Assembly: GCF_030812255.1 (NCBI RefSeq)
Contig: NZ_JAUSSH010000003.1
Coordinates: forward strand, 62,001 to 126,000
Direction of reading: 5' to 3'
DNA from: Paeniglutamicibacter psychrophenolicus
GTDB lineage: Bacteria; Actinomycetota; Actinomycetes; Actinomycetales; Micrococcaceae
DNA length: 64,000 nucleotides
Of this stretch, positions 1 to 64,000 are shown in pieces; within the stretch, counting starts at the first letter, position 1, and the number at the start of each line of letters is the position of its first letter. Position numbers and translations under genes: made by a program. The notes beneath the pieces were generated by a model. That model worked only from the letters and a program-made list of their open reading frames with translations. It was not told the DNA's origin and did no database searches.

Positions 1-1
1 C

Positions 2-274
2 GCAGCCGTTTCACACTGGGCACAGGATGCATTGGCGCTCGGCGCCGAATCGGATGAGGTCGAATCGATGAAGCTGGCGTTCGAGGGCGCAAACCGTGGA
101 CGGGTCCAGGAGCTTAACGCTGGTGCGGAACCGACCGTGATCGACCTCGCTCCGGGGAAAGGGACCCGGTCCGTGACGGGCCCGACCACGGGCGATCGAA
201 TCTGGATTGGCCCGCACTACCGGGGCGAAAAACTCGTGCCCGGCCACTTCCGCGCCAAGCCCCAACGGAGCTGA
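2..274 (+). CDS. possible C-terminal fragment of an unrecognised protein
   Basis: An open frame runs in from the left window edge and stops with TGA at 272-274. The first ~40 residues (WAQDALALGAESDEVES and onward) have an acidic, helical, protein-like composition, while the remainder is less convincing. Third codon positions are less G/C-rich than in the genes to the right, so it is either the tail of a recently acquired gene or chance coding. I do not recognise a family. Confidence 0.25.
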   Translation, partial: AAVSHWAQDALALGAESDEVESMKLAFEGANRGRVQELNAGAEPTVIDLAPGKGTRSVTGPTTGDRIWIGPHYRGEKLVPGHFRAKPQRS

Positions 275-684
275 GCCCTTCATCCCGCGGATCGCGATTC
301 GGCCGTCACCGGCCAACCGTCCTCGGTGGGTGCTTCCTCCGCTTCGATGTGGCCTCGGCGCGGTGGGCAAGCGGAGAACCGCCCGGGGCACTTTAGCCGA
401 CCTGGATATCAGGCCAGTCGCCGGCCTGCCGAAATGCCCGGCTTCCCCGGCACGACACAAGGCCCGCGGCCACGTTTCGACTGCCGAGGAACCCCGCCCC
501 CCGGCACCCAGGCAGCAGGTGCCCAAGGGTGGGTCGGGTGCCAAAGGCACACGGCAGGACGCGACGCCCACCCATCCATTGACCCCGCATCTTGGCGGGC
601 ATAGATTCGGCACATGAGCAGGTTCCCGCAGCACGCAACGCCCGCGACTTTAGCGCCCCGAATCGAGCCCGGGGCCGGACCGCG
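275..684. other. gene-free stretch upstream of the flavoprotein gene
   Basis: About 410 bases with no open frame showing the G/C-third-position pattern of the neighbouring genes. Overlapping frames on both strands exist but encode only Arg/Pro/Gly-rich sequence. No tRNA, strong hairpin or clear promoter was recognised. Confidence 0.5.
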
Positions 685-2304
685 ATGATCGGCATCGACG
701 AACTGCGCACGGTCAAGACCTTTGCCCCGCTGCCCCCGGAGGTGCTGGGCTATCTGGCCGGGGCCGTGGAAGACATCCAGCTTCTGGATGGGGAATACTT
801 CCTGCACGAGGGCGACGAACGCGCCCTGATCGTGGTCATAGAGGGCCTGGTGGAAATCACCAAGGTTGTCGCCGGCATCGAACGGGTCATCGGCACCCGC
901 AAACCCGGCCAGTTCTTCGGCGAGGTACCGCTGACCCTGAGCACCAACTTCCCGGCCAGCGGGCGTGCCGCGGGGGTCGCGAGGATCATCAAGCTCGACG
1001 TGGCCGGCTACTACACGCTGGCCGCCATGGCGCCCTCGGTCCCGGAGAAGGTCGGTTCGCTGGCGAGGCGCTACCTCGACTCGCTGCAGGAGCTCGCGGC
1101 CGAAAAACCCGATGCGGTGGCCCGCGTGATCGGTCCGCGGCGCCACGCCAGGGTGCGCGAACTATCCACCTTCCTGACCCGCAACCACGTCGCCTTCGAG
1201 AACACCACGCTCGAGGCGCCCGAGGACGGGCAGGTGTACCCGGTGCTTGAGCTGCGCGACGGCACCCGGTACGCGGACCCGCCGATGCGCATCGCGGCCC
1301 AGGCCGTGGGGCTCGAGGTGGTGCCGTCCGCCACCGACTACGACGTGGTGATCCTCGGCGGGGGACCGGCCGGGCTGACCGCCGCCGTCAACGCCGCGGC
1401 CGAGGGCCTGCGCACCGTGGTCATCGAGCAGCTGGCCCCCGGCGGGCAGGCCGGGACCTCCACCCGCATCGAAAACTACACCGGCTTCCCCTACGGGATC
1501 TCCGGGGACGACCTGGCCTCCCGCGCGCTGACCCAGGCCACCCGGCTGGGTGCGGAAATCGTCGTCACCCGCACCGCCTGCGGCATCGACGCCGAGTCCC
1601 TCCGGGTCGAGCTCGACGGCGGGGACACGCTGGCCGCACGCGCGGTGATCGTGGCCACGGGCGTGGCCTGGCGCACGCTCACCATCCCCGGGGCCGAGCG
1701 CTTCCTGGGCAACGGCCTGTACTACGGGGCCGCGCACAGCGACGCGCCGCTGGCCCAGGGCCAGGACATCTTCATCGTCGGGGCGGGGAACTCGGCCGGG
1801 CAGGCGGCGATCTTCTTCGCCCGGCATGCCCGCAGCGTCACCATGCTGCTGCGCGGCCCCTCACTGGCCGCCCGGATGTCCAGCTACCTCATCGAGCAGA
1901 TCGAGGCCACCGCCGTCATCCACGTTCAGCCGAATTGCCGGATCACCGCGCTGCAGGGGGACAAGTCCCTGCACGCCATCGAAATCCTAGACACCCCGAG
2001 CGCCACCAGCGAGCTGCGCCCAAGCCCGGCGGTGTTCGTGATGATCGGCGCCGATGCCGTCACCGGCTGGATGCCCGAGCACATCGCGCGCGATGGCCAC
2101 GGGTTCATCCTCACCGGGCCGGACGCGGCCGACGCCGACGCCTGGGACCAGGCGCGCCGCCCGTTCGCGCTGGAAACCAGCGTGCCGGGGATCTTCGCGA
2201 TCGGGGACGTGCGCTCCGGCTCGGTCAAGCGCGTGGCCGCCGGGGTCGGGGAGGGCGGCATGTCCATCGCCTTCACCCACCAATACCTTGCCCTGGCCGA
2301 CTGA
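685..2304 (+). CDS. cyclic-nucleotide-binding, thioredoxin-reductase-like FAD oxidoreductase
   Basis: A 539-residue protein with three parts. Residues ~5-125 form a cNMP-binding/Crp-type beta-roll (FLHEGDE, GQFFGEVPLTL). Residues ~155-215 resemble a thioredoxin-like domain without cysteines. From ~220 to the end it is a FAD/NAD(P)H pyridine-nucleotide oxidoreductase, with the FAD loop VVILGGGPAG at 221-230, the NAD(P)H loop FIVGAGNSAG at 363-372 and the terminal FAD motif GDVRSGSVKR. The CxxC redox pair of true thioredoxin reductases is absent: the aligned segment at ~346-355 reads YYGAAHSDAP. It therefore probably does not reduce thioredoxin itself; an electron-transfer or redox-sensing role is inferred. 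The internal ATG at 685 is preferred over the in-frame ATG at 592 because the cNMP domain begins just after it. Confidence 0.85.
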   Translation: MIGIDELRTVKTFAPLPPEVLGYLAGAVEDIQLLDGEYFLHEGDERALIVVIEGLVEITKVVAGIERVIGTRKPGQFFGEVPLTLSTNFPASGRAAGVARIIKLDVAGYYTLAAMAPSVPEKVGSLARRYLDSLQELAAEKPDAVARVIGPRRHARVRELSTFLTRNHVAFENTTLEAPEDGQVYPVLELRDGTRYADPPMRIAAQAVGLEVVPSATDYDVVILGGGPAGLTAAVNAAAEGLRTVVIEQLAPGGQAGTSTRIENYTGFPYGISGDDLASRALTQATRLGAEIVVTRTACGIDAESLRVELDGGDTLAARAVIVATGVAWRTLTIPGAERFLGNGLYYGAAHSDAPLAQGQDIFIVGAGNSAGQAAIFFARHARSVTMLLRGPSLAARMSSYLIEQIEATAVIHVQPNCRITALQGDKSLHAIEILDTPSATSELRPSPAVFVMIGADAVTGWMPEHIARDGHGFILTGPDAADADAWDQARRPFALETSVPGIFAIGDVRSGSVKRVAAGVGEGGMSIAFTHQYLALAD

Positions 2305-2352
2305 CATCCGGTCCCCTTGTCCGGCCCGCGGCCCGGGCATAGGCTCGGCCCC

Positions 2353-3357
2353 ATGGACTACCGCTTCCTCGGGGCCTCGGGGCTCAAGATCACCGAAATC
2401 ACCTTCGGCAACTGGCTGACCCATGGCGCCCAGGTCGACAACGACGTGGCCACCGCCTGTGTGCAGGCGGCGCTGGATGCGGGCATCACCACCTTCGACA
2501 CCGCCGACGTCTACGCCAACGGGGTCGCCGAGCAGGTGCTGGGAGCGGCGCTGAAGAACCGGCGCCGCGAGTCCCTGGAGGTCTTCACCAAGGTCTACTG
2601 GCCCGTGGGACCCAAGGGGCCCAACGACACCGGGCTCTCGCGCAAGCACATCATGGAGGGCATCAACGGTTCGCTGCGGCGCCTGCAAATGGACTACGTC
2701 GACCTCTACCAGGCCCACCGCTACGATAACGACACGCCCCTGGAGGAGACCATCTCGGCCTTTGCCGACGTCCTGCGCTCCGGCAAGGCCCTGTACATCG
2801 GGGTCTCCGAGTGGAACGCCGAGCAGCTGCGCGCGGGCCAGGCCCTGGCCAAATCCGCAGGTTTCTCCCTGGTGTCGAACCAGCCGCAGTACTCTGCCCT
2901 GTGGCGCGTGATCGAGGCACAGGTGGTCCCGGCCTCACAGGATCTTGGCATCTCGCAGGTCGTCTGGTCGCCCATGGCCCAGGGGGTGCTGTCGGGAAAA
3001 TACCTCCCGGGCCGGCCGCCGCCGGCCGGAAGCCGCGCCACGGACGCGTTGGGCGGGATGAACACCATCGCCGGGTTCCTGGATGCCGGGGTGCTCGAAC
3101 GCGTGCAGAAGCTCCGTCCCGTCGCCGCCGAGCTGGGCCTGGCGATGTCGCAGCTGGCCATCGCCTGGGTGTTGCAGAATCCCAACGTGGCTTCCGCCAT
3201 CATCGGCGCCTCGCGCCCGGAACAGGTTGCCGAGAACGCGCGGGCCGCTGGCGTGGTCATCCCGCCGGAAATGATGGCCGACATCGATGCGGCGCTGGGG
3301 GACTCCATCGAGCGGGATCCGGCCAAGACCACCAGCCCGGAACAGCGCCCGGCCTGA
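2353..3357 (+). CDS. aldo/keto reductase (voltage-gated K+ channel beta-subunit-like)
   Basis: A 334-residue NADPH-dependent aldo/keto reductase with a TIM-barrel fold, likely cytosolic and reducing aldehydes or ketones. The catalytic tetrad is visible: Asp49 and Tyr54 in TFDTADVYANG, Lys80 in VFTKVYWP and His122 in LYQAHRYDND. The C-terminal NADPH-binding segment (AIIGASRPEQV) is present. The N-terminus MDYRFLGASGLKITEI is typical of the AKR6/AKR12-like subgroup related to Kv beta subunits. It starts 48 bases after the flavoprotein gene on the same strand, so the two may be co-transcribed. Substrate cannot be read from sequence. Confidence 0.9.
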   Translation: MDYRFLGASGLKITEITFGNWLTHGAQVDNDVATACVQAALDAGITTFDTADVYANGVAEQVLGAALKNRRRESLEVFTKVYWPVGPKGPNDTGLSRKHIMEGINGSLRRLQMDYVDLYQAHRYDNDTPLEETISAFADVLRSGKALYIGVSEWNAEQLRAGQALAKSAGFSLVSNQPQYSALWRVIEAQVVPASQDLGISQVVWSPMAQGVLSGKYLPGRPPPAGSRATDALGGMNTIAGFLDAGVLERVQKLRPVAAELGLAMSQLAIAWVLQNPNVASAIIGASRPEQVAENARAAGVVIPPEMMADIDAALGDSIERDPAKTTSPEQRPA

Positions 3358-3374
3358 ACCGCGGTCCCCGCCGG

Positions 3375-4406
3375 CTACCTGGTCTCGGGCACCAGCACGA
3401 TCTTCCCGCCGATCTCGTGCAGGGGCAGCTGCCGAAGCATCCGGTGTGCGGCCGCCGCGGCCGACAGCGGCAGCACCGCCCCGATCCGCGTCTTGATCCC
3501 GCCGCCGGCAAACATGGTGTCCAGGTGGCGTGCCGCGACGGCCAGGTCGCCGACCGCGGCGTTGCTGATCGCCAACCCGTGCAGGGAAATGTCCCGGCGG
3601 TACATCGCTCCGGTGTCGATGTCCTGGTGCCCATGGATCCCTGCGCTGTGCACGATCCTCCCACCGATGCGCAGCAGCCGGGCCTGCTCGTTGACCGGCA
3701 TGTTCCCCGAGGTATCCCAGATGACCGATGCCCCGGCCCCGACGCAGCGGCGCAGCCGATCCGCCAACCCCGGGTCCCGGTAGTCCAGCGTGGTTTCGGC
3801 GCCCAGCCCCGCAACCCAGGAGGCGTCCCGGGCCCCGGCCACGGCCACCACCCGACACCCGGCCCCGGCGGCAAGCTGCACGGCCGCGGACCCGACCGCG
3901 CCCCCTGCCCCCAGGATGACCACCAGCTCGCCGGCCCCCACCCGCGCCTCGCGCACCAGCCCCAGGTGTGCCGTAGCCGCGCCGTGGAGCACCGAGACGG
4001 CGGCAAGCGGGTCCACCCCGTCGGGCAGCCGGTGGACGCGCTCGGCCGGCGCCGCGACATATTCGCTGAAACTGCCCTGCCGCCCGGCATGGCCCATGCT
4101 GTTGCACCACACCCGCTGCCCGAGCCGGAACCCGACGGCACCGGCGCCCAGGCCCACCACGGAGCCGACCACGTCGCGGCCCACGATGAACGGGAAATCC
4201 AGCTTCGTGGCGTAGGCCCCCGAGCGCACCAGCAGGTCCACGTGGTTCACCGCCACGGCCTCCATGCGCAACAGCACCTGCCCGGGACCCGGCGACGGGA
4301 CCGGCAGCAAACCGTACTCGATCGCCTCGGCCCCGCCCAGGGTGCGGATGAACGCGGCATGCATGGCATCGGGCACCATCCCGGCCGTGCCTTCGCTCGA
4401 TTCCAC
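3375..4406 (-). CDS. NADPH:quinone reductase / zinc-type alcohol dehydrogenase-like MDR protein
   Basis: A 343-residue medium-chain dehydrogenase/reductase. The GroES-like N-terminal half carries the usual EAVAVNHVDLLVRSGAY segment and the Rossmann half contains the glycine-rich VVILGAGGAVGSAA loop. No structural zinc cysteine cluster is visible, which favours a quinone oxidoreductase-type, zinc-free enzyme. The start is GTG at 4404-4406, supported by a GGAGGGAG ribosome-binding site about seven bases upstream; a downstream ATG (MVPDAM) is a weaker option. It converges on the aldo/keto reductase gene and the stops are only 17 bases apart. Confidence 0.85.
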   Translation of the reverse strand: MESSEGTAGMVPDAMHAAFIRTLGGAEAIEYGLLPVPSPGPGQVLLRMEAVAVNHVDLLVRSGAYATKLDFPFIVGRDVVGSVVGLGAGAVGFRLGQRVWCNSMGHAGRQGSFSEYVAAPAERVHRLPDGVDPLAAVSVLHGAATAHLGLVREARVGAGELVVILGAGGAVGSAAVQLAAGAGCRVVAVAGARDASWVAGLGAETTLDYRDPGLADRLRRCVGAGASVIWDTSGNMPVNEQARLLRIGGRIVHSAGIHGHQDIDTGAMYRRDISLHGLAISNAAVGDLAVAARHLDTMFAGGGIKTRIGAVLPLSAAAAAHRMLRQLPLHEIGGKIVLVPETR

Positions 4407-4502
4407 CAGATTCTCCCTCCCTGGCCAGGCCTTTCCCGGCGTCGCTAGCCCAAGCCTCGCCCACGCCGGCGACCCAAGGCAAGAACCTTGCGCTTAACGC
4501 AC

Positions 4503-4551
4503 GCGGCGGGCGGAACCGGATCCCCGTGAAGGGAAACGTTCCGCCCGCCGC
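4503..4551 (-). terminator. Rho-independent-type hairpin after cysE
   Basis: A perfect 14-bp stem (GCGGCGGGCGGAAC at 4503-4516 pairing with 4538-4551) lies 33 bases beyond the cysE stop on the minus strand. No long U-run follows, as is common in high-GC actinobacteria. Confidence 0.7.
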
Positions 4552-4583
4552 GCGGGAGCTGGCGCCGGGGTGCCGGGGTGGAG

Positions 4584-5168
4584 CTAGATCCACATGGCCG
4601 GGTCGATGTACTCGGCCGGGTCCACTGCCGGCTTGTGCTCCTCGGCGGTGCGCGGACGGTTCTTCGCCGGGATCCCTGTGATGATCGAATCCGCCGGCGC
4701 GTCCTTGACCACCACGGCGTTGGCGCCGATGGCCGAGTCCGCGCCGATCACGATCGGCCCCAGCACCTTCGCGCCGGCACCAATGACCACGCGGTCCCCG
4801 ATGGTCGGGTGGCGCTTGACCTTCGCCAGCGACCGCCCGCCCAGGGTCACCCCGTGGTAGATCATCACGTCGTCGCCGATCTCCGCGGTCTCCCCGATGA
4901 CCACGCCCATGCCGTGGTCGATGAAGAAGCGCCGCCCGATGGTCGCCCCGGGGTGGATTTCGATGCCGGTCAGGAACCGGCCGACTTGGGAAATCAGCCG
5001 CGCCGGGAAACGCAGGCGCGGGTTCTGCCACAGCCGATGCGTCAGCCGGTGGATCCAGATCGCATGCAGGCCCGAGTACGCCAGGAAGTTCTCGGTCTTG
5101 CCGCGTGCCGCGGGATCATGCGCGCTTGCCCCGCGCAGGTCTTCGGCTAGTCGGGAAAGGAATCTCAC
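4584..5168 (-). CDS. cysE: serine O-acetyltransferase (EpsC/CysE type)
   Basis: A 194-residue acetyltransferase making O-acetyl-L-serine from serine and acetyl-CoA, the committing step of cysteine synthesis. The left-handed beta-helix hexapeptide repeats run from about residue 65 ([18 protein letters not shown]) to ~160 and include the catalytic-type histidine region ([17 protein letters not shown]). The tail DPAMWI ends in Ile, as needed for docking into O-acetylserine sulfhydrylase in the cysteine synthase complex. The GTG start at 5168 gives [11 protein letters not shown], the normal N-terminus of the short EpsC form. It lies 126 bases downstream of cysK on the same strand, so the partners of the complex are encoded together. 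Confidence 0.92.
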
Positions 5169-5294
5169 ACCTTGGCCTTTGTTTGTGCGGCGAACCGGCC
5201 ACCGGCCGGCCCACCGCGGGTGGAGCCCGAGTCGGTGCCGGGGCCCGCGGCGGTTGCCCGCCATCGACCCCCGGCATCGGTCGGATCAGCTGTC

Positions 5295-6230
5295 TTAGCC
5301 ACGGATGTCGTCGAAGAGCAGCGTGGAGATGTAGCGTTCGCCGAAGTCGGGGATCACCGCGACGATGAGCTTGCCGGCGTTCTCCTCGCGCTTGGCGATT
5401 TCCAGGGCGCCCCAGACGGCGGCGCCGCCGGAGATGCCGCCGAGGATGCCTTCCTGGACGCCCAGCGCGCGGGCGATGGCCACCGAGTCGTCGATCGAGG
5501 CGTCGAGCACCTCGTCGTACAGCTCGGTGTCCAGCACCTCGGGAATGAAGTTCGCGCCCAGGCCCTGGATCTTGTGCGGGCCGGGCTTGCCGCCGTTGAG
5601 GATCGCCGAGTCCTTCGGCTCCACCGCGACGACCTGCAGGCCGGGCTTCTGCTCCTTGAGGTAGCGCCCGGCGCCGGTGATGGTGCCGCCGGTGCCGATG
5701 CCGGCGACGAAGATGTCGATCTCGCCCTCGGTGTCATTCCAGATCTCCGGGCCGGTGGTGGTCGCGTGCACATCCGGGTTCGCGGCATTGGCGAACTGCT
5801 GCGCCCAGATCGCGTTCTCGGTGGTGGCGACGATTTCCTTGGCCTTCTCCACCGCGCCGCGCATGCCCTCGGAGCCCGGGGTCAGCACGATCTCGGCGCC
5901 GAAGGCGCGCAGCATCACGCGGCGCTCGGTGCTCATGGTCTCGGGCATGGTCAGCACGACCTTGTAGCCGCGGGCCGCGCCCACCATGGCCAGCGCGATG
6001 CCGGTGTTGCCACTGGTGCCCTCGACGATGGTGCCGCCCGGGCGCAGGTCCCCGGAGGCCTCGGCGGCGTCAACGATGGCCACGCCGATACGGTCCTTGA
6101 CCGAGTTGGCCGGGTTGTAGAATTCCAGCTTCACCGCGATCTTGCCCGGCAGCCCGGCACCCAGTCGGTTCAGGCGCACCAGCGGGGTGCGGCCAACAAT
6201 TTCGGTGACGTCGTTGTAGATCTTCGACAT
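5295..6230 (-). CDS. cysK: cysteine synthase A (O-acetylserine sulfhydrylase)
   Basis: A 311-residue PLP enzyme making L-cysteine from O-acetylserine and sulfide. The PLP lysine is Lys45 in NPANSVKDRIG, the substrate loop TSGNTG is at 72-77, and the phosphate-binding GTGGTITG loop is present. Length and motif order match CysK rather than CysM. The ATG at 6230 begins MSKIYNDVTEIVGRTPL; the upstream in-frame sequence is Arg/Pro-rich and rejected. It is the first gene of a cysK-cysE unit, with msrA ending about 100 bases upstream on the same strand, giving a small sulfur-amino-acid neighbourhood. Confidence 0.95.
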   Translation of the reverse strand: MSKIYNDVTEIVGRTPLVRLNRLGAGLPGKIAVKLEFYNPANSVKDRIGVAIVDAAEASGDLRPGGTIVEGTSGNTGIALAMVGAARGYKVVLTMPETMSTERRVMLRAFGAEIVLTPGSEGMRGAVEKAKEIVATTENAIWAQQFANAANPDVHATTTGPEIWNDTEGEIDIFVAGIGTGGTITGAGRYLKEQKPGLQVVAVEPKDSAILNGGKPGPHKIQGLGANFIPEVLDTELYDEVLDASIDDSVAIARALGVQEGILGGISGGAAVWGALEIAKREENAGKLIVAVIPDFGERYISTLLFDDIRG

Positions 6231-6328
6231 GGTGTCCTTTGTCCTTGGGGTCAATCGGTGCGGGATATGGCGTGCAGCTGGGCTCCGGGGCGTTGCGGCG
6301 CGCCGGTGTCCTTGATCCACAAGCCTAG

Positions 6329-6976
6329 TCAGGACCGGTCGGCGGCGGGCTCGTCGAGCCATGTTGCGTAATATTTCCTCGCCTTGGCCAGCTTCGGGTC
6401 GATGATGACGCGGCAGTACCCCTCGGAGGGGAAGCGGTTGTGGTAGTCCTGGTGGATCCCCTCGGCCACGAAGAAGTCGGCCGGCTCCTCGAAGGAGGTC
6501 ACCAGCGGATCCGGGTAGAGTTGCGCGAACTTGCCCGCGCTTTCGCGGAACAGGGCCTCCTGCGCGGCGTCCAGCGGGAACATCGCCGAGCGGTATTGCG
6601 TGCCCACGTCATAGCCCTGCCGGTTCAGCGTGGTGGGGTCGTGGGTCGTGAAAAACATGTCCAGGATGACGTCGGCCGGAACCACCGCGGGGTCGAATGT
6701 TACGGCAACGGCCTCGGCGTGTCCGGTATTGCCGCCGCACACCGTGCGGTAGTGCGGCGCCGGATCCCATCCGCCGGTGTAGCCGGAGATGACCGAGGAC
6801 ACCCCGCGGGTGCGCTGGTAGACCGCATCCAGGCACCAGAAGCAGCCCCCGGCCAGCACAAAGGTGCTCAGGAACTGGCCGTCGGGGCCCTGCGTGCGCG
6901 GCGGGAAGCGGATGGGGGTGCTGGAGATCGAGAAGTCGTTCACATCTGTGTTCAAGCGCCGATACCCGGATTTCAT
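6329..6976 (-). CDS. msrA: peptide methionine sulfoxide reductase MsrA
   Basis: Reduces methionine-S-sulfoxide in proteins. The signature GCFWC is at residues 44-48, with catalytic Cys45, followed by SGYTGGWDPAPHYRTVC and GHAEAVAVTFDP, all typical of MsrA. The C-terminal HQDYHNRFPSEGYCRV carries the conserved tyrosine and a possible resolving cysteine. With the ATG at 6976 the product is 215 residues, ~35 longer at the N-terminus than compact MsrA; GTG at 6943 is a possible alternative start and neither has a strong ribosome-binding site. It is divergent from nif3, with a 96-base gap. Confidence 0.92.
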   Translation of the reverse strand: MKSGYRRLNTDVNDFSISSTPIRFPPRTQGPDGQFLSTFVLAGGCFWCLDAVYQRTRGVSSVISGYTGGWDPAPHYRTVCGGNTGHAEAVAVTFDPAVVPADVILDMFFTTHDPTTLNRQGYDVGTQYRSAMFPLDAAQEALFRESAGKFAQLYPDPLVTSFEEPADFFVAEGIHQDYHNRFPSEGYCRVIIDPKLAKARKYYATWLDEPAADRS

Positions 6977-7072
6977 TCCCGGGCCGTTTCCGCGGCCCCC
7001 GGCGGCACGTGGATGCGCAATTTCCGGGCCGCACATGCGTCCATTCGGGGCCGGGGCAGTTACGGTAGAGGC

Positions 7073-8161
7073 ATGCAGAGCAACAAGCAGCAGCCGCACG
7101 GCATGCGTATCGTCTCCGGGCCCGCTTCGGCCCAGCCAGCATCCGCCGACACCGCAAACATGGCTGCGGACCCCGAGGGGAGCGGTGCCGCCGGCACCGC
7201 CACGGCAACGGAGCCCAACCCCGGACCGGGCACCGCCGAGGTCCCCGTCCTGGATCCGCAGCTGCCCGATCCGGCACCGGTCCAGGACGAGGCGCCCCTG
7301 TCCACGCCCACGCTCGGGCAGGTGCTGGTCGCCGTCGAGGAACTCTGGCCGGCGTCGTTGGCCGAGCCCTGGGACTCGGTCGGACCGGTCGTCGGGCGCC
7401 CCGAGCGGCCCGTCAAGCGCATCATGTTCGCCGTGGACCCGACCCTGGAGGTCGTGGCCGACGCCGTGGCCCGCGGCACGGACCTGCTGATCACCCACCA
7501 CCCGCTGCTGCTCAAGCCAGTGAACTCCGTGGCCGCCACCGGGTTCAAGGGCGAGGCGGTGCACCTGCTCATCGAATCCGGCTGCGCCCTGGTCACCGCC
7601 CACACCAACGCCGACTCGGCCATCGGCGGGGTCTCCGACGTGCTGGCGGACATCTTCGGGCTCACCGAAACCCAGCCGCTGGCGCCATCCAAGGACGGGC
7701 TGCCCGAGGAGGGCATCGGCCGGGTCGGCATGCTGCCCGAGCCGCTGCAGCTGCACGAGTTCGCCTCCCGCGTCTTTTCGGCCATGCCGTCGGTGGCCGG
7801 GGGAGTGCGCGTGGCCGGGGAACGGGCCGGCATCGTGCGCAAGGTCGCGGTCTGCGGCGGGGCCGGGGACTCGCTCTTCGACGCGGTCCGCGCCGCCGAG
7901 GCAGACGTGTACGTCACCGCCGACCTGCGCCACCATCCGGCCTCCGAGGCCCGCGAGGCCGCGCTGAACGGCAAGCCGTACCTGATCGACGTCTCGCACT
8001 TCGGCTCCGAATGGCTCTGGCTGCCCAGCGCCGCCGATGCGCTGAAGAACGTGCTGCAGGACCTGGGGCACGACGTGGAGATCGGGGTCTCGGCGATCAA
8101 CACCGATCCCTGGGACTTCATTCTAGTAGGATCTGCGGACGAAAAACCTGTCTTGACATGA
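7073..8161 (+). CDS. Nif3-like dinuclear metal centre protein (COG0327) with an altered C-terminus
   Basis: A 362-residue member of the Nif3/YbgI family (annotated as GTP cyclohydrolase I type 2 homologue; physiological role unsettled). Metal-binding motifs are visible: LLITHHPLLLK, TAHTNADSA and LIDVSHFGSE near the C-terminus. Residues 1-~80 are a Pro/Ala/Thr-rich extension before the conserved TPTLGQVLVAVEELWPA, so translation might start later. The last residues are not native: after NTDPWDFIL the frame runs into VGSADEKPVLT and stops, because AT-rich DNA joins the gene at 8125. A second copy of the same junction sequence at 9294-9312 restores a shorter, family-like ending. Confidence 0.88.
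   Translation: MQSNKQQPHGMRIVSGPASAQPASADTANMAADPEGSGAAGTATATEPNPGPGTAEVPVLDPQLPDPAPVQDEAPLSTPTLGQVLVAVEELWPASLAEPWDSVGPVVGRPERPVKRIMFAVDPTLEVVADAVARGTDLLITHHPLLLKPVNSVAATGFKGEAVHLLIESGCALVTAHTNADSAIGGVSDVLADIFGLTETQPLAPSKDGLPEEGIGRVGMLPEPLQLHEFASRVFSAMPSVAGGVRVAGERAGIVRKVAVCGGAGDSLFDAVRAAEADVYVTADLRHHPASEAREAALNGKPYLIDVSHFGSEWLWLPSAADALKNVLQDLGHDVEIGVSAINTDPWDFILVGSADEKPVLT
8106..8124 (+). repeat. left attachment-like direct repeat (attL) inside nif3
   Basis: Sequence ATCCCTGGGACTTCATTCT, in frame with nif3 (TGG GAC TTC ATT). It matches 9294-9312 at 18 of 19 positions, with a perfect 14-bp core TGGGACTTCATTCT. Confidence 0.85.
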
Positions 8162-8206
8162 GTTTTTAGGTCAAAAAATTCTTTCCAAGTCGGCATGTCT
8201 CAACGC

Positions 8207-8241
8207 GAAAAGGCCCTCCCGGAGCAAATCTGGGAGGGCCT
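8207..8241 (-). terminator. intrinsic terminator of the 177-aa protein gene
   Basis: A perfect 10-bp stem (AGGCCCTCCC at 8211-8220 with 8232-8241) is followed on the minus strand by TTTT. It lies about 45 bases after the stop of the minus-strand gene and about 50 bases after the nif3 stop, so it could also end plus-strand transcripts. Confidence 0.85.
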
Positions 8242-8283
8242 GATTCACATATCTTGTCGTGGAATCGGGTTCTTCGAAGGCTC

Positions 8284-8817
8284 TCAAGGCTTTGTCTTTA
8301 TACCTAAGTCTCTTTGCATCTCTTCCAGAAGTAGGTGGAGGTCGTTGCGGACTATTTCTCGGACTTCTTGGAACTTATCCGGTTGGGTGCGTAGTCCTAT
8401 TAGTTGCTTCAACTTAATTGAATGCGCTACTGCGTCCTTGGCGATTTGTTCACTTGCAAGCAATCTGAGGAGCGAGTTCATTGCGACTAGCTCGTTTCTT
8501 GAATCTCTCGCGTTTTGAACTCGCGCACTAACACCGGCATCATTCATGCATGAACGGGCCACGGTTGCAAACTTGGAGTATACCGATAGTTTTTCGCCGC
8601 GTATCCAGCGTTGTCTTTCGGCCTCTTCATCTTCAGTCCGTTTTTGTCTATCAGCTTTTATCTCCGATTTCTTTGACCAAATGGAGACAAAGCTGGTCAG
8701 TGTGGCTCCTCCAAATGCACTAGCAAGAACCGTCAAAACTAAGTTCGGAGGAGTTGTGCTTGCTTGCGCAACCACTGGAGCTACGGTTTCCGTTGCACTG
8801 TAAAAGATTTGAAGCAT
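8284..8817 (-). CDS. unrecognised 177-aa membrane-anchored protein of the insert
   Basis: No family recognised. The N-terminal ~45 residues contain a hydrophobic segment at about 25-45 (LVLTVLASAFGGATLTSFVS). A strongly charged stretch follows at 48-75 (KKSEIKADRQKRTEDEEAER), likely a coiled coil, and then a mainly helical soluble domain to the end (KFQEVREIVRNDLHLLLEE). Topology suggests a single-pass inner-membrane protein with a cytoplasmic helical domain. Codon use is AT-rich and unlike the flanking genes, indicating transfer. It has its own terminator and no obvious Shine-Dalgarno before the ATG at 8817. An accessory (defence- or conjugation-related) role is possible but unsupported. Confidence 0.7.
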   Translation of the reverse strand: MLQIFYSATETVAPVVAQASTTPPNLVLTVLASAFGGATLTSFVSIWSKKSEIKADRQKRTEDEEAERQRWIRGEKLSVYSKFATVARSCMNDAGVSARVQNARDSRNELVAMNSLLRLLASEQIAKDAVAHSIKLKQLIGLRTQPDKFQEVREIVRNDLHLLLEEMQRDLGIKTKP

Positions 8818-8828
8818 ACCGAGAGCAT

Positions 8829-8867
8829 AGAAGAAGACTCTCGCTAACCTGGCGAGAGCCTTCTTCT
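8829..8867. terminator. 16-bp-stem hairpin between the two transcription units of the insert
   Basis: AGAAGAAGACTCTCGC (8829-8844) pairs with 8852-8867 around a 7-base loop, with one A/C mismatch. It sits just after the small-gene pair and just before the 177-aa gene on the minus strand. No U-run follows, so termination or RNA processing are both possible. Confidence 0.6.
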
Positions 8868-8872
8868 GTTAC

Positions 8873-9007
8873 CTAATCACGTACCCATACGTGCTTTTCG
8901 GCATCATAGGTAACCCAGTATCCGGATGGATTTGCGAGTGACCCCTGAAAAGACTGACGTGCCCCGTCCCACGGTCGGTCTGCGAGTGATCGTCATTCAT
9001 AGGTCAT
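8873..9007 (-). pseudogene. 44-codon small ORF interrupted by one in-frame TGA
   Basis: An ATG at 9005-9007 overlaps the stop of the preceding YjzC-like gene as ATGA, a classic coupling arrangement. The frame reads MTYE, then TGA (8993-8995), then RSLADRPWDGARQSF, later GYWVTYDAEKHVWVRD and a TAG stop. The downstream part is aromatic-rich and strongly protein-like, and the other two frames are not. Changing one base of the TGA would restore a 44-residue protein. The simplest reading is a nonsense mutation; read-through or a sequencing error cannot be excluded. Function unknown. Confidence 0.55.
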
Positions 9008-9195
9008 CTTCCACGACCTGACTTGTTGCGAGTGCGATCCACCGGAATGTAGGACTGACCCGGCTTAGGAGTTGGTGGGAGCTGGGGACCTTTAGGTGCC
9101 GTGCGTTCCTGACCTGTACGTCCTCCGCGTGGGCCAATGATCTCCCACTGTGCCGATACGGTTGCCTTGTTGCCGGGCTTCAATGGCTCTGCCAT
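9004..9195 (-). CDS. YjzC-like small protein, 63 aa
   Basis: MAEPLKPGNKATVSAQWEI followed by GPRGGRTGQERT and PPTPKPGQSYIPVD resembles small bacterial proteins annotated as YjzC family, with a KPG..A..SGQY..GPRGG core and a Pro/Lys-rich tail. The function of that family is unknown. The frame is open upstream to 9309, but the family core begins at the ATG at 9195, preceded by GCGGAA. Its stop overlaps the start of the broken small ORF, so the two once formed a coupled pair. It is AT-rich relative to the host chromosome. Confidence 0.6.
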   Translation of the reverse strand: MAEPLKPGNKATVSAQWEIIGPRGGRTGQERTAPKGPQLPPTPKPGQSYIPVDRTRNKSGRGR

Positions 9196-9293
9196 TTCCG
9201 CATAGTTCGAAAGTTTATCCACATCTTCAACATTCTGACCAGTAGCTAATGTGCAACAGTTGTGAATTATGTCTCGCTTATAGGTGAAGATGC

Positions 9294-9312
9294 ATCCTTG
9301 GGACTTCATTCT
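9294..9312 (+). repeat. right attachment-like direct repeat (attR)
   Basis: ATCCTTGGGACTTCATTCT, 18/19 identical to 8106-8124. It is immediately followed by host-like G+C composition. Confidence 0.85.
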
Positions 9313-9322
9313 GACCCCGTAA
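9299..9322 (+). pseudogene. displaced original 3' end of nif3
   Basis: In the nif3 frame the right repeat continues TGG GAC TTC ATT CTG ACC CCG TAA, giving W-D-F-I-L-T-P-stop. This compact ending fits the Nif3 family better than the 12-residue tail now attached to the intact gene. It reads as the pre-insertion end of nif3. Confidence 0.75.
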
Positions 9323-9347
9323 CCGACTTTCCCGGCCCACCGGCCTC

Positions 9348-9404
9348 GATGCGGTGCGCGCTCCCCTCCCGGTCCAACGGGGGCAGAGAAGGGCGCACCG
9401 CATC
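9348..9404 (+). terminator. probable original nif3 terminator, stranded downstream of the insert
   Basis: GATGCGGTGCGC (9348-9359) and its exact complement at 9393-9404 form a 12-bp stem with a 33-base loop. It begins 25 bases after the displaced nif3 stop and would serve the uninterrupted gene. No U-run is present. Confidence 0.55.
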
Positions 9405-9501
9405 CCTTGCGTCCGAGCCGTTCCCGTCCCAGCGGACGGCCTTGGCAGGTTATCCACAGATTTGCCGCAGGTGGTGGCGGACTCCGATGCGGGGGAGCAC
9501 G

Positions 9502-11280
9502 ATGGATCCCATGGACTCACCGGCCGGCATCATCGACACGGCCCTCGCCGCACTCGGCGGGGCCCTGGGGGCGGGCACCGGAAAAGATTCCGGGCCCGGC
9601 ACCCCCGTCGATCCGCTGCGGCTGCTCACCATCGTGGACCTGACCGCCCGCCGCGTGCTGGAGGAGGCTGCCGCCTCCACGGCCGGATCCCCGGTCCGGG
9701 CCGCGGCACTGGCGCGCGTGGCCGAGGGCCTGTTCCGCACCGGGTCCTACGGGCAGCTGTTGGCCGCAGGCGCCTGCGAGGCCGCCGAGGTCCACACCCT
9801 CACCGAGGCACCCCTGGCCCAAACCAACGCGGCGCTCGAAGATCCGGTCGGCTTCGCCACCGGTGCCGTGGGGTTGCCGGCGGATGCAGTGACCGGACCC
9901 GACCGCAAGCCCCTGCACCGCGACACCGCGGAGTTCCTCAAGAACCAGCTGCACCTGAGCTATTTCCAGGCCGCCCACCGCGTTTGCACCCATTCCCGCC
10001 TGATGGAGCACCCCGGCCCGGACGGCACCACGCGCCCGCCGGCCTTCCCGAACCTGGGCCGGCAACTGGTCGGCGGCTCCTCGGATCCGAAATCCCTGGC
10101 CAACGCCGCCGCGAAGCTGGCCGCCCTGGAACCGGTCCTGGAGGCGCAACCGGACCCGGACGCGGCACGCGCCGCTCTGGAGGAACAGGTTGCCCGCGCC
10201 GTGCACACCGCCGACGAGGCAGCCGTCGGCAAGTTCCTCAAGCAGGCGGCCGTCGATCTCGGACACACCAGCATTCAACGGCAGGAGGCCGCAAGGGCCC
10301 GGTTCGAGGGGTTGCGCTACCGTGGCCTCCGGCCCGCCGGGCACCTCTGGGAGCTGACAACCGATGCCGAGGGGCACGAGTTCCTCTGCACCCTGGCCGA
10401 CGACCTGAACAATCCGCGCACCGCCTCCGGCGCCCCGACCGCCCCGGAATCCGCTTCCCCGCCGACGCTGCGTGGGGATTCGGAGCTCCCGGGCACTGTC
10501 GGCGCCGCCGAGGCCATCGAACCCGTCGAGGACGCCCTGCCGATTCCCGAATGGGCCGCCAACCCAGACACCCCCGCCGGGCAGCGCCCGCGCGAGGGAT
10601 TCAACGACGTTGGCAAGCCACTGCCATGCGCCAACCCCTACGGGCTTCCCGAGAACGACCTGTACCCCGGCGAGACCCGCGACGAGGCCAACGCCAGGCG
10701 CCGCGCCCAACGCCTCTCCACCGCCCTGTTCGAGGCACTTCGCGCCTGGATGGACCCCGCCGCCGCGGATCCCGGGATGCCGTTGAACTCCCGCATCGAA
10801 TTGTTGGTCATGATCGATTACGCCGCGCTCACCGGGGCCCTGGAAACCGCCGGGTTCACCAGCCACGGCCAGTACATCTCAGCCGCTTCGGCCCGCCGCA
10901 TGGCCTGCAACGCCGGGATCACACCGGTGGTCGTGGGCGGGGAAAGCCAACCCCTGGACCTGGGCCGACGCAAGCGTTTCTTCACCAAGGGCCAGAAGCG
11001 CGCCATCGCCGCCCGCGATCGCGGCTGCGCCAACCCCGGCTGTTCCATGCCCGTGCACCGCACCGAGGTCCATCACATCAAGCCCTTCTCCGAAGGAGGA
11101 AAGACCAACGTGAGTTCCGGGCTGTTGCTCTGCATCCGGTGCCACACAGCCTTTCACGCGGGACACTTCAGCATCCGGGTCGTGGACGGAATCCCGCTCG
11201 TCGTGCTGCCCAAGTCCCGCGACCCGCTCCAAAGACCCAGGCGGAACTGGGTCTTCCACCCCGAAGCCGCCGCCGCCTGA
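9502..11280 (+). CDS. DUF222 / HNH endonuclease domain protein (13E12-repeat type)
   Basis: A 592-residue protein of the actinobacterial DUF222-HNH family. Residues ~40-400 are the helical DUF222 region, interrupted by Pro/Glu-rich low-complexity linkers around 310-400. The C-terminal HNH nuclease motif lies at about 505-560: two zinc-type CxxxxC pairs (CANPGC; CIRCHTAFH) and EVHHIKPFSEGGKTN. The start is ATG 9502, with GGGGGAG five bases upstream; an in-frame extension to 9262 would run into the inserted element and is rejected. Members occur in many copies per genome and are suspected mobile or defence nucleases, but their role is not established. It separates nif3 from the zinc-ribbon gene that is often its neighbour. 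Confidence 0.85.
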   Translation: MDPMDSPAGIIDTALAALGGALGAGTGKDSGPGTPVDPLRLLTIVDLTARRVLEEAAASTAGSPVRAAALARVAEGLFRTGSYGQLLAAGACEAAEVHTLTEAPLAQTNAALEDPVGFATGAVGLPADAVTGPDRKPLHRDTAEFLKNQLHLSYFQAAHRVCTHSRLMEHPGPDGTTRPPAFPNLGRQLVGGSSDPKSLANAAAKLAALEPVLEAQPDPDAARAALEEQVARAVHTADEAAVGKFLKQAAVDLGHTSIQRQEAARARFEGLRYRGLRPAGHLWELTTDAEGHEFLCTLADDLNNPRTASGAPTAPESASPPTLRGDSELPGTVGAAEAIEPVEDALPIPEWAANPDTPAGQRPREGFNDVGKPLPCANPYGLPENDLYPGETRDEANARRRAQRLSTALFEALRAWMDPAAADPGMPLNSRIELLVMIDYAALTGALETAGFTSHGQYISAASARRMACNAGITPVVVGGESQPLDLGRRKRFFTKGQKRAIAARDRGCANPGCSMPVHRTEVHHIKPFSEGGKTNVSSGLLLCIRCHTAFHAGHFSIRVVDGIPLVVLPKSRDPLQRPRRNWVFHPEAAAA

Positions 11281-11506
11281 AACCCGACTCCCGCCAAGGC
11301 AACGGCCTTGCCCCAACGCCGTGCCACCGGCTCTCCGCGCCCGCCTCGCGGCCCACGTCCGGGCAGGAACGTGCGCCTTCCGCAGATTCCGGCGGGTCAC
11401 AATCACCACGACGTACCCGGACTGACTAGGGTTGGGCCTAGGCGGTCACTGATCGCCACGGCTCACCAGGAACGGCAGCGCCACGGCGCGCACAGCGGAG
11501 GACACC

Positions 11507-12247
11507 ATGGCAAAGGCAGCACCGGCGGAACAGCTTCGACTCTTGGAGGTGGCGGCGCTCGACTCGCAGGCCACCAAGCTCACCCGACAGATCGCCGAGG
11601 CCACCGCCGACGCACAGCTGGCCGCAGCCCAGGCCGCCCTCGCCGAAGCCCGCGCAGCGCAGTCCGAGGTGCAGCTCGAGGTCGACGCCGCGGCCGCGGC
11701 ACTGAAGGAATCCGAGCGGGCCGTCGAAAAGGTCGTGGCCCACATCGGGAAGGACCAGAAGCGCATCGATGCCGGCGCAGGCACGCACCAGGACTTGATG
11801 GCGCTGTCCCACGAGATCGACTCGCTCACCGCCCGCCGCAACGAGCTTGAAGACACCCAGCTTGAGCTCATGTCCGCTCTCGAGGACGTGCAGGAGCGGG
11901 CAGCGCAGGCCCAATCCCTCACCGCCACCCGCACCGGCGAACATGCGGAACACCTGGCCCGCCGCGATGCCGCCGTTGCCGCGCTGCAAGACCAGCTTGC
12001 CGAATCCCGGGCGGCCCGAGCCACGTTGGTGGCCACCTTCGACGAGGCACTCATCACCATCTACGAGCGGCTGCGCACCCGCAACGGCATCGGTGCGGCC
12101 CGCCTCTTCCACGGCACCTCCGAGGCCAGCGGCATCGCGTTGTCCGCGGGCGACCTGGGCGAGATCAAGGCGGCACCGGCCGACGAACTGGTCTTCTGCC
12201 CCGACACCGGCGCCATCCTGGTGCGCAGCGACGAATGGGGAGCGTAG
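11507..12247 (+). CDS. coiled-coil protein of the C4-type zinc-ribbon family (COG1579), zinc site degraded
   Basis: A 246-residue protein. Residues ~5-180 are an Ala/Glu-rich coiled coil (QLRLLEVAALDSQATKLTR onward) and ~195-246 correspond to the C-terminal zinc ribbon. In this family the ribbon carries CxxC...CxxC. Here the aligned positions read SEAS and CPDT, so only one of four ligands remains and zinc binding is unlikely. The family often lies next to Nif3, and here it follows once the insert and HNH gene are removed. A GGAGG site precedes ATG 11507. Function of the family is unknown. Confidence 0.8.
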   Translation: MAKAAPAEQLRLLEVAALDSQATKLTRQIAEATADAQLAAAQAALAEARAAQSEVQLEVDAAAAALKESERAVEKVVAHIGKDQKRIDAGAGTHQDLMALSHEIDSLTARRNELEDTQLELMSALEDVQERAAQAQSLTATRTGEHAEHLARRDAAVAALQDQLAESRAARATLVATFDEALITIYERLRTRNGIGAARLFHGTSEASGIALSAGDLGEIKAAPADELVFCPDTGAILVRSDEWGA

Positions 12248-12735
12248 GCACCCACGCGGCCCAGGACTCGGTGATTTCGCCTCGTTCCGGTCGGCTGCAC
12301 CACACGGAGATCTGGGTCCGCGACCTTGCTGCGTCCCGGGCCACGCTCGGCTGGCTCTTCGAGGAAATTGGCTACACGCCGGGGGACTCCTGGAAGGACG
12401 GAACCAGCTATGTCGGGGCGCATGACTACATCGTGCTGGAATCGGGTCCCGACGTGCTCGAAGAACCCCATCGACGGAAGGCGCCGGGCGTCAACCACCT
12501 GGCCTTCGCCGCCGGATCGCGCCGCAGGGTCGACGAACTCACCGCGCAGGCGCTGTCCCGCGGCTTTGCGCTGCTCTTTGCCGAGACCCACCCGCATGCC
12601 GGTGGTCCGGCACACTACGCGTCCTACCTGGAGGACCCGGCCGGGTTTGAAATCGAGTTGGTTGCCGAGGCGCCGGTCAATGACGGACCCCGGGGCGCCG
12701 AACCTGCTGCCGCCGGCGGCAATCCGGCGAGCTAG
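12235..12735 (+). CDS. VOC family protein (glyoxalase/bleomycin-resistance fold)
   Basis: A 166-residue single VOC domain. The N-terminal beta-alpha module begins LHHTEIWVRDLAASRATLGW and the second half (GVNHLAFAAGSRRRV to YLEDPAGFEIELV) carries the typical terminal metal-site glutamate. Such proteins bind metal and act as lyases, dioxygenases or drug-binding proteins; the substrate cannot be inferred. The ATG overlaps the last 13 bases of the upstream gene in another frame, implying co-translation. Its stop overlaps the stop of yaaA on the opposite strand by four bases. Confidence 0.8.
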   Translation: MGSVGTHAAQDSVISPRSGRLHHTEIWVRDLAASRATLGWLFEEIGYTPGDSWKDGTSYVGAHDYIVLESGPDVLEEPHRRKAPGVNHLAFAAGSRRRVDELTAQALSRGFALLFAETHPHAGGPAHYASYLEDPAGFEIELVAEAPVNDGPRGAEPAAAGGNPAS

Positions 12736-13520
12736 TCGCCGACTGCCCTGAAGGCGTGGTCTTCGGGCAGGATGATGTTCAGCTGGTGCGCCTTGCGTGC
12801 GGTGCCGGGCACCAGTTCCGCTTCCCAGCGTTCGCAGGCGGCGGCCAGCAATTCCTCCGGGGTGGTCACCTCGGTGCCGCGGGTGAGCAGGTGCGAGGCC
12901 AACTCCCCGCGGGTGTGCTTGGCAAAGTGGGACACGACCTTGCGCACCCCGCCGCGCAGCTGGAACACCGAGACGCTGACGGTGTTGGCCGCCGGCGGAA
13001 CCCAGGCGGCGGCATAGGTGCTGGAGCGGCAATCAACCACCAGCGAATCGCCGGCCCGCTCCTGGAGCACCGGAGCCAACTTCGGCTTCCACCAGCTGGC
13101 CAGCTTCCCGATCTCGGGCAGCTTCACGGACATCGACAGCCGGTAGGCCGGAATCCGGTCGGCAAATCCAACGGCCCCCCAGAGCGCGGAAATCACCAGG
13201 ATGCTGGAATCCGCACGTGCCCGGGCCGCGGCATCGAGCCGCTCATAGCCCAAGGCTTCGAACAGCACACCGGTGTATACCGTGTGGGCTGCGGCCGCCG
13301 GCTCGGTGTGCAACTCGATGTTGCGTGTCACCTCGGCGACCAACGACTTGCCCACGCCGAGCACCTCGAGCGCGTTTTCGGCACCCGACACCTCTGCCAG
13401 TGCCTTCAACAGCTCATGGCGGTGCGGGTTCAGTTCGGGGAACTGCAGCTCGTCGGGGTTGAACGGGGAGCCGTTCCCGGCAGGTTGTTTGCCCTCGGAG
13501 GGCGGAAGCAGAATCAGCAC
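12732..13520 (-). CDS. yaaA: peroxide stress protein YaaA (DUF328/UPF0246)
   Basis: A 262-residue protein beginning MLILLPPSEGKQP, the family's hallmark N-terminus, followed by conserved blocks YTGVLFEALGY, ISALWGAVGFADRIPAYRLSM and VVSHFAKHTRGELA. In E. coli YaaA limits intracellular iron and Fenton damage during peroxide stress, and structural work suggests a DNA-binding fold; action here is inferred from family. It converges on the VOC gene with a four-base stop overlap. The upstream ~120 bases also hold the promoter of the RNase P RNA gene, which diverges. Confidence 0.92.
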   Translation of the reverse strand: MLILLPPSEGKQPAGNGSPFNPDELQFPELNPHRHELLKALAEVSGAENALEVLGVGKSLVAEVTRNIELHTEPAAAAHTVYTGVLFEALGYERLDAAARARADSSILVISALWGAVGFADRIPAYRLSMSVKLPEIGKLASWWKPKLAPVLQERAGDSLVVDCRSSTYAAAWVPPAANTVSVSVFQLRGGVRKVVSHFAKHTRGELASHLLTRGTEVTTPEELLAAACERWEAELVPGTARKAHQLNIILPEDHAFRAVGD

Positions 13521-13642
13521 CGATCCAGCTTAGTCTTCACGTGGCCTTTCCCCTGACTCCGCTACGCCGCCAACCAGGAGATGGCGTTTCCCCGCCTGCC
13601 TAGTGTCAAGCTGCAGCCCAAAAGCGACTAGACTTGTTTGCT

Positions 13643-14010
13643 GGACGGGATGACCAGACGATCGCGTGCCACGCAAGTGGCCCGAGGAACGTCCGGGCTC
13701 CGCAGAACAGGGTGGTGGGTAACGCCCACTCGGGGTAACCCGCAGGCTAGTGCCACAGAGAATAGACCGCCCGCATTCGTGCGGGTAAGGGTGAAACGGT
13801 GGTGTAAGAGACCACCAGCATTCCAGGTGACTGGAGTGGCTTGGTAAACCCCACCCGGAGCAAGGTCAGACAGACTGCTGGGTTGTTCGCTCAATGCAGT
13901 CGGGTGGACCGCTTGAGGGTGTCGGCAACGGCACTCCTAGATAGATGATCGTCACCGTGATTCGGGTAACCGACCGCGGCACAAAACCCGGCGTACGTGT
14001 CATCCCGTCC
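13643..14010 (+). ncRNA. rnpB: RNase P RNA, bacterial class A
   Basis: Catalytic RNA that trims tRNA 5' leaders. The conserved core GAGGAACGTCCGGGCTCC is near the 5' end, GGGTGAAACGGTG and AGAGACCACCAGC lie in the middle, and AGATAGATGATCGTC and ACAAAACCCGGC near the 3' end. The ends are set by a perfect 10-bp P1 helix: GGACGGGATG at 13643-13652 pairs with 14001-14010. The length of ~368 nt fits actinobacteria. A TAGACT -10 element at 13629-13634 is correctly spaced for initiation near 13643; the -35 is weak. Frames within it are not protein-coding. Confidence 0.96.
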
Positions 14011-14333
14011 ATTCAACGCCGCCGCATCACTTGCAAGCAACGGGGGGCAGCGGCTCTTGCGTGGTCCAGCATGCCGCCGGGATTCCCGAGGACGCCCGGC
14101 GCATCACGGGCTGAACGCCATGAAACCGCCACGAATCTTCGCCCGGCGGATGTGGAAGAGCCGTATCAAGGCCGCCCGGCACGCCCAATCATCGAGCAAC
14201 TCTTGCCGGCGCACCTTCCCGCACAGGCAGAAACGCAGACTTGCCTTCAGCCAGCCGGTGACGGGTTGAGCAGGGTCGATGCCTTGGCTACAATTTTGCC
14301 TGCAGATTTCGACGCGATTGAAAGGACTCCACC
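14011..14333 (+). other. gene-free stretch between RNase P RNA and a small ORF
   Basis: No coding pattern is visible on either strand. The only recognisable element is the promoter at its right end. A distinct terminator for the RNase P RNA was not found. Confidence 0.5.
14266..14294 (+). promoter_or_regulatory. sigma-70-type promoter for the 70-aa protein gene
   Basis: TTGAGC (14266-14271), a 17-base spacer and TACAAT (14289-14294). It predicts a leader of about 33 bases carrying the AAAGGA ribosome-binding site at 14321-14326. Confidence 0.6.
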
Positions 14334-14546
14334 GTGCACCAGCTGGAATTGATCCGTGCCGCCGCCGAGGACGTGGCCTCCGCACGGATTCTTCTGAACG
14401 AACGAATCGAGGCCCTCGAGGCCATCATGGCTGCAGCCCTGGACCACGGGATCCCCGCCGCCCAGGCTTCGGATGCCGCCCAAGCCGCCCAGCTGGCCGC
14501 TTCGGAAGAACCACAGGTGACGCCCCGTAGGTTGCAAGTCGCATGA
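14334..14546 (+). CDS. small alanine-rich helical protein, 70 aa
   Basis: Not recognised. The GTG at 14334 is preceded by AAAGGA at good spacing and by a near-consensus promoter, so expression is likely. The product (V/M)HQLELIRAAAEDVASAR onward is predicted almost wholly helical, with heptad-like Leu/Ala spacing over residues 5-55, suggesting a short coiled coil or a helical hairpin that dimerises. It contains no cysteines and no membrane segment. Its position right after the RNase P RNA gene is the only context. Confidence 0.6.
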   Translation: MHQLELIRAAAEDVASARILLNERIEALEAIMAAALDHGIPAAQASDAAQAAQLAASEEPQVTPRRLQVA

Positions 14547-14611
14547 GCCGGAACCGGGCGGCAGCAGGGAGCCGAGCGGCCAGCAGGTGGGCCCGGCATT
14601 AGACTCAAGTC

Positions 14612-14929
14612 ATGGAGTGGCTTTTCTGGCTGATCGCGATACCGGTGCTGTGCCTCGGATTGCTCTGGGCCGCCTCGAAGTTCACGTTCCCCACCGATGG
14701 TGGAGGAAGCGGCGCCGGTGGCGTCTTCGATGCCTTGAACAACTTTTACCAACCCTCCGGCTCGGCCGCCCAGCAGGCCCGGGAGGAGCAAAAGCGCCAG
14801 GTCCATGAGTCCGCCCAGGGGCAGGACCGCGACCCGCTGGCTGGCTTCCCGCACAGCCCTCCCAAGCACCCGCACGAAGCCGCGGACGGTTCCGAGGACA
14901 CGCCCGGGGAACCATGGACCCCGCGCTAG
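14612..14929 (+). CDS. small single-pass membrane protein, 105 aa
   Basis: Not recognised. Residues 2-21 (EWLFWLIAIPVLCLGLLWAA) are a transmembrane segment and the rest is a Gly/Gln/Pro/Asp-rich, probably disordered cytoplasmic tail. The gene overlaps the alpha/beta-hydrolase gene by 16 bases in another frame, so the two are likely co-translated and the protein may accompany that enzyme at the membrane. That link is inference from the overlap only. Confidence 0.65.
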   Translation: MEWLFWLIAIPVLCLGLLWAASKFTFPTDGGGSGAGGVFDALNNFYQPSGSAAQQAREEQKRQVHESAQGQDRDPLAGFPHSPPKHPHEAADGSEDTPGEPWTPR

Positions 14930-15927
14930 ATCCCGCGCGGGCGCACCGGAACACGGCTGGTCCCGCGCCAATCGAGATCACCTGCGATGATGGCCAGGTC
15001 CTGCACGGGCACGTGTTCGAAGCAACGGTGCCCCAGGTCGCTCCCGCCGGCGGCGTACCCCAGGGCGTCGTCGTCATTGCTGCGGCAACCGGCGTGCTCG
15101 CCCGCTACTACCGCCGCTACGCTGCTTTCCTTGCCGCGAACGGATTCATCGCGGTGACCTTCGACTACCGCGGCATTGGCGCCTCCGCGCCCGCCACCCT
15201 GCGCGGATTCCGGGCCCGCTGGCACGACTGGGGAACCCGGGACATCGATGCCGCGCTGCGTTGGGCACGGACCGGCCACGAAGGCCTCCCGCTGTTCTTC
15301 GTCGGCCACAGCTTCGGTGGATTCGGCGTGGGCCTGGCACCTGAATCCCGGCACCTCACCCGCATCCTGACCGTCGGGGCACAGCACGCCCATTGGCGCG
15401 ACTACGCCACGGGGCACCGCGCACGATTCCTCGCCCGATGGCACCTGTCCATGCCGCTGTCCACGCTGGTGCACGGGTTCTTCCCGGGCAAGCGGCGCGG
15501 CTGGCTCGAGGACCTGCCCCGGGGAGTCGCCCTGGACTGGGCGCGCAGCCGGAAGGACTTCACCGGAAACGCACCGGCCGGCCTACGCGAACGGATGCGC
15601 GAAGCCCAGCGGGCGTTGCGCACACCGATCCTCGCGGTGGCACCCACCGACGACCCCTATGCCACCGCCTCGGCCATGGCCCGCGCGCTTGCCGGGACCC
15701 CGCGGGCACCGGCCAGCACGCACCACCTGGAACCGCGGGACTACGGGCGCGAGGGCATCGGGCACTTCGGGCTCTTTCACGACAGCTACCGCGACACGTT
15801 CTGGCGCCAGACCGTCTCCTGGCTCGAGCACGGCATCGACCCGTGGGCGGCAAGCGGAAACCTGCCCGGCACCGGGGAGAGGTTCCCGCCCAGCAGCGGC
15901 GCGGGCCCGGCGCCACGACGGGTGTGA
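14914..15927 (+). CDS. alpha/beta-fold hydrolase
   Basis: A 337-residue serine hydrolase. The nucleophile elbow GHSFGG lies at about residue 130, the strand-turn VTFDYRGIGAS with the family's FDYRG loop at ~75, a probable acidic residue in VAPTDDPYA at ~250 and the candidate catalytic His in EGIGHFGLFHD near 285. The architecture matches the uncharacterised COG4757-type hydrolases with a long lid between 170 and 240. No signal peptide, so cytosolic. The start overlaps the membrane-protein gene; the last ~15 residues are Pro/Gly-rich and dispensable. Substrate unknown. Confidence 0.82.
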   Translation: MDPALDPARAHRNTAGPAPIEITCDDGQVLHGHVFEATVPQVAPAGGVPQGVVVIAAATGVLARYYRRYAAFLAANGFIAVTFDYRGIGASAPATLRGFRARWHDWGTRDIDAALRWARTGHEGLPLFFVGHSFGGFGVGLAPESRHLTRILTVGAQHAHWRDYATGHRARFLARWHLSMPLSTLVHGFFPGKRRGWLEDLPRGVALDWARSRKDFTGNAPAGLRERMREAQRALRTPILAVAPTDDPYATASAMARALAGTPRAPASTHHLEPRDYGREGIGHFGLFHDSYRDTFWRQTVSWLEHGIDPWAASGNLPGTGERFPPSSGAGPAPRRV

Positions 15928-15970
15928 GAGACCTCACCGGCCCGTGCCGAAGATCGCCGCGCACGCATAC

Positions 15971-16090
15971 TAGAATGGATGGTGGGCCATAGCGCTCCAC
16001 GGGGGGAATGATCCTGCTACCCCCTCAAACAACCGCTTCTGCAAAGGTGCTTTAGCGGTAACAACCGGCTAGAGGATCGCCAGCCGGCTG
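15971..16090 (+). promoter_or_regulatory. structured leader of the GAPDH gene
   Basis: A TAGAAT -10-like box at 15971-15976 is followed by three hairpin-forming segments before the ribosome-binding site. A G-run/C-run pair lies at ~15999-16025, ACCGCT (16032-16037) pairs with AGCGGT (16054-16059), and CCGGCT (16065-16070) pairs with AGCCGG (16082-16087). The last ends eight bases before GGAAGG. A post-transcriptional control leader is possible; no known riboswitch was recognised. Confidence 0.4.
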
Positions 16091-16107
16091 AATCGGAAGG
16101 ATTTTCA

Positions 16108-17568
16108 GTGACCCAGCAGTCTGTCGAAGCCCTACAGGAATGGAGCGGGCGCGAAGAGCTCGCCGAGGCCATGATCCCGTTGATCGGGCGCCTGTACCGC
16201 AACAACAACGTGGTGACCTCCATTTATGGCCGCAAGCTGATCAACCAGTCGGTCATCAACATCCTGAAGGCACACCGCGTGGTTCGCCGTGTCGAGGGCG
16301 AAGAGCTCTCCATCGAGCAGACCATGCCGCTGCTGCAGGCCATTGACGCCCTGAACGTCGGCGCCGTCGCGGTCGACCTGGGCCGCCTGAACAAGAAGTT
16401 CGTCGAATCCGGTTCCACTGACCTGAACGCCTTCCTCATCGAGGAACTGGGCGAAAAGGTCGGCAAGGCCGGCGCCACGGACGCCGAGCCGACCGACGTG
16501 GTCCTCTACGGCTTTGGCCGCATCGGCCGGCTGCTGGCCCGCATCCTCATCGAACGCGGAGGCTACGGACTGCGCCTGCGCGCCATCGTCGTGCGCAAGG
16601 GCTCGGACGACGACCTGGTCAAGCGCGCCTCGCTGCTGCGCCGCGACTCGGTCCACGGCCCGTTCGACGGATCGATCACCGTGGACGAGGAAAACAACAC
16701 CATCCTCGCCAACGGCACGCTGATCCAGGTCATCTACTCGAACGACCCGGCCACCGTCGACTACACCTCCTACGGCATCGACAACGCCATCGTCGTTGAC
16801 AACACCGGCCGCTGGCGCGACGAGGCCGGCCTGTCCCAGCACCTGGCCGCCAAGGGCGTCTCCCGCGTGCTGCTCACAGCACCGGGCAAGGGCAACCTGA
16901 AGAACATCGTCCACGGCATCAACCACACCGATATCACCGCCGATGACAAGATCGTCACCGCCGCATCCTGCACCACCAACGCCATCACCCCGGTGCTCAA
17001 GGCGCTGAACGACCGCTACGGCGTCGTGCACGGACACGTCGAGACGGTTCACTCTTTCACCAACGACCAGAACCTGATCGACAACTTCCACAAGGGCGAG
17101 CGCCGTGGACGCTCGGCGGTGCTGAACATGGTCATCACCGAGACCGGTGCCGCCAAGGCCGTGGCCAAGGCCCTTCCGGAACTCGAGGGCAAGCTGACCG
17201 GCAACGCCATCCGCGTCCCCACCCCGGACGTTTCCATGGCGATCCTGAACCTGAACCTGGAAAACGGGACCACCAAGGAAGAGCTGAACAGCTACCTGCG
17301 CGAGACCTCGCTGGGTGCCGAACTGCACAAGCAGATCGACTACATCGATTCGCCCGAGGTGGTCTCCACCGACTTCGTCGGATCGCGGCGTGCGGGCATC
17401 GTTGACGGCCTGGCCACCATCGTCTCGGACAAGAACGCCGTCGTCTACGTCTGGTACGACAACGAATTCGGCTACTCCTGCCAGGTGGTGCGCGTCATCG
17501 AAACCATGGCCGGCACCCACCCGGTCGCCGTGCCCGCCATCGCCGCGGTCCAGGTCGCAGGCGTCTAG
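16108..17568 (+). CDS. gapB: glyceraldehyde-3-phosphate dehydrogenase, long (GapB-like) form
   Basis: A 486-residue GAPDH with a ~125-residue helical N-terminal extension ahead of the Rossmann domain (GFGRIGR at 135-141). The catalytic cysteine is Cys288 in AASCTTNAITP and the C-terminal WYDNEFGYSCQV block is intact. This long architecture is that of Corynebacterium GapB, an NADP-using enzyme favoured in gluconeogenesis; the same cofactor and direction are inferred here, and a glycolytic GapA probably lies elsewhere. The start is GTG 16108 with GGAAGG upstream. The gene stands alone with a structured leader and a strong terminator. Confidence 0.93.
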   Translation: MTQQSVEALQEWSGREELAEAMIPLIGRLYRNNNVVTSIYGRKLINQSVINILKAHRVVRRVEGEELSIEQTMPLLQAIDALNVGAVAVDLGRLNKKFVESGSTDLNAFLIEELGEKVGKAGATDAEPTDVVLYGFGRIGRLLARILIERGGYGLRLRAIVVRKGSDDDLVKRASLLRRDSVHGPFDGSITVDEENNTILANGTLIQVIYSNDPATVDYTSYGIDNAIVVDNTGRWRDEAGLSQHLAAKGVSRVLLTAPGKGNLKNIVHGINHTDITADDKIVTAASCTTNAITPVLKALNDRYGVVHGHVETVHSFTNDQNLIDNFHKGERRGRSAVLNMVITETGAAKAVAKALPELEGKLTGNAIRVPTPDVSMAILNLNLENGTTKEELNSYLRETSLGAELHKQIDYIDSPEVVSTDFVGSRRAGIVDGLATIVSDKNAVVYVWYDNEFGYSCQVVRVIETMAGTHPVAVPAIAAVQVAGV

Positions 17569-17580
17569 CAGCACGTCCGC

Positions 17581-17629
17581 AAGGCGGGCCGCACCCTTCT
17601 TCAGAATCGAAGGACGGTGCGGCCCGCTT
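17581..17629 (+). terminator. terminator of the GAPDH gene
   Basis: GCGGGCCGCACC (17584-17595) pairs perfectly with 17616-17627, flanked by further AA/TT pairing, 12 bases after the stop. No U-run. Confidence 0.8.
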
Positions 17630-17802
17630 CGGCTTTAACGCCGAAACCCGGGCATCGGTGGCGTTGCCCGCCGGAATCCCGGGTGCGGGCACGGCGGCAG
17701 CCTGGAAGCGGTCGGGCGGAGCTGCCTCCCGGGCCCGAGGGGCGGGACACCGAGTATTCCCCACCCGGTTGCCCTTCGAACCCCACGCATAACGGGCGGG
17801 AT

Positions 17803-18642
17803 TCAGCCGACGGGCATCGGCCAGGGCGCAAGACCCTTGCCCACCTGCCATGAACCGCCACCCTCGATGCGTTCGAGCACCACCCGCTGCAGGGACGAGT
17901 CCCTCGGCAGCGTTGAGATCTCCGCGTCCGCGGGTACCCGGAAGGTGAAGTACAGCGCGTCGCCCGGCTCCTCGCGCAGCTCGACGTTCGTGAAGCGGGC
18001 GGCGAATCCGGCCATGTTCGAGTTCGGCAGTTCGTCGGCAAGATGCGGATCGAGCAGCCAGGAATCGCAGTAGGCATGGTCGATGCGCTGTGCGGGGAAG
18101 TGCTCCGCAAAGAAGGTGGCGGCAAGCCGCAGCGACGCATCGACGGAGCCGGGATCCAGCGCTCCGTCTTCGGGGATGTGGAGGCCCACCGCCCAGGGAC
18201 CGTGTGCCGGGTCGCGGTGCAGGTGGAATTGCAGGCGTCCCAGCCGGAACAGCGAACCGGAAAGGTGCAGGGTGGTCCACCACGCGGTGTCGAGCCCGAA
18301 GCCCCCGTGCGTGCGGCGGTACCAGTGCAGTTGCGCACCGATATCCGCCAGGGTCGCCTCGATCACCGCTGCGGGAATCCGCATCCCTTCCATGCGTGCG
18401 GCCGCCACCGGGGCGAAGCGCAGCAGCGCCTCGATCCAGGCCCGGGAATCGACGCCGGGCAGCGTCCGCAGCCCCTCGGCCGGGAACGAGCCCCAGCGTG
18501 CATCAAGGGCGGCCAGTGCGCTGAGCACCGGTTCCCCGGCTTCGGTGCGCAGCATGGCCGTGCAAGCGGCAACGTCGGGTTCCGGAACGGCGCACAATTC
18601 GAGGACCGCCGCAACGATTCGCGGGTGAAGCTGCTCAATCAT
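17803..18642 (-). CDS. acyltransferase-domain protein (NAT_N/GNAT_C type)
   Basis: A 279-residue protein resembling the two-domain actinobacterial acyltransferase-like family. A helical N-terminal part spans 1-~105. The C-terminal part holds the conserved block WWTTLHLSGSLFRLGRLQFHL, then VGLHIPEDGALDP and DSWLLDPHLADELPNSNM. Family members are predicted to be GNAT-related but their substrates are unknown. ATG 18642 (MIEQLHP) is preferred to the upstream ATG at 18681 because AGGT lies just before it. It has no obvious operon partner; def follows on the same strand after ~90 bases. Confidence 0.65.
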   Translation of the reverse strand: MIEQLHPRIVAAVLELCAVPEPDVAACTAMLRTEAGEPVLSALAALDARWGSFPAEGLRTLPGVDSRAWIEALLRFAPVAAARMEGMRIPAAVIEATLADIGAQLHWYRRTHGGFGLDTAWWTTLHLSGSLFRLGRLQFHLHRDPAHGPWAVGLHIPEDGALDPGSVDASLRLAATFFAEHFPAQRIDHAYCDSWLLDPHLADELPNSNMAGFAARFTNVELREEPGDALYFTFRVPADAEISTLPRDSSLQRVVLERIEGGGSWQVGKGLAPWPMPVG

Positions 18643-18734
18643 GGTGACCTGCTTGCTGGCGGGGAGCGCCTGTGGGTGCATCGACGGGGGGCGTGTGCCG
18701 CGAGGTATGCCGGCGGCGGGAAACGGCGCTCGGG

Positions 18735-19307
18735 CTAGTGGCCGAACGGGTCCTCATCGGTGCCGGGCATCCAGGTCAGCCCGGGAACCCCCCATTCGAG
18801 GGACTTCTTGGCCTTCTTCCAGCGCCTGGCCCATTTCTCGGGCAGCTTGTCGACGTAGAGGTAACCGTCGAGGTGGTCGTACTCGTGCTGCATGATGCGG
18901 GCAAACCAGCCGGTGGCGTCGAAGGCCACCGGGTTGCCGTCGCCGTCGAAGCCCTCGATGCGGGCGAACTCGGCGCGCTTGAGCGGGAAGTTCAGGGCCG
19001 GGGCCGACAGACAGCCCTCGATGTCCTCTTCCGGGTCCGGGGCGGCACCGGAGATCTTCGAGAGCGTCAGCACCGGGTTCACGACCACGCCACGGGTGGG
19101 GGCATCGTCGTCGTGCGCGTACTCGTAGGTGAAGATGCGCAACCCCACGCCGATCTGCGGGGCGGCCAGCCCGACGCCGTTGGCCGCATCCATGGTGTCG
19201 TACATGTCGGTGATCAGGGCACGAAGTTCGTCGTTGAACTCGGTGACTTCCTTCGCGCGCGTGTGCAGCACGGGTTCGCCGTAGATGGTGACCGGTCGAA
19301 TGCTCAA
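18735..19307 (-). CDS. def: peptide deformylase
   Basis: Removes the N-formyl group from nascent proteins. All three motifs are present in the 190-residue product: GVGLAAPQIG at 44-53, EGCLS at 97-101 (metal ligand Cys99) and HEYDH at 141-145 (metal ligands His141 and His145, catalytic Glu142). The second motif continues EGCLSAPAL rather than the common EGCLSVPG. The start is TTG at 19307 with GAGGAG six bases upstream. The Lys/Arg-rich C-terminal tail is typical of actinobacterial type I deformylases. The tRNA-His gene lies just upstream on the same strand. Confidence 0.95.
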   Translation of the reverse strand: MSIRPVTIYGEPVLHTRAKEVTEFNDELRALITDMYDTMDAANGVGLAAPQIGVGLRIFTYEYAHDDDAPTRGVVVNPVLTLSKISGAAPDPEEDIEGCLSAPALNFPLKRAEFARIEGFDGDGNPVAFDATGWFARIMQHEYDHLDGYLYVDKLPEKWARRWKKAKKSLEWGVPGLTWMPGTDEDPFGH

Positions 19308-19492
19308 GACTTCTCCTCAGTGCTTTTTCGTAAAACGGTGTGCGGATGGGGGAGCGGGAGGCCCCGGGCGCGACCAGGTGCGTGGCCAACCACGACGATA
19401 GCCCTGCCCGGCGCTGAATCACAACGCCGGACGCCGGGTGGGCTGGTGCCTGACCCGCCCGCCGGAAAAACCGGAACCACGGTGGAATGGCA

Positions 19493-19523
19493 AAAGCCGC
19501 TCCGGATTGATCCGGAGCGGCTT
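19493..19523 (-). terminator. terminator of tRNA-His
   Basis: GCCGCTCCGG pairs perfectly with CCGGAGCGGC, and TTTTG follows on the minus strand. It begins four bases after the tRNA CCA end. Confidence 0.85.
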
Positions 19524-19526
19524 CAT

Positions 19527-19603
19527 TGGGGTGAGTAACGGGGATTGAACCCGCGACCTTCTGGACCACAACCAGACGCTCTGCCGACTGAGCTATACCC
19601 ACC
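19527..19603 (-). tRNA. tRNA-His (anticodon GTG)
   Basis: A complete cloverleaf: acceptor GTGGGTA with TACTCAC (one G-U), D-arm AGCTCAGTCGGCAGAGC, anticodon loop TTGTGGT and T-arm GGGTTCAATCCC. The 3' CCA is encoded, and the discriminator C73 faces an encoded extra G(-1), the histidine identity pair. Confidence 0.97.
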
Positions 19604-19741
19604 AAGTTCGCCCTAAGGCTAGTTGTCCTTGGCCCGGAATCTCTTCCGAACTGCTGGGCAACGAGAACTATCTTACACACATATCGAGGTGGAGTGCCAA
19701 CTCGAAAAGGGCCTCAGGGCCTGTGTTGTGCGACACAGTGC

Positions 19742-20359
19742 CTAATCGGCTGGCCTTTGGGCAACGATTTGGGCCGCGGCGGCCTTTGCCGACGCGGAAT
19801 CCGGGCCCGGGGCGGGGACCATGACGGTGGCCCGGTAGTACTTCAGTTCCTCGATGGAATCGCGGATGTCGCCCAGGGCGCGGTGGTTGCCGGTCTTGGC
19901 CGGGGCGGCGAAGAAGGCGCGGGGGTACCAGCGGCGGGCCAGCTCCTTGAGGGTGGAGACATCCAGGATCCGGTAGTGCAGGTGGTCGGTGACCTCGGGC
20001 ATGTCCCGGGCGAGGAAGTTCTTGTCGGTGCCCACGGAGTTTCCGGCCAGCAAAGCCTTGTTGGGCTCCGGGGCGTGGGAGCGGATGTAGTCCATGACGA
20101 TCTTCTGCGCGTCGGCCATCTCCAAGCCGGCATCCAGCTCGGTGATCAGCCCGCTGCTGGTGTGCATGTTGCGCACGAAGTCGCCCATCTGCTCCATGGC
20201 GGCCGCGGGGGGCTTGATCACCACGTCGACCCCGTCACCCAGGATGTTGAGCTCGGCGTCCGTCACCAGGACCGCAACTTCGATCAATGCGTCCGATTCC
20301 AGGCTAAGGCCCGTCATCTCGCAGTCGATCCACACAATTTTTTCAGCTGAAATAGGCAC
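19742..20359 (-). CDS. orn: oligoribonuclease (DEDDh 3'-5' exonuclease)
   Basis: Degrades 2-5-nt RNAs and the c-di-nucleotide breakdown product pGpG; essential in many bacteria. The ExoI motif is IVWIDCEMTGL (Asp12 and Glu14), ExoII is in GNSVGTDKNFLARDMP and ExoIII in GNHRALGDIRDSIEELKYY. The start is set at GTG 20359, giving VPISAEKIVWID as in other actinobacterial Orn; an in-frame GTG at 20383 would add eight residues. A ~25-residue Ala-rich tail extends past the E. coli length. A small membrane protein gene lies 40 bases upstream on the same strand. Confidence 0.93.
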   Translation of the reverse strand: MPISAEKIVWIDCEMTGLSLESDALIEVAVLVTDAELNILGDGVDVVIKPPAAAMEQMGDFVRNMHTSSGLITELDAGLEMADAQKIVMDYIRSHAPEPNKALLAGNSVGTDKNFLARDMPEVTDHLHYRILDVSTLKELARRWYPRAFFAAPAKTGNHRALGDIRDSIEELKYYRATVMVPAPGPDSASAKAAAAQIVAQRPAD

Positions 20360-20399
20360 GGACCCCAATTTACCCGATGACACCCCGGCGGGGGCCCGG

Positions 20400-20606
20400 C
20401 TACTGCCCGGAGGAGCCGCGCGTTGCCGAGAGCAGCCATAGCATCACAAAGACCGCCAGTCCCGTTCCGGCCAGCGCCATCGAGGCCACCAGGCTCATGC
20501 CCAACTGAGGGGAGGCGATGCCCAGCAGCAGGGAGAGGAAGATGCCCCATCCCAGCAGCGAATGGTTGCGCACCGGATTCCGTACGCTCTTTGCACGCCT
20601 GCCCAC
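20400..20606 (-). CDS. small two-helix membrane protein, 68 aa
   Basis: Not recognised by family. A basic N-terminus (GRRAKSVRNPVRN) precedes two hydrophobic helices (LGWGIFLSLLLGIASPQ and LVASMALAGTGLAVFVMLW) joined by a short turn, giving an N-in/C-in hairpin topology. The start is GTG at 20606, preceded by an ACGAGG-like site. It lies directly upstream of orn on the same strand and is probably co-transcribed with it. Confidence 0.6.
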   Translation of the reverse strand: MGRRAKSVRNPVRNHSLLGWGIFLSLLLGIASPQLGMSLVASMALAGTGLAVFVMLWLLSATRGSSGQ

Positions 20607-20959
20607 GGTGTGGCCTCGTTTCCGCTTGTGATCGATGTACCTGCTCCAAGCCTATGCAGGCATCCCGGGCGCCGGCTTGTTAGCCACGCCAGCATCCGGG
20701 CCGCGGCGGGTGGCCGATGCGTCGGAAAGGGGGTCCGCCCGGGGTGCACGGGGAGAGAATGGTGGTGTGAGCTCGCGCGCACCCGGGCCTTGCCTCCCGG
20801 GCAAACCCTGCTTGCGGTGCTAGGATCGGACTTGATTTTTGCGCGGACTGCCGCGCCCTTGCGCGCCACGGAAGCGCGCAAATTTCCGGGTCGGCACCCC
20901 ATGGGACACGCCGGCCGGAACCTACAGCCAAGATACGACGAACCAGGAGCGGGGCGCAG

Positions 20960-22510
20960 ATGAACGACGTGCGATCTACCGCCGGCGCCAAGGTCCGTGC
21001 GGGCCGCGGGCCGCACCTGTCCCCGTTGATCCAGGGCACCATCGGATCGGTCATGATCCTGCTGGGCTCCTACGCCATCGGCTGGCTGGCCAGTGCCTCC
21101 CCGTTGAACCGCTACCCGCTGCTGATCGCGATCCGCACCGAGTACTCCGGGGTCATCACCGGCACCGTCGTGCTGACCCTGGGCTGCTGGATCCTGTTCC
21201 GTGCCTGGTTGCGGCTGGGCCAGCAACTGGCCGGCTGGCCCGAGGGGTCCCTGGCCGTGGTGAAGAAGGCGGTCTGGGCCTGGAGCGTCCCGATGCTGGC
21301 CGCGCTGCCGATCTTCTCCCGCGACGTCTTCGCCTACATCGGCCAGGGCCGGCTGGTGGCCGCCGGGCAGGATCCCTACGTCGATGGCATCTCCACGCTG
21401 AACAACTGGTTCCAACTGGGCGCGGACATCACCTGGGCCGAATCCGAGACCCCCTATGGCCCGCTCTACCTGAACGTGGAGTACTGGGTGAATCGGCTGG
21501 TGGGCACGAGCCCGGACGCCTCGGTGCTGCTCTTCCGCCTCGTCGCCTTCCTCGGGGTGATCCTGTGCATGGTCTACGTGCCCAAGATCGCCGCGCTGCA
21601 CAACGTCTCCGGCGCCAAGGCCACCTGGATCTCGGTGGCCAACCCGCTGTTTTTGATCAGCTTCGTCGCCTCCGCGCACAACGACTCGCTGATGGTCGGC
21701 CTGGCACTGGCCGGGACCTACTACGCGGCCACGCGCCGCGGCGTGCTCGGGGTGGTGCTGATCGCCGCGTCCATCGGCGTCAAGCCCATCACCCTGGTGC
21801 TGCTGCCGTTCATCGGGCTGCTCTGGGCCGGGTCCGGGGCAAGCTGGGGACGCAAGATCCGCTACTGGGTGTACACCGCGTCGCTGGTGGGCATCATCAT
21901 GGCGATCATCGGCTGGGCCAACGGGTACGGCTTCGGCTGGCTGACCGTGATGCTGGGCACCGGCACCGGCACCGTCGTCTTCGCCCCGGTGGGCGCGTTG
22001 AACTCCGTGCTCTCGGGCGCGCTGGGGACCATCGGGCTGCCCACCGACTGGCTGCTGCCGGTCCTCAAGCTTGTCGGCCGGCTCGCCTCGGTGGGACTCG
22101 TGCTGGTGCTGATCTTCAAGGGCAAGCACTCGCACCTCGTCCAGCGCATGGCCCTGGCCTTCTCCGCGCTGGTGGTCCTCTCGCCGATCATCCAGCCCTG
22201 GTACATCCTGTGGCTGCTGCCCTTCTTCGCCATCACCGGCATCCGGGACGACTGGCAGCTGCTCTGGGTCTACTTCACCACCGCGTTCTTCATCGCCTTC
22301 GGCGCCGCGGACCAGATCTTCATCTGGCAGTTCCTCTCCGACCTCGACCCCTGGGTCAAGCACCTGTCCACGGGGATTTCCTGGGTGGCGATGGTCTACC
22401 TGGCGTTCCTGGACCCGCGCACCAAGCAACTTTTTGCCGCGACGCTGCCGGCCCGGCTGCGCCGCGGAACCGGACCGGTGCGCCGCGATCCCGGGGTGCC
22501 TACGCCGTGA
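20960..22510 (+). CDS. polyprenol-phosphate-mannose-dependent alpha-1,6-mannosyltransferase, MptA/MptB-like (paralogue 1)
   Basis: A 516-residue GT-C membrane glycosyltransferase with about 12 hydrophobic helices. The first periplasmic loop carries the expected acidic residue (FSRDVFAYIGQGRL). Other family blocks are ESETPYGPLYLNVE, WISVANPLFLISFVASAHND and PIIQPWYILWLLPFFA. In mycobacteria and corynebacteria MptA/MptB extend the alpha-1,6-mannan core of lipomannan using polyprenyl-phospho-mannose; in Micrococcaceae the product is probably a lipomannan-like glycolipid. ATG 20960 follows an AGGAGCGG site. Its stop overlaps the start of a paralogue by four bases, so the two are co-translated. 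Confidence 0.88.
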   Translation: MNDVRSTAGAKVRAGRGPHLSPLIQGTIGSVMILLGSYAIGWLASASPLNRYPLLIAIRTEYSGVITGTVVLTLGCWILFRAWLRLGQQLAGWPEGSLAVVKKAVWAWSVPMLAALPIFSRDVFAYIGQGRLVAAGQDPYVDGISTLNNWFQLGADITWAESETPYGPLYLNVEYWVNRLVGTSPDASVLLFRLVAFLGVILCMVYVPKIAALHNVSGAKATWISVANPLFLISFVASAHNDSLMVGLALAGTYYAATRRGVLGVVLIAASIGVKPITLVLLPFIGLLWAGSGASWGRKIRYWVYTASLVGIIMAIIGWANGYGFGWLTVMLGTGTGTVVFAPVGALNSVLSGALGTIGLPTDWLLPVLKLVGRLASVGLVLVLIFKGKHSHLVQRMALAFSALVVLSPIIQPWYILWLLPFFAITGIRDDWQLLWVYFTTAFFIAFGAADQIFIWQFLSDLDPWVKHLSTGISWVAMVYLAFLDPRTKQLFAATLPARLRRGTGPVRRDPGVPTP

Positions 22511-24111
22511 GCCGGACCCCGCGCCCGGCATCGCCGCCGGCACCCGGCCGCCGCTTCGTTCGCGCCACCCGCGCCCTGGAGACGCTGCGCCAGCGCAGCT
22601 CCCGGGTCCCGGGGTTGCGCCACCTCACCGGCGGCGGGGAGAACACCCCGGACATCGCCATCGCCCAGGGGCTGCTCGCCTCGATCATGGTGATGGTCGG
22701 GTCCTGGGGCGTGGGCTGGATCCCCAGCTCGCAGGAATCCCTGCTGGCCCGGGCGAAGGTGCTGCTGCCGCTGCGCGTGGAAATGCTCGGGGTGATCGTC
22801 TGCACGCTGCTGCTGGCCCTGGGCTCGATGCTGCTCTTCCGCGCCTGGCTGCGGCTGCGCCAGCGCGCCCAGGCCGATGAGGCCAACCCGGTGGCGGTGG
22901 TCGCCAAGTCCATCTGGGTCTGGTCGATCCCGCTGCTGTTCTCCTTCCCGATCCTGTCCAAGGACGTGTACTCCTACCTGGGCCAGGGCCGGCTGATGCA
23001 TGCCGGGCTCTCGCCCTACACCGAGTGGGTCTCCCAGCTGCCGGGCTGGTTCGCGCAGGGCTCGGACTCGCTGTGGGCCGAATCCACCTCGCCCTACGGG
23101 CCGCTGTTCTTGATGTACGCCCGGTTCGTGTACTTCGTCTCCGGCGGGGTGCCCGAGTTCGGGGTGGCGCTGATGCGCCTGGTGGCCGTGGCCGGGGTGG
23201 CGCTGTGCGCCTGGGCCGTGGTGGCGCTGGCCCGGGCCGCGGGCCGGGATGCGGCCTGGCCGCTGTGGATCTCGGTGGCCAACCCGCTGTTCCTGCTGAA
23301 CATGGTCGGCGGTGTGCACAACGACGGGCTGATGGTCGGCGGGGTGCTGCTCGGCTTCGTGCTGGTGCTGCGCAAGCGCCGCCTGGCCGGGATCCTCGCC
23401 GCCAGCGCCGCGATCGCGATCAAGCCCATCGTGGTGCTGGTGCTGCCCTTCCTCGGCCTGGCGATGGTGGCGGCCAACGCCGGCCTGGGCGCGAAGATCC
23501 GCGCCTGGGCCTACACCGGTGCCGTGGCCGGTGCCGTGATGGCGCTGCTGGGCTGGGCTTCGGGCCTGTGGTTCGGCTGGATCCCCGCGATGGCCGGTGC
23601 CGGGTCCGCGGCCTTCCCGTACGCGCCGGTCGGGCTGCTGGGCATGCTCGCGGGCTGGATCGGCTCGCTGGCCGGCGGGGATCTGTGGTTCATCGCCGGG
23701 ATCGTGTTCACGTTCTTCCGGCTGGCTTCCCTGGCAATCGTCTTCTGGCTGGCCATCCGCCGCCCGGCCGGACCCCCGCTGCTCTACGCCGGCTATGCCC
23801 TGGGCGCCGCGGTGGTGCTGGCCCCCATCATCCAGCCCTGGTACCTGCTGTGGCTGATCCCCTTCTTCGCGCTGTCCCGCCGCTACCCGGTGAACTGGGA
23901 ACGCGCCCTGTACATCCTGTGCCTGCTGGTGCTGCTCTCCGGGGTGGTGGACCAGTTGTCCATCGGCCAGTGGTTCTCGCTGCTGGCGGTGCGCCTCTTT
24001 GCCGCCGCCACCACCCTGGCCTACATGGCCTACCTGGTGTTCATCGACCCCAAGACGGCCTCCATCTTCGGTGCCGACAGGCGCCGGCCGCTGCGCCAGG
24101 GCAGCAACTAG
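22507..24111 (+). CDS. polyprenol-phosphate-mannose-dependent alpha-1,6-mannosyltransferase, MptA/MptB-like (paralogue 2)
   Basis: A 534-residue GT-C enzyme sharing every block of paralogue 1: LSKDVYSYLGQGRL with the catalytic-type Asp, ESTSPYGPLFLMYARF, WISVANPLFLLNMVGGVHND and PIIQPWYLLWLIPFFAL. Residues 1-~45 form an extra Arg/Pro-rich cytoplasmic tail. Translation starts at GTG 22507, overlapping the previous stop as GTGA. The tandem pair most likely arose by duplication; by analogy one member may initiate and the other elongate the mannan backbone, which is inference. Confidence 0.88.
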   Translation: MSRTPRPASPPAPGRRFVRATRALETLRQRSSRVPGLRHLTGGGENTPDIAIAQGLLASIMVMVGSWGVGWIPSSQESLLARAKVLLPLRVEMLGVIVCTLLLALGSMLLFRAWLRLRQRAQADEANPVAVVAKSIWVWSIPLLFSFPILSKDVYSYLGQGRLMHAGLSPYTEWVSQLPGWFAQGSDSLWAESTSPYGPLFLMYARFVYFVSGGVPEFGVALMRLVAVAGVALCAWAVVALARAAGRDAAWPLWISVANPLFLLNMVGGVHNDGLMVGGVLLGFVLVLRKRRLAGILAASAAIAIKPIVVLVLPFLGLAMVAANAGLGAKIRAWAYTGAVAGAVMALLGWASGLWFGWIPAMAGAGSAAFPYAPVGLLGMLAGWIGSLAGGDLWFIAGIVFTFFRLASLAIVFWLAIRRPAGPPLLYAGYALGAAVVLAPIIQPWYLLWLIPFFALSRRYPVNWERALYILCLLVLLSGVVDQLSIGQWFSLLAVRLFAAATTLAYMAYLVFIDPKTASIFGADRRRPLRQGSN

Positions 24112-24172
24112 CACCGCCGCCCACACACCGACTTTCCACCCCCACACCCAGAAACGAGGCAACCGGATCGTG

Positions 24173-25498
24173 ATGCAACCGGTCAAGAACCTGTTCACCG
24201 CCCGCGAGGCAACCCGTCCGGTCATCATCGGGCTGCTGGTGCTCACCGTGATCGGCGCCGGGCTGGCGGTGCTCACCAAGCAATGGTGCCGCATCAACGG
24301 CTGGCCCGACGCCGAACAGCACCTGCACATGTGCTACTCGGACTTCACCCAGCTCTTCGGCACCCGCGGCATGGCCGACAAGCTCTTCCCCTACTTCACC
24401 GGGCTGCCGGCCGAGCAGGCCCTGGAATACCCGGTGCTGCTGGCGATCATGGCCGGGCTCACCGCCATGGTGATCCCCGGCATCGGGTTCAGCCCCGAAC
24501 GCCAGCTGGCCTACTTCGACGTGAACTCCGCGGTTTCCTTCATCTGCTGGGCCGCCGTCGTCGTCGCGGTGGCCTACGCAGCGCGGCACCGCAGCCGGGA
24601 TGCGATCATGGTGGCACTGGCCCCGGGCATCATCCTGACCAGCCAGCTGAACTGGGACCTGCTGGCGGTGATGCTGGCAATGACCGGTCTGCTGGCGTTC
24701 TCCCGCAAGCACATTGTGCTGGCCGGGGTGCTGCTGGGCCTGGGCGCCGCCGCCAAGCTCTACCCGTTCTTCCTCTTCGGGGCGATCCTGGTCTTGTGCC
24801 TGCGCACCGGGCGGATGCGGCACTTCTGGGTCTCGTTGGCCTCCGGCATCGTGGCCTGGCTGGCGGTCAATGTGCCGTTCATGCTCACCGCGTTCGACGA
24901 ATGGAGCCGGTTCTACACCTTCTCCGGGGACCGCCCGGCGGGGAACTCCTCGATGTGGCTGGCCTTCGTCTGGACCGGGATGGATGGCTCGACCATGTCC
25001 TACCTGTCCAACGGGCTCTTCGGGATCGCCTGCCTGGGCATCGCCTGGCTGGGCCTGCGCGCCACGCGCCGCCCCCGCATGGCGCAGCTGGCGTTCCTGA
25101 TCGTCGCCGCGTTCCTGCTCTTCGGCAAGGTCTACTCGCCGCAGTTCGTGATGTGGCTGATCCCGCTCTACGTGCTGGCCCGTCCGAAGTGGCGCGAATT
25201 CCTGGTGTGGCAGGGCATCGAGGTGTTCCACTGGGTGTTCGTCTGGCTCTGGAGTGCCAAGTGGGTCAGCGGTCTGAAGTACTTCGGCGACAGCTGGGCC
25301 ATCGAGATCCTCTACGGGATCGGCATCGTCGCGCACATGGCCATGCTCGTATACCTGTGCGTGAAGATCATCGGGGACATCCGCAACCCGGAACGCGACG
25401 TGGTCAGGTCCGAGGGGACCGACGATCCGCTGGCCGGCCCGCTGGAAAACCTTCAGGACAAGTTCGTGCTCGGGCGCAAGGCCGGATCCGAACCCTGA
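24173..25498 (+). CDS. GT87-family (DUF2029) mannosyltransferase-like membrane protein
   Basis: A 441-residue polytopic protein. An early periplasmic loop (residues ~35-80) holds WPDAEQHLHMCYSDFTQLF and EQALEYPVLLAIM, matching the acidic loop and E-YP block of DUF2029/GT87 proteins such as PimE. Further blocks are ILTSQLNWDLLAV, GAAAKLYPFFLFGAIL and KVYSPQFVMWLIPLYVL. It probably transfers mannose from a polyprenyl-phosphate donor. A GAGG site at 24156-24159 precedes GTG 24170/ATG 24173. It lies 61 bases after the MptA/B-like pair on the same strand and likely belongs to one operon. Confidence 0.82.
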   Translation: MQPVKNLFTAREATRPVIIGLLVLTVIGAGLAVLTKQWCRINGWPDAEQHLHMCYSDFTQLFGTRGMADKLFPYFTGLPAEQALEYPVLLAIMAGLTAMVIPGIGFSPERQLAYFDVNSAVSFICWAAVVVAVAYAARHRSRDAIMVALAPGIILTSQLNWDLLAVMLAMTGLLAFSRKHIVLAGVLLGLGAAAKLYPFFLFGAILVLCLRTGRMRHFWVSLASGIVAWLAVNVPFMLTAFDEWSRFYTFSGDRPAGNSSMWLAFVWTGMDGSTMSYLSNGLFGIACLGIAWLGLRATRRPRMAQLAFLIVAAFLLFGKVYSPQFVMWLIPLYVLARPKWREFLVWQGIEVFHWVFVWLWSAKWVSGLKYFGDSWAIEILYGIGIVAHMAMLVYLCVKIIGDIRNPERDVVRSEGTDDPLAGPLENLQDKFVLGRKAGSEP

Positions 25499-25588
25499 TT
25501 CCGGATCCCCCGGCCCGAGGATCCCTGGCCGGCACCCTTACCGGGCACCCGCGGGCCTCGGCACGGATCGGAGCGTGGCACTGGCAGG

Positions 25589-26098
25589 ATGGAACCCGTG
25601 AAGAAAACGGGTCCCATCCTGCCTTTGCGTCTCCGGACGCGGCCGGCGGCAACCGGCGTAGGGGCAACCCTGTGGTTGGCCGCAATGGTGTCCGTGTATG
25701 TGGTGATGCCGCAGGCGGGGAGCTTTTCCAGCGGGCGCAATTTGTGGGACACCTATGCGGTGTTTCAGGCGGGTTCACATCTGGGGAACCTGGTGGCGGG
25801 GTGCATCTTCACCCTCTGCAGCGCGCTGGTGCCCATCGTCATCCGTCGTTCACGGCTCGGTGCAGTCTCCGGTGCCCTTGCCGCATGTGGCCTCATTGGC
25901 CTGGGGATCTACTATTCAGCCGCGGTGATGGGCTTCGGGATGGCCCACGTGGTGGCATCCGAAGGTGAAGCCGCGGCGCAGGGTGGTCTGGCGATGAACC
26001 TGGTTCCCAGCGGCGGCAACGCGTTGCCGGTCCTGCCCTGCCGTCTGCAGGCCAGGGGCCGTTCCCGCCAGGCGGAGCAGTCGCGCACGACGCGGTGA
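25589..26098 (+). CDS. unrecognised small membrane protein, 169 aa
   Basis: No family recognised. Three hydrophobic segments are visible at about 22-40 (GVGATLWLAAMVSVYVVM), 64-84 (LGNLVAGCIFTLCSALVPIV) and 92-115 (SGALAACGLIGLGIYYSAAV). The last ~45 residues are polar and Arg-rich, without family character. The start could be ATG 25589 or the GTG four codons later. It follows the glycosyltransferase genes after ~90 bases and may be a membrane accessory, but coding evidence is weaker than for its neighbours. Confidence 0.5.
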   Translation: MEPVKKTGPILPLRLRTRPAATGVGATLWLAAMVSVYVVMPQAGSFSSGRNLWDTYAVFQAGSHLGNLVAGCIFTLCSALVPIVIRRSRLGAVSGALAACGLIGLGIYYSAAVMGFGMAHVVASEGEAAAQGGLAMNLVPSGGNALPVLPCRLQARGRSRQAEQSRTTR

Positions 26099-26205
26099 AT
26101 GGCGATTCCCGGCGCGTCCGAGAGGCCCGGTGCCGGGCACTGGGTGGTGCTGCAGGTCCGGGAAGCGGCGCCTTGGGCTTGTGCGGGGTTGCGTGCCTGG
26201 CGGCC

Positions 26206-27672
26206 TCAGCGCTTGAGGTAGTCCGAGCAGACCGGGTTCACCGGGATGTCGCGGTGCAGCACCAGCAGCCCGTCGTCGATCGGGGCGGCCTGCGTGAAGC
26301 CCAGGGCATGTGCCCGGTCCAGGGCCTGGGGAGGGTTCAGCGGGTCCCAGCCGCCGAGTTCCTGCTCGTTGAAGTCGATGATCATCCAGCTGGACAGGTC
26401 GGTGCCGATGTCCCCGTGCAGGCCCACATAGGTGCGGGTGGTCAGGTGCGGCACCAAGGTGTCGGCGGCCTCGACGCACACCCCGTCGGGGATCATCGCC
26501 ACGGCGCGTTCCTTGGCGGCGACCAGGGTGCCCGGCGCCCAATTGGCGCCGGTGAGCGTGCGCCCGAGCGGAAACACCGAATGGAAGAACAGCGTGCCGA
26601 CCAGCCCGAAGGCCAGCAGCCAGGCCGGGCCGATGATGCGGATTTTTTTCCAGCCGAAGCGGTCCATGAGCTTGCCGAGCACGTGCACGGCCGAGAGGAT
26701 CAGGATCGGGGCCATGATCGCGTCGTACTGGTAGACCGGGGCCCAGGTGTTCAGCCGGTCGTTGAACAGCCGGCTCAGCAGCAGCGGGGCGCCCAAGATC
26801 ACGTAGGGGGAGGCCAGCGGCAGCAGGGCCAGCGGGACGAAGCTCAGCAGCCACAGCGCCACCTTGAGCTGGTGGTTGAACAGGATCGCGATGGACTGGA
26901 AGGGGTGGGTGAGCAGGAAGACGATGGCCGCCCCGGCGCCGGTACCCAGCGCGGTGTACTGCCAGTAGGTGAATTCGCCGGCGGGGGAGAAGAGCGGGAT
27001 CAGGTAGCTGGTCACCACAACATAGCCGCCCAGGCCCAGGGCCGCGGTCAGCGCGGCCTTGGCCCACTGCCGGTGGAAGAGCAGCACGATGCCCACCGCG
27101 ACCATGGTGATGCCCATGTCCTCGCGCACCAGCAGCAGCGAGACCGAGAGCCCGACGACCAGCCAATAGCGGCCGCGGTCGAAGGCCCAGATGATCCACC
27201 CCATGATCGGCACGCCGAAGGCGACCTCGTGGAACTCCCAGTTCACGATCGCCTGGGACGGCCACCACAGCAGCATCGCCGAGGCGGTCAGCAGCGCCCC
27301 GAGGTGCCCGAAGCGCGTGCGGGTGAACAGGTAGACCGGGATCGCGGTGGAGACCAGCAGCAGCGCCAGCACGATGGAAAGCATCCGCGGGTCGTTCCAG
27401 ATCCAGTAGAACGGGGCCAGCAACACCAGGATCGGGTGGAAGTGGTCGCCCAGCAGGTTGAAGTCCACGCCCTTGATCGGCACGATCGGTGCCTTGAACA
27501 TGGCGTACTGCCGCGCCGCCTGGTCGAAGATCCCCAGGTCGTAGCCGCGGGACTCGAAGTTGGCAAAGCGCAGGAAGGAGTGCGCAACGTACAACACCCC
27601 CGCCAGGGCCATTGCCAGTCCCAGTTGGAGTTTCTGGGCACGGCTCACGGAAGCGGGGGTGTTGTGGGGCAT
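26206..27672 (-). CDS. DUF2079 membrane protein (GT-C-like)
   Basis: A 488-residue protein of the DUF2079 family. It starts with one helix, then the diagnostic loop FESRGYDLGIFDQAARQYA, where acidic residues are placed as in GT-C glycosyltransferases. GVDFNLLGDHFHPILVLLAP follows, then about nine further helices. The C-terminal ~110 residues are a soluble extracytoplasmic domain (ERAVAMIPDGVCVEAADTLV onward). Members are predicted lipid-linked sugar transferases without proven substrates. It is encoded opposite to the mannosyltransferase operon and converges on it, consistent with a shared envelope-glycan locus. Confidence 0.85.
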   Translation of the reverse strand: MPHNTPASVSRAQKLQLGLAMALAGVLYVAHSFLRFANFESRGYDLGIFDQAARQYAMFKAPIVPIKGVDFNLLGDHFHPILVLLAPFYWIWNDPRMLSIVLALLLVSTAIPVYLFTRTRFGHLGALLTASAMLLWWPSQAIVNWEFHEVAFGVPIMGWIIWAFDRGRYWLVVGLSVSLLLVREDMGITMVAVGIVLLFHRQWAKAALTAALGLGGYVVVTSYLIPLFSPAGEFTYWQYTALGTGAGAAIVFLLTHPFQSIAILFNHQLKVALWLLSFVPLALLPLASPYVILGAPLLLSRLFNDRLNTWAPVYQYDAIMAPILILSAVHVLGKLMDRFGWKKIRIIGPAWLLAFGLVGTLFFHSVFPLGRTLTGANWAPGTLVAAKERAVAMIPDGVCVEAADTLVPHLTTRTYVGLHGDIGTDLSSWMIIDFNEQELGGWDPLNPPQALDRAHALGFTQAAPIDDGLLVLHRDIPVNPVCSDYLKR

Positions 27673-27718
27673 GGACTTGAGTTTATCCGCAAGTCGCTGC
27701 GCGGGCGATTCGACGATG

Positions 27719-28351
27719 TTACTTGGCGGGGGCCAGACCGGTGCGGGCCATCGCGTCGGCGTAGGCCGCGTAGATCTCCTCGAGGTGTGCCTGCTGGCGT
27801 TCCGGGGAACCGGCGAAGGCGCGGCCGTCGAGGGACTTGACCTTGTAGGTCTTGAAGCCGCGGCGCCACAGCAGCGGGTTCTGGGTCTTGACCAATTGCT
27901 CGGAGAGTCGGTGTGCCTCGGTGCCGTGGGCGATCAGGACCGATGCGCGCGGGACGACCTTGAGCAGGCGCAGCAGCGGCTTGAGGCCCGAGGTGATCTG
28001 CGGCGGGGTGAACTTTCCGTTGGCCTCGCCCGGGGTGTGCCACGGGTGGACGTTCCACGGCAGGATGTACTCCGGACGCAGCCCCAGCTGCCACTGCATG
28101 CCCAGCATGCGGGTGGAGGCTTCCTGCGACCCGGCGTCGATGAAACCGGTCTCGTTGGCGATGCCGATGTTGGAGAACAGCGAGATGATGCGTGCTTCCT
28201 CGATGTTGTGCATCGGATCAACGAAGGACACGGAGGTCTCAGGTCGAAGGGCCCGGGTCTCGTCCAGAAGACGGTTGACGGGTTCGATCTGGTCCTCGTA
28301 GCGGCGTTCCATGAGGGAATTTTCGACGTGGTCCGGGGCAATTGCTGTCAT
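27719..28351 (-). CDS. uracil-DNA glycosylase superfamily-like protein
   Basis: A 210-residue protein. The segment GIANETGFIDAGSQEAS with the following PEYILPWNVHPWHTPGE and the late SVLIAHGTEAHRL block resembles the active-site, PWN and histidine motifs of UDG-superfamily members found in actinobacteria. UDG superfamily enzymes excise uracil or related bases from DNA. Motif agreement is partial, so the specific activity is uncertain. ATG 28351 (MTAIAPDHVEN) is chosen; GGAGAAG lies somewhat far upstream. The gene starts the minus-strand pair with the DUF2079 gene, 46 bases apart. Confidence 0.55.
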   Translation of the reverse strand: MTAIAPDHVENSLMERRYEDQIEPVNRLLDETRALRPETSVSFVDPMHNIEEARIISLFSNIGIANETGFIDAGSQEASTRMLGMQWQLGLRPEYILPWNVHPWHTPGEANGKFTPPQITSGLKPLLRLLKVVPRASVLIAHGTEAHRLSEQLVKTQNPLLWRRGFKTYKVKSLDGRAFAGSPERQQAHLEEIYAAYADAMARTGLAPAK

Positions 28352-28936
28352 GAAGGTGAGCTTCTCCTGCTGTGGTACGTAAGGCACGGCTGATCGCATC
28401 AATCGCGCGCCGCCAAGGGCGACGCACGTCGATTACCGTGTCAATGCTGCTAGAGCTGGGGTGGGGAGTGGGATCCAAGTGGTTCCGGTGGCTGGCGTGC
28501 CCCATGGTGAACGCAAGGTTGATCCATGCTTAACAATAGCCGCTCCGGGCCGCTTTGGGCAGGCTTGGCCGTGGGCGGCCGGTGGTGATCATTGGCACAA
28601 GCTCCGAGGCCTTGCCGCACAATTGATGGCCTTATCCCCTCACGGGATGGCGGCCCGCTCCCGCCGCCGCCCCGGTGGCGAGCGCTCCACGCAGGGTGCA
28701 TCCCGGTGTGGAGTGCGTTCTTCGGCGATGCGGGCAGGGGAGCGGTTCCTCGATGGCGGAGCGGCATTTGATGGCGGTTGCCGCGGGGCGCCGAAAGAAT
28801 CGTTGGTCCGGAGCGAGTGAAGCCAGCGCATAGGATTGGGTCTGGTCCGCCATGGGGGAACCGTGCCCTGGGCAGGTTCGGCCGACCACTGTTAGCGCAA
28901 CACCAGACCCGTAAATGATTGAGGCATCGAAGCCAG
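28352..28936. other. 585-base gene-free region between divergent genes
   Basis: It must contain the promoters of the UDG-like gene (left, minus strand) and the DUF2637 gene (right, plus strand), but no convincing -35/-10 pair was identified. Frames on both strands give only Arg/Gly/Pro-rich sequence. No tRNA or strong hairpin was seen. Confidence 0.5.
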
Positions 28937-29761
28937 ATGAATGAAAAGATCCCGAACGAACCGCACAAGGCCGTCTTGCGCACCGCGGTGGCCGCCACCG
29001 TCCTGATCGCCGTGGGCGCCTTCGTGCTGTCCTTCGCGGCCTTGACCGACCTGGCGCAGCGTTCGGGCATCGAGGCGAACCTGGCATGGATCTGGCCGAT
29101 CATCATTGACGGCATGATCGTGGCCTCCACCGTGGCCATCGTCGCGCTCAACGGCCACAACCGCCGCGCAATGATCTACCCCTGGACGCTGCTGTTCTTC
29201 GGGGCCATCGTCTCCACCGCAGCCAACTCGACCCACGCGATCCTCACGGTCGACTCGATCTCCAACGGCGTGCCCCCGCTGGTCTCGGCACTCGTGGCCG
29301 CGATGCCTCCGGTGGTCCTGCTGGCCATCACCCACCTGACGGTGCACATGTACCAGAAGAAGGCCGAAGCCGCCGAGCTGCGCGCGGCAGCGGACTACGA
29401 CGAGGAAGCCGTCGAATCCGAGAAATACGGGCTGGCCTACGACGACGGTTTCCAGGCGGCCATGAACGATGCGCAGGCCGCCGAGGCCGAGCGCCTCGCC
29501 GCAGCCAAGGACCAGCTGGCCGAGGCGACCGCACGGGCACGCGCCGAGGGCCTTGCCGAAGCCAGGAAGGCTCCAGCCGCCGCGATGGCCGGTGCAAGCA
29601 CCGCGCCGAACGCCGCAGCCAAGGCCGGCGCCGCGAGGAACCAGGCGGCTTCCTCCAACGGAGCCAAGCCCGGGGCTTCGGGCAAGGTGCAGGCCATGGC
29701 CGGCACCGGCGCCTCCCCGCTCTATGACGAGGTTGCCCAGTCGCTGGATTCCAAGAACTGA
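28937..29761 (+). CDS. DUF2637 membrane protein
   Basis: A 274-residue protein with four predicted helices in the first ~125 residues: VAATVLIAVGAFVLSFAALT, IWPIIIDGMIVASTVAIVAL, MIYPWTLLFFGAIVSTAANS and PPLVSALVAAMPPVVLLAITHL. The IDG and N-STHA positions are those of DUF2637. Residues ~135-274 form an Ala/Glu-rich helical then Ala/Gly-rich disordered cytoplasmic tail. DUF2637 proteins are frequent on actinobacterial plasmids and integrative elements (Spd-like) but also occur on chromosomes; function is unproven. The terminator at 29816 shows it is a single-gene unit. Confidence 0.8.
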   Translation: MNEKIPNEPHKAVLRTAVAATVLIAVGAFVLSFAALTDLAQRSGIEANLAWIWPIIIDGMIVASTVAIVALNGHNRRAMIYPWTLLFFGAIVSTAANSTHAILTVDSISNGVPPLVSALVAAMPPVVLLAITHLTVHMYQKKAEAAELRAAADYDEEAVESEKYGLAYDDGFQAAMNDAQAAEAERLAAAKDQLAEATARARAEGLAEARKAPAAAMAGASTAPNAAAKAGAARNQAASSNGAKPGASGKVQAMAGTGASPLYDEVAQSLDSKN

Positions 29762-29815
29762 TCCACCAGGGAACCTTGCCGCAACGGCGAGGTGGATGGC
29801 CGAGGCAGGCCGCCC

Positions 29816-29873
29816 AAGCCCGCGTTCCGGTGTTGCCGGGGGGATTGCCCCCGGCACCGGGCCGCGGGCTTTT
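29816..29873 (+). terminator. terminator of the DUF2637 gene
   Basis: AAGCCCGCG (29816-29824) pairs with CGCGGGCTT (29863-29871), with an inner CCGGGGG/CCCCCGG stem. TTTT follows on the plus strand. Confidence 0.85.
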
Positions 29874-30007
29874 CCATGCCGGGACGCGCCATCATGCCGG
29901 GACGGGAATTGCGTCCTGAACCGTGCCTTCGCGGTGCCGGGCCGGTGCCGGTTGATAGGCTGATCCGAGAGCACCCCCAACCAGCCGTTTGTATGTAGGA
30001 GGCACGT

Positions 30008-31291
30008 GTGGGCACCCCCTGGGAAACCCTGGATGAATCATTGCGCGAAGAAGTCAGCGCCAGTGTGGAGCGCTATGCCGCAGCCCGCCCGATGCTTGAA
30101 CGCGTTGCAGAGTCCATGCGGACCCGGATCGAGTCGCTCTTCGACGAGACGGAGAACACCCCGCTGTTCGTCGTCAGCCGCGTCAAGACCGTGGCGTCCT
30201 TCCGTGACAAGGCCTCCCGCATGCTGGTGGGGGAAGAGGGCGAGGAGCCGGCCCTGGAGTTCCCCAACCCGGTGCGCGAGATCCACGACCTAGTGGGCGT
30301 GCGCGTGATCGTGAAGCTGCCGCACGAGATCCGCGAGGCGGCCAACCTGATCAAGCGCCGCCGCTCCGACTTCGACTGCCGCTCGGACCGGGAGAAGGAC
30401 ATCGGCTCCGTGGAATCGGGCACCTACGGGTATTCCTCGCGCCACCTGATCCTCAAGACCCGTGGCGAGGAAGTGGTCCGCGACTTCCAGGCGAAGCTCG
30501 GCGGGGACATCCGCATCACCGGGAACTTCGTCTTCGAGGTGCAGATCCGCACCATCCTGTCCCACGCCTGGAGCGAGATCGAGCACGACATCCGCTTCAA
30601 GAACGCCGAACCGCGCGCCTGGAGCCCGCACATCGACCGGCAGTTCACCGCCACCGCCGCGATGCTGGAGGCCGTGGAAGACCAGTTCTCCGAGCTGCAC
30701 GAACGCTTCCAGACCGTCACCGGGTTCTGGGACGCCGAGGGCGAGGGCGCCGTTCCGCTGACTGCCGAGCGCATCCAGTTCATCTGGCAGACGCTGCTGC
30801 CGCACGTGGACCGCAAGTCCGACGACGACTGGGGCTGGGCCGCGGAACTGCTGGCCGCCCACGACCTCTCCGGCACCCGGGAATTCGCCGCGCTGCTCCA
30901 GCCCAATGTCATCACCTCGGTGCGCGCGGCCCTGGACCACCGCTACTCGCCGGGCCCGGACCGATTGCTCGACGATGTGCTGCTGTGGCACTTCGGCACC
31001 CACCACATCCAGGCCACCAGCGGCGGGGACGCGCACCGCGCCGATTCGTTGCGCCGCCGCCTGGTGCAGATGGATGCGTACCGGGCCAAGCAGGCGGCGG
31101 ACAAGCCCGTCCCGGCGCCCGCGGCAGGGTCGTCGGCCTCCCCGGCCAAGCCGAACGACGTGCAGGTGGAGAAGGCCGAAGCGAAGGTTGATGCCAAGGC
31201 CGACGCCAAGCCGGATGCCAAGGGCGCGGCCAGGTCCGCCGGAGCGAAGGCCGAGCCGCAGCCAACCAAGGGCGGCAGCGCCAGGTCCTGA
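30008..31291 (+). CDS. RelA/SpoT-domain protein, putative small alarmone synthetase-like
   Basis: A 427-residue protein with one RelA/SpoT synthetase-like domain at about 50-240. The G-loop-like block is SVESGTYGYSSRHLIL and the conserved FEVQIRTILSHAWSEIEHDI follows. There is no HD hydrolase domain and no TGS/ACT regulatory region, so a (p)ppGpp-synthesising role, if active, would be independent of the ribosome. A helical domain spans ~250-355. The last ~55 residues are Ala/Lys/Asp repeats (KVDAKADAKPDAKGAA), likely disordered. GTG 30008 follows GGAGG directly. Actual nucleotide synthesis is inferred only. Confidence 0.8.
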   Translation: MGTPWETLDESLREEVSASVERYAAARPMLERVAESMRTRIESLFDETENTPLFVVSRVKTVASFRDKASRMLVGEEGEEPALEFPNPVREIHDLVGVRVIVKLPHEIREAANLIKRRRSDFDCRSDREKDIGSVESGTYGYSSRHLILKTRGEEVVRDFQAKLGGDIRITGNFVFEVQIRTILSHAWSEIEHDIRFKNAEPRAWSPHIDRQFTATAAMLEAVEDQFSELHERFQTVTGFWDAEGEGAVPLTAERIQFIWQTLLPHVDRKSDDDWGWAAELLAAHDLSGTREFAALLQPNVITSVRAALDHRYSPGPDRLLDDVLLWHFGTHHIQATSGGDAHRADSLRRRLVQMDAYRAKQAADKPVPAPAAGSSASPAKPNDVQVEKAEAKVDAKADAKPDAKGAARSAGAKAEPQPTKGGSARS

Positions 31292-31409
31292 GGCACCCGG
31301 GCGCCCGGCGGCGTGAGATTGGACGCATCTTCGGGCCAAAGTGCGGTTGACCCGCGTAGACTGGGTAGGTTGCCCAACAGGGCCGTACAACTTTACCGAA
31401 AGGGTCACC

Positions 31410-33011
31410 GTGATTTCCGTTGCCGATTTGGAGCTGCGCGCCGGCGCACGCCTTCTCATGGAGGGCGTCTCGTTCCGCATCGACAAGGGCGACAAGATCG
31501 GCCTCGTCGGGCGCAACGGTGCCGGCAAGACCACCATGACCCGCGTGCTCGCCGGTGAAACGGCGCCCGCAGGCGGTTCGGTCACTTCCACCGGAACCAT
31601 CGGCTACCTGCCGCAGGACCCGCGCACCCCCAACATGGAGCAGCTGGCCCGCGACCGCATCCTTTCGGCCCGCGGCCTGGACATCATCGTCGGCAAGCTG
31701 AAGAAGTGCCAGGACGACATGGCCTCCGAGGATGCAGCGGTGGCCGCGAAGGCCATGCGCCAGTACGACCGCATCGAGGCCGAGTTCATTGCCGGCGGCG
31801 GATACGCGGCCGAGTCCGAGGCAGCGGCGATCTCCAACAACCTGGCCCTGCCCGAGCGCCTGCTCAACCAGGCGCTGTCCACCCTCTCCGGCGGCCAGCG
31901 CCGCCGCGTGGAGCTTGCCCGGATCCTGTACGCGGATGCCGAGACGCTGCTGCTCGATGAGCCCACCAACCACCTTGACGCGGACTCGATCACCTGGCTG
32001 CGCGGCTTCCTGGCCAACCACCAGGGCGGCCTGCTGGTCATCTCGCACGACACCTCGCTGCTGGAGGCCACCGTCAACAAGGTCATCCACCTGGACGCCA
32101 ACCGCGCCAGCATGGACGTGTACAACCTGGGCTGGAAGCGCTACCTGCAGCAGCGCGAGACCGACGAGCGGGCCCGCAAGCGCGAGCGCGCCAACACCGA
32201 GAAGAAGGCCACCACCTTGCTGGCGCAGGCCAACAAGATGAAGGCCCGTGCCTCGGGCGCCTCCGCCGCGCAGTCCATGCTCAAGCGCGTGGACCGGTTG
32301 ATGGGCGGGCTGGACGAGGTCCGCGTCGCCGACCGCGTCGCAAACCTGCGCTTCCCGGATCCGGCCCCCTGCGGCAAGACCCCGCTCATGGCCGAGGGCC
32401 TGTCCAAGTCCTACGGTTCGCTGGAGATCTTCACCGATGTCTCCCTGGCCATCGACCGCGGCTCCAAGGTCGTCATCCTGGGCCTGAACGGCGCGGGCAA
32501 GACCACGCTGCTGCGCATGCTCGCCGGGGTGTCCAACCCCGACACCGGCGACCTGGTCCCGGGCCACGGCCTGAAGATCGGCTACTTCGCCCAGGAGCAC
32601 GACACCCTGGACGTCGACCGTTCGGTGCTGGAAAACATGCGCTCGGCGGCCCCGAGCCACATGGGCGACGCGGAGGTGCGCGGCATCCTGGGTTCCTTCA
32701 TGTTCTCCGGCGACGACGTCTCCAAGCCGGCCGGGGTGCTCTCCGGCGGCGAGAAGACCCGCCTGGCCCTGGCCACGATCGTGGCTTCCAGCGCCAACGT
32801 GCTGCTGCTCGATGAGCCCACCAACAACCTGGACCCGGCCTCGCGCGCCGAGATCCTCGGCGCGCTGTCCAACTTCACGGGCGCCGTGGTCATGGTGTCC
32901 CACGACGAGGGCGCGGTTGCCGCGCTGAACCCGGACCGCGTGGTGCTGCTGCCCGACGGTGACGAGGATTTGTGGAACGATTCCTACCTGGAGCTCGTCA
33001 CCCTGGCCTAA
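31410..33011 (+). CDS. ABC-F family ATPase (ribosome-associated)
   Basis: A 533-residue soluble protein with two ABC ATPase domains and no membrane segment. Walker A motifs are GRNGAGKTT (~35) and GLNGAGKTT (~360), signatures LSGGQRRR (~160) and LSGGEKTR (~450), and Walker B LLLDEPTN in both. The charged linker between domains (~250-310, RARKRERANTEKKATTL) matches the P-site tRNA-interaction arm of ABC-F translation factors. Its role is probably in translation or antibiotic protection rather than transport. GTG 31410 follows AAAGGG at a suitable distance; the in-frame upstream stretch from 31341 is rejected. Confidence 0.9.
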   Translation: MISVADLELRAGARLLMEGVSFRIDKGDKIGLVGRNGAGKTTMTRVLAGETAPAGGSVTSTGTIGYLPQDPRTPNMEQLARDRILSARGLDIIVGKLKKCQDDMASEDAAVAAKAMRQYDRIEAEFIAGGGYAAESEAAAISNNLALPERLLNQALSTLSGGQRRRVELARILYADAETLLLDEPTNHLDADSITWLRGFLANHQGGLLVISHDTSLLEATVNKVIHLDANRASMDVYNLGWKRYLQQRETDERARKRERANTEKKATTLLAQANKMKARASGASAAQSMLKRVDRLMGGLDEVRVADRVANLRFPDPAPCGKTPLMAEGLSKSYGSLEIFTDVSLAIDRGSKVVILGLNGAGKTTLLRMLAGVSNPDTGDLVPGHGLKIGYFAQEHDTLDVDRSVLENMRSAAPSHMGDAEVRGILGSFMFSGDDVSKPAGVLSGGEKTRLALATIVASSANVLLLDEPTNNLDPASRAEILGALSNFTGAVVMVSHDEGAVAALNPDRVVLLPDGDEDLWNDSYLELVTLA

Positions 33012-33020
33012 CCCGGATTC

Positions 33021-33071
33021 GGCCCGCCTTCCCCGGTGCCAGTGGCACCCAGGGGCAAAGGCGGGCTTTTT
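33021..33071 (+). terminator. terminator of the ABC-F gene
   Basis: GCCCGCCTT (33022-33030) pairs with AAGGCGGGC (33058-33066), followed by TTTTT. An inner GGTGCC/GGCACC hairpin lies in the loop. Confidence 0.9.
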
Positions 33072-33122
33072 CGTGCCCGTGCGCCTCGCGCGCTTGGCGC
33101 CCGGTCCAGTGGCTTCCCGTCA

Positions 33123-35255
33123 TCAGATGAGCTCGGCCAGCAGCGCAGCGGCCCGCGCGGCCCCGTCGGTCTCCACGGGACGGTAGTGCACGGTGCGACC
33201 CAGCCCGGCGGCCATCGCCGCGGCAAGGGCGTCGGGATCGCAGACCTGCTCGTACTCCATGCACTGCCCGGCGCCGTAGCGTTCCAACCTGTGGCGGACG
33301 TGGAAGTTCTGCTCGAAATGGTGGCGCAGCGGGACATAGATGAATGGGCGGGAGCTCGCGGTCAATTCCATGCAGGTGGTCAGCCCGCCCTGGACGACGG
33401 CGAGGTCGGCTGCCGCAAGATGTCGGTAGAGTTCCGGGACCATGCCTCGCACGCTGACCCCGCGCCGTCTGGGCAGCGCGGCGGGGTCGATCCGCGGCCC
33501 GGTCACCAGCAGCACCTGCAGATCGGCCACGGCGCGCCGTGCCAGCGGCACCGCATCAAGGATCCTGCGCAACAGCGGGGCGCCCACGCCGGAGCCGCCG
33601 ACCGTGACCACACAGAGTGGCCGGTCCTCGCGATAGCCAAGCTCGGCCCTGAGCCGTCCGCGGTCGGCGACATCCGCGGGATCGAACCCGGTGACATACC
33701 CCGCGAAGTCGAAGTTCGCCTCGGTCCACTCGCGGATGCCCGGCAGGCCCGGGCCGAAGGACATCGGCACCACGTCCTCGGGGGAACCGACGAAGATCGA
33801 GCGGTCCCGCACCCGGTGGAAGCGTTCGCGCTGCTCGATCATCTCGGCGTTGTAGTCGGCGGTCAGGGCCACCTCGGCGGCCCCGCCATCGGGCATGGGG
33901 ATCCAGCCGACGAAGTCGGTCATCCAGGCAAAGGCGAAGCGCTTCAGCTCGGGGTTCTCGTGCAGGTGGTGGTCGATGTCCCAGGCCTCGTCCCCGACCA
34001 CCAGGTCGAAGGTCCCGTCGCGGACAACGTCGTCGAAGACCATGAAGTTGTGGACCAGGATCTCATCCATCCGGCGGATGGCCTGGAAGGCATGCAGGTC
34101 ATGTTCTCCCGCCTCGTGGTCGATGTGCGCGACCTCGCTGGCCAGCCATCCCGAGGCCGGGTGGACGAGTTCCCCGGCGGCCCGAAGCACGCCGGTCACC
34201 GGAGGCTGGGCGAGCCAGGAGATTTCCACATCCGGATGGTGCTTGCGCAACGCGTCGGCGATCGCCAGGTCGCGTCTGGCATGGCCCAGTCCGATCGGCG
34301 ATGAGAGGTACAGGACCCGCCGCGGGCGCCGGTGCGCCGCAGTCCACCGTGGGGAAACCGGCGGGACGGGCCCGAACCGTTCGGCGAAATCGCTGATGAG
34401 GTGGTTGACCTTGACGGGCTGGCGGGCCGGCGGACCGTGTCCGGTGCCCTCGAGCAGCACCAGTGAACCACCCGTGAGGTCGGCCAGCCGTTGGCCCACG
34501 GAAGGAGGTGAGATTCGGTCGTCGGTTCCGTGCACCAGCAGGACGGGGCAGCGAACCCGTGCGCAGGCGCGTTCGATGGGAACCGACTCGATCCCGCCGT
34601 ACCCGTGCATGCCGGCGGTCGCGTCGGCGATGACGGCGGCGGTGGTTTCGTGGGCCCAGCCCGCCGCGTCCTCGATTTGCTTGGTGCAGTGGGCCTCGGA
34701 AAACATCTGGCTGAAAAAGAACGCGATGAAATCGTCGTAGCCGCCGCCCAGCCAGTACCTCCGGTTGTATTTGCCCCAGGCCCGCGTCGTGGCCGTGGGT
34801 CCCTCCCAGTCGGTGGCGCGGCGCACCGTCCGGGGGACCTTGACGTTGCTCGAGGACGCGATGCCGACGATCCCGGACACCCGCCCCGGGTGCGCCGCGG
34901 CCAGCTGGAGGCTCCAGGTGACACCCCAGGACAGCCCGACGACGACTGCTTGCGCGGTGGCCGTCGCATCCAGGACGGCCACCGCGTCGTCCACGAATTC
35001 CTGGTCCCGGTAGGCAGCCGGTCCCTGTGGCCGCCCGGAGCGGCCGTTGCCGCGCCCATCGAAGGTGAGGACCCGGAAGTGGCGTGCCAGGTAGCCAAGC
35101 TGCGCCTTCCAGATCCGGGAGTGCACCACCGACCACGTGGGCATGAGCAGCAACGTCGGGGCTCCCTCGCCGTAAACGGCGTAGTGGATCTGAACGCCGT
35201 CCCTGTCAACGGCGCCGCTGAGCGACGGTGCAACTGTCGCACGGGTGGTGGCCAT
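33123..35255 (-). CDS. alpha/beta hydrolase - glycosyltransferase fusion
   Basis: A 710-residue two-domain protein. Residues ~15-300 are an alpha/beta hydrolase, with nucleophile Ser109 in VVVGLSWGVTWS, a candidate Asp in LLVHGTDDRISPP and His in LEGTGHGPPAR. From ~323 (RVLYLSSPIGLGHARRDLAIA) to the end it is a GT-B glycosyltransferase of the MurG/UGT type, with the C-terminal donor-binding region LAAADLAVVQGGLTTCMEL. The halves join through a Pro/Arg-rich linker at 300-322. The fusion suggests sequential deacylation or hydrolysis and glycosylation of one substrate, which is inference. It lies 27 bases after the methyltransferase gene and was surely co-transcribed. Confidence 0.82.
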   Translation of the reverse strand: MATTRATVAPSLSGAVDRDGVQIHYAVYGEGAPTLLLMPTWSVVHSRIWKAQLGYLARHFRVLTFDGRGNGRSGRPQGPAAYRDQEFVDDAVAVLDATATAQAVVVGLSWGVTWSLQLAAAHPGRVSGIVGIASSSNVKVPRTVRRATDWEGPTATTRAWGKYNRRYWLGGGYDDFIAFFFSQMFSEAHCTKQIEDAAGWAHETTAAVIADATAGMHGYGGIESVPIERACARVRCPVLLVHGTDDRISPPSVGQRLADLTGGSLVLLEGTGHGPPARQPVKVNHLISDFAERFGPVPPVSPRWTAAHRRPRRVLYLSSPIGLGHARRDLAIADALRKHHPDVEISWLAQPPVTGVLRAAGELVHPASGWLASEVAHIDHEAGEHDLHAFQAIRRMDEILVHNFMVFDDVVRDGTFDLVVGDEAWDIDHHLHENPELKRFAFAWMTDFVGWIPMPDGGAAEVALTADYNAEMIEQRERFHRVRDRSIFVGSPEDVVPMSFGPGLPGIREWTEANFDFAGYVTGFDPADVADRGRLRAELGYREDRPLCVVTVGGSGVGAPLLRRILDAVPLARRAVADLQVLLVTGPRIDPAALPRRRGVSVRGMVPELYRHLAAADLAVVQGGLTTCMELTASSRPFIYVPLRHHFEQNFHVRHRLERYGAGQCMEYEQVCDPDALAAAMAAGLGRTVHYRPVETDGAARAAALLAELI

Positions 35256-35282
35256 CGGATCAAACCTCCCTGTGGCCCGGGC

Positions 35283-36359
35283 CTAGGGCCGGACCTCGAG
35301 CACCCTGTTGAACGGGGTTTGCGCGACGGATGCGAAGCGGGTAAAACCACCAGTCGAAACCACGTCGTGGATCCGGGCGGGCCCCGCCTGGGTGCCAAGG
35401 GCCAGTCCGACCTCCTGCGCGAGCGAGCACGGGGTGCACAGCAGGGTCGAGAAGCCGTAGTAGGCTCGCCCGACCGGGTTGAGGTTCTCGCCCACGGTGT
35501 CTCCGGACATCGGCTCGACGACCATCCAGGTGCCGTCCTCGGCCACCGCCTCGCGGACGTGGCGTGCGGCGCCGACCGGGTCGCCCATGTCATGCAGGGC
35601 GTCGAAGGTGGTCACCAGGTCGAATCCGGTTCCGGGAAACCCGGTTGCCGAGGCCGTCTCGAAGCCGAGGTTCGCCTCCACCCCGGATTCCCTGGCCCGT
35701 TTGCGGGCGGTCTGGACTGAGGCGTCGTGGTAGTCGAAGCCGATGAACGTGGACCGGGGAAAGGCCCTGGCCATGATGAGGGTTGAGGCCCCGTGCCCGC
35801 AGCCCACATCGGCGACTCGCGCGCCGGCCTCGAGCTTTTCCACCACGCCGTCCAGTGCCGGGAGCCATTCCCCGAGGAGATGGGTGTTGTACATGGTCCG
35901 GAAGAACCGTTCGCAGCCCTCGTGCACGTCCAAGTGGCGTTCGTGCCAGCCCAGGCCGGAGCGGTTGAGCGCCGCCGCCAGGACGCCGTCAATGTCGTGC
36001 GTCGTGCCGAGGGCGATTTGGAAGAAGCCCGGCAGGTAGGCAGGGCTGCCGGGGTCGGTGAGCGCGGCGGCGTGCTCCGGCGGCAACAGGTATTTTCCGG
36101 TGTCCGCGACGAATTCGACATAGCCGCCGGCGGCCTGGGCATTGAGCCACTCCCGGGCGTAGGGCAGGCCCGTGTCGGTGGCCTCGGCGAGCTGGAGCGG
36201 GGTCACGGGGCCCGGGGCCATGGCCGTGTAGTAGCCCAGTTTGTCTCCCATGACGACCAATGCGGTGTTGAGGGTGGCCCCAACTTCGTCAACGGCCTTG
36301 AAAACGAAGGCCATGAGCTTGTCGATGTCGATTTCGGGTGCTTGCTGAAGATCGGCCAT
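35283..36359 (-). CDS. class I SAM-dependent methyltransferase with N-terminal winged helix
   Basis: A 358-residue protein. Residues ~15-95 form the winged-helix dimerisation-type domain seen in many small-molecule methyltransferases (ALVVMGDKLGYYTAM). The SAM-binding motif I is ADVGCGHGAS at 183-192, followed by FIGFDYHDASV, FDLVTTFDALHDMGDP and a late cysteine pair (LLCTPCSLAQE). The architecture resembles enzymes assigned to small metabolites rather than DNA or rRNA. It is first in a two-gene unit with the hydrolase-glycosyltransferase fusion and is divergent from the large LuxR-type regulator, which probably controls it. Confidence 0.85.
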   Translation of the reverse strand: MADLQQAPEIDIDKLMAFVFKAVDEVGATLNTALVVMGDKLGYYTAMAPGPVTPLQLAEATDTGLPYAREWLNAQAAGGYVEFVADTGKYLLPPEHAAALTDPGSPAYLPGFFQIALGTTHDIDGVLAAALNRSGLGWHERHLDVHEGCERFFRTMYNTHLLGEWLPALDGVVEKLEAGARVADVGCGHGASTLIMARAFPRSTFIGFDYHDASVQTARKRARESGVEANLGFETASATGFPGTGFDLVTTFDALHDMGDPVGAARHVREAVAEDGTWMVVEPMSGDTVGENLNPVGRAYYGFSTLLCTPCSLAQEVGLALGTQAGPARIHDVVSTGGFTRFASVAQTPFNRVLEVRP

Positions 36360-36490
36360 GATGGCGATTCCTCCTCGTGAAGGTGTTTACGCCGCCAACG
36401 ATAGCCACCCTGTGCGTGGCGCCGCATCAGGTGCCCCACCTAGTTTTCCCACCCCCTTGCCGCCATCCTTCCGGGAGCTAGGATCAGTAT

Positions 36491-39235
36491 ATGGTCGTCG
36501 GTCGGGGCAGTGAAAGGCTAAGGATCGAACGCCTGCTGGCGGGCGCAAGGAGCGGTGTCAGCGGCGTGCTTGTGCTCGCCGGGGAGCCAGGGATCGGCAA
36601 GACCACAATGCTTCGGCAGGCCCGCGAGGCGGCCGCCGGAATGCGTGTGATCTCCGCATCGGGTGTCGAGGCCGAGCGGGAACTGGCCTTCAGCGGCCTG
36701 CACCAGCTGTGCGGCGGTCTACTGGATGTGGCCCGGGAACTCCCGCCCCGCCAGTACGAGGCCCTCGCTGTGGCCTTGGCCCTCAGCCACGGGCGGACGC
36801 CGGAAAGGTTCGCAGTCGGTGCAGCGGTTCTTGGGCTGTTTGCCCGGGCGGCCGAGGAGATCCCGCTGGCGATCTTCATTGATGACGCCCATCTGCTGGA
36901 CGACTCGTCGCTTCAGGCCATTTCCTTCGCCGCCCGACGGCTGCAGACCGATCGGGTTGCCATTGTCGCGGCCCTGCGCGACGAGGGGGATTCACCCCTG
37001 CAGGACCTGCCACGGATGGTCATTGGCCCGCTGGACCTCGAAGACACCCGGACGTTGCTGGCCGCCTGGAACCGGGGTTCGTGGGATGGTGCGGAGCTGG
37101 CACGCTTCCAAGCTGCCACGGGCGGCAACCCGTTGGCGATCATCGAGCTGGCCCGGAAGCACGGGCCGCTTGCCCTGCCCCCGCCGGCCATGCCGGTTCC
37201 GCTCACTGGTCGGCTTCTGGCCGCATATTCCGGCCGCATCCGCTCGCTTTCGCTCGCCGCACGCGCCGTGCTGTTGCTGGCCGCGACCGGCAACGGGGAC
37301 CTGAGGCCATTGGGTGCCGCCTGCGATGCAATGGGCCTGGACCTTGGACATCTTTCGGAGGCGGAGGATGCCGGGTTGGTCAACCTCGGGAATGCATCGG
37401 TGGAGTTCTGCCACCCGCTGATGCGCGCAGCCGTCTACGGAGCTGCCCAGCCGGCCGCACGGCGAGAGGCGCACCGACAAATGGCCGACACGGCACTTGG
37501 GCTCGAGCGCCGGGCCTGGCACCTGGCGGAGGCGGCCATCGGCCCGGACGAGACGGCATCGGGGCTGCTCAAACGGGCGGCCGCGGCTTCGGCCGGCCGT
37601 GGCGCGAATGCCGTCGCCGCCGGGCAATTGGAGCGTGCCGCGACGCTGGCGGCGGACCAGGGAACCGCCTTCGCGCTTTTGGTGCGAGCCGGTGACCAAT
37701 CCTGGCTCGCGGGCGCCTCCGGCAGGGCCATCGCCGACCTGGAACAGGCACTGGCCCTGGCCCGGACCTCCGTCGAAGGGGCCACCGCGACGGGGCGGCT
37801 GGGCGCGATTGCTGCTCGCTGCGGTTCGCTGGAAGTTGCGCGGGACATGCAGTTCGAAGCGTCCACGCAGATGGCCCCCCGGGACCCGGATGCTGCCATC
37901 CTCCTCCTCGCCGACACCATTGATGCCTGCCTGTACCTGTGCGATGCGCCTTCGGCCATGCGTGCCTCGGACGGAATCATTGCATTGATGGGCCCGGGGA
38001 CCAGTGGTGCCGCGCGCAAGTGGGGCTCCATCGCAGCCGGTGTCGCCCTGGTTCTCGATGGCCGCGGGGAGCAGGGATCGGAATTCATCCGCCGTGGCAT
38101 GGCCACGCACGTGGACAACGCGCCTTGGGCGGACCAGTGGCAACTGCGCTGGCACCTGATGGGACCGTTGTTCCTGCGCGAGTCGGGTGGGGCCAGGAAG
38201 GCCATGACGGAGGCGGTTGAAACGGTGAGGAAGCGGGCGGCCGTTGGCATGTTGCCGTTTTTGCTGACCCTCGTAGCCCGCGACGACGCGGCGGCGGCCA
38301 ACTGGGCGGACTCGGAAGCAGGTTACACCGAGGCAATCCGGATCGCACGGGAAGACGGCCAAGGCAATGATCTCGCCCTCGCCCTCGCCGGGCTGGCGTG
38401 GTTGGAAGCCAGGCAGGGCAAGGCTGCTTTCTCCGCCCTGCACGCAGAGGAGTCCGCGGGCCTTGCCGTGAAGAACTCGGCGCATCTGGCCAGGCTGTGG
38501 GCGCTGTTCGCGATTGCCGACCTGGAGGCCGGCACCGGAGATGCGGCGAAGGCGGCAGGGGCCTACTCGGGGCTGGAAAAGATGTTGGATGAGGTCGGAG
38601 TCAAGGATGCAGACCTGATGCCGGGGGCCGAACTGGTTGAGTGTTTGTGCCGCCTCGGCCACAGCGAACGGGCGAGGAACGTGGCCGGGCGTTTCATGGC
38701 CGCGGCCGCGGCCAAGGGCCAGCCGTGGGCACTGGCCCGGGCACACCGCGCCCTCGCGATGGCAGGAGACGTTGCCGTCGCGGTGGAAGGATTCGAAAGG
38801 GCTCTGGCGTTTCACGCCCAAACACCCGACCTGTTCGAGGCTGCACGGACGAAGCTGGCCTACGGCTCGTGGCTGCGGCGATCGCGGCGCCGGATCGATG
38901 CGCGGGTGTTGCTGCGCGAGGCCCTGGACGATTTCGAACGCCTGGGAGCGGTGCCCTGGTCCGACCAGGCGGCCGCGGAATTGAAGGCAACGGGCGAAAC
39001 GGCGATGCGGCGCGAAGCGGGAGCCCTGGGCCGGCTCACTCCGCAGGAGCACCAGATCGCCGCACTCCTGGCAATGGGCAAGACCACCCGGGTGGCGGCC
39101 GAGGACCTTTTCCTGAGCCCCAAGACCGTTGAGTACCACCTGCGCCACGTCTACCTGAAGCTTGGCATTCACTCGCGGGAAGAATTGGCGGCGGTGCTTG
39201 GTGGGGGTCCGGATGGCATCCGCCTGCATTCGTGA
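36491..39235 (+). CDS. LuxR family regulator with N-terminal AAA/NTPase domain (LAL type)
   Basis: A 914-residue large ATP-binding regulator. Walker A is AGEPGIGKTTM at 30-40 and Walker B is LAIFIDDAHLL near 125-135. A long middle region of ~500 residues is rich in helical TPR-like repeats. The C-terminal LuxR helix-turn-helix is at about 845-905 (LTPQEHQIAALLAMG; TVEYHLRHVYLKLGI). LAL regulators typically bind inducer-linked signals and activate adjacent catabolic or biosynthetic genes. Transcribed divergently, 131 bases from the methyltransferase operon, its most likely target. Confidence 0.9.
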   Translation: MVVGRGSERLRIERLLAGARSGVSGVLVLAGEPGIGKTTMLRQAREAAAGMRVISASGVEAERELAFSGLHQLCGGLLDVARELPPRQYEALAVALALSHGRTPERFAVGAAVLGLFARAAEEIPLAIFIDDAHLLDDSSLQAISFAARRLQTDRVAIVAALRDEGDSPLQDLPRMVIGPLDLEDTRTLLAAWNRGSWDGAELARFQAATGGNPLAIIELARKHGPLALPPPAMPVPLTGRLLAAYSGRIRSLSLAARAVLLLAATGNGDLRPLGAACDAMGLDLGHLSEAEDAGLVNLGNASVEFCHPLMRAAVYGAAQPAARREAHRQMADTALGLERRAWHLAEAAIGPDETASGLLKRAAAASAGRGANAVAAGQLERAATLAADQGTAFALLVRAGDQSWLAGASGRAIADLEQALALARTSVEGATATGRLGAIAARCGSLEVARDMQFEASTQMAPRDPDAAILLLADTIDACLYLCDAPSAMRASDGIIALMGPGTSGAARKWGSIAAGVALVLDGRGEQGSEFIRRGMATHVDNAPWADQWQLRWHLMGPLFLRESGGARKAMTEAVETVRKRAAVGMLPFLLTLVARDDAAAANWADSEAGYTEAIRIAREDGQGNDLALALAGLAWLEARQGKAAFSALHAEESAGLAVKNSAHLARLWALFAIADLEAGTGDAAKAAGAYSGLEKMLDEVGVKDADLMPGAELVECLCRLGHSERARNVAGRFMAAAAAKGQPWALARAHRALAMAGDVAVAVEGFERALAFHAQTPDLFEAARTKLAYGSWLRRSRRRIDARVLLREALDDFERLGAVPWSDQAAAELKATGETAMRREAGALGRLTPQEHQIAALLAMGKTTRVAAEDLFLSPKTVEYHLRHVYLKLGIHSREELAAVLGGGPDGIRLHS

Positions 39236-39414
39236 CCGTCTGGCCCAGGTACCTTCCGTTCCGCATCCCCACCGGGGGAATGCGGAGCCGCTGTCGCGAT
39301 CCAAGCCCCCACCCTAGTGTGCGGAACGCTGCTGCGGTAGTTTCGAAGTACCCGCCCCCGTGCTTTTCGCAGGGGACGGAAACCACCGCCCTGCCGACGG
39401 GAAGGAAGCCAGCG

Positions 39415-39882
39415 ATGGGCGCCAGCGAGTGGAACATCGGCCCCGTGGCCGATGCGGCGGAGCTGGTCGCGGCCTCGGGGCTGTTCGACAACCCGGTCAC
39501 CGGGCACGGCGCGCGGGCCTTTCTGGGGATGCCCGGACACCACCTGCTGCTGGCGCGCAGCGGGGACGGAACCGCGGTCGGCTTCGTCTCGGGAGTGGTG
39601 ATGCGGCACCCGGACAAGGATGCGGAGATGTTCGTCTACGAACTGGGAGTGGACGGTTCGTTCAGGCAGCGGGGTATCGCCACGGCATTGTTGCGCGCCC
39701 TGGCTGCCCTCGGCCTGGAGCTGGGCTGCACGGGGATGTGGACCGGCACCGAACGCGCGAATGCCGCGGCCCTGGCGACCTATCGTTCGCTGGGTGCGGT
39801 GGTGGACGCCGAATCGGTGTTCATCGAATGGGACTCGCTGGGCGCATCCTTCGCCCCATTGCAGGCGCCGGATTTGCCCTGA
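39415..39882 (+). CDS. GNAT acetyltransferase, AAC(3)-I-like
   Basis: A 155-residue GNAT-fold N-acetyltransferase. The acetyl-CoA loop reads RQRGIATALLRALA at ~83-96, preceded by AEMFVYELGVDGSF and followed by TERANAAALATYRSLGAV, the arrangement of AAC(3)-I aminoglycoside acetyltransferases and their uncharacterised relatives. Overall similarity to drug-modifying members cannot be measured here, so no resistance is claimed. ATG 39415 lies ten bases after GGAAGG; upstream in-frame sequence is noise. It follows the LAL regulator on the same strand after 180 bases and converges on SURF1. Confidence 0.75.
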   Translation: MGASEWNIGPVADAAELVAASGLFDNPVTGHGARAFLGMPGHHLLLARSGDGTAVGFVSGVVMRHPDKDAEMFVYELGVDGSFRQRGIATALLRALAALGLELGCTGMWTGTERANAAALATYRSLGAVVDAESVFIEWDSLGASFAPLQAPDLP

Positions 39883-39910
39883 AGGGGTGGAACCCTCCGC
39901 CGGGCCGAGG

Positions 39911-40837
39911 CTACTTTGTCCCGGAGATGCCGGCGTCGCGTTCGGCAGCCCGGCGTTCGAGCTCGTCCAGGTACGCGTCCTCGGTGGCCTCGTCGGTGGG
40001 GCTGCCGTCGCGGCGGACCAGCTTCTTGGGCTTCTTGCGCATGCGGTGCGCCTGGTGCAGCACCGGTTCCTCCCCGCGCAGGGCCGCCGCGGCAACCTCG
40101 TCGCGGTCCTCGCGGTTGATCCGCGCCTGCTGCCTGGCGGCATAGCCAAAGCCCACGAAGACCAGCACGCCGAAGGCGAACCACTGGAACATGTAGGACA
40201 GGTGCGGGCCCTCGTCCTCCTCGGGACGTTGCAGCTGGATCGGAGCCTCGGCCGCCGCCGGGTCCTCCAGGTACATCAGCCCGTAGCTTCCGGTGGCCAC
40301 CGGGTAGCCGAGCTGCTGCTCGTAGGTGGGCAGGTCGATGGAGGCCAGCTGGCCCTCGGGTGCCCCGCGGTCGAGCTTCGGCTCGCCGCCCTTGAGCCTG
40401 ACGTCGACCTCGACGGTGCCGGCCGGGGGAGCGGGCACCGCGTCGGGGCGCCCGGCCTGGTCGTTGCCGATGGGCAGGAACCCGCGGTCCACGATCACCA
40501 CGGTTCCCTCCAGGGTGCGGAAGGGAACCAGGACCTCGTATCCGGGGCGGGATCCGGAGATCCGGTTGCGCACCACGACCTGGTCCTCGGCCAGGTAGCT
40601 GCCGCGCAGCGAAACCGGGGTCCACTTGCTCTCGGCCGGCAATTGCTCGAAGAGCTGCCTTGCCTCGGCGAAGGGGACCGGTTCGGCGTCGTAGTTGCGT
40701 TTCACATGGGAAATCTCGGTCAGGGCGCCCTCGCGGCGGTCCATTTGCCATTTGCCCAGGAAGGTGAAGGTGGTGGCGAAGAGGCACACCAGGAGCAACC
40801 AGCCGATCCAGCGGGTGCTGGCCAGGAATCGATACAC
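39911..40837 (-). CDS. SURF1 family cytochrome oxidase biogenesis protein
   Basis: A 308-residue protein with the SURF1 topology: a helix at 10-32 (IGWLLLVCLFATTFTFLGKWQ), an extracytoplasmic domain with the family blocks WTPVSLRGSY, VVVRNRISGSRPGYEVLVPF and VDRGFLP, a second helix near 215-235 (MFQWFAFGVLVFVGFGYAA) and a charged cytoplasmic tail. SURF1 aids assembly or haem insertion of the aa3-type terminal oxidase. The ~70-residue Arg/Glu-rich tail (ELERRAAERDAGISGTK) is longer than usual. It follows a small Cys-rich gene and the DUF3099 gene on the same strand, probably one operon. Confidence 0.9.
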   Translation of the reverse strand: MYRFLASTRWIGWLLLVCLFATTFTFLGKWQMDRREGALTEISHVKRNYDAEPVPFAEARQLFEQLPAESKWTPVSLRGSYLAEDQVVVRNRISGSRPGYEVLVPFRTLEGTVVIVDRGFLPIGNDQAGRPDAVPAPPAGTVEVDVRLKGGEPKLDRGAPEGQLASIDLPTYEQQLGYPVATGSYGLMYLEDPAAAEAPIQLQRPEEDEGPHLSYMFQWFAFGVLVFVGFGYAARQQARINREDRDEVAAAALRGEEPVLHQAHRMRKKPKKLVRRDGSPTDEATEDAYLDELERRAAERDAGISGTK

Positions 40838-40852
40838 GCTGCTTTGTTCTCC

Positions 40853-41106
40853 TTAGGGGGTGGTGCCGGGGGCAGTGTCAACGAGCGGCAGGCGCTCCTT
40901 GAAGAGCAGCCGCTCGGAGAGGTAGTTTTCGAGCCAGTCGGCATGTTCGGCGCAGGCCAGCCAGGTTTTCCGGCGTTCCGGGGTGTGGATCTTGGGGTTG
41001 TTCCACAGCAGTTGCACGGTGGCGTTGGCCCGGCATCCCTTGCGGGAACAGCGTGGGGGACCGGTGGGACCCTGCGGTGCCCCACCGCCCAGGGAGTCGA
41101 AGATGC

Positions 41107-41110
<4 letters not shown>
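40853..41110 (-). CDS. small cysteine-containing protein, 85 aa
   Basis: A conserved actinobacterial small protein without known function (sometimes mislabelled acetone carboxylase). Candidate metal ligands are the CSRKGC pair near residue 21 and CAEH near 53, flanking a WNNPKIHTPERRKTW core; a small zinc-binding fold is plausible. The TTG start at 41110 overlaps the DUF3099 stop by four bases (TTGA). SURF1 follows after 15 bases, so the protein may act in the same respiratory or envelope context. Confidence 0.7.
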
Positions 41111-42669
<1,559 letters not shown>

Positions 42670-43158
42670 CACCGGGCGAAGCCGGCAGCCCCGCCATCGG
42701 GGGATAGCCAACAGCAGGGATCGACGGCCGTCACGGCATCCGTGGCGGCCGCATCTCCGTGCGCCCGGCAGCGCTGCGGACGTGCCATCCGGGCGAAGCC
42801 TCGATCCCGGTTGCCGCGTTCGGCTGCGGCCGCGGCATGTTCAAAACCATATGCAGTATTAAAATCTAGGTAAATTTTTGAGTTAGCCGGCTTTCCGGCC
42901 GCGTGCGCCATGCGCGAACCCCACCGCCAATGAAAGCCCGGACCGGCAGGTGTTTCCCGGCCACCGGGGAACCGGCGCGGGGGAGCCGGGACCTCGCCGT
43001 TCCGGCGGCCCGGTGCAAATGCCCGCGTTTTCCGCGGCGCGGTTCGCCGGATGGGACGTGCCCGCACCGCAACGAATAAACTGTTGGGGATACCGGCATC
43101 AAGACGGGTGCAGCCGCACCGCGTGCCTGCCGGGCCACGACGGGAAGAAGACGCCACC
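42670..43158 (+). other. 489-base gene-free region with an AT-rich patch
   Basis: Between the FabG-like gene and yqeY. Positions ~42838-42895 (CATATGCAGTATTAAAATC and surroundings) are strikingly AT-rich against GC-rich flanks and could hold a promoter or the scar of an old insertion. Closer to yqeY, TAAACT at ~43077 is a weak -10 candidate. No open frame with host codon bias was seen. Confidence 0.5.
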
Positions 43159-43623
43159 ATGGAAACCCTCAAGGACCGCCTCCGCGCGGACATGACCGCA
43201 CACCTCAAGGCCGGCAACAAGGTCGAGCTGACCACCGTGCGCAACCTGCTCGGCGAGATCAACACCCGGGAAAAGGGCGGCAAGACACCCATCGAACTCG
43301 ACGATGCCGCCGTGATTTCCCTGCTCCAGAAGGAAGCCGCACGCCGCCACGAAACCGCCGTCACCTACACCAATGCCGGCCAGGGCGATCGTGCGGCCGC
43401 CGAGGAACAGGAAGCCGCCATCATCGAGGCGTACCTGCCCGCCGCGCTGAGCGAGGACGAAGCCAAGGCCATCGTCGCCGAGGCAGTGGCCACGCTGCGC
43501 GCCGAGGGCAACGAACTGGGCATGCGCCAGATGGGTTCGGTCATGAAGCTGGTCACCGAGAAGGTCGCCGGCCGCTTCGACGGCAAGGCCCTGAGCAACA
43601 TGGTCCGCGCAGCACTGGCCTAG
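43159..43623 (+). CDS. yqeY: GatB/YqeY domain protein
   Basis: A 154-residue protein of the YqeY family: METLKDRLRADMTAHLKAGN at the start, TTVRNLLGEINTREK, then the helical GatB/YqeY tail (EAYLPAALSEDEAKAIV and MGSVMKLVTEKVAGRFDGK). The tail domain is related to the tRNA-binding part of GatB, the amidotransferase that makes Gln-tRNA, but stand-alone YqeY proteins have no established function. ATG 43159 is chosen because the conserved N-terminus begins there; the upstream in-frame sequence is basic noise. Confidence 0.9.
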   Translation: METLKDRLRADMTAHLKAGNKVELTTVRNLLGEINTREKGGKTPIELDDAAVISLLQKEAARRHETAVTYTNAGQGDRAAAEEQEAAIIEAYLPAALSEDEAKAIVAEAVATLRAEGNELGMRQMGSVMKLVTEKVAGRFDGKALSNMVRAALA

Positions 43624-43764
43624 GCCCACCGGAGCGCGCTGCGGACAGCGGTTTCGGCGCGCCTGGCCGGTCGGAAGACGAAAACCGTTCCGCGTAGCCC
43701 GGTAGCCTTGATGAGCCGATGCGGCCACGCAACGGTAAACACTTCGACACGATGCGGGATCTGG

Positions 43765-45777
43765 ATGACTGGCTGGGCCGGAACGAACTGGCAATTTTTC
43801 GACGACGAGGACACCCAGACCAGGATCGGAGTCACCTTCGGCTTCGGTTTGCTTGACGAAGAAGTCGCGGCCACCGGCTCGCTGGCGATGGCGCTGTCCG
43901 CATTGCGCACCGAGTTGGCACGGCCCGTGGAGCTGGGCGCAGGGCGCACCGGCTTTCCCGAGGTCATTGCCGAAGCCGGGACAGACACCTCGACACTGCT
44001 GATCCGTGGCGCCACCGATACGGTCGCCGCCGCCTGGCGGCGGCTGCCGGGGCTCTTCGACGGCTGGATCGTCACCGACCAGACATCCGCGATGCGCCCG
44101 GAGCACCCGGTGTGGCCGGCGGACCTGGTGCGGCGCACCGGCCGCAACGCGGCGGCATTGGCGGGGATCCAGGTGAGCGCATCCGATGCACGTGAACGTG
44201 CCCGCGTGCTGCTGCCCCGGCTCGACCCCAAGTCCGGACGGATTCGAGCGGTGTTCTTCACCACCGCGCAATCCCTGGTGGGTCTCGGGTTCCCGGTCCG
44301 CGAAACCGACTCGGGTGCGGAACCTTCCCGGATATGGGCCGACGGCACGGCCAAACACGTCGGCGGTTCGGACGCGGGGCCCCTGCCGGAGGGCCCGGGC
44401 GCACTGGTTCGGCGCGCCACGGGCAACGCCACCGGTTCGATGCCCGTCAGCGAGGACCCGGTCCTGCTCTCCACCCTGGTGCCACGCTCCGCGGCCGGGC
44501 TGGCCGCAGCGGAACTGCTGCGCGCCCAGCTGGCGGCAACGGCAGCCAACGCGGGGCAGGATCCCGCCGCGATCGGCATCGACATGCTGGGGATCGGCGC
44601 GGAGTTCTGTGTCTTCCTTGTTGCGGGGAATCCGCTCGGGGAAGCGGCCCGGCAGCGCGTGCTCATGGACTTCAGCCGAACCATGGCCTTGGTCCCGGAC
44701 CCCTGGGTCGAGGACGCGGTGCGGGAGACACACCACGGGCTTTCCCCCCGGCTGGCTCGCGAACGCAGGGCGCTGGGCCTCGACGACGATCCGGGCACCG
44801 ACACCGCCGGGGTGCGCCAGGTACTCACCCAGGCCACACAGTGCCTGCACCTGGCCCTGGATCCGGGGTCTCCCGGCCCGCTCGATGCCGGAAAACAGGG
44901 CAGGGACGGGAAATCCGGACGTGAACGCATTTTTCGTTCCCTGCCCGGCGGGGACGTGACCACCGACGGGTCCGCGACGCTGGCCATCGGCCAGGACACG
45001 ATCGCCCTGGGCACCCGTTCGGCGGGGCACGGGGGAGGCCCCAGGCACGAGACGCGCCTTGCGACCAAGGAGGTCCTTGCGGTCCTGGAGGATCCGGCCG
45101 GCACCCTGGCTGTCATCGACGAGGACCAGCGGGTGCTCACCTTCCACCCCCAGCTGTTCAAGCGCCACAAGGCGCTCCAACGGCACCTCGAGCCCGTGCT
45201 GGCCGGCCTTCCGCGCCTGCTGATCAACAACGGCGCCGACCCGGCGGCGATGCGGCAGCGCCGCGGGCGTGCCAAGCGGTGGCCGGCCTGGCTGCTGGCC
45301 GGCTCCGCGGCGCTCGTTGCCTGCCTGGCCGTGATGATCGCGGTGTCCACCATCGATGACCCGCAGGTCACCGGGCGGATCACCATTGGCGAGACGGCCC
45401 AGCTGGGCAACGGAACCACGATCACCGCCACGGGCTTCGAACGCCGGCCGACGGCAGCGGACGATGTGGAGTCCCAGGTGGCAGTCCAGGTGCGCTTCTG
45501 CGCCGGGTCCGACACCAAGGTCACAGAATTTCCACCGGAAACGCAGCGCAGCGTAGCGCCCGCGGACTTTGCGATGCTCAACCAGGAATACGCGTACGCG
45601 CGGCTCGTCGACAGCGACTCGCAGCTGCGCCGGGACACCCTGGCCCAGGGCCAATGCGCCGTCGGGGACCTGGTGTTCAAGGGCGTCGACCTTTCCGTTC
45701 CGCGCCTGGCCTACAAGAACGCGTTCGGCGACGACGTGGTTTGGTACAGCCCCGGGCAGGTGCCGCCGGAGCAGTAG
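43765..45777 (+). CDS. M16-peptidase-like membrane protein lacking the catalytic motif
   Basis: About 670 residues. Residues ~15-215 and ~225-430 look like two M16 (insulinase/processing-peptidase) folds: TRIGVTFGFGLLDEEVAATG and LSALRTELARPVELG stand where M16 enzymes have their first strand and helix, but HxxEH is absent, so this would be an inactive homologue. One transmembrane helix at ~510-530 (WPAWLLAGSAALVACLAVMIA) precedes a ~150-residue extracytoplasmic domain with two cysteines (VRFCAGSD, GQCAVGD). The start is uncertain: ATG 43765 gives a sensible N-terminus, TTG 43708 would add 19 residues. The M16 relation is a fold-level judgement and may be wrong. Confidence 0.6.
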   Translation: MTGWAGTNWQFFDDEDTQTRIGVTFGFGLLDEEVAATGSLAMALSALRTELARPVELGAGRTGFPEVIAEAGTDTSTLLIRGATDTVAAAWRRLPGLFDGWIVTDQTSAMRPEHPVWPADLVRRTGRNAAALAGIQVSASDARERARVLLPRLDPKSGRIRAVFFTTAQSLVGLGFPVRETDSGAEPSRIWADGTAKHVGGSDAGPLPEGPGALVRRATGNATGSMPVSEDPVLLSTLVPRSAAGLAAAELLRAQLAATAANAGQDPAAIGIDMLGIGAEFCVFLVAGNPLGEAARQRVLMDFSRTMALVPDPWVEDAVRETHHGLSPRLARERRALGLDDDPGTDTAGVRQVLTQATQCLHLALDPGSPGPLDAGKQGRDGKSGRERIFRSLPGGDVTTDGSATLAIGQDTIALGTRSAGHGGGPRHETRLATKEVLAVLEDPAGTLAVIDEDQRVLTFHPQLFKRHKALQRHLEPVLAGLPRLLINNGADPAAMRQRRGRAKRWPAWLLAGSAALVACLAVMIAVSTIDDPQVTGRITIGETAQLGNGTTITATGFERRPTAADDVESQVAVQVRFCAGSDTKVTEFPPETQRSVAPADFAMLNQEYAYARLVDSDSQLRRDTLAQGQCAVGDLVFKGVDLSVPRLAYKNAFGDDVVWYSPGQVPPEQ

Positions 45778-45786
45778 GCGGCAGCC

Positions 45787-45806
45787 GGCCTGCACCGGTG
45801 CAGGCC
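45787..45806. terminator. 20-base perfect palindrome after the M16-like gene
   Basis: GGCCTGCACCGGTGCAGGCC, nine bases after the stop codon, is a perfect inverted repeat with no loop. It may act as a terminator or as a protein-binding site for the following SDR gene. Confidence 0.5.
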
Positions 45807-45968
45807 GCCCTGGACTAGACTTGCTTGGAGGATTCCTACAAGCCTTCTCCCCATGGGGTGCTGGCAGGATTGGAACCAGCGTCCGGGTATTTGTACGGAC
45901 CCCCCAAGTTCCCCCAGCAACGGTGCGGGAACCAGTAATTTTCAAGCAGTGATGCACAAGGAGTGTAA

Positions 45969-46715
45969 ATGACCGATCTCACGGGCAAGTCCGCGATCGT
46001 CACCGGGTCGTCCCGGGGCATTGGCGCCGAAGTAGCCAAGATCCTCGCCGCACAGGGTGCCGGCGTGGTCATCAACTACCGCCAGAAGGCGCCGCGCGCC
46101 AACAAGATCGTTGCCGGCATCACCGAGGCCGGCGGCCGCGCGGTGGCCGTGGGCGCCGACCTGACCGGACCCGAGGGCCCGGCGGCACTGGTCGATGCGG
46201 CCATCGAGAACTTCGGCTCGCTCGACGTGCTGGTGCTCAACGCCTCCGGCGGCATGGAAGCGGGCCTCGGCGAGGACTACGCGCTGCGTCTGAACCGCGA
46301 CGCCCAGGTCGCCATGCTCGAGGCCGCCACCGCGAAGATGGCCCCGGGCTCCCGCGTCGTGTTCGTCACCAGCCACCAGGCACACTTCATCGACCAGGTC
46401 GAAACCATGGACGCCTATGAGCCGGTGGCCCGCTCCAAGCGCGCCGGCGAGCTCGCGTTGCGCGAGTTCATCCCGGCACTAGAGGCCAAGGGCATCACCT
46501 TCGTGGTGGTCTCCGGCGACATGATCGAGGGCACCATCACCGCGACGCTGCTGGACCGTGCCGAGCCCGGCGCGATCGAGGCCCGCCGTGCCGCCGCCGG
46601 CAAGCTGTACTCCGTGGTGGAGTTCGGCGGCGAGGTCGCCGCGATGGTCACCGCCGATGTCCCGACCGGCCACACCGAGTACGTCGGCGGGGCCGGCGAC
46701 TTCCTCAAGAAGTAG
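45969..46715 (+). CDS. short-chain dehydrogenase/reductase with an atypical active site
   Basis: A 248-residue SDR with an intact cofactor loop (AIVTGSSRGIGAE) and the NAG-equivalent VLNASGGME. The active-site region reads VTSHQAHFIDQVETMDAYEP and then VARSKRAGE, so the usual YxxxK spacing is lost: Tyr and the next Lys are separated by six residues. Either a different residue pair serves or the protein is a binding or regulatory relative. The C-terminal substrate region (VVSGDMIEGTITATLLDR) also differs from FabG. GGAG lies about eight bases before ATG 45969. It stands alone, with a terminator following. Confidence 0.78.
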   Translation: MTDLTGKSAIVTGSSRGIGAEVAKILAAQGAGVVINYRQKAPRANKIVAGITEAGGRAVAVGADLTGPEGPAALVDAAIENFGSLDVLVLNASGGMEAGLGEDYALRLNRDAQVAMLEAATAKMAPGSRVVFVTSHQAHFIDQVETMDAYEPVARSKRAGELALREFIPALEAKGITFVVVSGDMIEGTITATLLDRAEPGAIEARRAAAGKLYSVVEFGGEVAAMVTADVPTGHTEYVGGAGDFLKK

Positions 46716-46755
46716 CCCCGCGGGTCCCTCCCGCACGGCCCGCGGCCGGCAACCC

Positions 46756-46793
46756 AAGGATCCCCGCTTCCGATCACGGAGGCGGGGATCCTT
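46756..46793. terminator. bidirectional terminator between convergent genes
   Basis: AAGGATCCCCGCTTCC (46756-46771) pairs with 46778-46793, a 16-bp stem with one mismatch, between the SDR and PEP-mutase-like stops. Confidence 0.8.
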
Positions 46794-46823
46794 GCGCGTG
46801 TGCGCCTTCGGACCGGGACCGGT

Positions 46824-47630
46824 TCAGCTGCCGAGCAGGCCATCGACGTTGGGAAGGTCCTCGAACCGGGTGAAGGTGCCCTGCCCGGCGATCTCCCGCG
46901 CGGCCCCCAGGAACCCGGCCCAGGCGGTGCGCGCCAGCGTGCCGCCCACGCTGATCCGGCGCACCCCGAGTTCCGCCGCTTGTGCGACGGTGGTGAAGGG
47001 GGCGTTGACCAGCAGGTTCACCGGCTTGGGCGCCACGGCGGCAACGATGGCCGAGACATGCGCGACGGATTCGATCCGCGGGGCGTAGAGGCAATCGGCA
47101 CCGGCCTGCGCAAAGGCACGCAGGCGGCGGATCGTCTCGTCGATGTCGGGGCGGCCATGGACGAAGCCCTCGGAGCGCCCGGTGAGCAAGACCCCCGTTC
47201 CGCTGCGGTCGATGGCTTCGCGTGCGGCCCGGATGCGCGCCACGGCCAGCTCAAAATCGAAAAGCGGCTCCTCCGGATCGCCCGAGGCATCTTCGATGGA
47301 CAGGCCCGCGACCCCCGTGGACACGGCCCTGGCGACGTTTGCCCCCACCTCGTCGGGATCGACCGCGTAGCCGCCCTCGAAGTCGGCGTTCACCGGAACG
47401 CGCACGGAATCCACGACGGTGCGCAGATGGGCGAGCACCTGGTCGATGTTGCCCGAGCGGTCGGGGTGGCCGGTTGTCCAGGCGAACCCCGAGCTGGTCG
47501 TCGCCAGCGCCTTGAAGCCCAGCTGTTCCAGGGCGCGGGCGCTGCCGGCATCCCACGGGTTGGGCATCACGAAGCACCCGCTGGAGTGCAAGCGGTGGAA
47601 CGCGGCGACACGGTCATCGGACCTGGACAT
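46824..47630 (-). CDS. isocitrate lyase / phosphoenolpyruvate mutase family protein
   Basis: A 268-residue TIM-barrel enzyme of the PEP mutase/isocitrate lyase superfamily. Key blocks are FVMPNPWDAGSARALEQLGF, ATTSSGFAW, the metal-site VPVNADFEGGYA, AGLSIEDASGD and LLTGRSEGF, the last aligned with the catalytic loop that in lyases contains a Cys. That cysteine is absent here, which argues against methylisocitrate lyase activity; oxaloacetate- or phosphonate-type hydrolase activity is possible. Single-gene unit, converging on the atypical SDR. Confidence 0.85.
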   Translation of the reverse strand: MSRSDDRVAAFHRLHSSGCFVMPNPWDAGSARALEQLGFKALATTSSGFAWTTGHPDRSGNIDQVLAHLRTVVDSVRVPVNADFEGGYAVDPDEVGANVARAVSTGVAGLSIEDASGDPEEPLFDFELAVARIRAAREAIDRSGTGVLLTGRSEGFVHGRPDIDETIRRLRAFAQAGADCLYAPRIESVAHVSAIVAAVAPKPVNLLVNAPFTTVAQAAELGVRRISVGGTLARTAWAGFLGAAREIAGQGTFTRFEDLPNVDGLLGS

Positions 47631-48037
47631 TGCTCACCTCGGTTGTGGTTCGGTTCCCAGACTCTACGCGCGGGGCACGGCCCCGACAAGGTTGCCGCCA
47701 ACCGGCTCCCTCCGGCTGCGGCAAGTGGATGCGCCGCAGCGGCAGGAAGGCTTGCCGCCGCGCCGGAGCAAAGTGGCCAGTGGGCCGAGCAGTCTCGGCG
47801 GGACAGGGATCGCTTTCGGAGCGGGGGCAGGAGCCAGCGTCCGTTCCATGCGGTTTGCCCGCTTGCCAGCGGGCGACGTTGCCGCGGGCCGCTGCGGCGG
47901 GACGCACGACGGTGCCGCTCCCGCGGGTTGCGATGAGGATGTTGTTGACGTTCGGCGCCCGGAGTGCCCACGGGCCCGACCGCCATCCTTGGGCAAGCGC
48001 CGTTTGTGCATGCCGCGGGTCGGCCCGGCGCCGCCGG
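47631..48037. other. gene-free region, 407 bases
   Basis: GC-rich sequence with overlapping frames on both strands that are all Arg/Pro/Gly-rich and lack the codon bias of real genes. It must include the PEP-mutase-like gene's promoter. No RNA or strong hairpin was recognised. Confidence 0.5.
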
Positions 48038-50359
48038 TTAGATCGTGCCGTGGTCTTCGGCCCGGGAGATGTCGGCAAGGACAAATACCCAATCGAGGTT
48101 CTTCTGGTCCGCGCTCGACATCGGACCCGCCAGTGCCTCCATGCCGGAAGATCCGGTTCCGTTCAAGAGCCGTTCCGCGAGCCCTGCCTCGGCCAGCAGC
48201 GTGGATTTCTTCCTGGTCGATTCGGTGGCTTCGAGTATCGCGAGGCCCTCCCTGGCGGTGGCCAACGCAGCGCGGGCAGGTTGTTCACTTTTCAGGCCAA
48301 GCCGTAGGGCGACCGCTGCCTGGTATAGCTGGACCAAGGCAAGATTGTGCGCCCCGATTGGTGCTTCGTCGGTATCTCCGATATTGATTTTGCCCTGATA
48401 CCCGTGCGCGATGATTTTCCCGGCCTCGTTCAGCGTGTCCAACGCCGCGTTCCAATCGTCCATCCCCGGTTGCCCGGCACCCGCAATGGCTTCAAGCAGC
48501 GGGGCGACTGCCAAGTCACGCAGGCAGCGCCCTTTGTTGATCGTTGAGCCCAGCAGCCTGCGTAACGGCAACCCGGGCAGCTCGACCGCCCGCTGGTGGC
48601 ACTCTATGGCTGCTTCGCGGTTCCCCTCCCATTCGTGGAGCAATGCCCAATGGTTTTCGCGCTGGCGCGCCAGTTCTGGGGTACCCACCCGGTCGTGGCT
48701 GGAATAGATCAAGTCAAGGCGTTCCAGGTCCGCCCGTACGATTTCCGGCCCCCACCCCGGGTCATTGCGCCCGGCGCTGAGCAGCACCCAGGCGCGCACC
48801 CGCAAGTAATCCTCGGTGAGCTCGGTATCCGCGACCGCGATGTCTTGCAGCAACTCCAATTCGGCGTATGCCTCTTCGTAGCAACCGATGCGTTCAAGCA
48901 ATGTGGAACGTTGCAAGACGCCGCGGCGTCCGGTGAATGATGCGATCCAGCGGGCAATTCGGATGGCCAATGGCCCGTGGCCCGCAATCGATAGCGGTTC
49001 TTGAATGGCGCTGAGGCTGCGAATATCGAGCATTGCCAGCAGCCTGCGTTCATCGCCGGGACACTCAAATTCCTTGGAAATCAGTTGCGCAAGCACCTGG
49101 ATCCCGCGGTAGTGTTCCTGCGTGGCGGCCAAGTGCACATAGCTATTGAGCAGCCTGGCAAAATCCGTCGAGTCCCAGTCGCTCTGCTGCGTGCGCAACA
49201 GCGTGGCGAATACGGCCGCAACGTCGTTTTCCAGGTCTGCCGGAAGGTGCGCATGTGCCGGATGCCTGATCTCAAGGGCCATCGCGGTCTCATGGTGAAG
49301 CCGAAGTGGGTTGCCGCCGGGAAAGCCCGTGGCGGTGCGCAACACTCCCGGAATCAAATCAGCTGCAAATAGCCGGTAGTCATGGATGAAACGCATCATC
49401 CAGGTGTTGCCCCGTACGGCATCCGAGACACCAACGGCCTGTCCTGCGTCCTGGTCGAATCGCGCCGCAGCAAGCCGGTGGGCAATCCCGGCACTGTTGA
49501 ACGCCCCCGAATCATCGACCGCCCGCCGCCACGCACCTGAGGAGCTGTAGCTGGAGTGCTGTATGGCAGTGCCGAAGGCCCACGCAGCCGAACTGCCCGC
49601 AATCTCGGTGAGCATCTGCATCGGGTCGGGACCGATGGTGCCTGTTGCCTCGGCGGTGTTGTTCGCCTCGACGATCCTCGGCCGGTCGGGTTCAGCTCGG
49701 AGAAGCGTCCAGAATTCGGACGCATGTGCCTGCTCGTCATGATGGATGCGTAGCTCGACAGCGACCGGTACGCCACGGAGGCACTCAATGATCCCGGCCA
49801 TGCCAAGGGATTCGGGGGCAAAGGCGTTCCACACCACGACTCGCTTGATCAATCCGTGTTTGGCGGCGGTTCGCAAGCGTCGATTGATTCGTGAAAGTGC
49901 CCTGGCTTCGCCGTCGATCCAGCGCATCACCATGTTTCTCGCCCACCCGCCGTCGGTGGAAAGCAGCCTGGGTGCGAAGCCAACGGCAGCGCCACCGACC
50001 AGGAACGTGGCGATGAGTAGCCAGCCGTGCCAGCCGTTGGATACCAGGCGATTGGTGATTGCGGTGCCGACCAGCTGATTGAAGAGGTCGATGAGGGCCA
50101 GCCCCAGCAACGTTGCCCCGCCAATTGCCAGGCCCACCCCGAGGCTGGTGCCACGAACCAGCCAGTAGCCGCGACCGCGCCCGCCGGAGGCCGAGCGCAC
50201 GGCACTTTCCAGCGTGCGCGCCGTGACCCCTGGACGCAGGAGAATCTCCAGGGTTCCGTGCCTGTTCCGGAAACCCGAGTGGCGCAACGCGTCCTGTTCG
50301 ATGTAAAGCAGCTGATGCAAGCCCGTGTGGGCGGACCACTGCTTCCCAACCCCAATCAT
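48038..50359 (-). CDS. large membrane protein of unknown function, 773 aa
   Basis: Not recognised. An N-terminal cytoplasmic part (~1-60, with TLEILLRPGVTARTLESAV) precedes two hydrophobic segments at ~65-90 and ~100-125 (VGLAIGGATLLGLALIDLFN; WLLIATFLVGGAAVGFAP). Next comes an alpha/beta-looking region at 150-250 (GLIKRVVVWNAFAPESLGM, GVPVAVELRIHHDEQ). From ~300 to the end the sequence is helical with TPR-like spacing (EAYAELELLQDIAVADTEL, NREAAIECHQRAVELP). No P-loop, protease or nuclease motif was found. Codon use is less GC-biased than in neighbours. The gene is isolated by gene-free DNA on both sides, compatible with acquisition. The start (ATG 50359 or TTG ~50380) lacks a clear ribosome-binding site. 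Confidence 0.75.
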   Translation of the reverse strand: MIGVGKQWSAHTGLHQLLYIEQDALRHSGFRNRHGTLEILLRPGVTARTLESAVRSASGGRGRGYWLVRGTSLGVGLAIGGATLLGLALIDLFNQLVGTAITNRLVSNGWHGWLLIATFLVGGAAVGFAPRLLSTDGGWARNMVMRWIDGEARALSRINRRLRTAAKHGLIKRVVVWNAFAPESLGMAGIIECLRGVPVAVELRIHHDEQAHASEFWTLLRAEPDRPRIVEANNTAEATGTIGPDPMQMLTEIAGSSAAWAFGTAIQHSSYSSSGAWRRAVDDSGAFNSAGIAHRLAAARFDQDAGQAVGVSDAVRGNTWMMRFIHDYRLFAADLIPGVLRTATGFPGGNPLRLHHETAMALEIRHPAHAHLPADLENDVAAVFATLLRTQQSDWDSTDFARLLNSYVHLAATQEHYRGIQVLAQLISKEFECPGDERRLLAMLDIRSLSAIQEPLSIAGHGPLAIRIARWIASFTGRRGVLQRSTLLERIGCYEEAYAELELLQDIAVADTELTEDYLRVRAWVLLSAGRNDPGWGPEIVRADLERLDLIYSSHDRVGTPELARQRENHWALLHEWEGNREAAIECHQRAVELPGLPLRRLLGSTINKGRCLRDLAVAPLLEAIAGAGQPGMDDWNAALDTLNEAGKIIAHGYQGKINIGDTDEAPIGAHNLALVQLYQAAVALRLGLKSEQPARAALATAREGLAILEATESTRKKSTLLAEAGLAERLLNGTGSSGMEALAGPMSSADQKNLDWVFVLADISRAEDHGTI

Positions 50360-50799
50360 GCCCCAATGGTATTTCAGCAATGACGAATCGGAAGGGGCTG
50401 CAGAATCCCGTGGCAGACATCCTTGGCCATGGCCCGCCTGTTGCACCACGGAGCGTGGCCATGGGCCCGGAACGCAGCATCCACCCTGCGGCGCCACCGG
50501 TGGCGGTGCTGCGTGTTCACCAACGTGATTGGGGGATCCGTGTCCCGGCCAGGCTTGATGCCGGTGGCGCGGGTGGCGGAGTGGTCCTCGAGATCGTTGC
50601 CCACCCCGGGGCCCACAGCAATGTGGGGTGTTGGCACCGGCCATCGAGCAGAAGCCCGCGGTGCCCACCTCTCGAGTGGCGCCATGCGATCCGGCGTACG
50701 CCGTCGATCGGGCCGACACCTCGGCCCGGTCGACGGGCGGGCCCTGGAGGTGGCCGGGGTCCGGGCCCCCATGCGGCGGGCCGGGCCCCGGCGCAGCAA
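50360..50799. other. gene-free region, about 440 bases
   Basis: Separates the 773-aa gene from the VanW terminator. Some frames are open on both strands but encode low-complexity basic sequence. Apart from the likely promoter of the 773-aa gene nothing was recognised. Confidence 0.5.
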
Positions 50800-50845
50800 C
50801 CACGAAGCGCTCCCTCTCCGTGACCGGGGAGGGAGCGCTTCGTGG
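50800..50845 (-). terminator. terminator of the VanW gene
   Basis: CCACGAAGCGCTCCCTC (50800-50816) pairs perfectly with 50829-50845, a 17-bp stem beginning about 20 bases after the VanW stop. Confidence 0.88.
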
Positions 50846-50866
50846 TGCTGACAAGGCGCGGTGCCG

Positions 50867-52600
50867 CTACGGCTTCTTGCCACAGACGACCTTGTTCCAT
50901 GGCTGGTAGGTCCAGGACTTGGTCTCCGCCGGAAGCGTCTTCTCGGCCGAGGTCCGTGAACGCGTGACGTTGATGGAGAAGCCCTTCTTGCCGCCGTTCT
51001 CGGGCTTGCAGTTCTCGGCCGGGTTGTAGGTGGTGCGCGGGTTGGTAATGTTGTACTTCGCGCTCGAGGTCGACTTCACGGTCCAGTAGTCGGTGGACCA
51101 GAGGCGCGTGTGCACCCGGCCTCCGCCGACCCAGGCCTCGATCATGACGGCGTAGGGGGTGTTGTTCTTCCACGCCATGTCGACCTGGCCCTCCCAGAGG
51201 GTGGCCTCGCGGCCGGCCGGGTAGCGTTCGAACCAGCGGCTGTGCGGCTTGTGGGTGATGTCGTCGTAGCCGGCCAGGAACCCGGCGTTGTACATCTGGG
51301 TGGAGATCTGCGAGAGCCCGCCGCCCACGGCCTCGGTGGCAAAGCCGTTGACCACCACGCCGGAGCCGTAGTACCCGTTGGCGGTGGTGATCGGGCCCAG
51401 GGCCTTCTCCAGCGAGAAGGTCTCCCCTGGCATCACCAGCACACCGTTGAGGCGCTTGGAGCCGGCGTAGAGGTTCTTGGTGCGCACGGTGTCGGAGGCC
51501 GGGTACGGGGTGGAGAAGTTCACGATGGCCTCCTTCACGCCCAGCTTCTTCGCCGCCTCGGTGGTCAGCTTCGGAACCGTGGTGGCCAGCTTGACCTTGG
51601 CGGTGCGGTCCTTGTCCAGGGAGGCGGCCAGCACCAGCTTGTCCAGGCCCTTCTCGTCGATGGACTTGCCGTTTGCCGAGGGGATGACGGTGGGCTTGCC
51701 GCCGGAGAGCACGATCCGTGCGTCCTTGGCGGAGGACTTGAACCCGTCGGAACCCCCGCTGGCGGCTTCGGCCAGCTTCTTCGGATCCAGGGACATGGTC
51801 ACCGCGTCGTCGGCGATCTTGAAGGATGCGGCGGCGGCCAGCTGCGCCGGGGACAGCGAGGCGCTGGATTTCCCGTCGGTGAGCTTGATCGGGCCGTCGA
51901 CCAGCGGCTTGGCGGTCTCCTCGAGCGCCTTTTCAAGGGTCTCCTGGGAGGTCTTGGGTGCGGTGAGCGTGGCCGGAAGCGCGATGGGGTCCGCGGCGTC
52001 GAACCAACCGTTGGCAAGCACCGATTCCGACTCGTCGAGGTCCAGCTCCACGCCGGTGACGGGCTTGGTCAGCACGGGCTTGGCGCCGTCGAAGGCCAGC
52101 TTGCCCTCGGTGGTCTTGGCCGCGAACTTCGGTGCCAGCGCCTCCACGGCGCCGCGAAGCTTGGCGTCGTCGACGTCCAGGACCGGCTCGATGTGCAGCT
52201 GGCCGGTGACGCGCTTGATGAGGTTGGCCGGGTTCAGGTCGAAGCCGGTGAGCCCGTCGAGGGTCCGGTCGATGTCCAGGCCCAGGCCGGCGGTGGCCGG
52301 ATCGAGGGTTTCTTCCTTCCCGTTGACCGCCACGGTGATCTTCTTGGCGGCCTCGGGGGAGAGCTTGTGCTCGAGCACCTGGCGTGCGGCCTCCGCCGAG
52401 AGCGAGCCGACGTTGACCCCGTGCACCGTGGTGTTGGCGGGGATCTGCGATCCTACAAAGGCGGCGGCGCCGGCGTAGAGGCCTGCGGCCAGTGCGACGG
52501 ACGCGCCGGCTATGAGCCAGCCGCGGCGCGACTTGCGTTCCGGGCCGCGCTGTCTGCGACCCAATTCTTCACTAAGCAAAACGACTGGTTTCTCTTCCAT
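50867..52600 (-). CDS. VanW family cell-wall protein with peptidoglycan-binding-like domains
   Basis: A 577-residue envelope protein. A short cytoplasmic N-terminus (MEEKPVVLLSEELGRRQRG) precedes one helix at ~27-50 (GWLIAGASVALAAGLYAGAA). Extracytoplasmic repeats of the PG_binding_4 type follow (VHGVNVGSLSAEAARQVLE and a second copy around 250-330). The VanW domain lies at ~395-520 (FSLEKALGPITTANGYYGSG, GGGLSQISTQMYNAGFLAGY, GREATLWEGQVDMAWKN). VanW proteins are implicated in cell-wall remodelling but no reaction is established. ATG 52600 is chosen; codons upstream are noise. Confidence 0.9.
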   Translation of the reverse strand: MEEKPVVLLSEELGRRQRGPERKSRRGWLIAGASVALAAGLYAGAAAFVGSQIPANTTVHGVNVGSLSAEAARQVLEHKLSPEAAKKITVAVNGKEETLDPATAGLGLDIDRTLDGLTGFDLNPANLIKRVTGQLHIEPVLDVDDAKLRGAVEALAPKFAAKTTEGKLAFDGAKPVLTKPVTGVELDLDESESVLANGWFDAADPIALPATLTAPKTSQETLEKALEETAKPLVDGPIKLTDGKSSASLSPAQLAAAASFKIADDAVTMSLDPKKLAEAASGGSDGFKSSAKDARIVLSGGKPTVIPSANGKSIDEKGLDKLVLAASLDKDRTAKVKLATTVPKLTTEAAKKLGVKEAIVNFSTPYPASDTVRTKNLYAGSKRLNGVLVMPGETFSLEKALGPITTANGYYGSGVVVNGFATEAVGGGLSQISTQMYNAGFLAGYDDITHKPHSRWFERYPAGREATLWEGQVDMAWKNNTPYAVMIEAWVGGGRVHTRLWSTDYWTVKSTSSAKYNITNPRTTYNPAENCKPENGGKKGFSINVTRSRTSAEKTLPAETKSWTYQPWNKVVCGKKP

Positions 52601-52727
52601 CGGGGGCACGCCGGCGTACCGTGACTTGGGCGGCGACGCACAGCACCGTGGCCGTGCCGCCCTTTGCATCCTACCGGGGGGCTCCAAACGACGGAGTAAT
52701 TAACCGGTCATTAGTAGCAAATCGTTA

Positions 52728-53633
52728 TCAGATCCCTACCAAGTTGGCGATGATGTCCAGCCGCGGCAGGTCGATGCGGGCATCGGCGGCATCGCGCAGC
52801 AAAGGCTTGGCGTTGAACGCCACGCCCAGCCCCGCAGCCCCGACCATGTCCAGGTCGTTGGCACCGTCGCCGGCGGCGATGGTGTGTTCCATCGAGATGC
52901 CCAGCTCCTTGGCCCAGGTGCGCAGCATCACTTCCTTGAAGGCGCGGTCCACGACGGTGCCGTCCACGGTCCCGGTCAGCTTGCCCTCGGCGATGACCAG
53001 GTCGTTGGCCCGGGCGAAGTCCAGGCCGAGCTCGGCGGCCAGCGGATCAAGGATCTGGGCGAAGCCCCCGGAAACCACCGCGACGTGGTGCCCCGCGGCC
53101 TTGAAGGCCGCGATCAGCTCGGCGGCCCCGTCGGAAAGCTCCAGGCGCGCACGCACCGCGTCGATCACCGCCGCGTCAAGCCCGGCCAGCGTCGCCACGC
53201 GGGCGTGCAGCGAGGCGGCGAAGTCCAGCTCCCCGCGCATCGCGGACTCGGTGACCGCCGTGACCTCGGCCTCTCGGCCCGCGTGGGCAGCGAGCAGCTC
53301 GATGACTTCCTGCTTGATCAGGGTCGAGTCCACGTCCATCACCAGCAGCAGCTTCTTGGCGCGCACCAGTTCGGCCGGGACCACGGCGATCGCGGTGCCG
53401 CGCACCGCGGGATCCTCGGAGCGGGCCAGCTGGGCGTCCAGCGGGTTCACCAAGGCGCGGAGCTGGCGCACCGTGCCGGCAACCTCCCAGCGTGCCCCGC
53501 TGCGCCCGGTACCGGTGAACCCCGCCTCCTCGATGACCTCGTGGCCGGCCGCGGCCAGGGTGCGACGCAGCCCGACGGGTTCGGGGCAGGAGGCTGCAGC
53601 GGAATAAAAGACGATGAAGGCGGTGGATTGCAT
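52728..53633 (-). CDS. serB: phosphoserine phosphatase SerB
   Basis: A 301-residue HAD-superfamily phosphatase carrying out the last step of serine synthesis. Motif I is LLLVMDVDSTLIKQE (nucleophile and general acid Asp), motif II is HVAVVSGGFAQ, and the late GDGANDLDMVGAAGLGVAF holds motifs III/IV. The first ~85 residues form an ACT-like regulatory region seen in longer SerB forms (FIVFYSAAASCPEPVGLRR). ATG 53633 is the only sensible start although AGGA abuts it. Serine made here would feed the cysE-cysK pathway encoded elsewhere in the window. Confidence 0.92.
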   Translation of the reverse strand: MQSTAFIVFYSAAASCPEPVGLRRTLAAAGHEVIEEAGFTGTGRSGARWEVAGTVRQLRALVNPLDAQLARSEDPAVRGTAIAVVPAELVRAKKLLLVMDVDSTLIKQEVIELLAAHAGREAEVTAVTESAMRGELDFAASLHARVATLAGLDAAVIDAVRARLELSDGAAELIAAFKAAGHHVAVVSGGFAQILDPLAAELGLDFARANDLVIAEGKLTGTVDGTVVDRAFKEVMLRTWAKELGISMEHTIAAGDGANDLDMVGAAGLGVAFNAKPLLRDAADARIDLPRLDIIANLVGI

Positions 53634-53762
53634 TCCTGTATTCTCCCGTGGCGTGGCACGTTGGCCCAAAACGGGGTGCGCTTTGTTGCGCGGAACACCG
53701 CGCCAGCCGTCCGGCCGGGTCCGGTTGGGCCAAAACCGGGTCACTGGCCTAGTGTTTTACCC

Positions 53763-54548
53763 ATGAATGAAGTGCTGGGCCTGGCCGACGTCTCCGTGGT
53801 ACGCGGACGCAAAGACTTACTGACCGATATCAACTGGCAGGTAAAGGAGGGCGAGCGTTGGGTGGTGCTGGGGCCCAACGGCGCCGGAAAAACCACGCTG
53901 CTGCAGATCGCCGGTGCCCGCATGCACCCCACCCGCGGTGTCGCGGGCGTGCTGGGCGAGGTGCTCGGGGCCGTCGACGTCTTTGAGCTGCGCCCGCGCA
54001 TCGGCCTGTCCTCCGCGGCCCTGGCCAGCCACATCCCCGAGGGCGAGAACGTGCTCAACGTCGTGCTGACCGCCTCCTACGGGATGACCGGGCGCTGGCG
54101 CGAGGCCTACGAGAAGATGGACGAGCGCCGTGCGTTCGCCCTGCTCCACGACTGGGGCATGTCCACCATGATCAACCGCCCCTTCGCAACCCTGTCCGAA
54201 GGGGAGCGCAAGCGCGTGCAGATCGCCAGGGCGCTGATGACCGACCCGGAACTGCTGCTGCTCGACGAGCCCGGAGCCGGACTCGACCTGGCCGGCCGCG
54301 AGGACCTGGTGGCCCGGCTGAGCGAGCTGGCCGCCGACGAGGAGGCCCCGGCGATGGTGCTGGTCACCCACCACCTCGAGGAGGTCCCGCCGGGTTTCAC
54401 CCACGTGCTGCTGCTGCGCGAGGGCCGCGTGGTCGCCGCCGGCCCCCTCGAGACGACGTTGACCGAGGAGAACCTCTCGGAGACCTTCAACACGCCCCTG
54501 AGCCTGCGGGCCGAGGGCGGGCGCTACAGCGCCGTCGCCAAGCGCTAG
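53763..54548 (+). CDS. ABC transporter ATP-binding protein (ModF/PhnK-like stand-alone ATPase)
   Basis: A 262-residue single ABC ATPase domain. Walker A is LGPNGAGKTTLLQ, the signature LSEGERKRVQIARAL, Walker [14 protein letters not shown] and the H-loop VLVTHHLEEVPPGFTHVLLL. No permease or binding protein gene adjoins it, and the helical region (GENVLNVVLTASYGMTGRW) is that of the COG1119 stand-alone ATPases related to ModF. The transported substrate is unknown. It is followed by its own terminator. Confidence 0.88.
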   Translation: MNEVLGLADVSVVRGRKDLLTDINWQVKEGERWVVLGPNGAGKTTLLQIAGARMHPTRGVAGVLGEVLGAVDVFELRPRIGLSSAALASHIPEGENVLNVVLTASYGMTGRWREAYEKMDERRAFALLHDWGMSTMINRPFATLSEGERKRVQIARALMTDPELLLLDEPGAGLDLAGREDLVARLSELAADEEAPAMVLVTHHLEEVPPGFTHVLLLREGRVVAAGPLETTLTEENLSETFNTPLSLRAEGGRYSAVAKR

Positions 54549-54565
54549 CCCCGGCAGCCTTTTTG

Positions 54566-54603
54566 AGGTGTGCCGCATCCCGCTTCCGGGGTGCGGCACA
54601 CCT
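54566..54603 (+). terminator. terminator of the ABC ATPase gene
   Basis: AGGTGTGCCGCA (54566-54577) pairs perfectly with 54592-54603; the loop adds CCC/GGG pairing. Confidence 0.85.
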
Positions 54604-54644
54604 GTTACGACGCACTTTCAACTATTTCAGGAGCTGTATCCGGC

Positions 54645-55448
54645 GTGGACTTGTGGCGCGACATCATCATCTTCTTCGCGGGCCTCTGGGCCGGGACCAT
54701 CAACACCATCGTCGGATCCGGAACCCTGGTCACCTTCCCGGTGCTGGTGGCCCTGGGGTTCGCTCCGGTCAACGCGGTGGTCTCCAACGCCATGGGCCTG
54801 GTCGCCGGAGGGTTCTCCGGGGCCTGGGGCTACCGGCGGGAGGCAGCCAGCGTCTGGCGCACGATGCTCAAGCTGGTCCCGGTCTCGCTGGTCGGCGGGC
54901 TGATCGGCGCCTGGCTGCTGCTGCACCTGCCCGACACCGTGTTCGGCTACGTCGCCCCGGTGCTGATCGTGCTGGCGCTGCTGCTGGTGATCTTCCAGCC
55001 GCGGCTCTCGGCCTGGGCGAAGTCGCGGCAGGCCGCCAGCGTCGGGGTCAACCCGGACGAGGCGGACAAGTCCCACGTGAGCATCCTGCTCTACGTGCTG
55101 GTGTTTCTCATCGGCATCTACGGCGGGTACTTCACCGCTGCCCAGGGCATCTTGCTGATGGCCGTGTTCGGGATTTTCCTGCACGCCTCGCTGCAGCAGT
55201 CAAACGCCATCAAGGTGGTGCTGTCCCTGGTGGTGAACCTGGTCGCGGCGATCTCCTACCTGGTCTTCGCGCCCGAACGCATCCACTGGCCGGTGGTTCT
55301 GCTGATCGCCGTGGGCTCGCTCATCGGCGGGTTCATCGGGGCGAAGGTCGGGCGCAGGCTCTCCCCGGGCTGGCTGCGCGCGGTCATCGTGGTCTTGGGC
55401 CTGGTGGCCCTGGCCAACATGGTCGCCAAGCTCTTCACGGGTTCCTGA
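54645..55448 (+). CDS. TauE/SafE (DUF81) family membrane permease
   Basis: A 267-residue polytopic protein of the sulfite-exporter TauE/SafE family. Two half-repeats are visible, each with a Gly-rich helix (IIFFAGLWAGTINTIVGSGT; VFLIGIYGGYFTAAQGILLM), with about eight helices in all and the family's SNAMGLVAGGFSGAWGYR block. Proteins of this family export or import sulfite, sulfoacetate or related anions; the substrate is not assignable. GTG 54645 follows CAGGAG. Its stop overlaps the next start as TGATG, so it is co-translated with the SpoU methyltransferase gene. Confidence 0.85.
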   Translation: MDLWRDIIIFFAGLWAGTINTIVGSGTLVTFPVLVALGFAPVNAVVSNAMGLVAGGFSGAWGYRREAASVWRTMLKLVPVSLVGGLIGAWLLLHLPDTVFGYVAPVLIVLALLLVIFQPRLSAWAKSRQAASVGVNPDEADKSHVSILLYVLVFLIGIYGGYFTAAQGILLMAVFGIFLHASLQQSNAIKVVLSLVVNLVAAISYLVFAPERIHWPVVLLIAVGSLIGGFIGAKVGRRLSPGWLRAVIVVLGLVALANMVAKLFTGS

Positions 55449-56320
55449 TGCCCCCGGTTTTCGACTTCGAGGCGGCCGTCCGAGCGGCGGCGGGCCCCGG
55501 CCTGGGGGAGCGGCTGGTGTTCCTGCACACGGCGCAGGACCCGCGGATCGCCGACTACGCGGCGCTCTCCGACGCGGCCCTGCGCCGGCAGGCGGACCCG
55601 GCCAATGGTCGCTACATCGCCGAGGGCGCCAAGGTCATCGGCCGCGCCCTGGCCGCCGGACACCGCCCGCGCTCCTTCTTCATGGCGCCCAAGCGGCTGG
55701 CCGGGCTCGCCGAGGTGCTCGAGGCGCACCCGGGGGTGCCCGTCTTCGTCGGACCCGACGAGGTGCTCGAGGCGGTCACCGGGTTCCACCTGCACCGCGG
55801 GGCCCTGGCGGCGATGCATCGGCCCGCACCGCTGGAGCTTGCCGAGGTCCTGCGCACGGCAAGCCGGGTCGCGGTGCTCGAGGACATGGTCGACCACGCC
55901 AACCTCGGCTTGATATTCCGCTCCGCCGCAGCCCTGGGCATCGATGCGGTGCTGCTGACCCCGCGCAGCGCCGACCCGCTCTACCGCCGGGCCGTGCGCG
56001 TGTCCATGGGCGCGGTGTTCCAGGTCCCGTGGGTGCGCCTGGAATCATGGCCCGGGGACCTGCCGGCGCTTTCCGCGGCCGGATTCCAGGTGGCGGCGAT
56101 GGAGCTGACCGACCGCGCCGAGCGCATCGACGCGGTGGCCGCGCTGGATGTCCCCAGACTGGCACTGGTGCTGGGCACCGAGGGCGCCGGGGTGTCCGAC
56201 ACGGTGCTGGAGGCCGTCGACCGGCACGTGATGATCCCGATGCGACCGGGCATGGATTCGCTCAACGTGGCTGCCGCCGCTGCGGTCGTCTTCTGGGAAC
56301 TGCGCCTCCGCACCCCCTGA
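55448..56320 (+). CDS. SpoU/TrmH-type RNA 2'-O-methyltransferase
   Basis: A 290-residue SPOUT enzyme. The N-terminal ~120 residues contain the substrate-binding L30e-like domain (RYIAEGAKVIGRALAAGHRP). The knotted SpoU domain has motif 1 in VDHANLGLIFRSAAALG, motif 2 LVLGTEGAGVSD and motif 3 VMIPMRPGMDSLNVAAAAAV. It probably methylates rRNA or tRNA ribose; the target cannot be read. Its ATG overlaps the permease stop (TGATG). Confidence 0.88.
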   Translation: MPPVFDFEAAVRAAAGPGLGERLVFLHTAQDPRIADYAALSDAALRRQADPANGRYIAEGAKVIGRALAAGHRPRSFFMAPKRLAGLAEVLEAHPGVPVFVGPDEVLEAVTGFHLHRGALAAMHRPAPLELAEVLRTASRVAVLEDMVDHANLGLIFRSAAALGIDAVLLTPRSADPLYRRAVRVSMGAVFQVPWVRLESWPGDLPALSAAGFQVAAMELTDRAERIDAVAALDVPRLALVLGTEGAGVSDTVLEAVDRHVMIPMRPGMDSLNVAAAAAVVFWELRLRTP

Positions 56321-56366
56321 GCGAAGGTTCGATGGTGCGGCAACCGTCCTGCGACCTGCGCGCGAA

Positions 56367-56397
56367 TTGCGAAATCCTTGGGTTGTTCGGCTAGAAT
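56367..56397 (+). promoter_or_regulatory. candidate promoter of rpmE2
   Basis: TTGCGA (56367-56372), a 19-base spacer and TAGAAT (56392-56397). An imperfect inverted repeat in the leader (GGTTTTGC at 56428, GCAAAATCC at 56449) could be an operator or RNA hairpin; a Zur box was not recognised. Confidence 0.45.
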
Positions 56398-56481
56398 GGA
56401 ACGTCGGCTTCGTGATCCCGCAAGCCGGTTTTGCACATTTGGTCGCTGGCAAAATCCAGTGACGTGAACAAAGGTTTTTCC

Positions 56482-56739
56482 ATGAAGGCTGATACCCACC
56501 CGCAGTACAACACGATCGTGTTCAACGACCTCGCCTCGGGCGAGAAGTTCCTGACGCGCTCGACCGCGAAGAGCAACAAGACCATCGAGTGGGAAGACGG
56601 CAACACCTACCCGGTCATCGACGTCGAAATCTCGGCTGCCTCGCACCCGTTCTACACCGGCAAGCAGCGCATCATGGACTCGGCCGGCCGCGTCGAGCGC
56701 TTCAACGCACGCTTCAAGGGCTTCGGCGGCAAGAAGTAA
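56482..56739 (+). CDS. rpmE2: 50S ribosomal protein L31 type B, zinc-free form
   Basis: An 85-residue L31 ([20 protein letters not shown] to [19 protein letters not shown]). It has no cysteine at all, so it is the C-minus (YtiA/RpmE2) paralogue that replaces the zinc-binding L31 under zinc limitation and is usually repressed by Zur. A zinc-binding RpmE presumably lies elsewhere. ATG 56482 follows AAAGG. A terminator follows. Confidence 0.95.
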
Positions 56740-56763
56740 TTCTTCCCCCCGCAACGCCTGCGC

Positions 56764-56795
56764 ACGGGACCTTCCCTTCGGGAGGGTCCCGTTGC
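56764..56795 (+). terminator. terminator of rpmE2
   Basis: ACGGGACCTTCCC pairs with GGGAGGGTCCCGT (one G-U) around a TTC loop, followed by TGCTGTTT. Confidence 0.85.
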
Positions 56796-56893
56796 TGTTT
56801 AACCCGCCGTGTCGCACATCCAAAACCGGCCCCGGAGGACGGGTGCCGGGGCCGCTTGGCGGGGTGCGGCACCCGGTGGATAGGATGGAGTCC

Positions 56894-57961
56894 ATGACAC
56901 AGGGCTATACGCATCATGGTGAATACAAGGTGGTCGGCGGCAAGTTGGTGGTCGTCGACCTGGTCGTGGCGGACGGGAAGATCACCGTCGCCTCGCTGAA
57001 CGGGGACTTCTTCCTGGAGCCCGACGAGGCACTGGCCGACCTGAACGAGGCCCTGGTCGGCCTGCCGGAAAACGTCGAACACTCCGTGGTGCGCGATGCC
57101 GTGGCAGCGGGACTGCGCGAGGGAGCGGTGATGTTCGGGTTCGACGCCGATGCCGTGGCCCGGGTGGTGCGCCGCGCGCTGGGCCACGCGACGTCCTGGG
57201 CCGACCACCGGTGGGAAGTCATCGGACCGCAGACCATGCCGATCATCGAGAACGTGGCCCTCGACGAGGTGCTGGCCCGCCAGGTCGCCTCCGGGGAACG
57301 CGGGCCGAGCCTGCGCATCTGGGACTGGAACGACTCGGGAGTGGTGATCGGATCCTTCCAGTCGTTGCGCAACGAGGTCGATGCGCAGGCCGCGGCCGAG
57401 CACGGCATCCAGGTCATCCGGCGGATCAGCGGGGGAGGCGCGATGTTCATGGAGGCGGGAAACTGCATCACCTACTCGCTCTACCTGCCCTCCTCCCTGG
57501 TCGACGGGATGAGCTTTGCCGATTCCTACCCGTTCCTGGACGCCTGGGTCATGGAGGCCCTGGCCTCGGTGGGCGTGCAGGCGCACTACAAGCCGCTGAA
57601 CGACATCGCCACCGACTCCGGGAAGATCGGCGGGGCCGCGCAGAAGCGGCTGGCCGGCGGCGTGGTGCTGCACCATGTGACCATGAGCTACGACATCGAT
57701 GCGGAAAAGATGCTCCAGGTGCTGCGCATCGGCCGGGAGAAGATCTCCGACAAGGGCATCGCCTCCGCGGTCAAGCGCGTTGATCCGCTCAAGAGCCAGT
57801 CGCGGCTCAGCCGCGCGGAAATCATCTCCGCCATGGTCGACACCTTCACCCGCCGCTACGGCGCTTCCACCGGGGCGGTCGATGCGGCCACGCGGGAGGC
57901 CGCCCGCCAGTTGGCTGCCTCGAAGTTCGCCACCGAGGCCTGGACCGCGCGGGTCCCGTAA
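56894..57961 (+). CDS. lipoate-protein ligase A-like protein
   Basis: A 355-residue protein of the BPL/LPL catalytic family. The lipoyl-AMP-binding motif VIRRISGGGAMFMEAGN is near residue 180 and the lysine-bearing block NDIATDSGKIGGAAQKRLAG near 240. A ~90-residue N-terminal domain (MTQGYTHHGEYKVVGGKLVV) resembles the accessory lipoate-ligase domain fused in front in some actinobacteria. It would attach lipoate to E2 or GcvH proteins. ATG 56894 with GGAG just upstream; ATG 56885 adds three residues. Confidence 0.85.
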   Translation: MTQGYTHHGEYKVVGGKLVVVDLVVADGKITVASLNGDFFLEPDEALADLNEALVGLPENVEHSVVRDAVAAGLREGAVMFGFDADAVARVVRRALGHATSWADHRWEVIGPQTMPIIENVALDEVLARQVASGERGPSLRIWDWNDSGVVIGSFQSLRNEVDAQAAAEHGIQVIRRISGGGAMFMEAGNCITYSLYLPSSLVDGMSFADSYPFLDAWVMEALASVGVQAHYKPLNDIATDSGKIGGAAQKRLAGGVVLHHVTMSYDIDAEKMLQVLRIGREKISDKGIASAVKRVDPLKSQSRLSRAEIISAMVDTFTRRYGASTGAVDAATREAARQLAASKFATEAWTARVP

Positions 57962-57976
57962 GGGCGCTGCCAAAAG

Positions 57977-58019
57977 GCCCACGCGGACCCGGGGATCGCT
58001 CGCCCGGGCCCGCGTGGGC
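57977..58019. terminator. bidirectional terminator between convergent genes
   Basis: GCCCACGCGG (57977-57986) pairs with CCGCGTGGGC (58010-58019), with inner CCCGGG/CCCGGG pairing, between the lipoate-ligase and nucleosidase stops. Confidence 0.85.
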
Positions 58020-58027
58020 ACCTGGTC

Positions 58028-58798
58028 TCAGGCGAAGGCCGGCACGGCCTCCGCGCGCGGGGATCCGGCCAGCTGCCAGGAACCAAGCACCGCGCAGGTG
58101 ATGGCCGCCGAGCGTTCGGCGGCGTCATCGACGTGGGTAAGGAAGTCCGCGTCGGAGGCGGGCCCGCAGAGGTCGGAGATCCCGCGGATCGCCAGGAACG
58201 GGGCGCCGAACGAGGCACAGGTCTGGGCGATCGCCGAGGATTCCATGTCGGTGGCCAGCACGCCGTCGAACTGCTCCTTGATGAGCCCGGAGCGTTCGTA
58301 GCCGACGAAGGAGTAGCTGGAGACCAGCAGGCCGTGGTGCACGGTGTTGACGTTGCCGTGCCCGGGGGTGCCGATGTCGCTGGCCTCGAGCAGGGCCTGC
58401 GGCACCGGGTAGGAGGCGGGCATGCCCGGGACCTGCCCGAGCTCGTAGCCGAAGGCGCGCGCGTCGGCATCGGCGTTGATGACCACCGATCCGACGACGA
58501 CGTCTCCCACCCGCACGGTGTCTCCCAGTCCGCCGGCGCTGCCGGCGCTGATGACCAGCGGCGCGGGGACCCCGGGGGCTTCCCGGCCCGCGCGCAGCAG
58601 GGCCGCGGTGGCGGCGCCGGTCGCGTTGACCAGGCCGATGCCGCCGCGCACGAAGAGCACGTTCAGCCCGTCAAGGGTGCCGGTGCGCTGGATCGAGTTG
58701 CCGATGTGCACTTCTTCGCCCACCGCCGAGGCCCGCTCGAGGAACGGGAGGGTTTCCTCCTCCATGGCGGTGATGACCACGACGTCGATCGGGCTCAC
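58028..58798 (-). CDS. mtnN: 5'-methylthioadenosine/S-adenosylhomocysteine nucleosidase
   Basis: A 256-residue nucleosidase (Pfs) that cleaves S-adenosylhomocysteine to adenine and S-ribosylhomocysteine, the LuxS substrate. Conserved blocks are [11 protein letters not shown] at the N-terminus, [20 protein letters not shown] and the catalytic [12 protein letters not shown]. The GTG at 58798 overlaps the luxS stop as GTGA, so the two enzymes of the activated methyl cycle are co-translated; the codons further upstream are noise. Confidence 0.92.
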
Positions 58799-59262
58799 GC
58801 GGTGACCTGTTCCCACACGGCACGCTGGGCCAGGAAGGCGCGGGCGGCCTCCTGGGCGTCGGCGAGTGAGTGGTTGGCGCCCCAGCCGCACTGGATTTCG
58901 TTGGCGGCGGGGACCTCGGTGGCCTTGAGCACATCGGTGAGGGTGGCTTCGATGAGGTTCGCGGTTCCCGGGACGTCGGGTTCGCCCTGCAGGATCAGGT
59001 AGTAGCCGGTCTGGCAGCCCATGGGGGAGAAGTCGATGACGGCATCCGAGTGGTTGCGGGAGGACTCGGCGAACAGGTGCTCCAGTGAGTGGATGGCCTT
59101 CATGTCCAGGTGGGCGACATTCGGCTGGGTGAATCGCACGTCATATTTGGTAATGACGTCCCCCTGCGGGAGCACCTTGCGGTCCGCGACGCGCACATAG
59201 GGTGCCGCGACCGTGCGGTGGTCGAGGTTGAAGGACTCAACATTCATGCGTTCAGGGTTCAT
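58795..59262 (-). CDS. luxS: S-ribosylhomocysteine lyase
   Basis: A 155-residue LuxS converting S-ribosylhomocysteine to homocysteine and the autoinducer-2 precursor DPD. The metal site His58-Ser-Leu-Glu61-His62 and Cys125 (IQCGWGANH) are intact, and the catalytic Cys83 is in [11 protein letters not shown]. It lies immediately upstream of mtnN with a four-base overlap. An in-frame ATG five codons in ([10 protein letters not shown]) is an alternative start. Confidence 0.95.
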
Positions 59263-59431
59263 GGTTGCGCTTTCCTGCCGGTGTTTTGGTCCCGGGCCTG
59301 GTCGGGCGCGGGACTTGCTTCCCCAATTCTATCCGGCGAGTGCTGCGTGGCGGATGCCGATTGCCTCACATCCGGGGGACCCGCGCGGGCCGTGCCACGC
59401 CCGGACCGGGAGTGGCACGGCGGGACCCGGG

Positions 59432-60805
59432 CTAGCCGCGGAAGGTGACCAGCTTGCGGTTCACGAACTCCTCCATGCCGTACTTGCCCAGCTCCCGGCC
59501 GACGCCCGAGCGCTTCACGCCGCCGAAGGGCAGCTCGGCGGCGGACCCGCTGGTCTGGTTGATCGAGACCATGCCGACCTCCAGCTGCCGGGCGATGGCG
59601 TGCGCCCGGTCCATGTCCTCGGTTTGGATCGAGGCGCCCAGCCCGTAGGCCGAGCTGTTGGCCAGGGCCACCGCCTCCTCGTCGCCGGAGACCTTGTAGA
59701 GCACCGCGACCGGGCCGAAGAGCTCCTCGGCGTAGGCGCGCATCTGCGGGGTGACATCGGCCAGCACCGTCGGGGCGAAGAACGACCCCTCGCCCTGAAG
59801 GGGAGCGCCGCCGGCGAGCACCGTGGCTCCCTTGTCAATGGCATCCTGCACCTGGGCCGCCAGTCCGTCCCGGGCCGCGGCGGAGGACAGCGGGCCCAGG
59901 AAGGTTTCCGGGTGGGCCGGGTCCCCGACCTTGATCCCGGCAACCGCGCCGGTGAAGTCCTCGACGAACTCGTCGTAGACCGATGCGTCGACGATGATGC
60001 GCTTGGCGGCGTTGCAGGCCTGGCCGGTGTTGCCGAAGCGGCCCACCATGGCCTGCTTGGCCGCACGCTTCACGTTGGCGTTATCCAGCACCAGGAACGG
60101 GTCGGAGCCGCCGAGCTCCAGCACGACCTTCTTCAGGTTGCGTCCGGCGATCTCCGCCACCGCCGATCCGGCGCGCTCGGAGCCGGTGAGCGAGACGCCC
60201 TGCACGCGGGGATCGGAGATCACGTCGGCGATCTGGTCGTTGGTGGCGAACACGTTCACGTAGGCGCCCTCCGGGGCCCCGGCGTCGATGAATATCCGCT
60301 CCATGGCCAACGCGGATTCGGGGCACTGCGGGGCGTGCTTGAGCAGGATGGTGTTGCCGTTCATCAGGTTTGGCGCGGCGAAGCGGGCGACCTGGTAGTA
60401 CGGGAAGTTCCACGGCATGATGCCCAGCAGCACGCCCACGCCCTCCTTGCGGATCACCGCGGTGCCGCCGGAGGCCACCTCCAGCTGCTCATCCTGGAGG
60501 AACTTCTCGCCGTTGGCCGCGTAGTACCGGTAGATCGACACGGTGATGTCGATTTCCTTGCCGGCCTGGAAGACCGGCTTGCCCATTTCGCGGGTGATGA
60601 TCGCGGCCAGCTCGTCGCGGCGTTCCTCGTAGAGGTCCGCGACGCGATCCAGCAGGGCCGCGCGGGTGGCGATCCGGGAGGTGTTCCAGGCTCCGAAGGC
60701 CGCATGGGCGAGGCCCAGCGCCGCCTGGATGTCGGCATCGGTGGCCGTGGGGTAGGTCGCCTCGACGATGCCGGTGGCGGGGTTGGTGACAGCGTAAACA
60801 CTCAT
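59432..60805 (-). CDS. gabD: NAD(P)-dependent succinate-semialdehyde dehydrogenase
   Basis: A 457-residue aldehyde dehydrogenase. The catalytic cysteine is in [12 protein letters not shown] and the general base glutamate in [26 protein letters not shown] and the substrate-region [16 protein letters not shown] follow the succinate-semialdehyde dehydrogenase (GabD/Sad) subgroup. It oxidises succinate semialdehyde to succinate in GABA or related degradation; without a neighbouring aminotransferase the route is inferred. ATG 60805 has AAGGAG seven bases upstream. Confidence 0.9.
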
Positions 60806-60913
60806 GGGCACTCCTTGGAACGGCAGAACAGGGTTGTCCTGCCACCGTATGCCACGTGTGCGCCCGATCACCAACCGGCCCCGGGTGCGGCGTGGCCGCC
60901 GTGGCGCTTCACG

Positions 60914-61627
60914 CTAGCTTGCGGGCAGCACGCAGAATTCGTTGCCCGAGGGGTCCTGGTAGATGCGCCAGCGAAGCTCGCCCCAATTCGGGTGCAGTTC
61001 CCGCCCGCCGCGGGCAACGATTCCTGCCGCCACCGCCTCGGGGTCCTCGCCCGCTTCCAGGCGCACATCCAGGTGCGTCCGGTTCTTCGCCTCCGCCTTG
61101 GGTGTGGGTTCCTGGCACAATGCCAACAGGGGACCGCGCCGCGAGTGGTGGCGAAGGGTCCGCGGGTCCCCGTCCAGCGCGGTCCACCCGGTCAGCCAGG
61201 CCCAGAATCCGGCGTCCCTCTCGGGATCGGCGCTGTCCAGGGGAAGGGCGGCGATCGGCCCGGTGTCGCGGTAGGCGGCTCGGTCCTCCATCACGCAGAA
61301 CGCGTTGGATTCCGGATCGCCCAGCACAACCCACGGGACCTCGCCCTGCCCGATGTCCAGGCGTGTGGCCCCGAGCGCCAGTGCCGCCGCCACCACCGAC
61401 TCCTGCTCCGGTCCGCCGCGCAGATCCAGGTGCAGCCTCACCGGGTCCCGCGGCGGCTCGGGAACCGGCTGGAAGCACAGATCCAGGGTGGGGCCGCCCG
61501 GGAAGGACAGCCGGGTCTCGAAGCCTTCGGGGGTGTCGGTGAGTTGTTCGCAGCCGAGCAATTCCTGCCAAAACAGCCCCAGGCGCCGCGGGTTGACCGC
61601 GTCGAAAACGATGTTTTCCAGATACAT
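60914..61627 (-). CDS. two-domain VOC family protein
   Basis: A 237-residue protein with two VOC repeats: residues ~1-115 (YLENIVFDAVNPRRLGLFWQ to DPESNAFCVM) and ~120-237 (LDSADPERDAGFWAWLTGW to DPSGNEFCVLPAS). Each half ends in the terminal motif seen in dihydroxybiphenyl-dioxygenase-like and glyoxalase-like proteins. Substrate unknown. It resembles the single-domain VOC protein encoded at 62522, which ends in the same NEFC signature. Confidence 0.85.
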   Translation of the reverse strand: MYLENIVFDAVNPRRLGLFWQELLGCEQLTDTPEGFETRLSFPGGPTLDLCFQPVPEPPRDPVRLHLDLRGGPEQESVVAAALALGATRLDIGQGEVPWVVLGDPESNAFCVMEDRAAYRDTGPIAALPLDSADPERDAGFWAWLTGWTALDGDPRTLRHHSRRGPLLALCQEPTPKAEAKNRTHLDVRLEAGEDPEAVAAGIVARGGRELHPNWGELRWRIYQDPSGNEFCVLPAS

Positions 61628-61719
61628 GGGCCAAGACTACCCCCCGGAGTGACCCGGATGCCCGGGCAACCGGCCCCGGCCCGGGGCTTGGGAGTGCCCC
61701 GGCACCCGGAGCAATCTCA

Positions 61720-62373
61720 TCAGTCCCGCAGCAGCCGCACGTGGAAGGCGCCCTCGCCCGGTTGCGACTCGGCCACCCGGTAGCCGTCCGCGGCCAAGTT
61801 GCCGGTGAACAGCCTTTCGCCGGCGCCCAGCAGCACCGGGGCGAAGGCCAGGTGTAGCTCGTCCACCAGCCCGGCGGCCACCGCCTCGCGCACCGTGGCC
61901 ACACCGCCGCCAAGACGGATGTCGGCGCCGTGTGCGGCGTTGCGGGCCGCTTCGAGCGCTGCGGGCAACCCGTCGGTCACGAAGTGGAAGGTGGTGCCGC
62001 CGGACATCGGAAGCGGATCGCGGGGATGGTGTGTGAGCACGAAGACGTCGTGCCCGTAGGGCGGGGATTCGCCCCACCAGCCGCGCCAGGAGGCGGCTTT
62101 GTCGTCGGCGTCCCAGGGTCCGCGGATGGGCCCGAACATGTTCCTGCCCATGACGGTGGCGCCGATGCCCGTATCCCCGGCCCGCAGCCACGCATCGTCC
62201 GTTCCGGTGCTGCCACCGGGTTCTCCGCTGCGCTCGTGCCAGCAGGCGGTGGAGAACACCCACCCGTGCAGCTCCTCCCCGCGCACGCCGAGCGGGTCGT
62301 CGATGCCCTGGTTGATGCCGGCGCCGTAGCCGTCGATCGAGACGCTGAAATTGTGGACCCTGACCCGAGACAT
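61720..62373 (-). CDS. dihydrofolate-reductase-like / RibD C-terminal domain protein
   Basis: A 217-residue protein of the RibD C-terminal (DHFR-like) superfamily: VRVHNFSVSIDGYGAGINQG at the start, GATVMGRNMFGPIRGPW, FVLTHHPRDPLPM and the late LGGGVATVREAVAAGLVDEL. Such proteins are NADPH-dependent reductases of unknown substrate and are often near VOC genes, as here. The start is set at ATG 62373; sequence upstream is not family-like. It diverges from the VOC gene at 62522. Confidence 0.88.
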   Translation of the reverse strand: MSRVRVHNFSVSIDGYGAGINQGIDDPLGVRGEELHGWVFSTACWHERSGEPGGSTGTDDAWLRAGDTGIGATVMGRNMFGPIRGPWDADDKAASWRGWWGESPPYGHDVFVLTHHPRDPLPMSGGTTFHFVTDGLPAALEAARNAAHGADIRLGGGVATVREAVAAGLVDELHLAFAPVLLGAGERLFTGNLAADGYRVAESQPGEGAFHVRLLRD

Positions 62374-62521
62374 GGTTAGCCCGCTTTCTTCCCGGTTCCG
62401 GTGGGTTGGTGCCGTGGTGCCTCCAACACCTGACAGGGCCCAGACTACGTTCGGCCGGTGCGTGCGGCAATGCCCGGCGGCAGCCCTTGTGCCGGGATCT
62501 CCGGCGGAATAGCGTGTGCCC

Positions 62522-62953
62522 ATGGACCTCTCTATTCAGATCACCGTCGACAGCGCCAACCCGCACCGGCAGGCCGTGTGGTGGGCCGAAACGCTCGGCT
62601 GGACCGTGGAACCCAGCGACCCGGACTTCATCCAGAAAATGATCGACGAGGGCCATGCCAGCGAGGACGAGACCTTGATCTTCGACGGCGGGCTCGCGTG
62701 GCGCAGCGGGGCCGGGATCTGCCCGCTGGACCAGCTGGGGAAGGTGCCGCGCCAGCGGATCCTCTTCCAGCTGGTGCCCGAGGCCAAGACCGTGAAGAAC
62801 CGGGTCCACCTCGACCTTGACCTGGGCGACATCGAGGAGGTGCGCGGCAAGCTGTTGGCCCGCGGGGCGACGTTCCTGCACGCCGCCGCGCAGGGCCCCT
62901 TTACCTGGTACACGCTGGCCGACCCGGAGGGCAACGAGTTCTGCATCCGCTAG
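62522..62953 (+). CDS. VOC family protein
   Basis: A 143-residue single VOC protein (DLSIQITVDSANPHRQAVWW to LADPEGNEFCIR). It matches the glyoxalase-like family found with DHFR-like proteins in actinobacteria, possibly in detoxification. ATG 62522 is used; GTG 62516 two codons earlier is possible. It is transcribed with the F420-reductase-like gene 52 bases downstream. Confidence 0.85.
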   Translation: MDLSIQITVDSANPHRQAVWWAETLGWTVEPSDPDFIQKMIDEGHASEDETLIFDGGLAWRSGAGICPLDQLGKVPRQRILFQLVPEAKTVKNRVHLDLDLGDIEEVRGKLLARGATFLHAAAQGPFTWYTLADPEGNEFCIR

Positions 62954-63005
62954 GCCCGCCCGTGGACCTGTCCAAAACCCCCATGCCAAACAGGAAGTTG
63001 CCACC

Positions 63006-63683
63006 ATGAAGATTGCGGTGTTCGGGACCGGCACAGTCGGACGCACGCTCGCGGCGCGGCTGGCCGAGCTTGGACACGACGTCACCCTCGGCACGCGCGA
63101 CCCGGCGGCAACCACCTCGCGCACCGGGCCCGGTGCCACGGGCGCCGCGCCGTTTGCAGACTGGGCGGCGGGGAACCCCGGAATCCTCCCGGCGACCTTC
63201 GCCGACGCCGCTGCCGGCGCCGAGCTGGTCGTCAACGCCACCCGCGGGGCCGCGTCCCTGGACGTGCTGGCCCTGGCCGGGGCCGGCAACCTCGGGGGAA
63301 AGATCATCCTGGACGTTGCCAACCCGCTGGATTTCGGCCACGGGATGCCGCCGACCCTGCTGGTCAAGGACAGCGATTCCCTCGGGGAGCAGATCCAGCG
63401 CGCCTATCCCGCGGCCCGGGTCGTCAAATCCCTCAACACCCTCACCGCCGGGCTGATGGCCTACCCGGCGCGGCTGCCCGAACCGGGCACGGTCTTCATC
63501 TCCGGGAACGATTCGGACGCCAAGGACACCGTCGCCGGGCTACTGGCCGACTTCGGCCACCGGGACGTGATCGACCTGGGCGACATCACCACCGCACGCG
63601 GTGCCGAAATGCTCATGCCGATTTGGTTGCGTCTCTGGGGCGCGCTGGGGAGCTCGGAGTTCAACTTCAAGATCGTCCGCTGA
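63006..63683 (+). CDS. NADPH:F420 reductase-like Rossmann protein
   Basis: A 225-residue protein of the NAD-binding F420-reducing family: MKIAVFGTGTVGRTLAARLA at the start with the GTGTVG dinucleotide loop, LGTRDP after strand 2, and ARVVKSLNTLTAGLM, DFGHRDVIDLGDITTARGAE in the C-terminal half. The fold suggests reduction of F420 or a related cofactor with NADPH, but many relatives use other substrates, so the assignment is by family only. CAGGAAG precedes ATG 63006. Confidence 0.82.
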   Translation: MKIAVFGTGTVGRTLAARLAELGHDVTLGTRDPAATTSRTGPGATGAAPFADWAAGNPGILPATFADAAAGAELVVNATRGAASLDVLALAGAGNLGGKIILDVANPLDFGHGMPPTLLVKDSDSLGEQIQRAYPAARVVKSLNTLTAGLMAYPARLPEPGTVFISGNDSDAKDTVAGLLADFGHRDVIDLGDITTARGAEMLMPIWLRLWGALGSSEFNFKIVR

Positions 63684-63750
63684 GCCGCGGCCATCGCGCC
63701 GGCCGGGCCCCGGGGTCCGGCGGGCGCGCTGTTCCCGAAACTTCGCGAAG

Positions 63751-64000
63751 CTAGCCGGCGCTCAGGGCCTGGGCGGCCAGGGATCGGGCGAGGGAGTCGC
63801 GTTGCTCGAGCAGGATCCGGCGCAGCGCCCGCGGGGCGTCGGGGGTTTGCTCCAGCCAGGCATCCAGCCGGGCCATGACCGGGTGCACGCCGTCGCCGGC
63901 CAGGTCCTGGGCGGCGGGGAAGAGCCCGGAAATCACGCGAGTGGCCATGCCGATGCTCATCGATTCCCAGATGCCCTCGAGTGCCGGCCAGTATTCCTCG
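63751..64000 (-). CDS. pepN: aminopeptidase N, C-terminal fragment (gene continues past window)
   Basis: A partial minus-strand frame open to the right edge. Its 82 residues (EYWPALEGIWESMSIGMATR onward to EQRDSLARSLAAQALSAG) match the very C-terminus of actinobacterial aminopeptidase N (family M1), where LFP, HP, W-L and RR-I-EQRD-L-R positions are conserved. The catalytic HEXXH domain would lie beyond the window. Function: release of N-terminal residues from peptides. Confidence 0.75.
   Translation of the reverse strand, partial: EEYWPALEGIWESMSIGMATRVISGLFPAAQDLAGDGVHPVMARLDAWLEQTPDAPRALRRILLEQRDSLARSLAAQALSAG

Follow-up and report, generated by a model that had tools for sequence, protein, structure and literature searches.

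The insert behind nif3

In the window, by which we mean the whole 64-kb stretch of DNA analysed, nif3 runs into the first copy of a 19-bp direct repeat (8106-8124 and 9294-9312, 18 of 19 bases identical), which was recovered by a repeat search of the window (Table 1). The left copy is read in the nif3 frame as ...NTDPWDFIL and continues as VGSADEKPVLT and a stop codon. The right copy reads DPWDFILTP, followed by the stop TAA, and the end of nif3 is altered from ILTP-stop to ILVGSADEKPVLT-stop.

Table 1. Features of the nif3 locus, in window coordinates
Feature	Position	Strand	Evidence
nif3 (DUF34/NIF3), C-terminus replaced	7073..8161	+	Pfam PF01784, E 3e-70; tails of relatives
Left direct repeat, attL core	8106..8124	+	Repeat search; MYb214 counterpart at L168:12923
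Left arm: element-supplied nif3 tail and stop	8125..8161	+	MYb214 comparison
Terminator-like hairpin (13-bp stem) separating the new nif3 end from the convergent cargo gene	8211..8241		Folding z -3.36
Cargo ORF, 177 aa	8284..8817	-	ORF list, family searches, structure model
Second hairpin, 16-bp stem	8829..8867		Folding z -5.93
Small gene like one in the 9.6-kb element of G003; broken	8873..9007	-	In-frame TGA, codon 5
63-aa gene, PHROG family phrog_3202	9004..9195	-	Profile match; 90% identical to MYb214 copy
Right arm	9196..9293		MYb214 comparison
Right direct repeat, attR core	9294..9312	+	Repeat search
Stranded original nif3 ending (T-P-stop)	9313..9322	+	Sequence, tails of relatives
Original nif3 terminator-like hairpin, now away from the gene	9348..9404		Counterparts in relatives, folding

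Near-perfect 19-mer pairs are not rare in this DNA. A seeded scan (at most one mismatch, at most 20 kb apart) delivered 36 start pairs in 10 clusters, and the pair 8106/9294 is one among these. It is distinguished from the others by the AT-rich block that it brackets and by the empty sites in relatives. Between the repeats the GC content drops to 49.4%, whereas the window as a whole has 68.1%; the insert is the lowest-GC stretch of 1,169 bp, the next lowest elsewhere reaching 61.1%, and no other strongly AT-rich block is present in the window. The 14-bp core TGGGACTTCATTCT occurs in the window only twice, both times in the repeat, even if two mismatches are allowed; 0.16 chance matches were expected, and one of 100 shuffled sequences gave two or more. 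The repeat, its core and the AT-rich interior of the preliminary description were thus confirmed by the repeat search and the GC profile.

To place the insert, relatives were collected via nif3 and their loci aligned in the nif3 frame. The gene ends in ...DPWDF(I/V)LTP in all 14 same-genus genomes examined, the window's own excluded (13 LTP-stop, one LTPGA-stop), which matches the earlier claim that the left copy lies in frame within nif3 and the right copy carries its L-T-P-stop ending. In L002, L003 and L004, whose nif3 protein is 92-94% identical to that of the window, the DNA past the stop codon resembles the window DNA after 9322, including a counterpart of the hairpin 9348-9404 directly 3' of nif3 (the L002 copy was folded). 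The proposal that this hairpin is the original terminator is in line with these counterparts. The window copy has a poorer T-run and its fold is modest (z -2.26; 7 of 200 shuffles fold equally well). The other hairpin, at 8211-8241, lies 50 bases past the new nif3 stop.

If the flanks of the insert are joined, they align without a break over the junction with five of the seven congeners tested (L002, 90.2% identity; L003, 90.1%; L004, 93.5%; L008, 83.6%; L009, 83.5%). In L005 and L006 the match ends just 9 and 14 bases past the junction, where different downstream DNA begins. If the insert is left in, the alignments to congeners split and overlap at the repeat. Therefore, the insertion adds 1,188 bp to the window genome, inserted site-specifically at the 3' end of nif3 by recombination within TGGGACTTCATTCT. 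Such integration had been claimed from the window, and the comparison with relatives named as the test that could refute it; the congeners lack the insert.

The cargo of the insert is poorly characterized by homology. The 177-aa ORF gave no significant family match, and weak relatives were found in 2 of 394 other family genomes searched; its product is predicted to be mostly helical, while its single-sequence model is poor (mean pLDDT 65.5). A 179-aa protein of the congener G003 was considered as a relative and was not convincing (E 0.015 in a single comparison, 12 residues). The ORF starts about a dozen bases after the strong hairpin 8829-8867, and little room would be left for a promoter ahead of it. 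No integrase, recombinase, relaxase or transposase was recognised among the ORFs of the element, in agreement with the preliminary description, which had seen no integrase inside.

A related element in Arthrobacter sp. MYb214

When the ORF 9007-9309 was searched against 295 family genomes, ten matched, including the window's own. One of them, G108 (Arthrobacter sp. MYb214), gave a match split in two, of which the second part extends to the att end. This strain of another genus carries a related element at the same position of nif3 and in the same orientation, with cores at L168:12923 and 14761, 1,838 bp from core to core. Its nif3 continues into a tail of the same kind, DPWDFVLLGSAPEKPTLT-stop, followed by a hairpin and then, on the minus strand, by a 330-aa and a 63-aa ORF, which are intact and 2 bases apart. 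Some 420 bp of upstream DNA lead from there to attR, where the original ending of nif3 is found. The main cargo differs between the two elements, 177 aa in the window versus 330 aa in MYb214. Relatives of the 330-aa protein are found on 17 plasmid records from several phyla, besides one weak phage match, and it has no match in Pfam, PHROGs, PADLOC or NCBIfam. Neither an integrase nor a primase was recognised in the MYb214 element.

The site is empty in the peers of MYb214 as well. Eight genus-mates were fetched from the 17 other genomes of that genus among 395, and nif3 is unoccupied in all eight. The joined MYb214 flanks align in one piece with seven of them; the eighth, G259, diverges about 17 bases past the nif3 stop for another reason.

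The two elements resemble each other at both ends. In the left arm 26 of 37 bases are the same and the protein pattern GSAxEKPxLT is found in both; in the right arm 80 of 98 bases agree without a gap, including the first 28 of 28. Within the right arm the blocks TTCCGCATAGTTCGAAAGTTTATCCACA and AATGTGCAACAGTTGTGA are identical in window and MYb214, with variable DNA between them, a pattern as expected for putative protein-binding sites rather than a gene, judged from two sequences only. Over the elements, identity is 84.6% along 188 bp and 81.7% along 126 bp, while a third stretch (71.6% over 95 bp) consists mostly of nif3 itself; the host nif3 DNA is 68.4% identical over 702 bp. The 63-aa protein of the window is 90% identical to that of MYb214 and 68% to that of the congener G003. 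Because identity is mostly 82-85% in the DNA that the elements share and only 68% in nif3, horizontal spread between genera is the simplest account. Inheritance from an ancestor of the family, followed by loss in most lineages, would explain the same position in two genera; it is extremely improbable given this difference in identity and the empty sites in 14 of 14 congeners and 8 of 8 genus-mates of MYb214.

The shared position bears on the mode of insertion, too. A direct repeat that flanks an insert without integrase might also stem from recombination that is not site-specific, such as transposition or an illegitimate insertion that duplicated a long target. Yet two relatives with similar arms occupy the identical position, no transposase ORF was recognised, and none of the four inverted-repeat pairs found joins both ends of the insert. 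The combination of terminal inverted repeats and a short target duplication that marks an IS element or MITE is not seen in the insert, and we regard such an origin as very unlikely.

Compared with MYb214, the window copy lacks about 320 bp directly upstream of the start codon of the 63-aa gene, and the AGGAGG found upstream of this start in MYb214 lies within the missing stretch. Judged from this loss and the in-frame TGA in the small gene, the window copy is a decayed and probably inert member, which can probably neither move nor express most of its cargo. The preliminary description had proposed a compact integrative element. That a relative of the insert occupies this site in another genus speaks for a mobile lineage, but a working copy in the window is unsupported in view of the missing 320 bp and the internal stop.

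Two occupied nif3 sites are known among 395 family genomes, those of the window genome and MYb214. Counts of occupied sites are lower bounds, as diverged sites would escape the patterns. Two nearby degenerate cores on the same strand were found only in the window genome among the matches listed for the 395 genomes, by a pattern that is leaky: it matched 277 of 395 genomes and yet gave no match in the occupied MYb214. Among the same listed matches, G175 has two same-strand cores 1.4 Mb apart, and G006, G073, G110 and G250 have one match per strand. A pattern for the altered nif3 end matched 11 of the 395 genomes, i.e., the window genome, MYb214 and nine others, which were rejected as elements since they are natural variants followed by GC-rich DNA. 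The attL-arm pattern was run on a collection with one genome per species (about 85,000 species), from which the window's own genome was perhaps left out. It gave 17 matches, one of them the MYb214 nif3 locus (L211), and no third case; the other 16 presumably belong to organisms outside the Micrococcaceae.

Phage and viral collections yielded nothing useful for the element and its proteins. No core or arm was found in phages, where two short matches at E 0.1 were judged to be chance, nor in viral contigs by exact pattern; a 14-mer scan of the viral contigs was discarded as too unspecific (at least 120 stretches). An integrase-bearing element at nif3 was likewise found neither in the 395 genomes, with the leaky patterns used, nor in viral contigs by exact pattern.

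Larger relatives and the origin of the short form

The congener G003 harbors a 9.6-kb element (L170:8070-17699) that is flanked by 16-bp repeats and sits at another site than nif3. Its products include a serine integrase of 537 aa (phrog_95, E 1.6e-75), a serine recombinase of 221 aa (phrog_125, DNA invertase, E 5e-36) and a DNA primase (phrog_1156, E 8e-30; against the P4-family primase of NCBIfam E 5e-9, below the cut-off). Near its left end lie a counterpart of the broken small gene of the window and a 64-aa member of the 63-aa gene family, together with a related upstream region. About 280 bp of the upstream module of MYb214 can be aligned with this element (score 69, against at most 41 in 300 shuffles). 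The similarity reaches to about 75 bp before attR, an approximate end point that rests on the tail of a gapped alignment; the right arm alone gives no significant match to G003 (score 21, 13 of 300 shuffles as good). Across this end point no gap is needed to align window and MYb214, which agree at 28 of 28 bases on the module side and at 80 of 98 overall.

In G094 a gene of the 63-aa type is directly followed by one for a protein 51% identical to the 330-aa cargo of MYb214. A gene for a major head protein (phrog_283, E 1e-21) lies about 2 kb away, so the pair also travels in phage-like surroundings. The 63-aa family was further encountered at five loci in viral contigs, as a general phage-associated gene; these loci added nothing on att sites. 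Upstream of the 63-aa gene, G108 and G094 share the motif ACTACATCTAGTG, which we take to resemble an NrdR box, and G003 has CTACATCTAGTG; the motif is absent from the window. Between the upstream regions of MYb214 and G094 only the 21-bp stretch with this motif aligned (score 35, best of 300 shuffles 27).

These similarities suggest an origin of the mini-elements from the end of a satellite-like element, to which att arms specific for nif3 became joined. Because the stretch that joins module and attR is alike in both, the short form without integrase may predate the spread between genera. A serious rival is independent decay: a full-size satellite or prophage that targets nif3 would have entered both genera, and the genes for integrase and replication would have been lost from each copy separately, with attL, attR and the cargo at the end left behind as in ordinary decayed islands. 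This is supported by the evident decay of the window copy and by the occurrence of the module in larger elements that bear an integrase, and decayed elements between att sites are described as common (PMC5704250). Moreover, on the left the two copies differ inside the first 40 bp or so, and a shared right junction would also be expected if the parent had the module beside attR and its integrase near attL. On the other hand, the right junction is common to both copies, in each of them the nif3 tail is neatly followed by a hairpin and convergent cargo, the 63-aa and 330-aa ORFs of MYb214 are intact and adjacent, and no full-size parent at nif3 was seen in 395 genomes with the leaky patterns. We give independent decay a considerable, though less than even, probability.

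Our preferred reading is an att-flanked nif3 element without integrase, which swaps cargo, descended from the end of a larger element and is moved by an integrase in trans; we put its chances at about one half. The last codons of nif3 would serve as attB of this integrated mobile element, which brings its own nif3 tail, stop and terminator-like hairpin, so that the host nif3 stays intact except for its last residues. The unit would comprise an att arm on each side (about 40 bp on the left, 75-100 bp on the right), a small gene module of phage type and a single cargo gene that can be exchanged, and would derive from the end of a larger phage-satellite-like element. Integrase and replication genes would already have been absent when it spread, and the window copy would have decayed afterwards; the joint reading that includes both steps appears to us evenly poised between right and wrong. 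Since there is no integrase inside, and since the right arm has no further copy in G000 or in the MYb214 genome, movement must rely on an outside integrase. It would occur only with the integrase of a nif3-targeting helper acting in trans, or by accretion beside such a helper.

The exchange can be placed within TGGGACTTCATTCT for the window and, to judge from where attL and attR disagree, within TTCGTG for MYb214. The width of this region fits a tyrosine-type overlap, which is no proof. The window genome has three tyrosine-recombinase matches, one beside glnA, and the two strong ones are presumably XerC and XerD; its six serine-recombinase matches fall in open frames of 60-247 aa. In MYb214 one serine-recombinase match and six tyrosine-recombinase matches were found; of the latter, the closest lies about 38 kb away from the element.

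Comparison with known systems and significance

CIMEs (cis-mobilizable elements) are generally several kb in size and far larger than the mini-elements. They are a known kind of integrase-less element kept between att sites, and the likeness extends to the retained attL and attR, the cargo inside and the position at the end of a target gene (PMC5704250). The nif3 inserts show such flanks by their direct repeat, empty sites and precise join, and no integration or transfer genes were recognised among the ORFs. No related ICE or IME was seen at nif3, and the nearest larger relative is the serine-integrase/primase element of G003 at another site. The module common to both mini-elements hints at a parent of the phage-satellite type and not at a conjugative one, and the mini-elements may have spread between genera in their short form.

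Pseudo-SCC elements are SCC remnants without ccr genes that carry variable cargo at the 3' end of rlmH/orfX. SCC elements share with the mini-elements direct repeats and a conserved protein-coding target gene (PMC7029136). However, the target here is nif3 and not rlmH with an SCC-type att site, no ccr-bearing partner was found, and host and sequence differ. Among actinobacterial phage satellites, some that lack an integrase have been reported (PMC10690885). What the G003 element has in common with the mini-elements is the gene of the 63-aa type, flanked by the small gene downstream and by about 280 bp of related DNA upstream. Unlike phage satellites, the latter have no recognised integrase, primase or packaging gene, and an own integrase with a replication or primase gene was recognised neither in the element of the window nor in that of MYb214. 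The Dehalococcoides islands at ssrA, 15 of which lack an integration module and were suggested to be cis-mobilizable, are likewise gathered at one conserved gene, but their target is the tmRNA gene, their host is another and they have sister islands with integrase (PMC3146451).

The novelty lies in two related elements that lack a recombinase and carry different cargo at a single protein-coding site. Searches of the open-licence PMC literature, judged by title and abstract start, gave no description of nif3 as an att site, and within that scope its 3' end adds to the protein-coding attachment sites. We give a considerable, though less than even, probability to the view that the two belong to a family of 1-2 kb cassettes, each made of little more than att arms, a small phage-type module and one exchangeable cargo gene, which would move between genera into the 3' end of nif3 with the integrase wholly in trans and supply their host with a new tail and terminator. 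With two natural examples that have similar ends and different cargo, the minimal DNA for mobilisation in trans could be derived. If the short form truly moves, gene-sized islands without integrase would be under-counted by tools that seek integrases or kilobases of cargo.

Sequence motif and other repeats in the window

The motif GTTATCCACA, which is DnaA-box-like, recurs in several relatives at the same place, shortly 3' of nif3. In the window, it stands ahead of the DUF222/HNH gene. The window contains other near-identical repeats as well (see table).

Gene ends in G259 and in the window genome

The sequence of G259, a genus-mate of Arthrobacter sp. MYb214, departs from that of its genus-mates approximately 17 bases past the nif3 stop, where the next gene starts. 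This divergence is some other insertion or rearrangement. In the genome of the window itself, the 3' end of a gene judged by eye to be glutamine-synthetase-like is adjoined by two genes, one with an HTH domain and one for a tyrosine integrase of 277 aa. They may represent a further element inserted at the end of a gene. A brief inspection of this locus recognised no bordering direct repeat.

Related genes and a serine-integrase element in G094 and G003

In G094, the protein directly following the 63-aa phrog_3202-type gene is 51% identical to the cargo of the MYb214 element, and a major-head-protein gene was found about 2 kb from this gene pair. The 9.6-kb element of G003, a congener of the window strain, has 16-bp repeats (GGGTTGGGTCATGATC) and encodes a primase as well as two serine recombinases, an integrase of 537 aa and a smaller protein of 221 aa. 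CcrB matched the 537-aa integrase weakly (E 2e-11, far below the cut-off). The two recombinases together recall the large-plus-small serine recombinase pairs reported for Dehalococcoides islands and likewise for SCC (PMC3146451).

Positions of the features discussed
Feature	Locus or sequence	Position	Genome position
GTTATCCACA motif	window	9446-9458	
Near-identical repeats	window	21520-23910	
Near-identical repeats	window	31945-32830	
Divergence point	L274		G259:C4, just after nif3
HTH-domain gene and 277-aa tyrosine integrase	L156	431-2052	G000:C7, about 48.6-50.2 kb
63-aa phrog_3202-type gene and MYb214-cargo-like gene	L171 (G094)	9485-10656	
9.6-kb element	L170	8070-17699	G003:C1, about 134.1-143.7 kb
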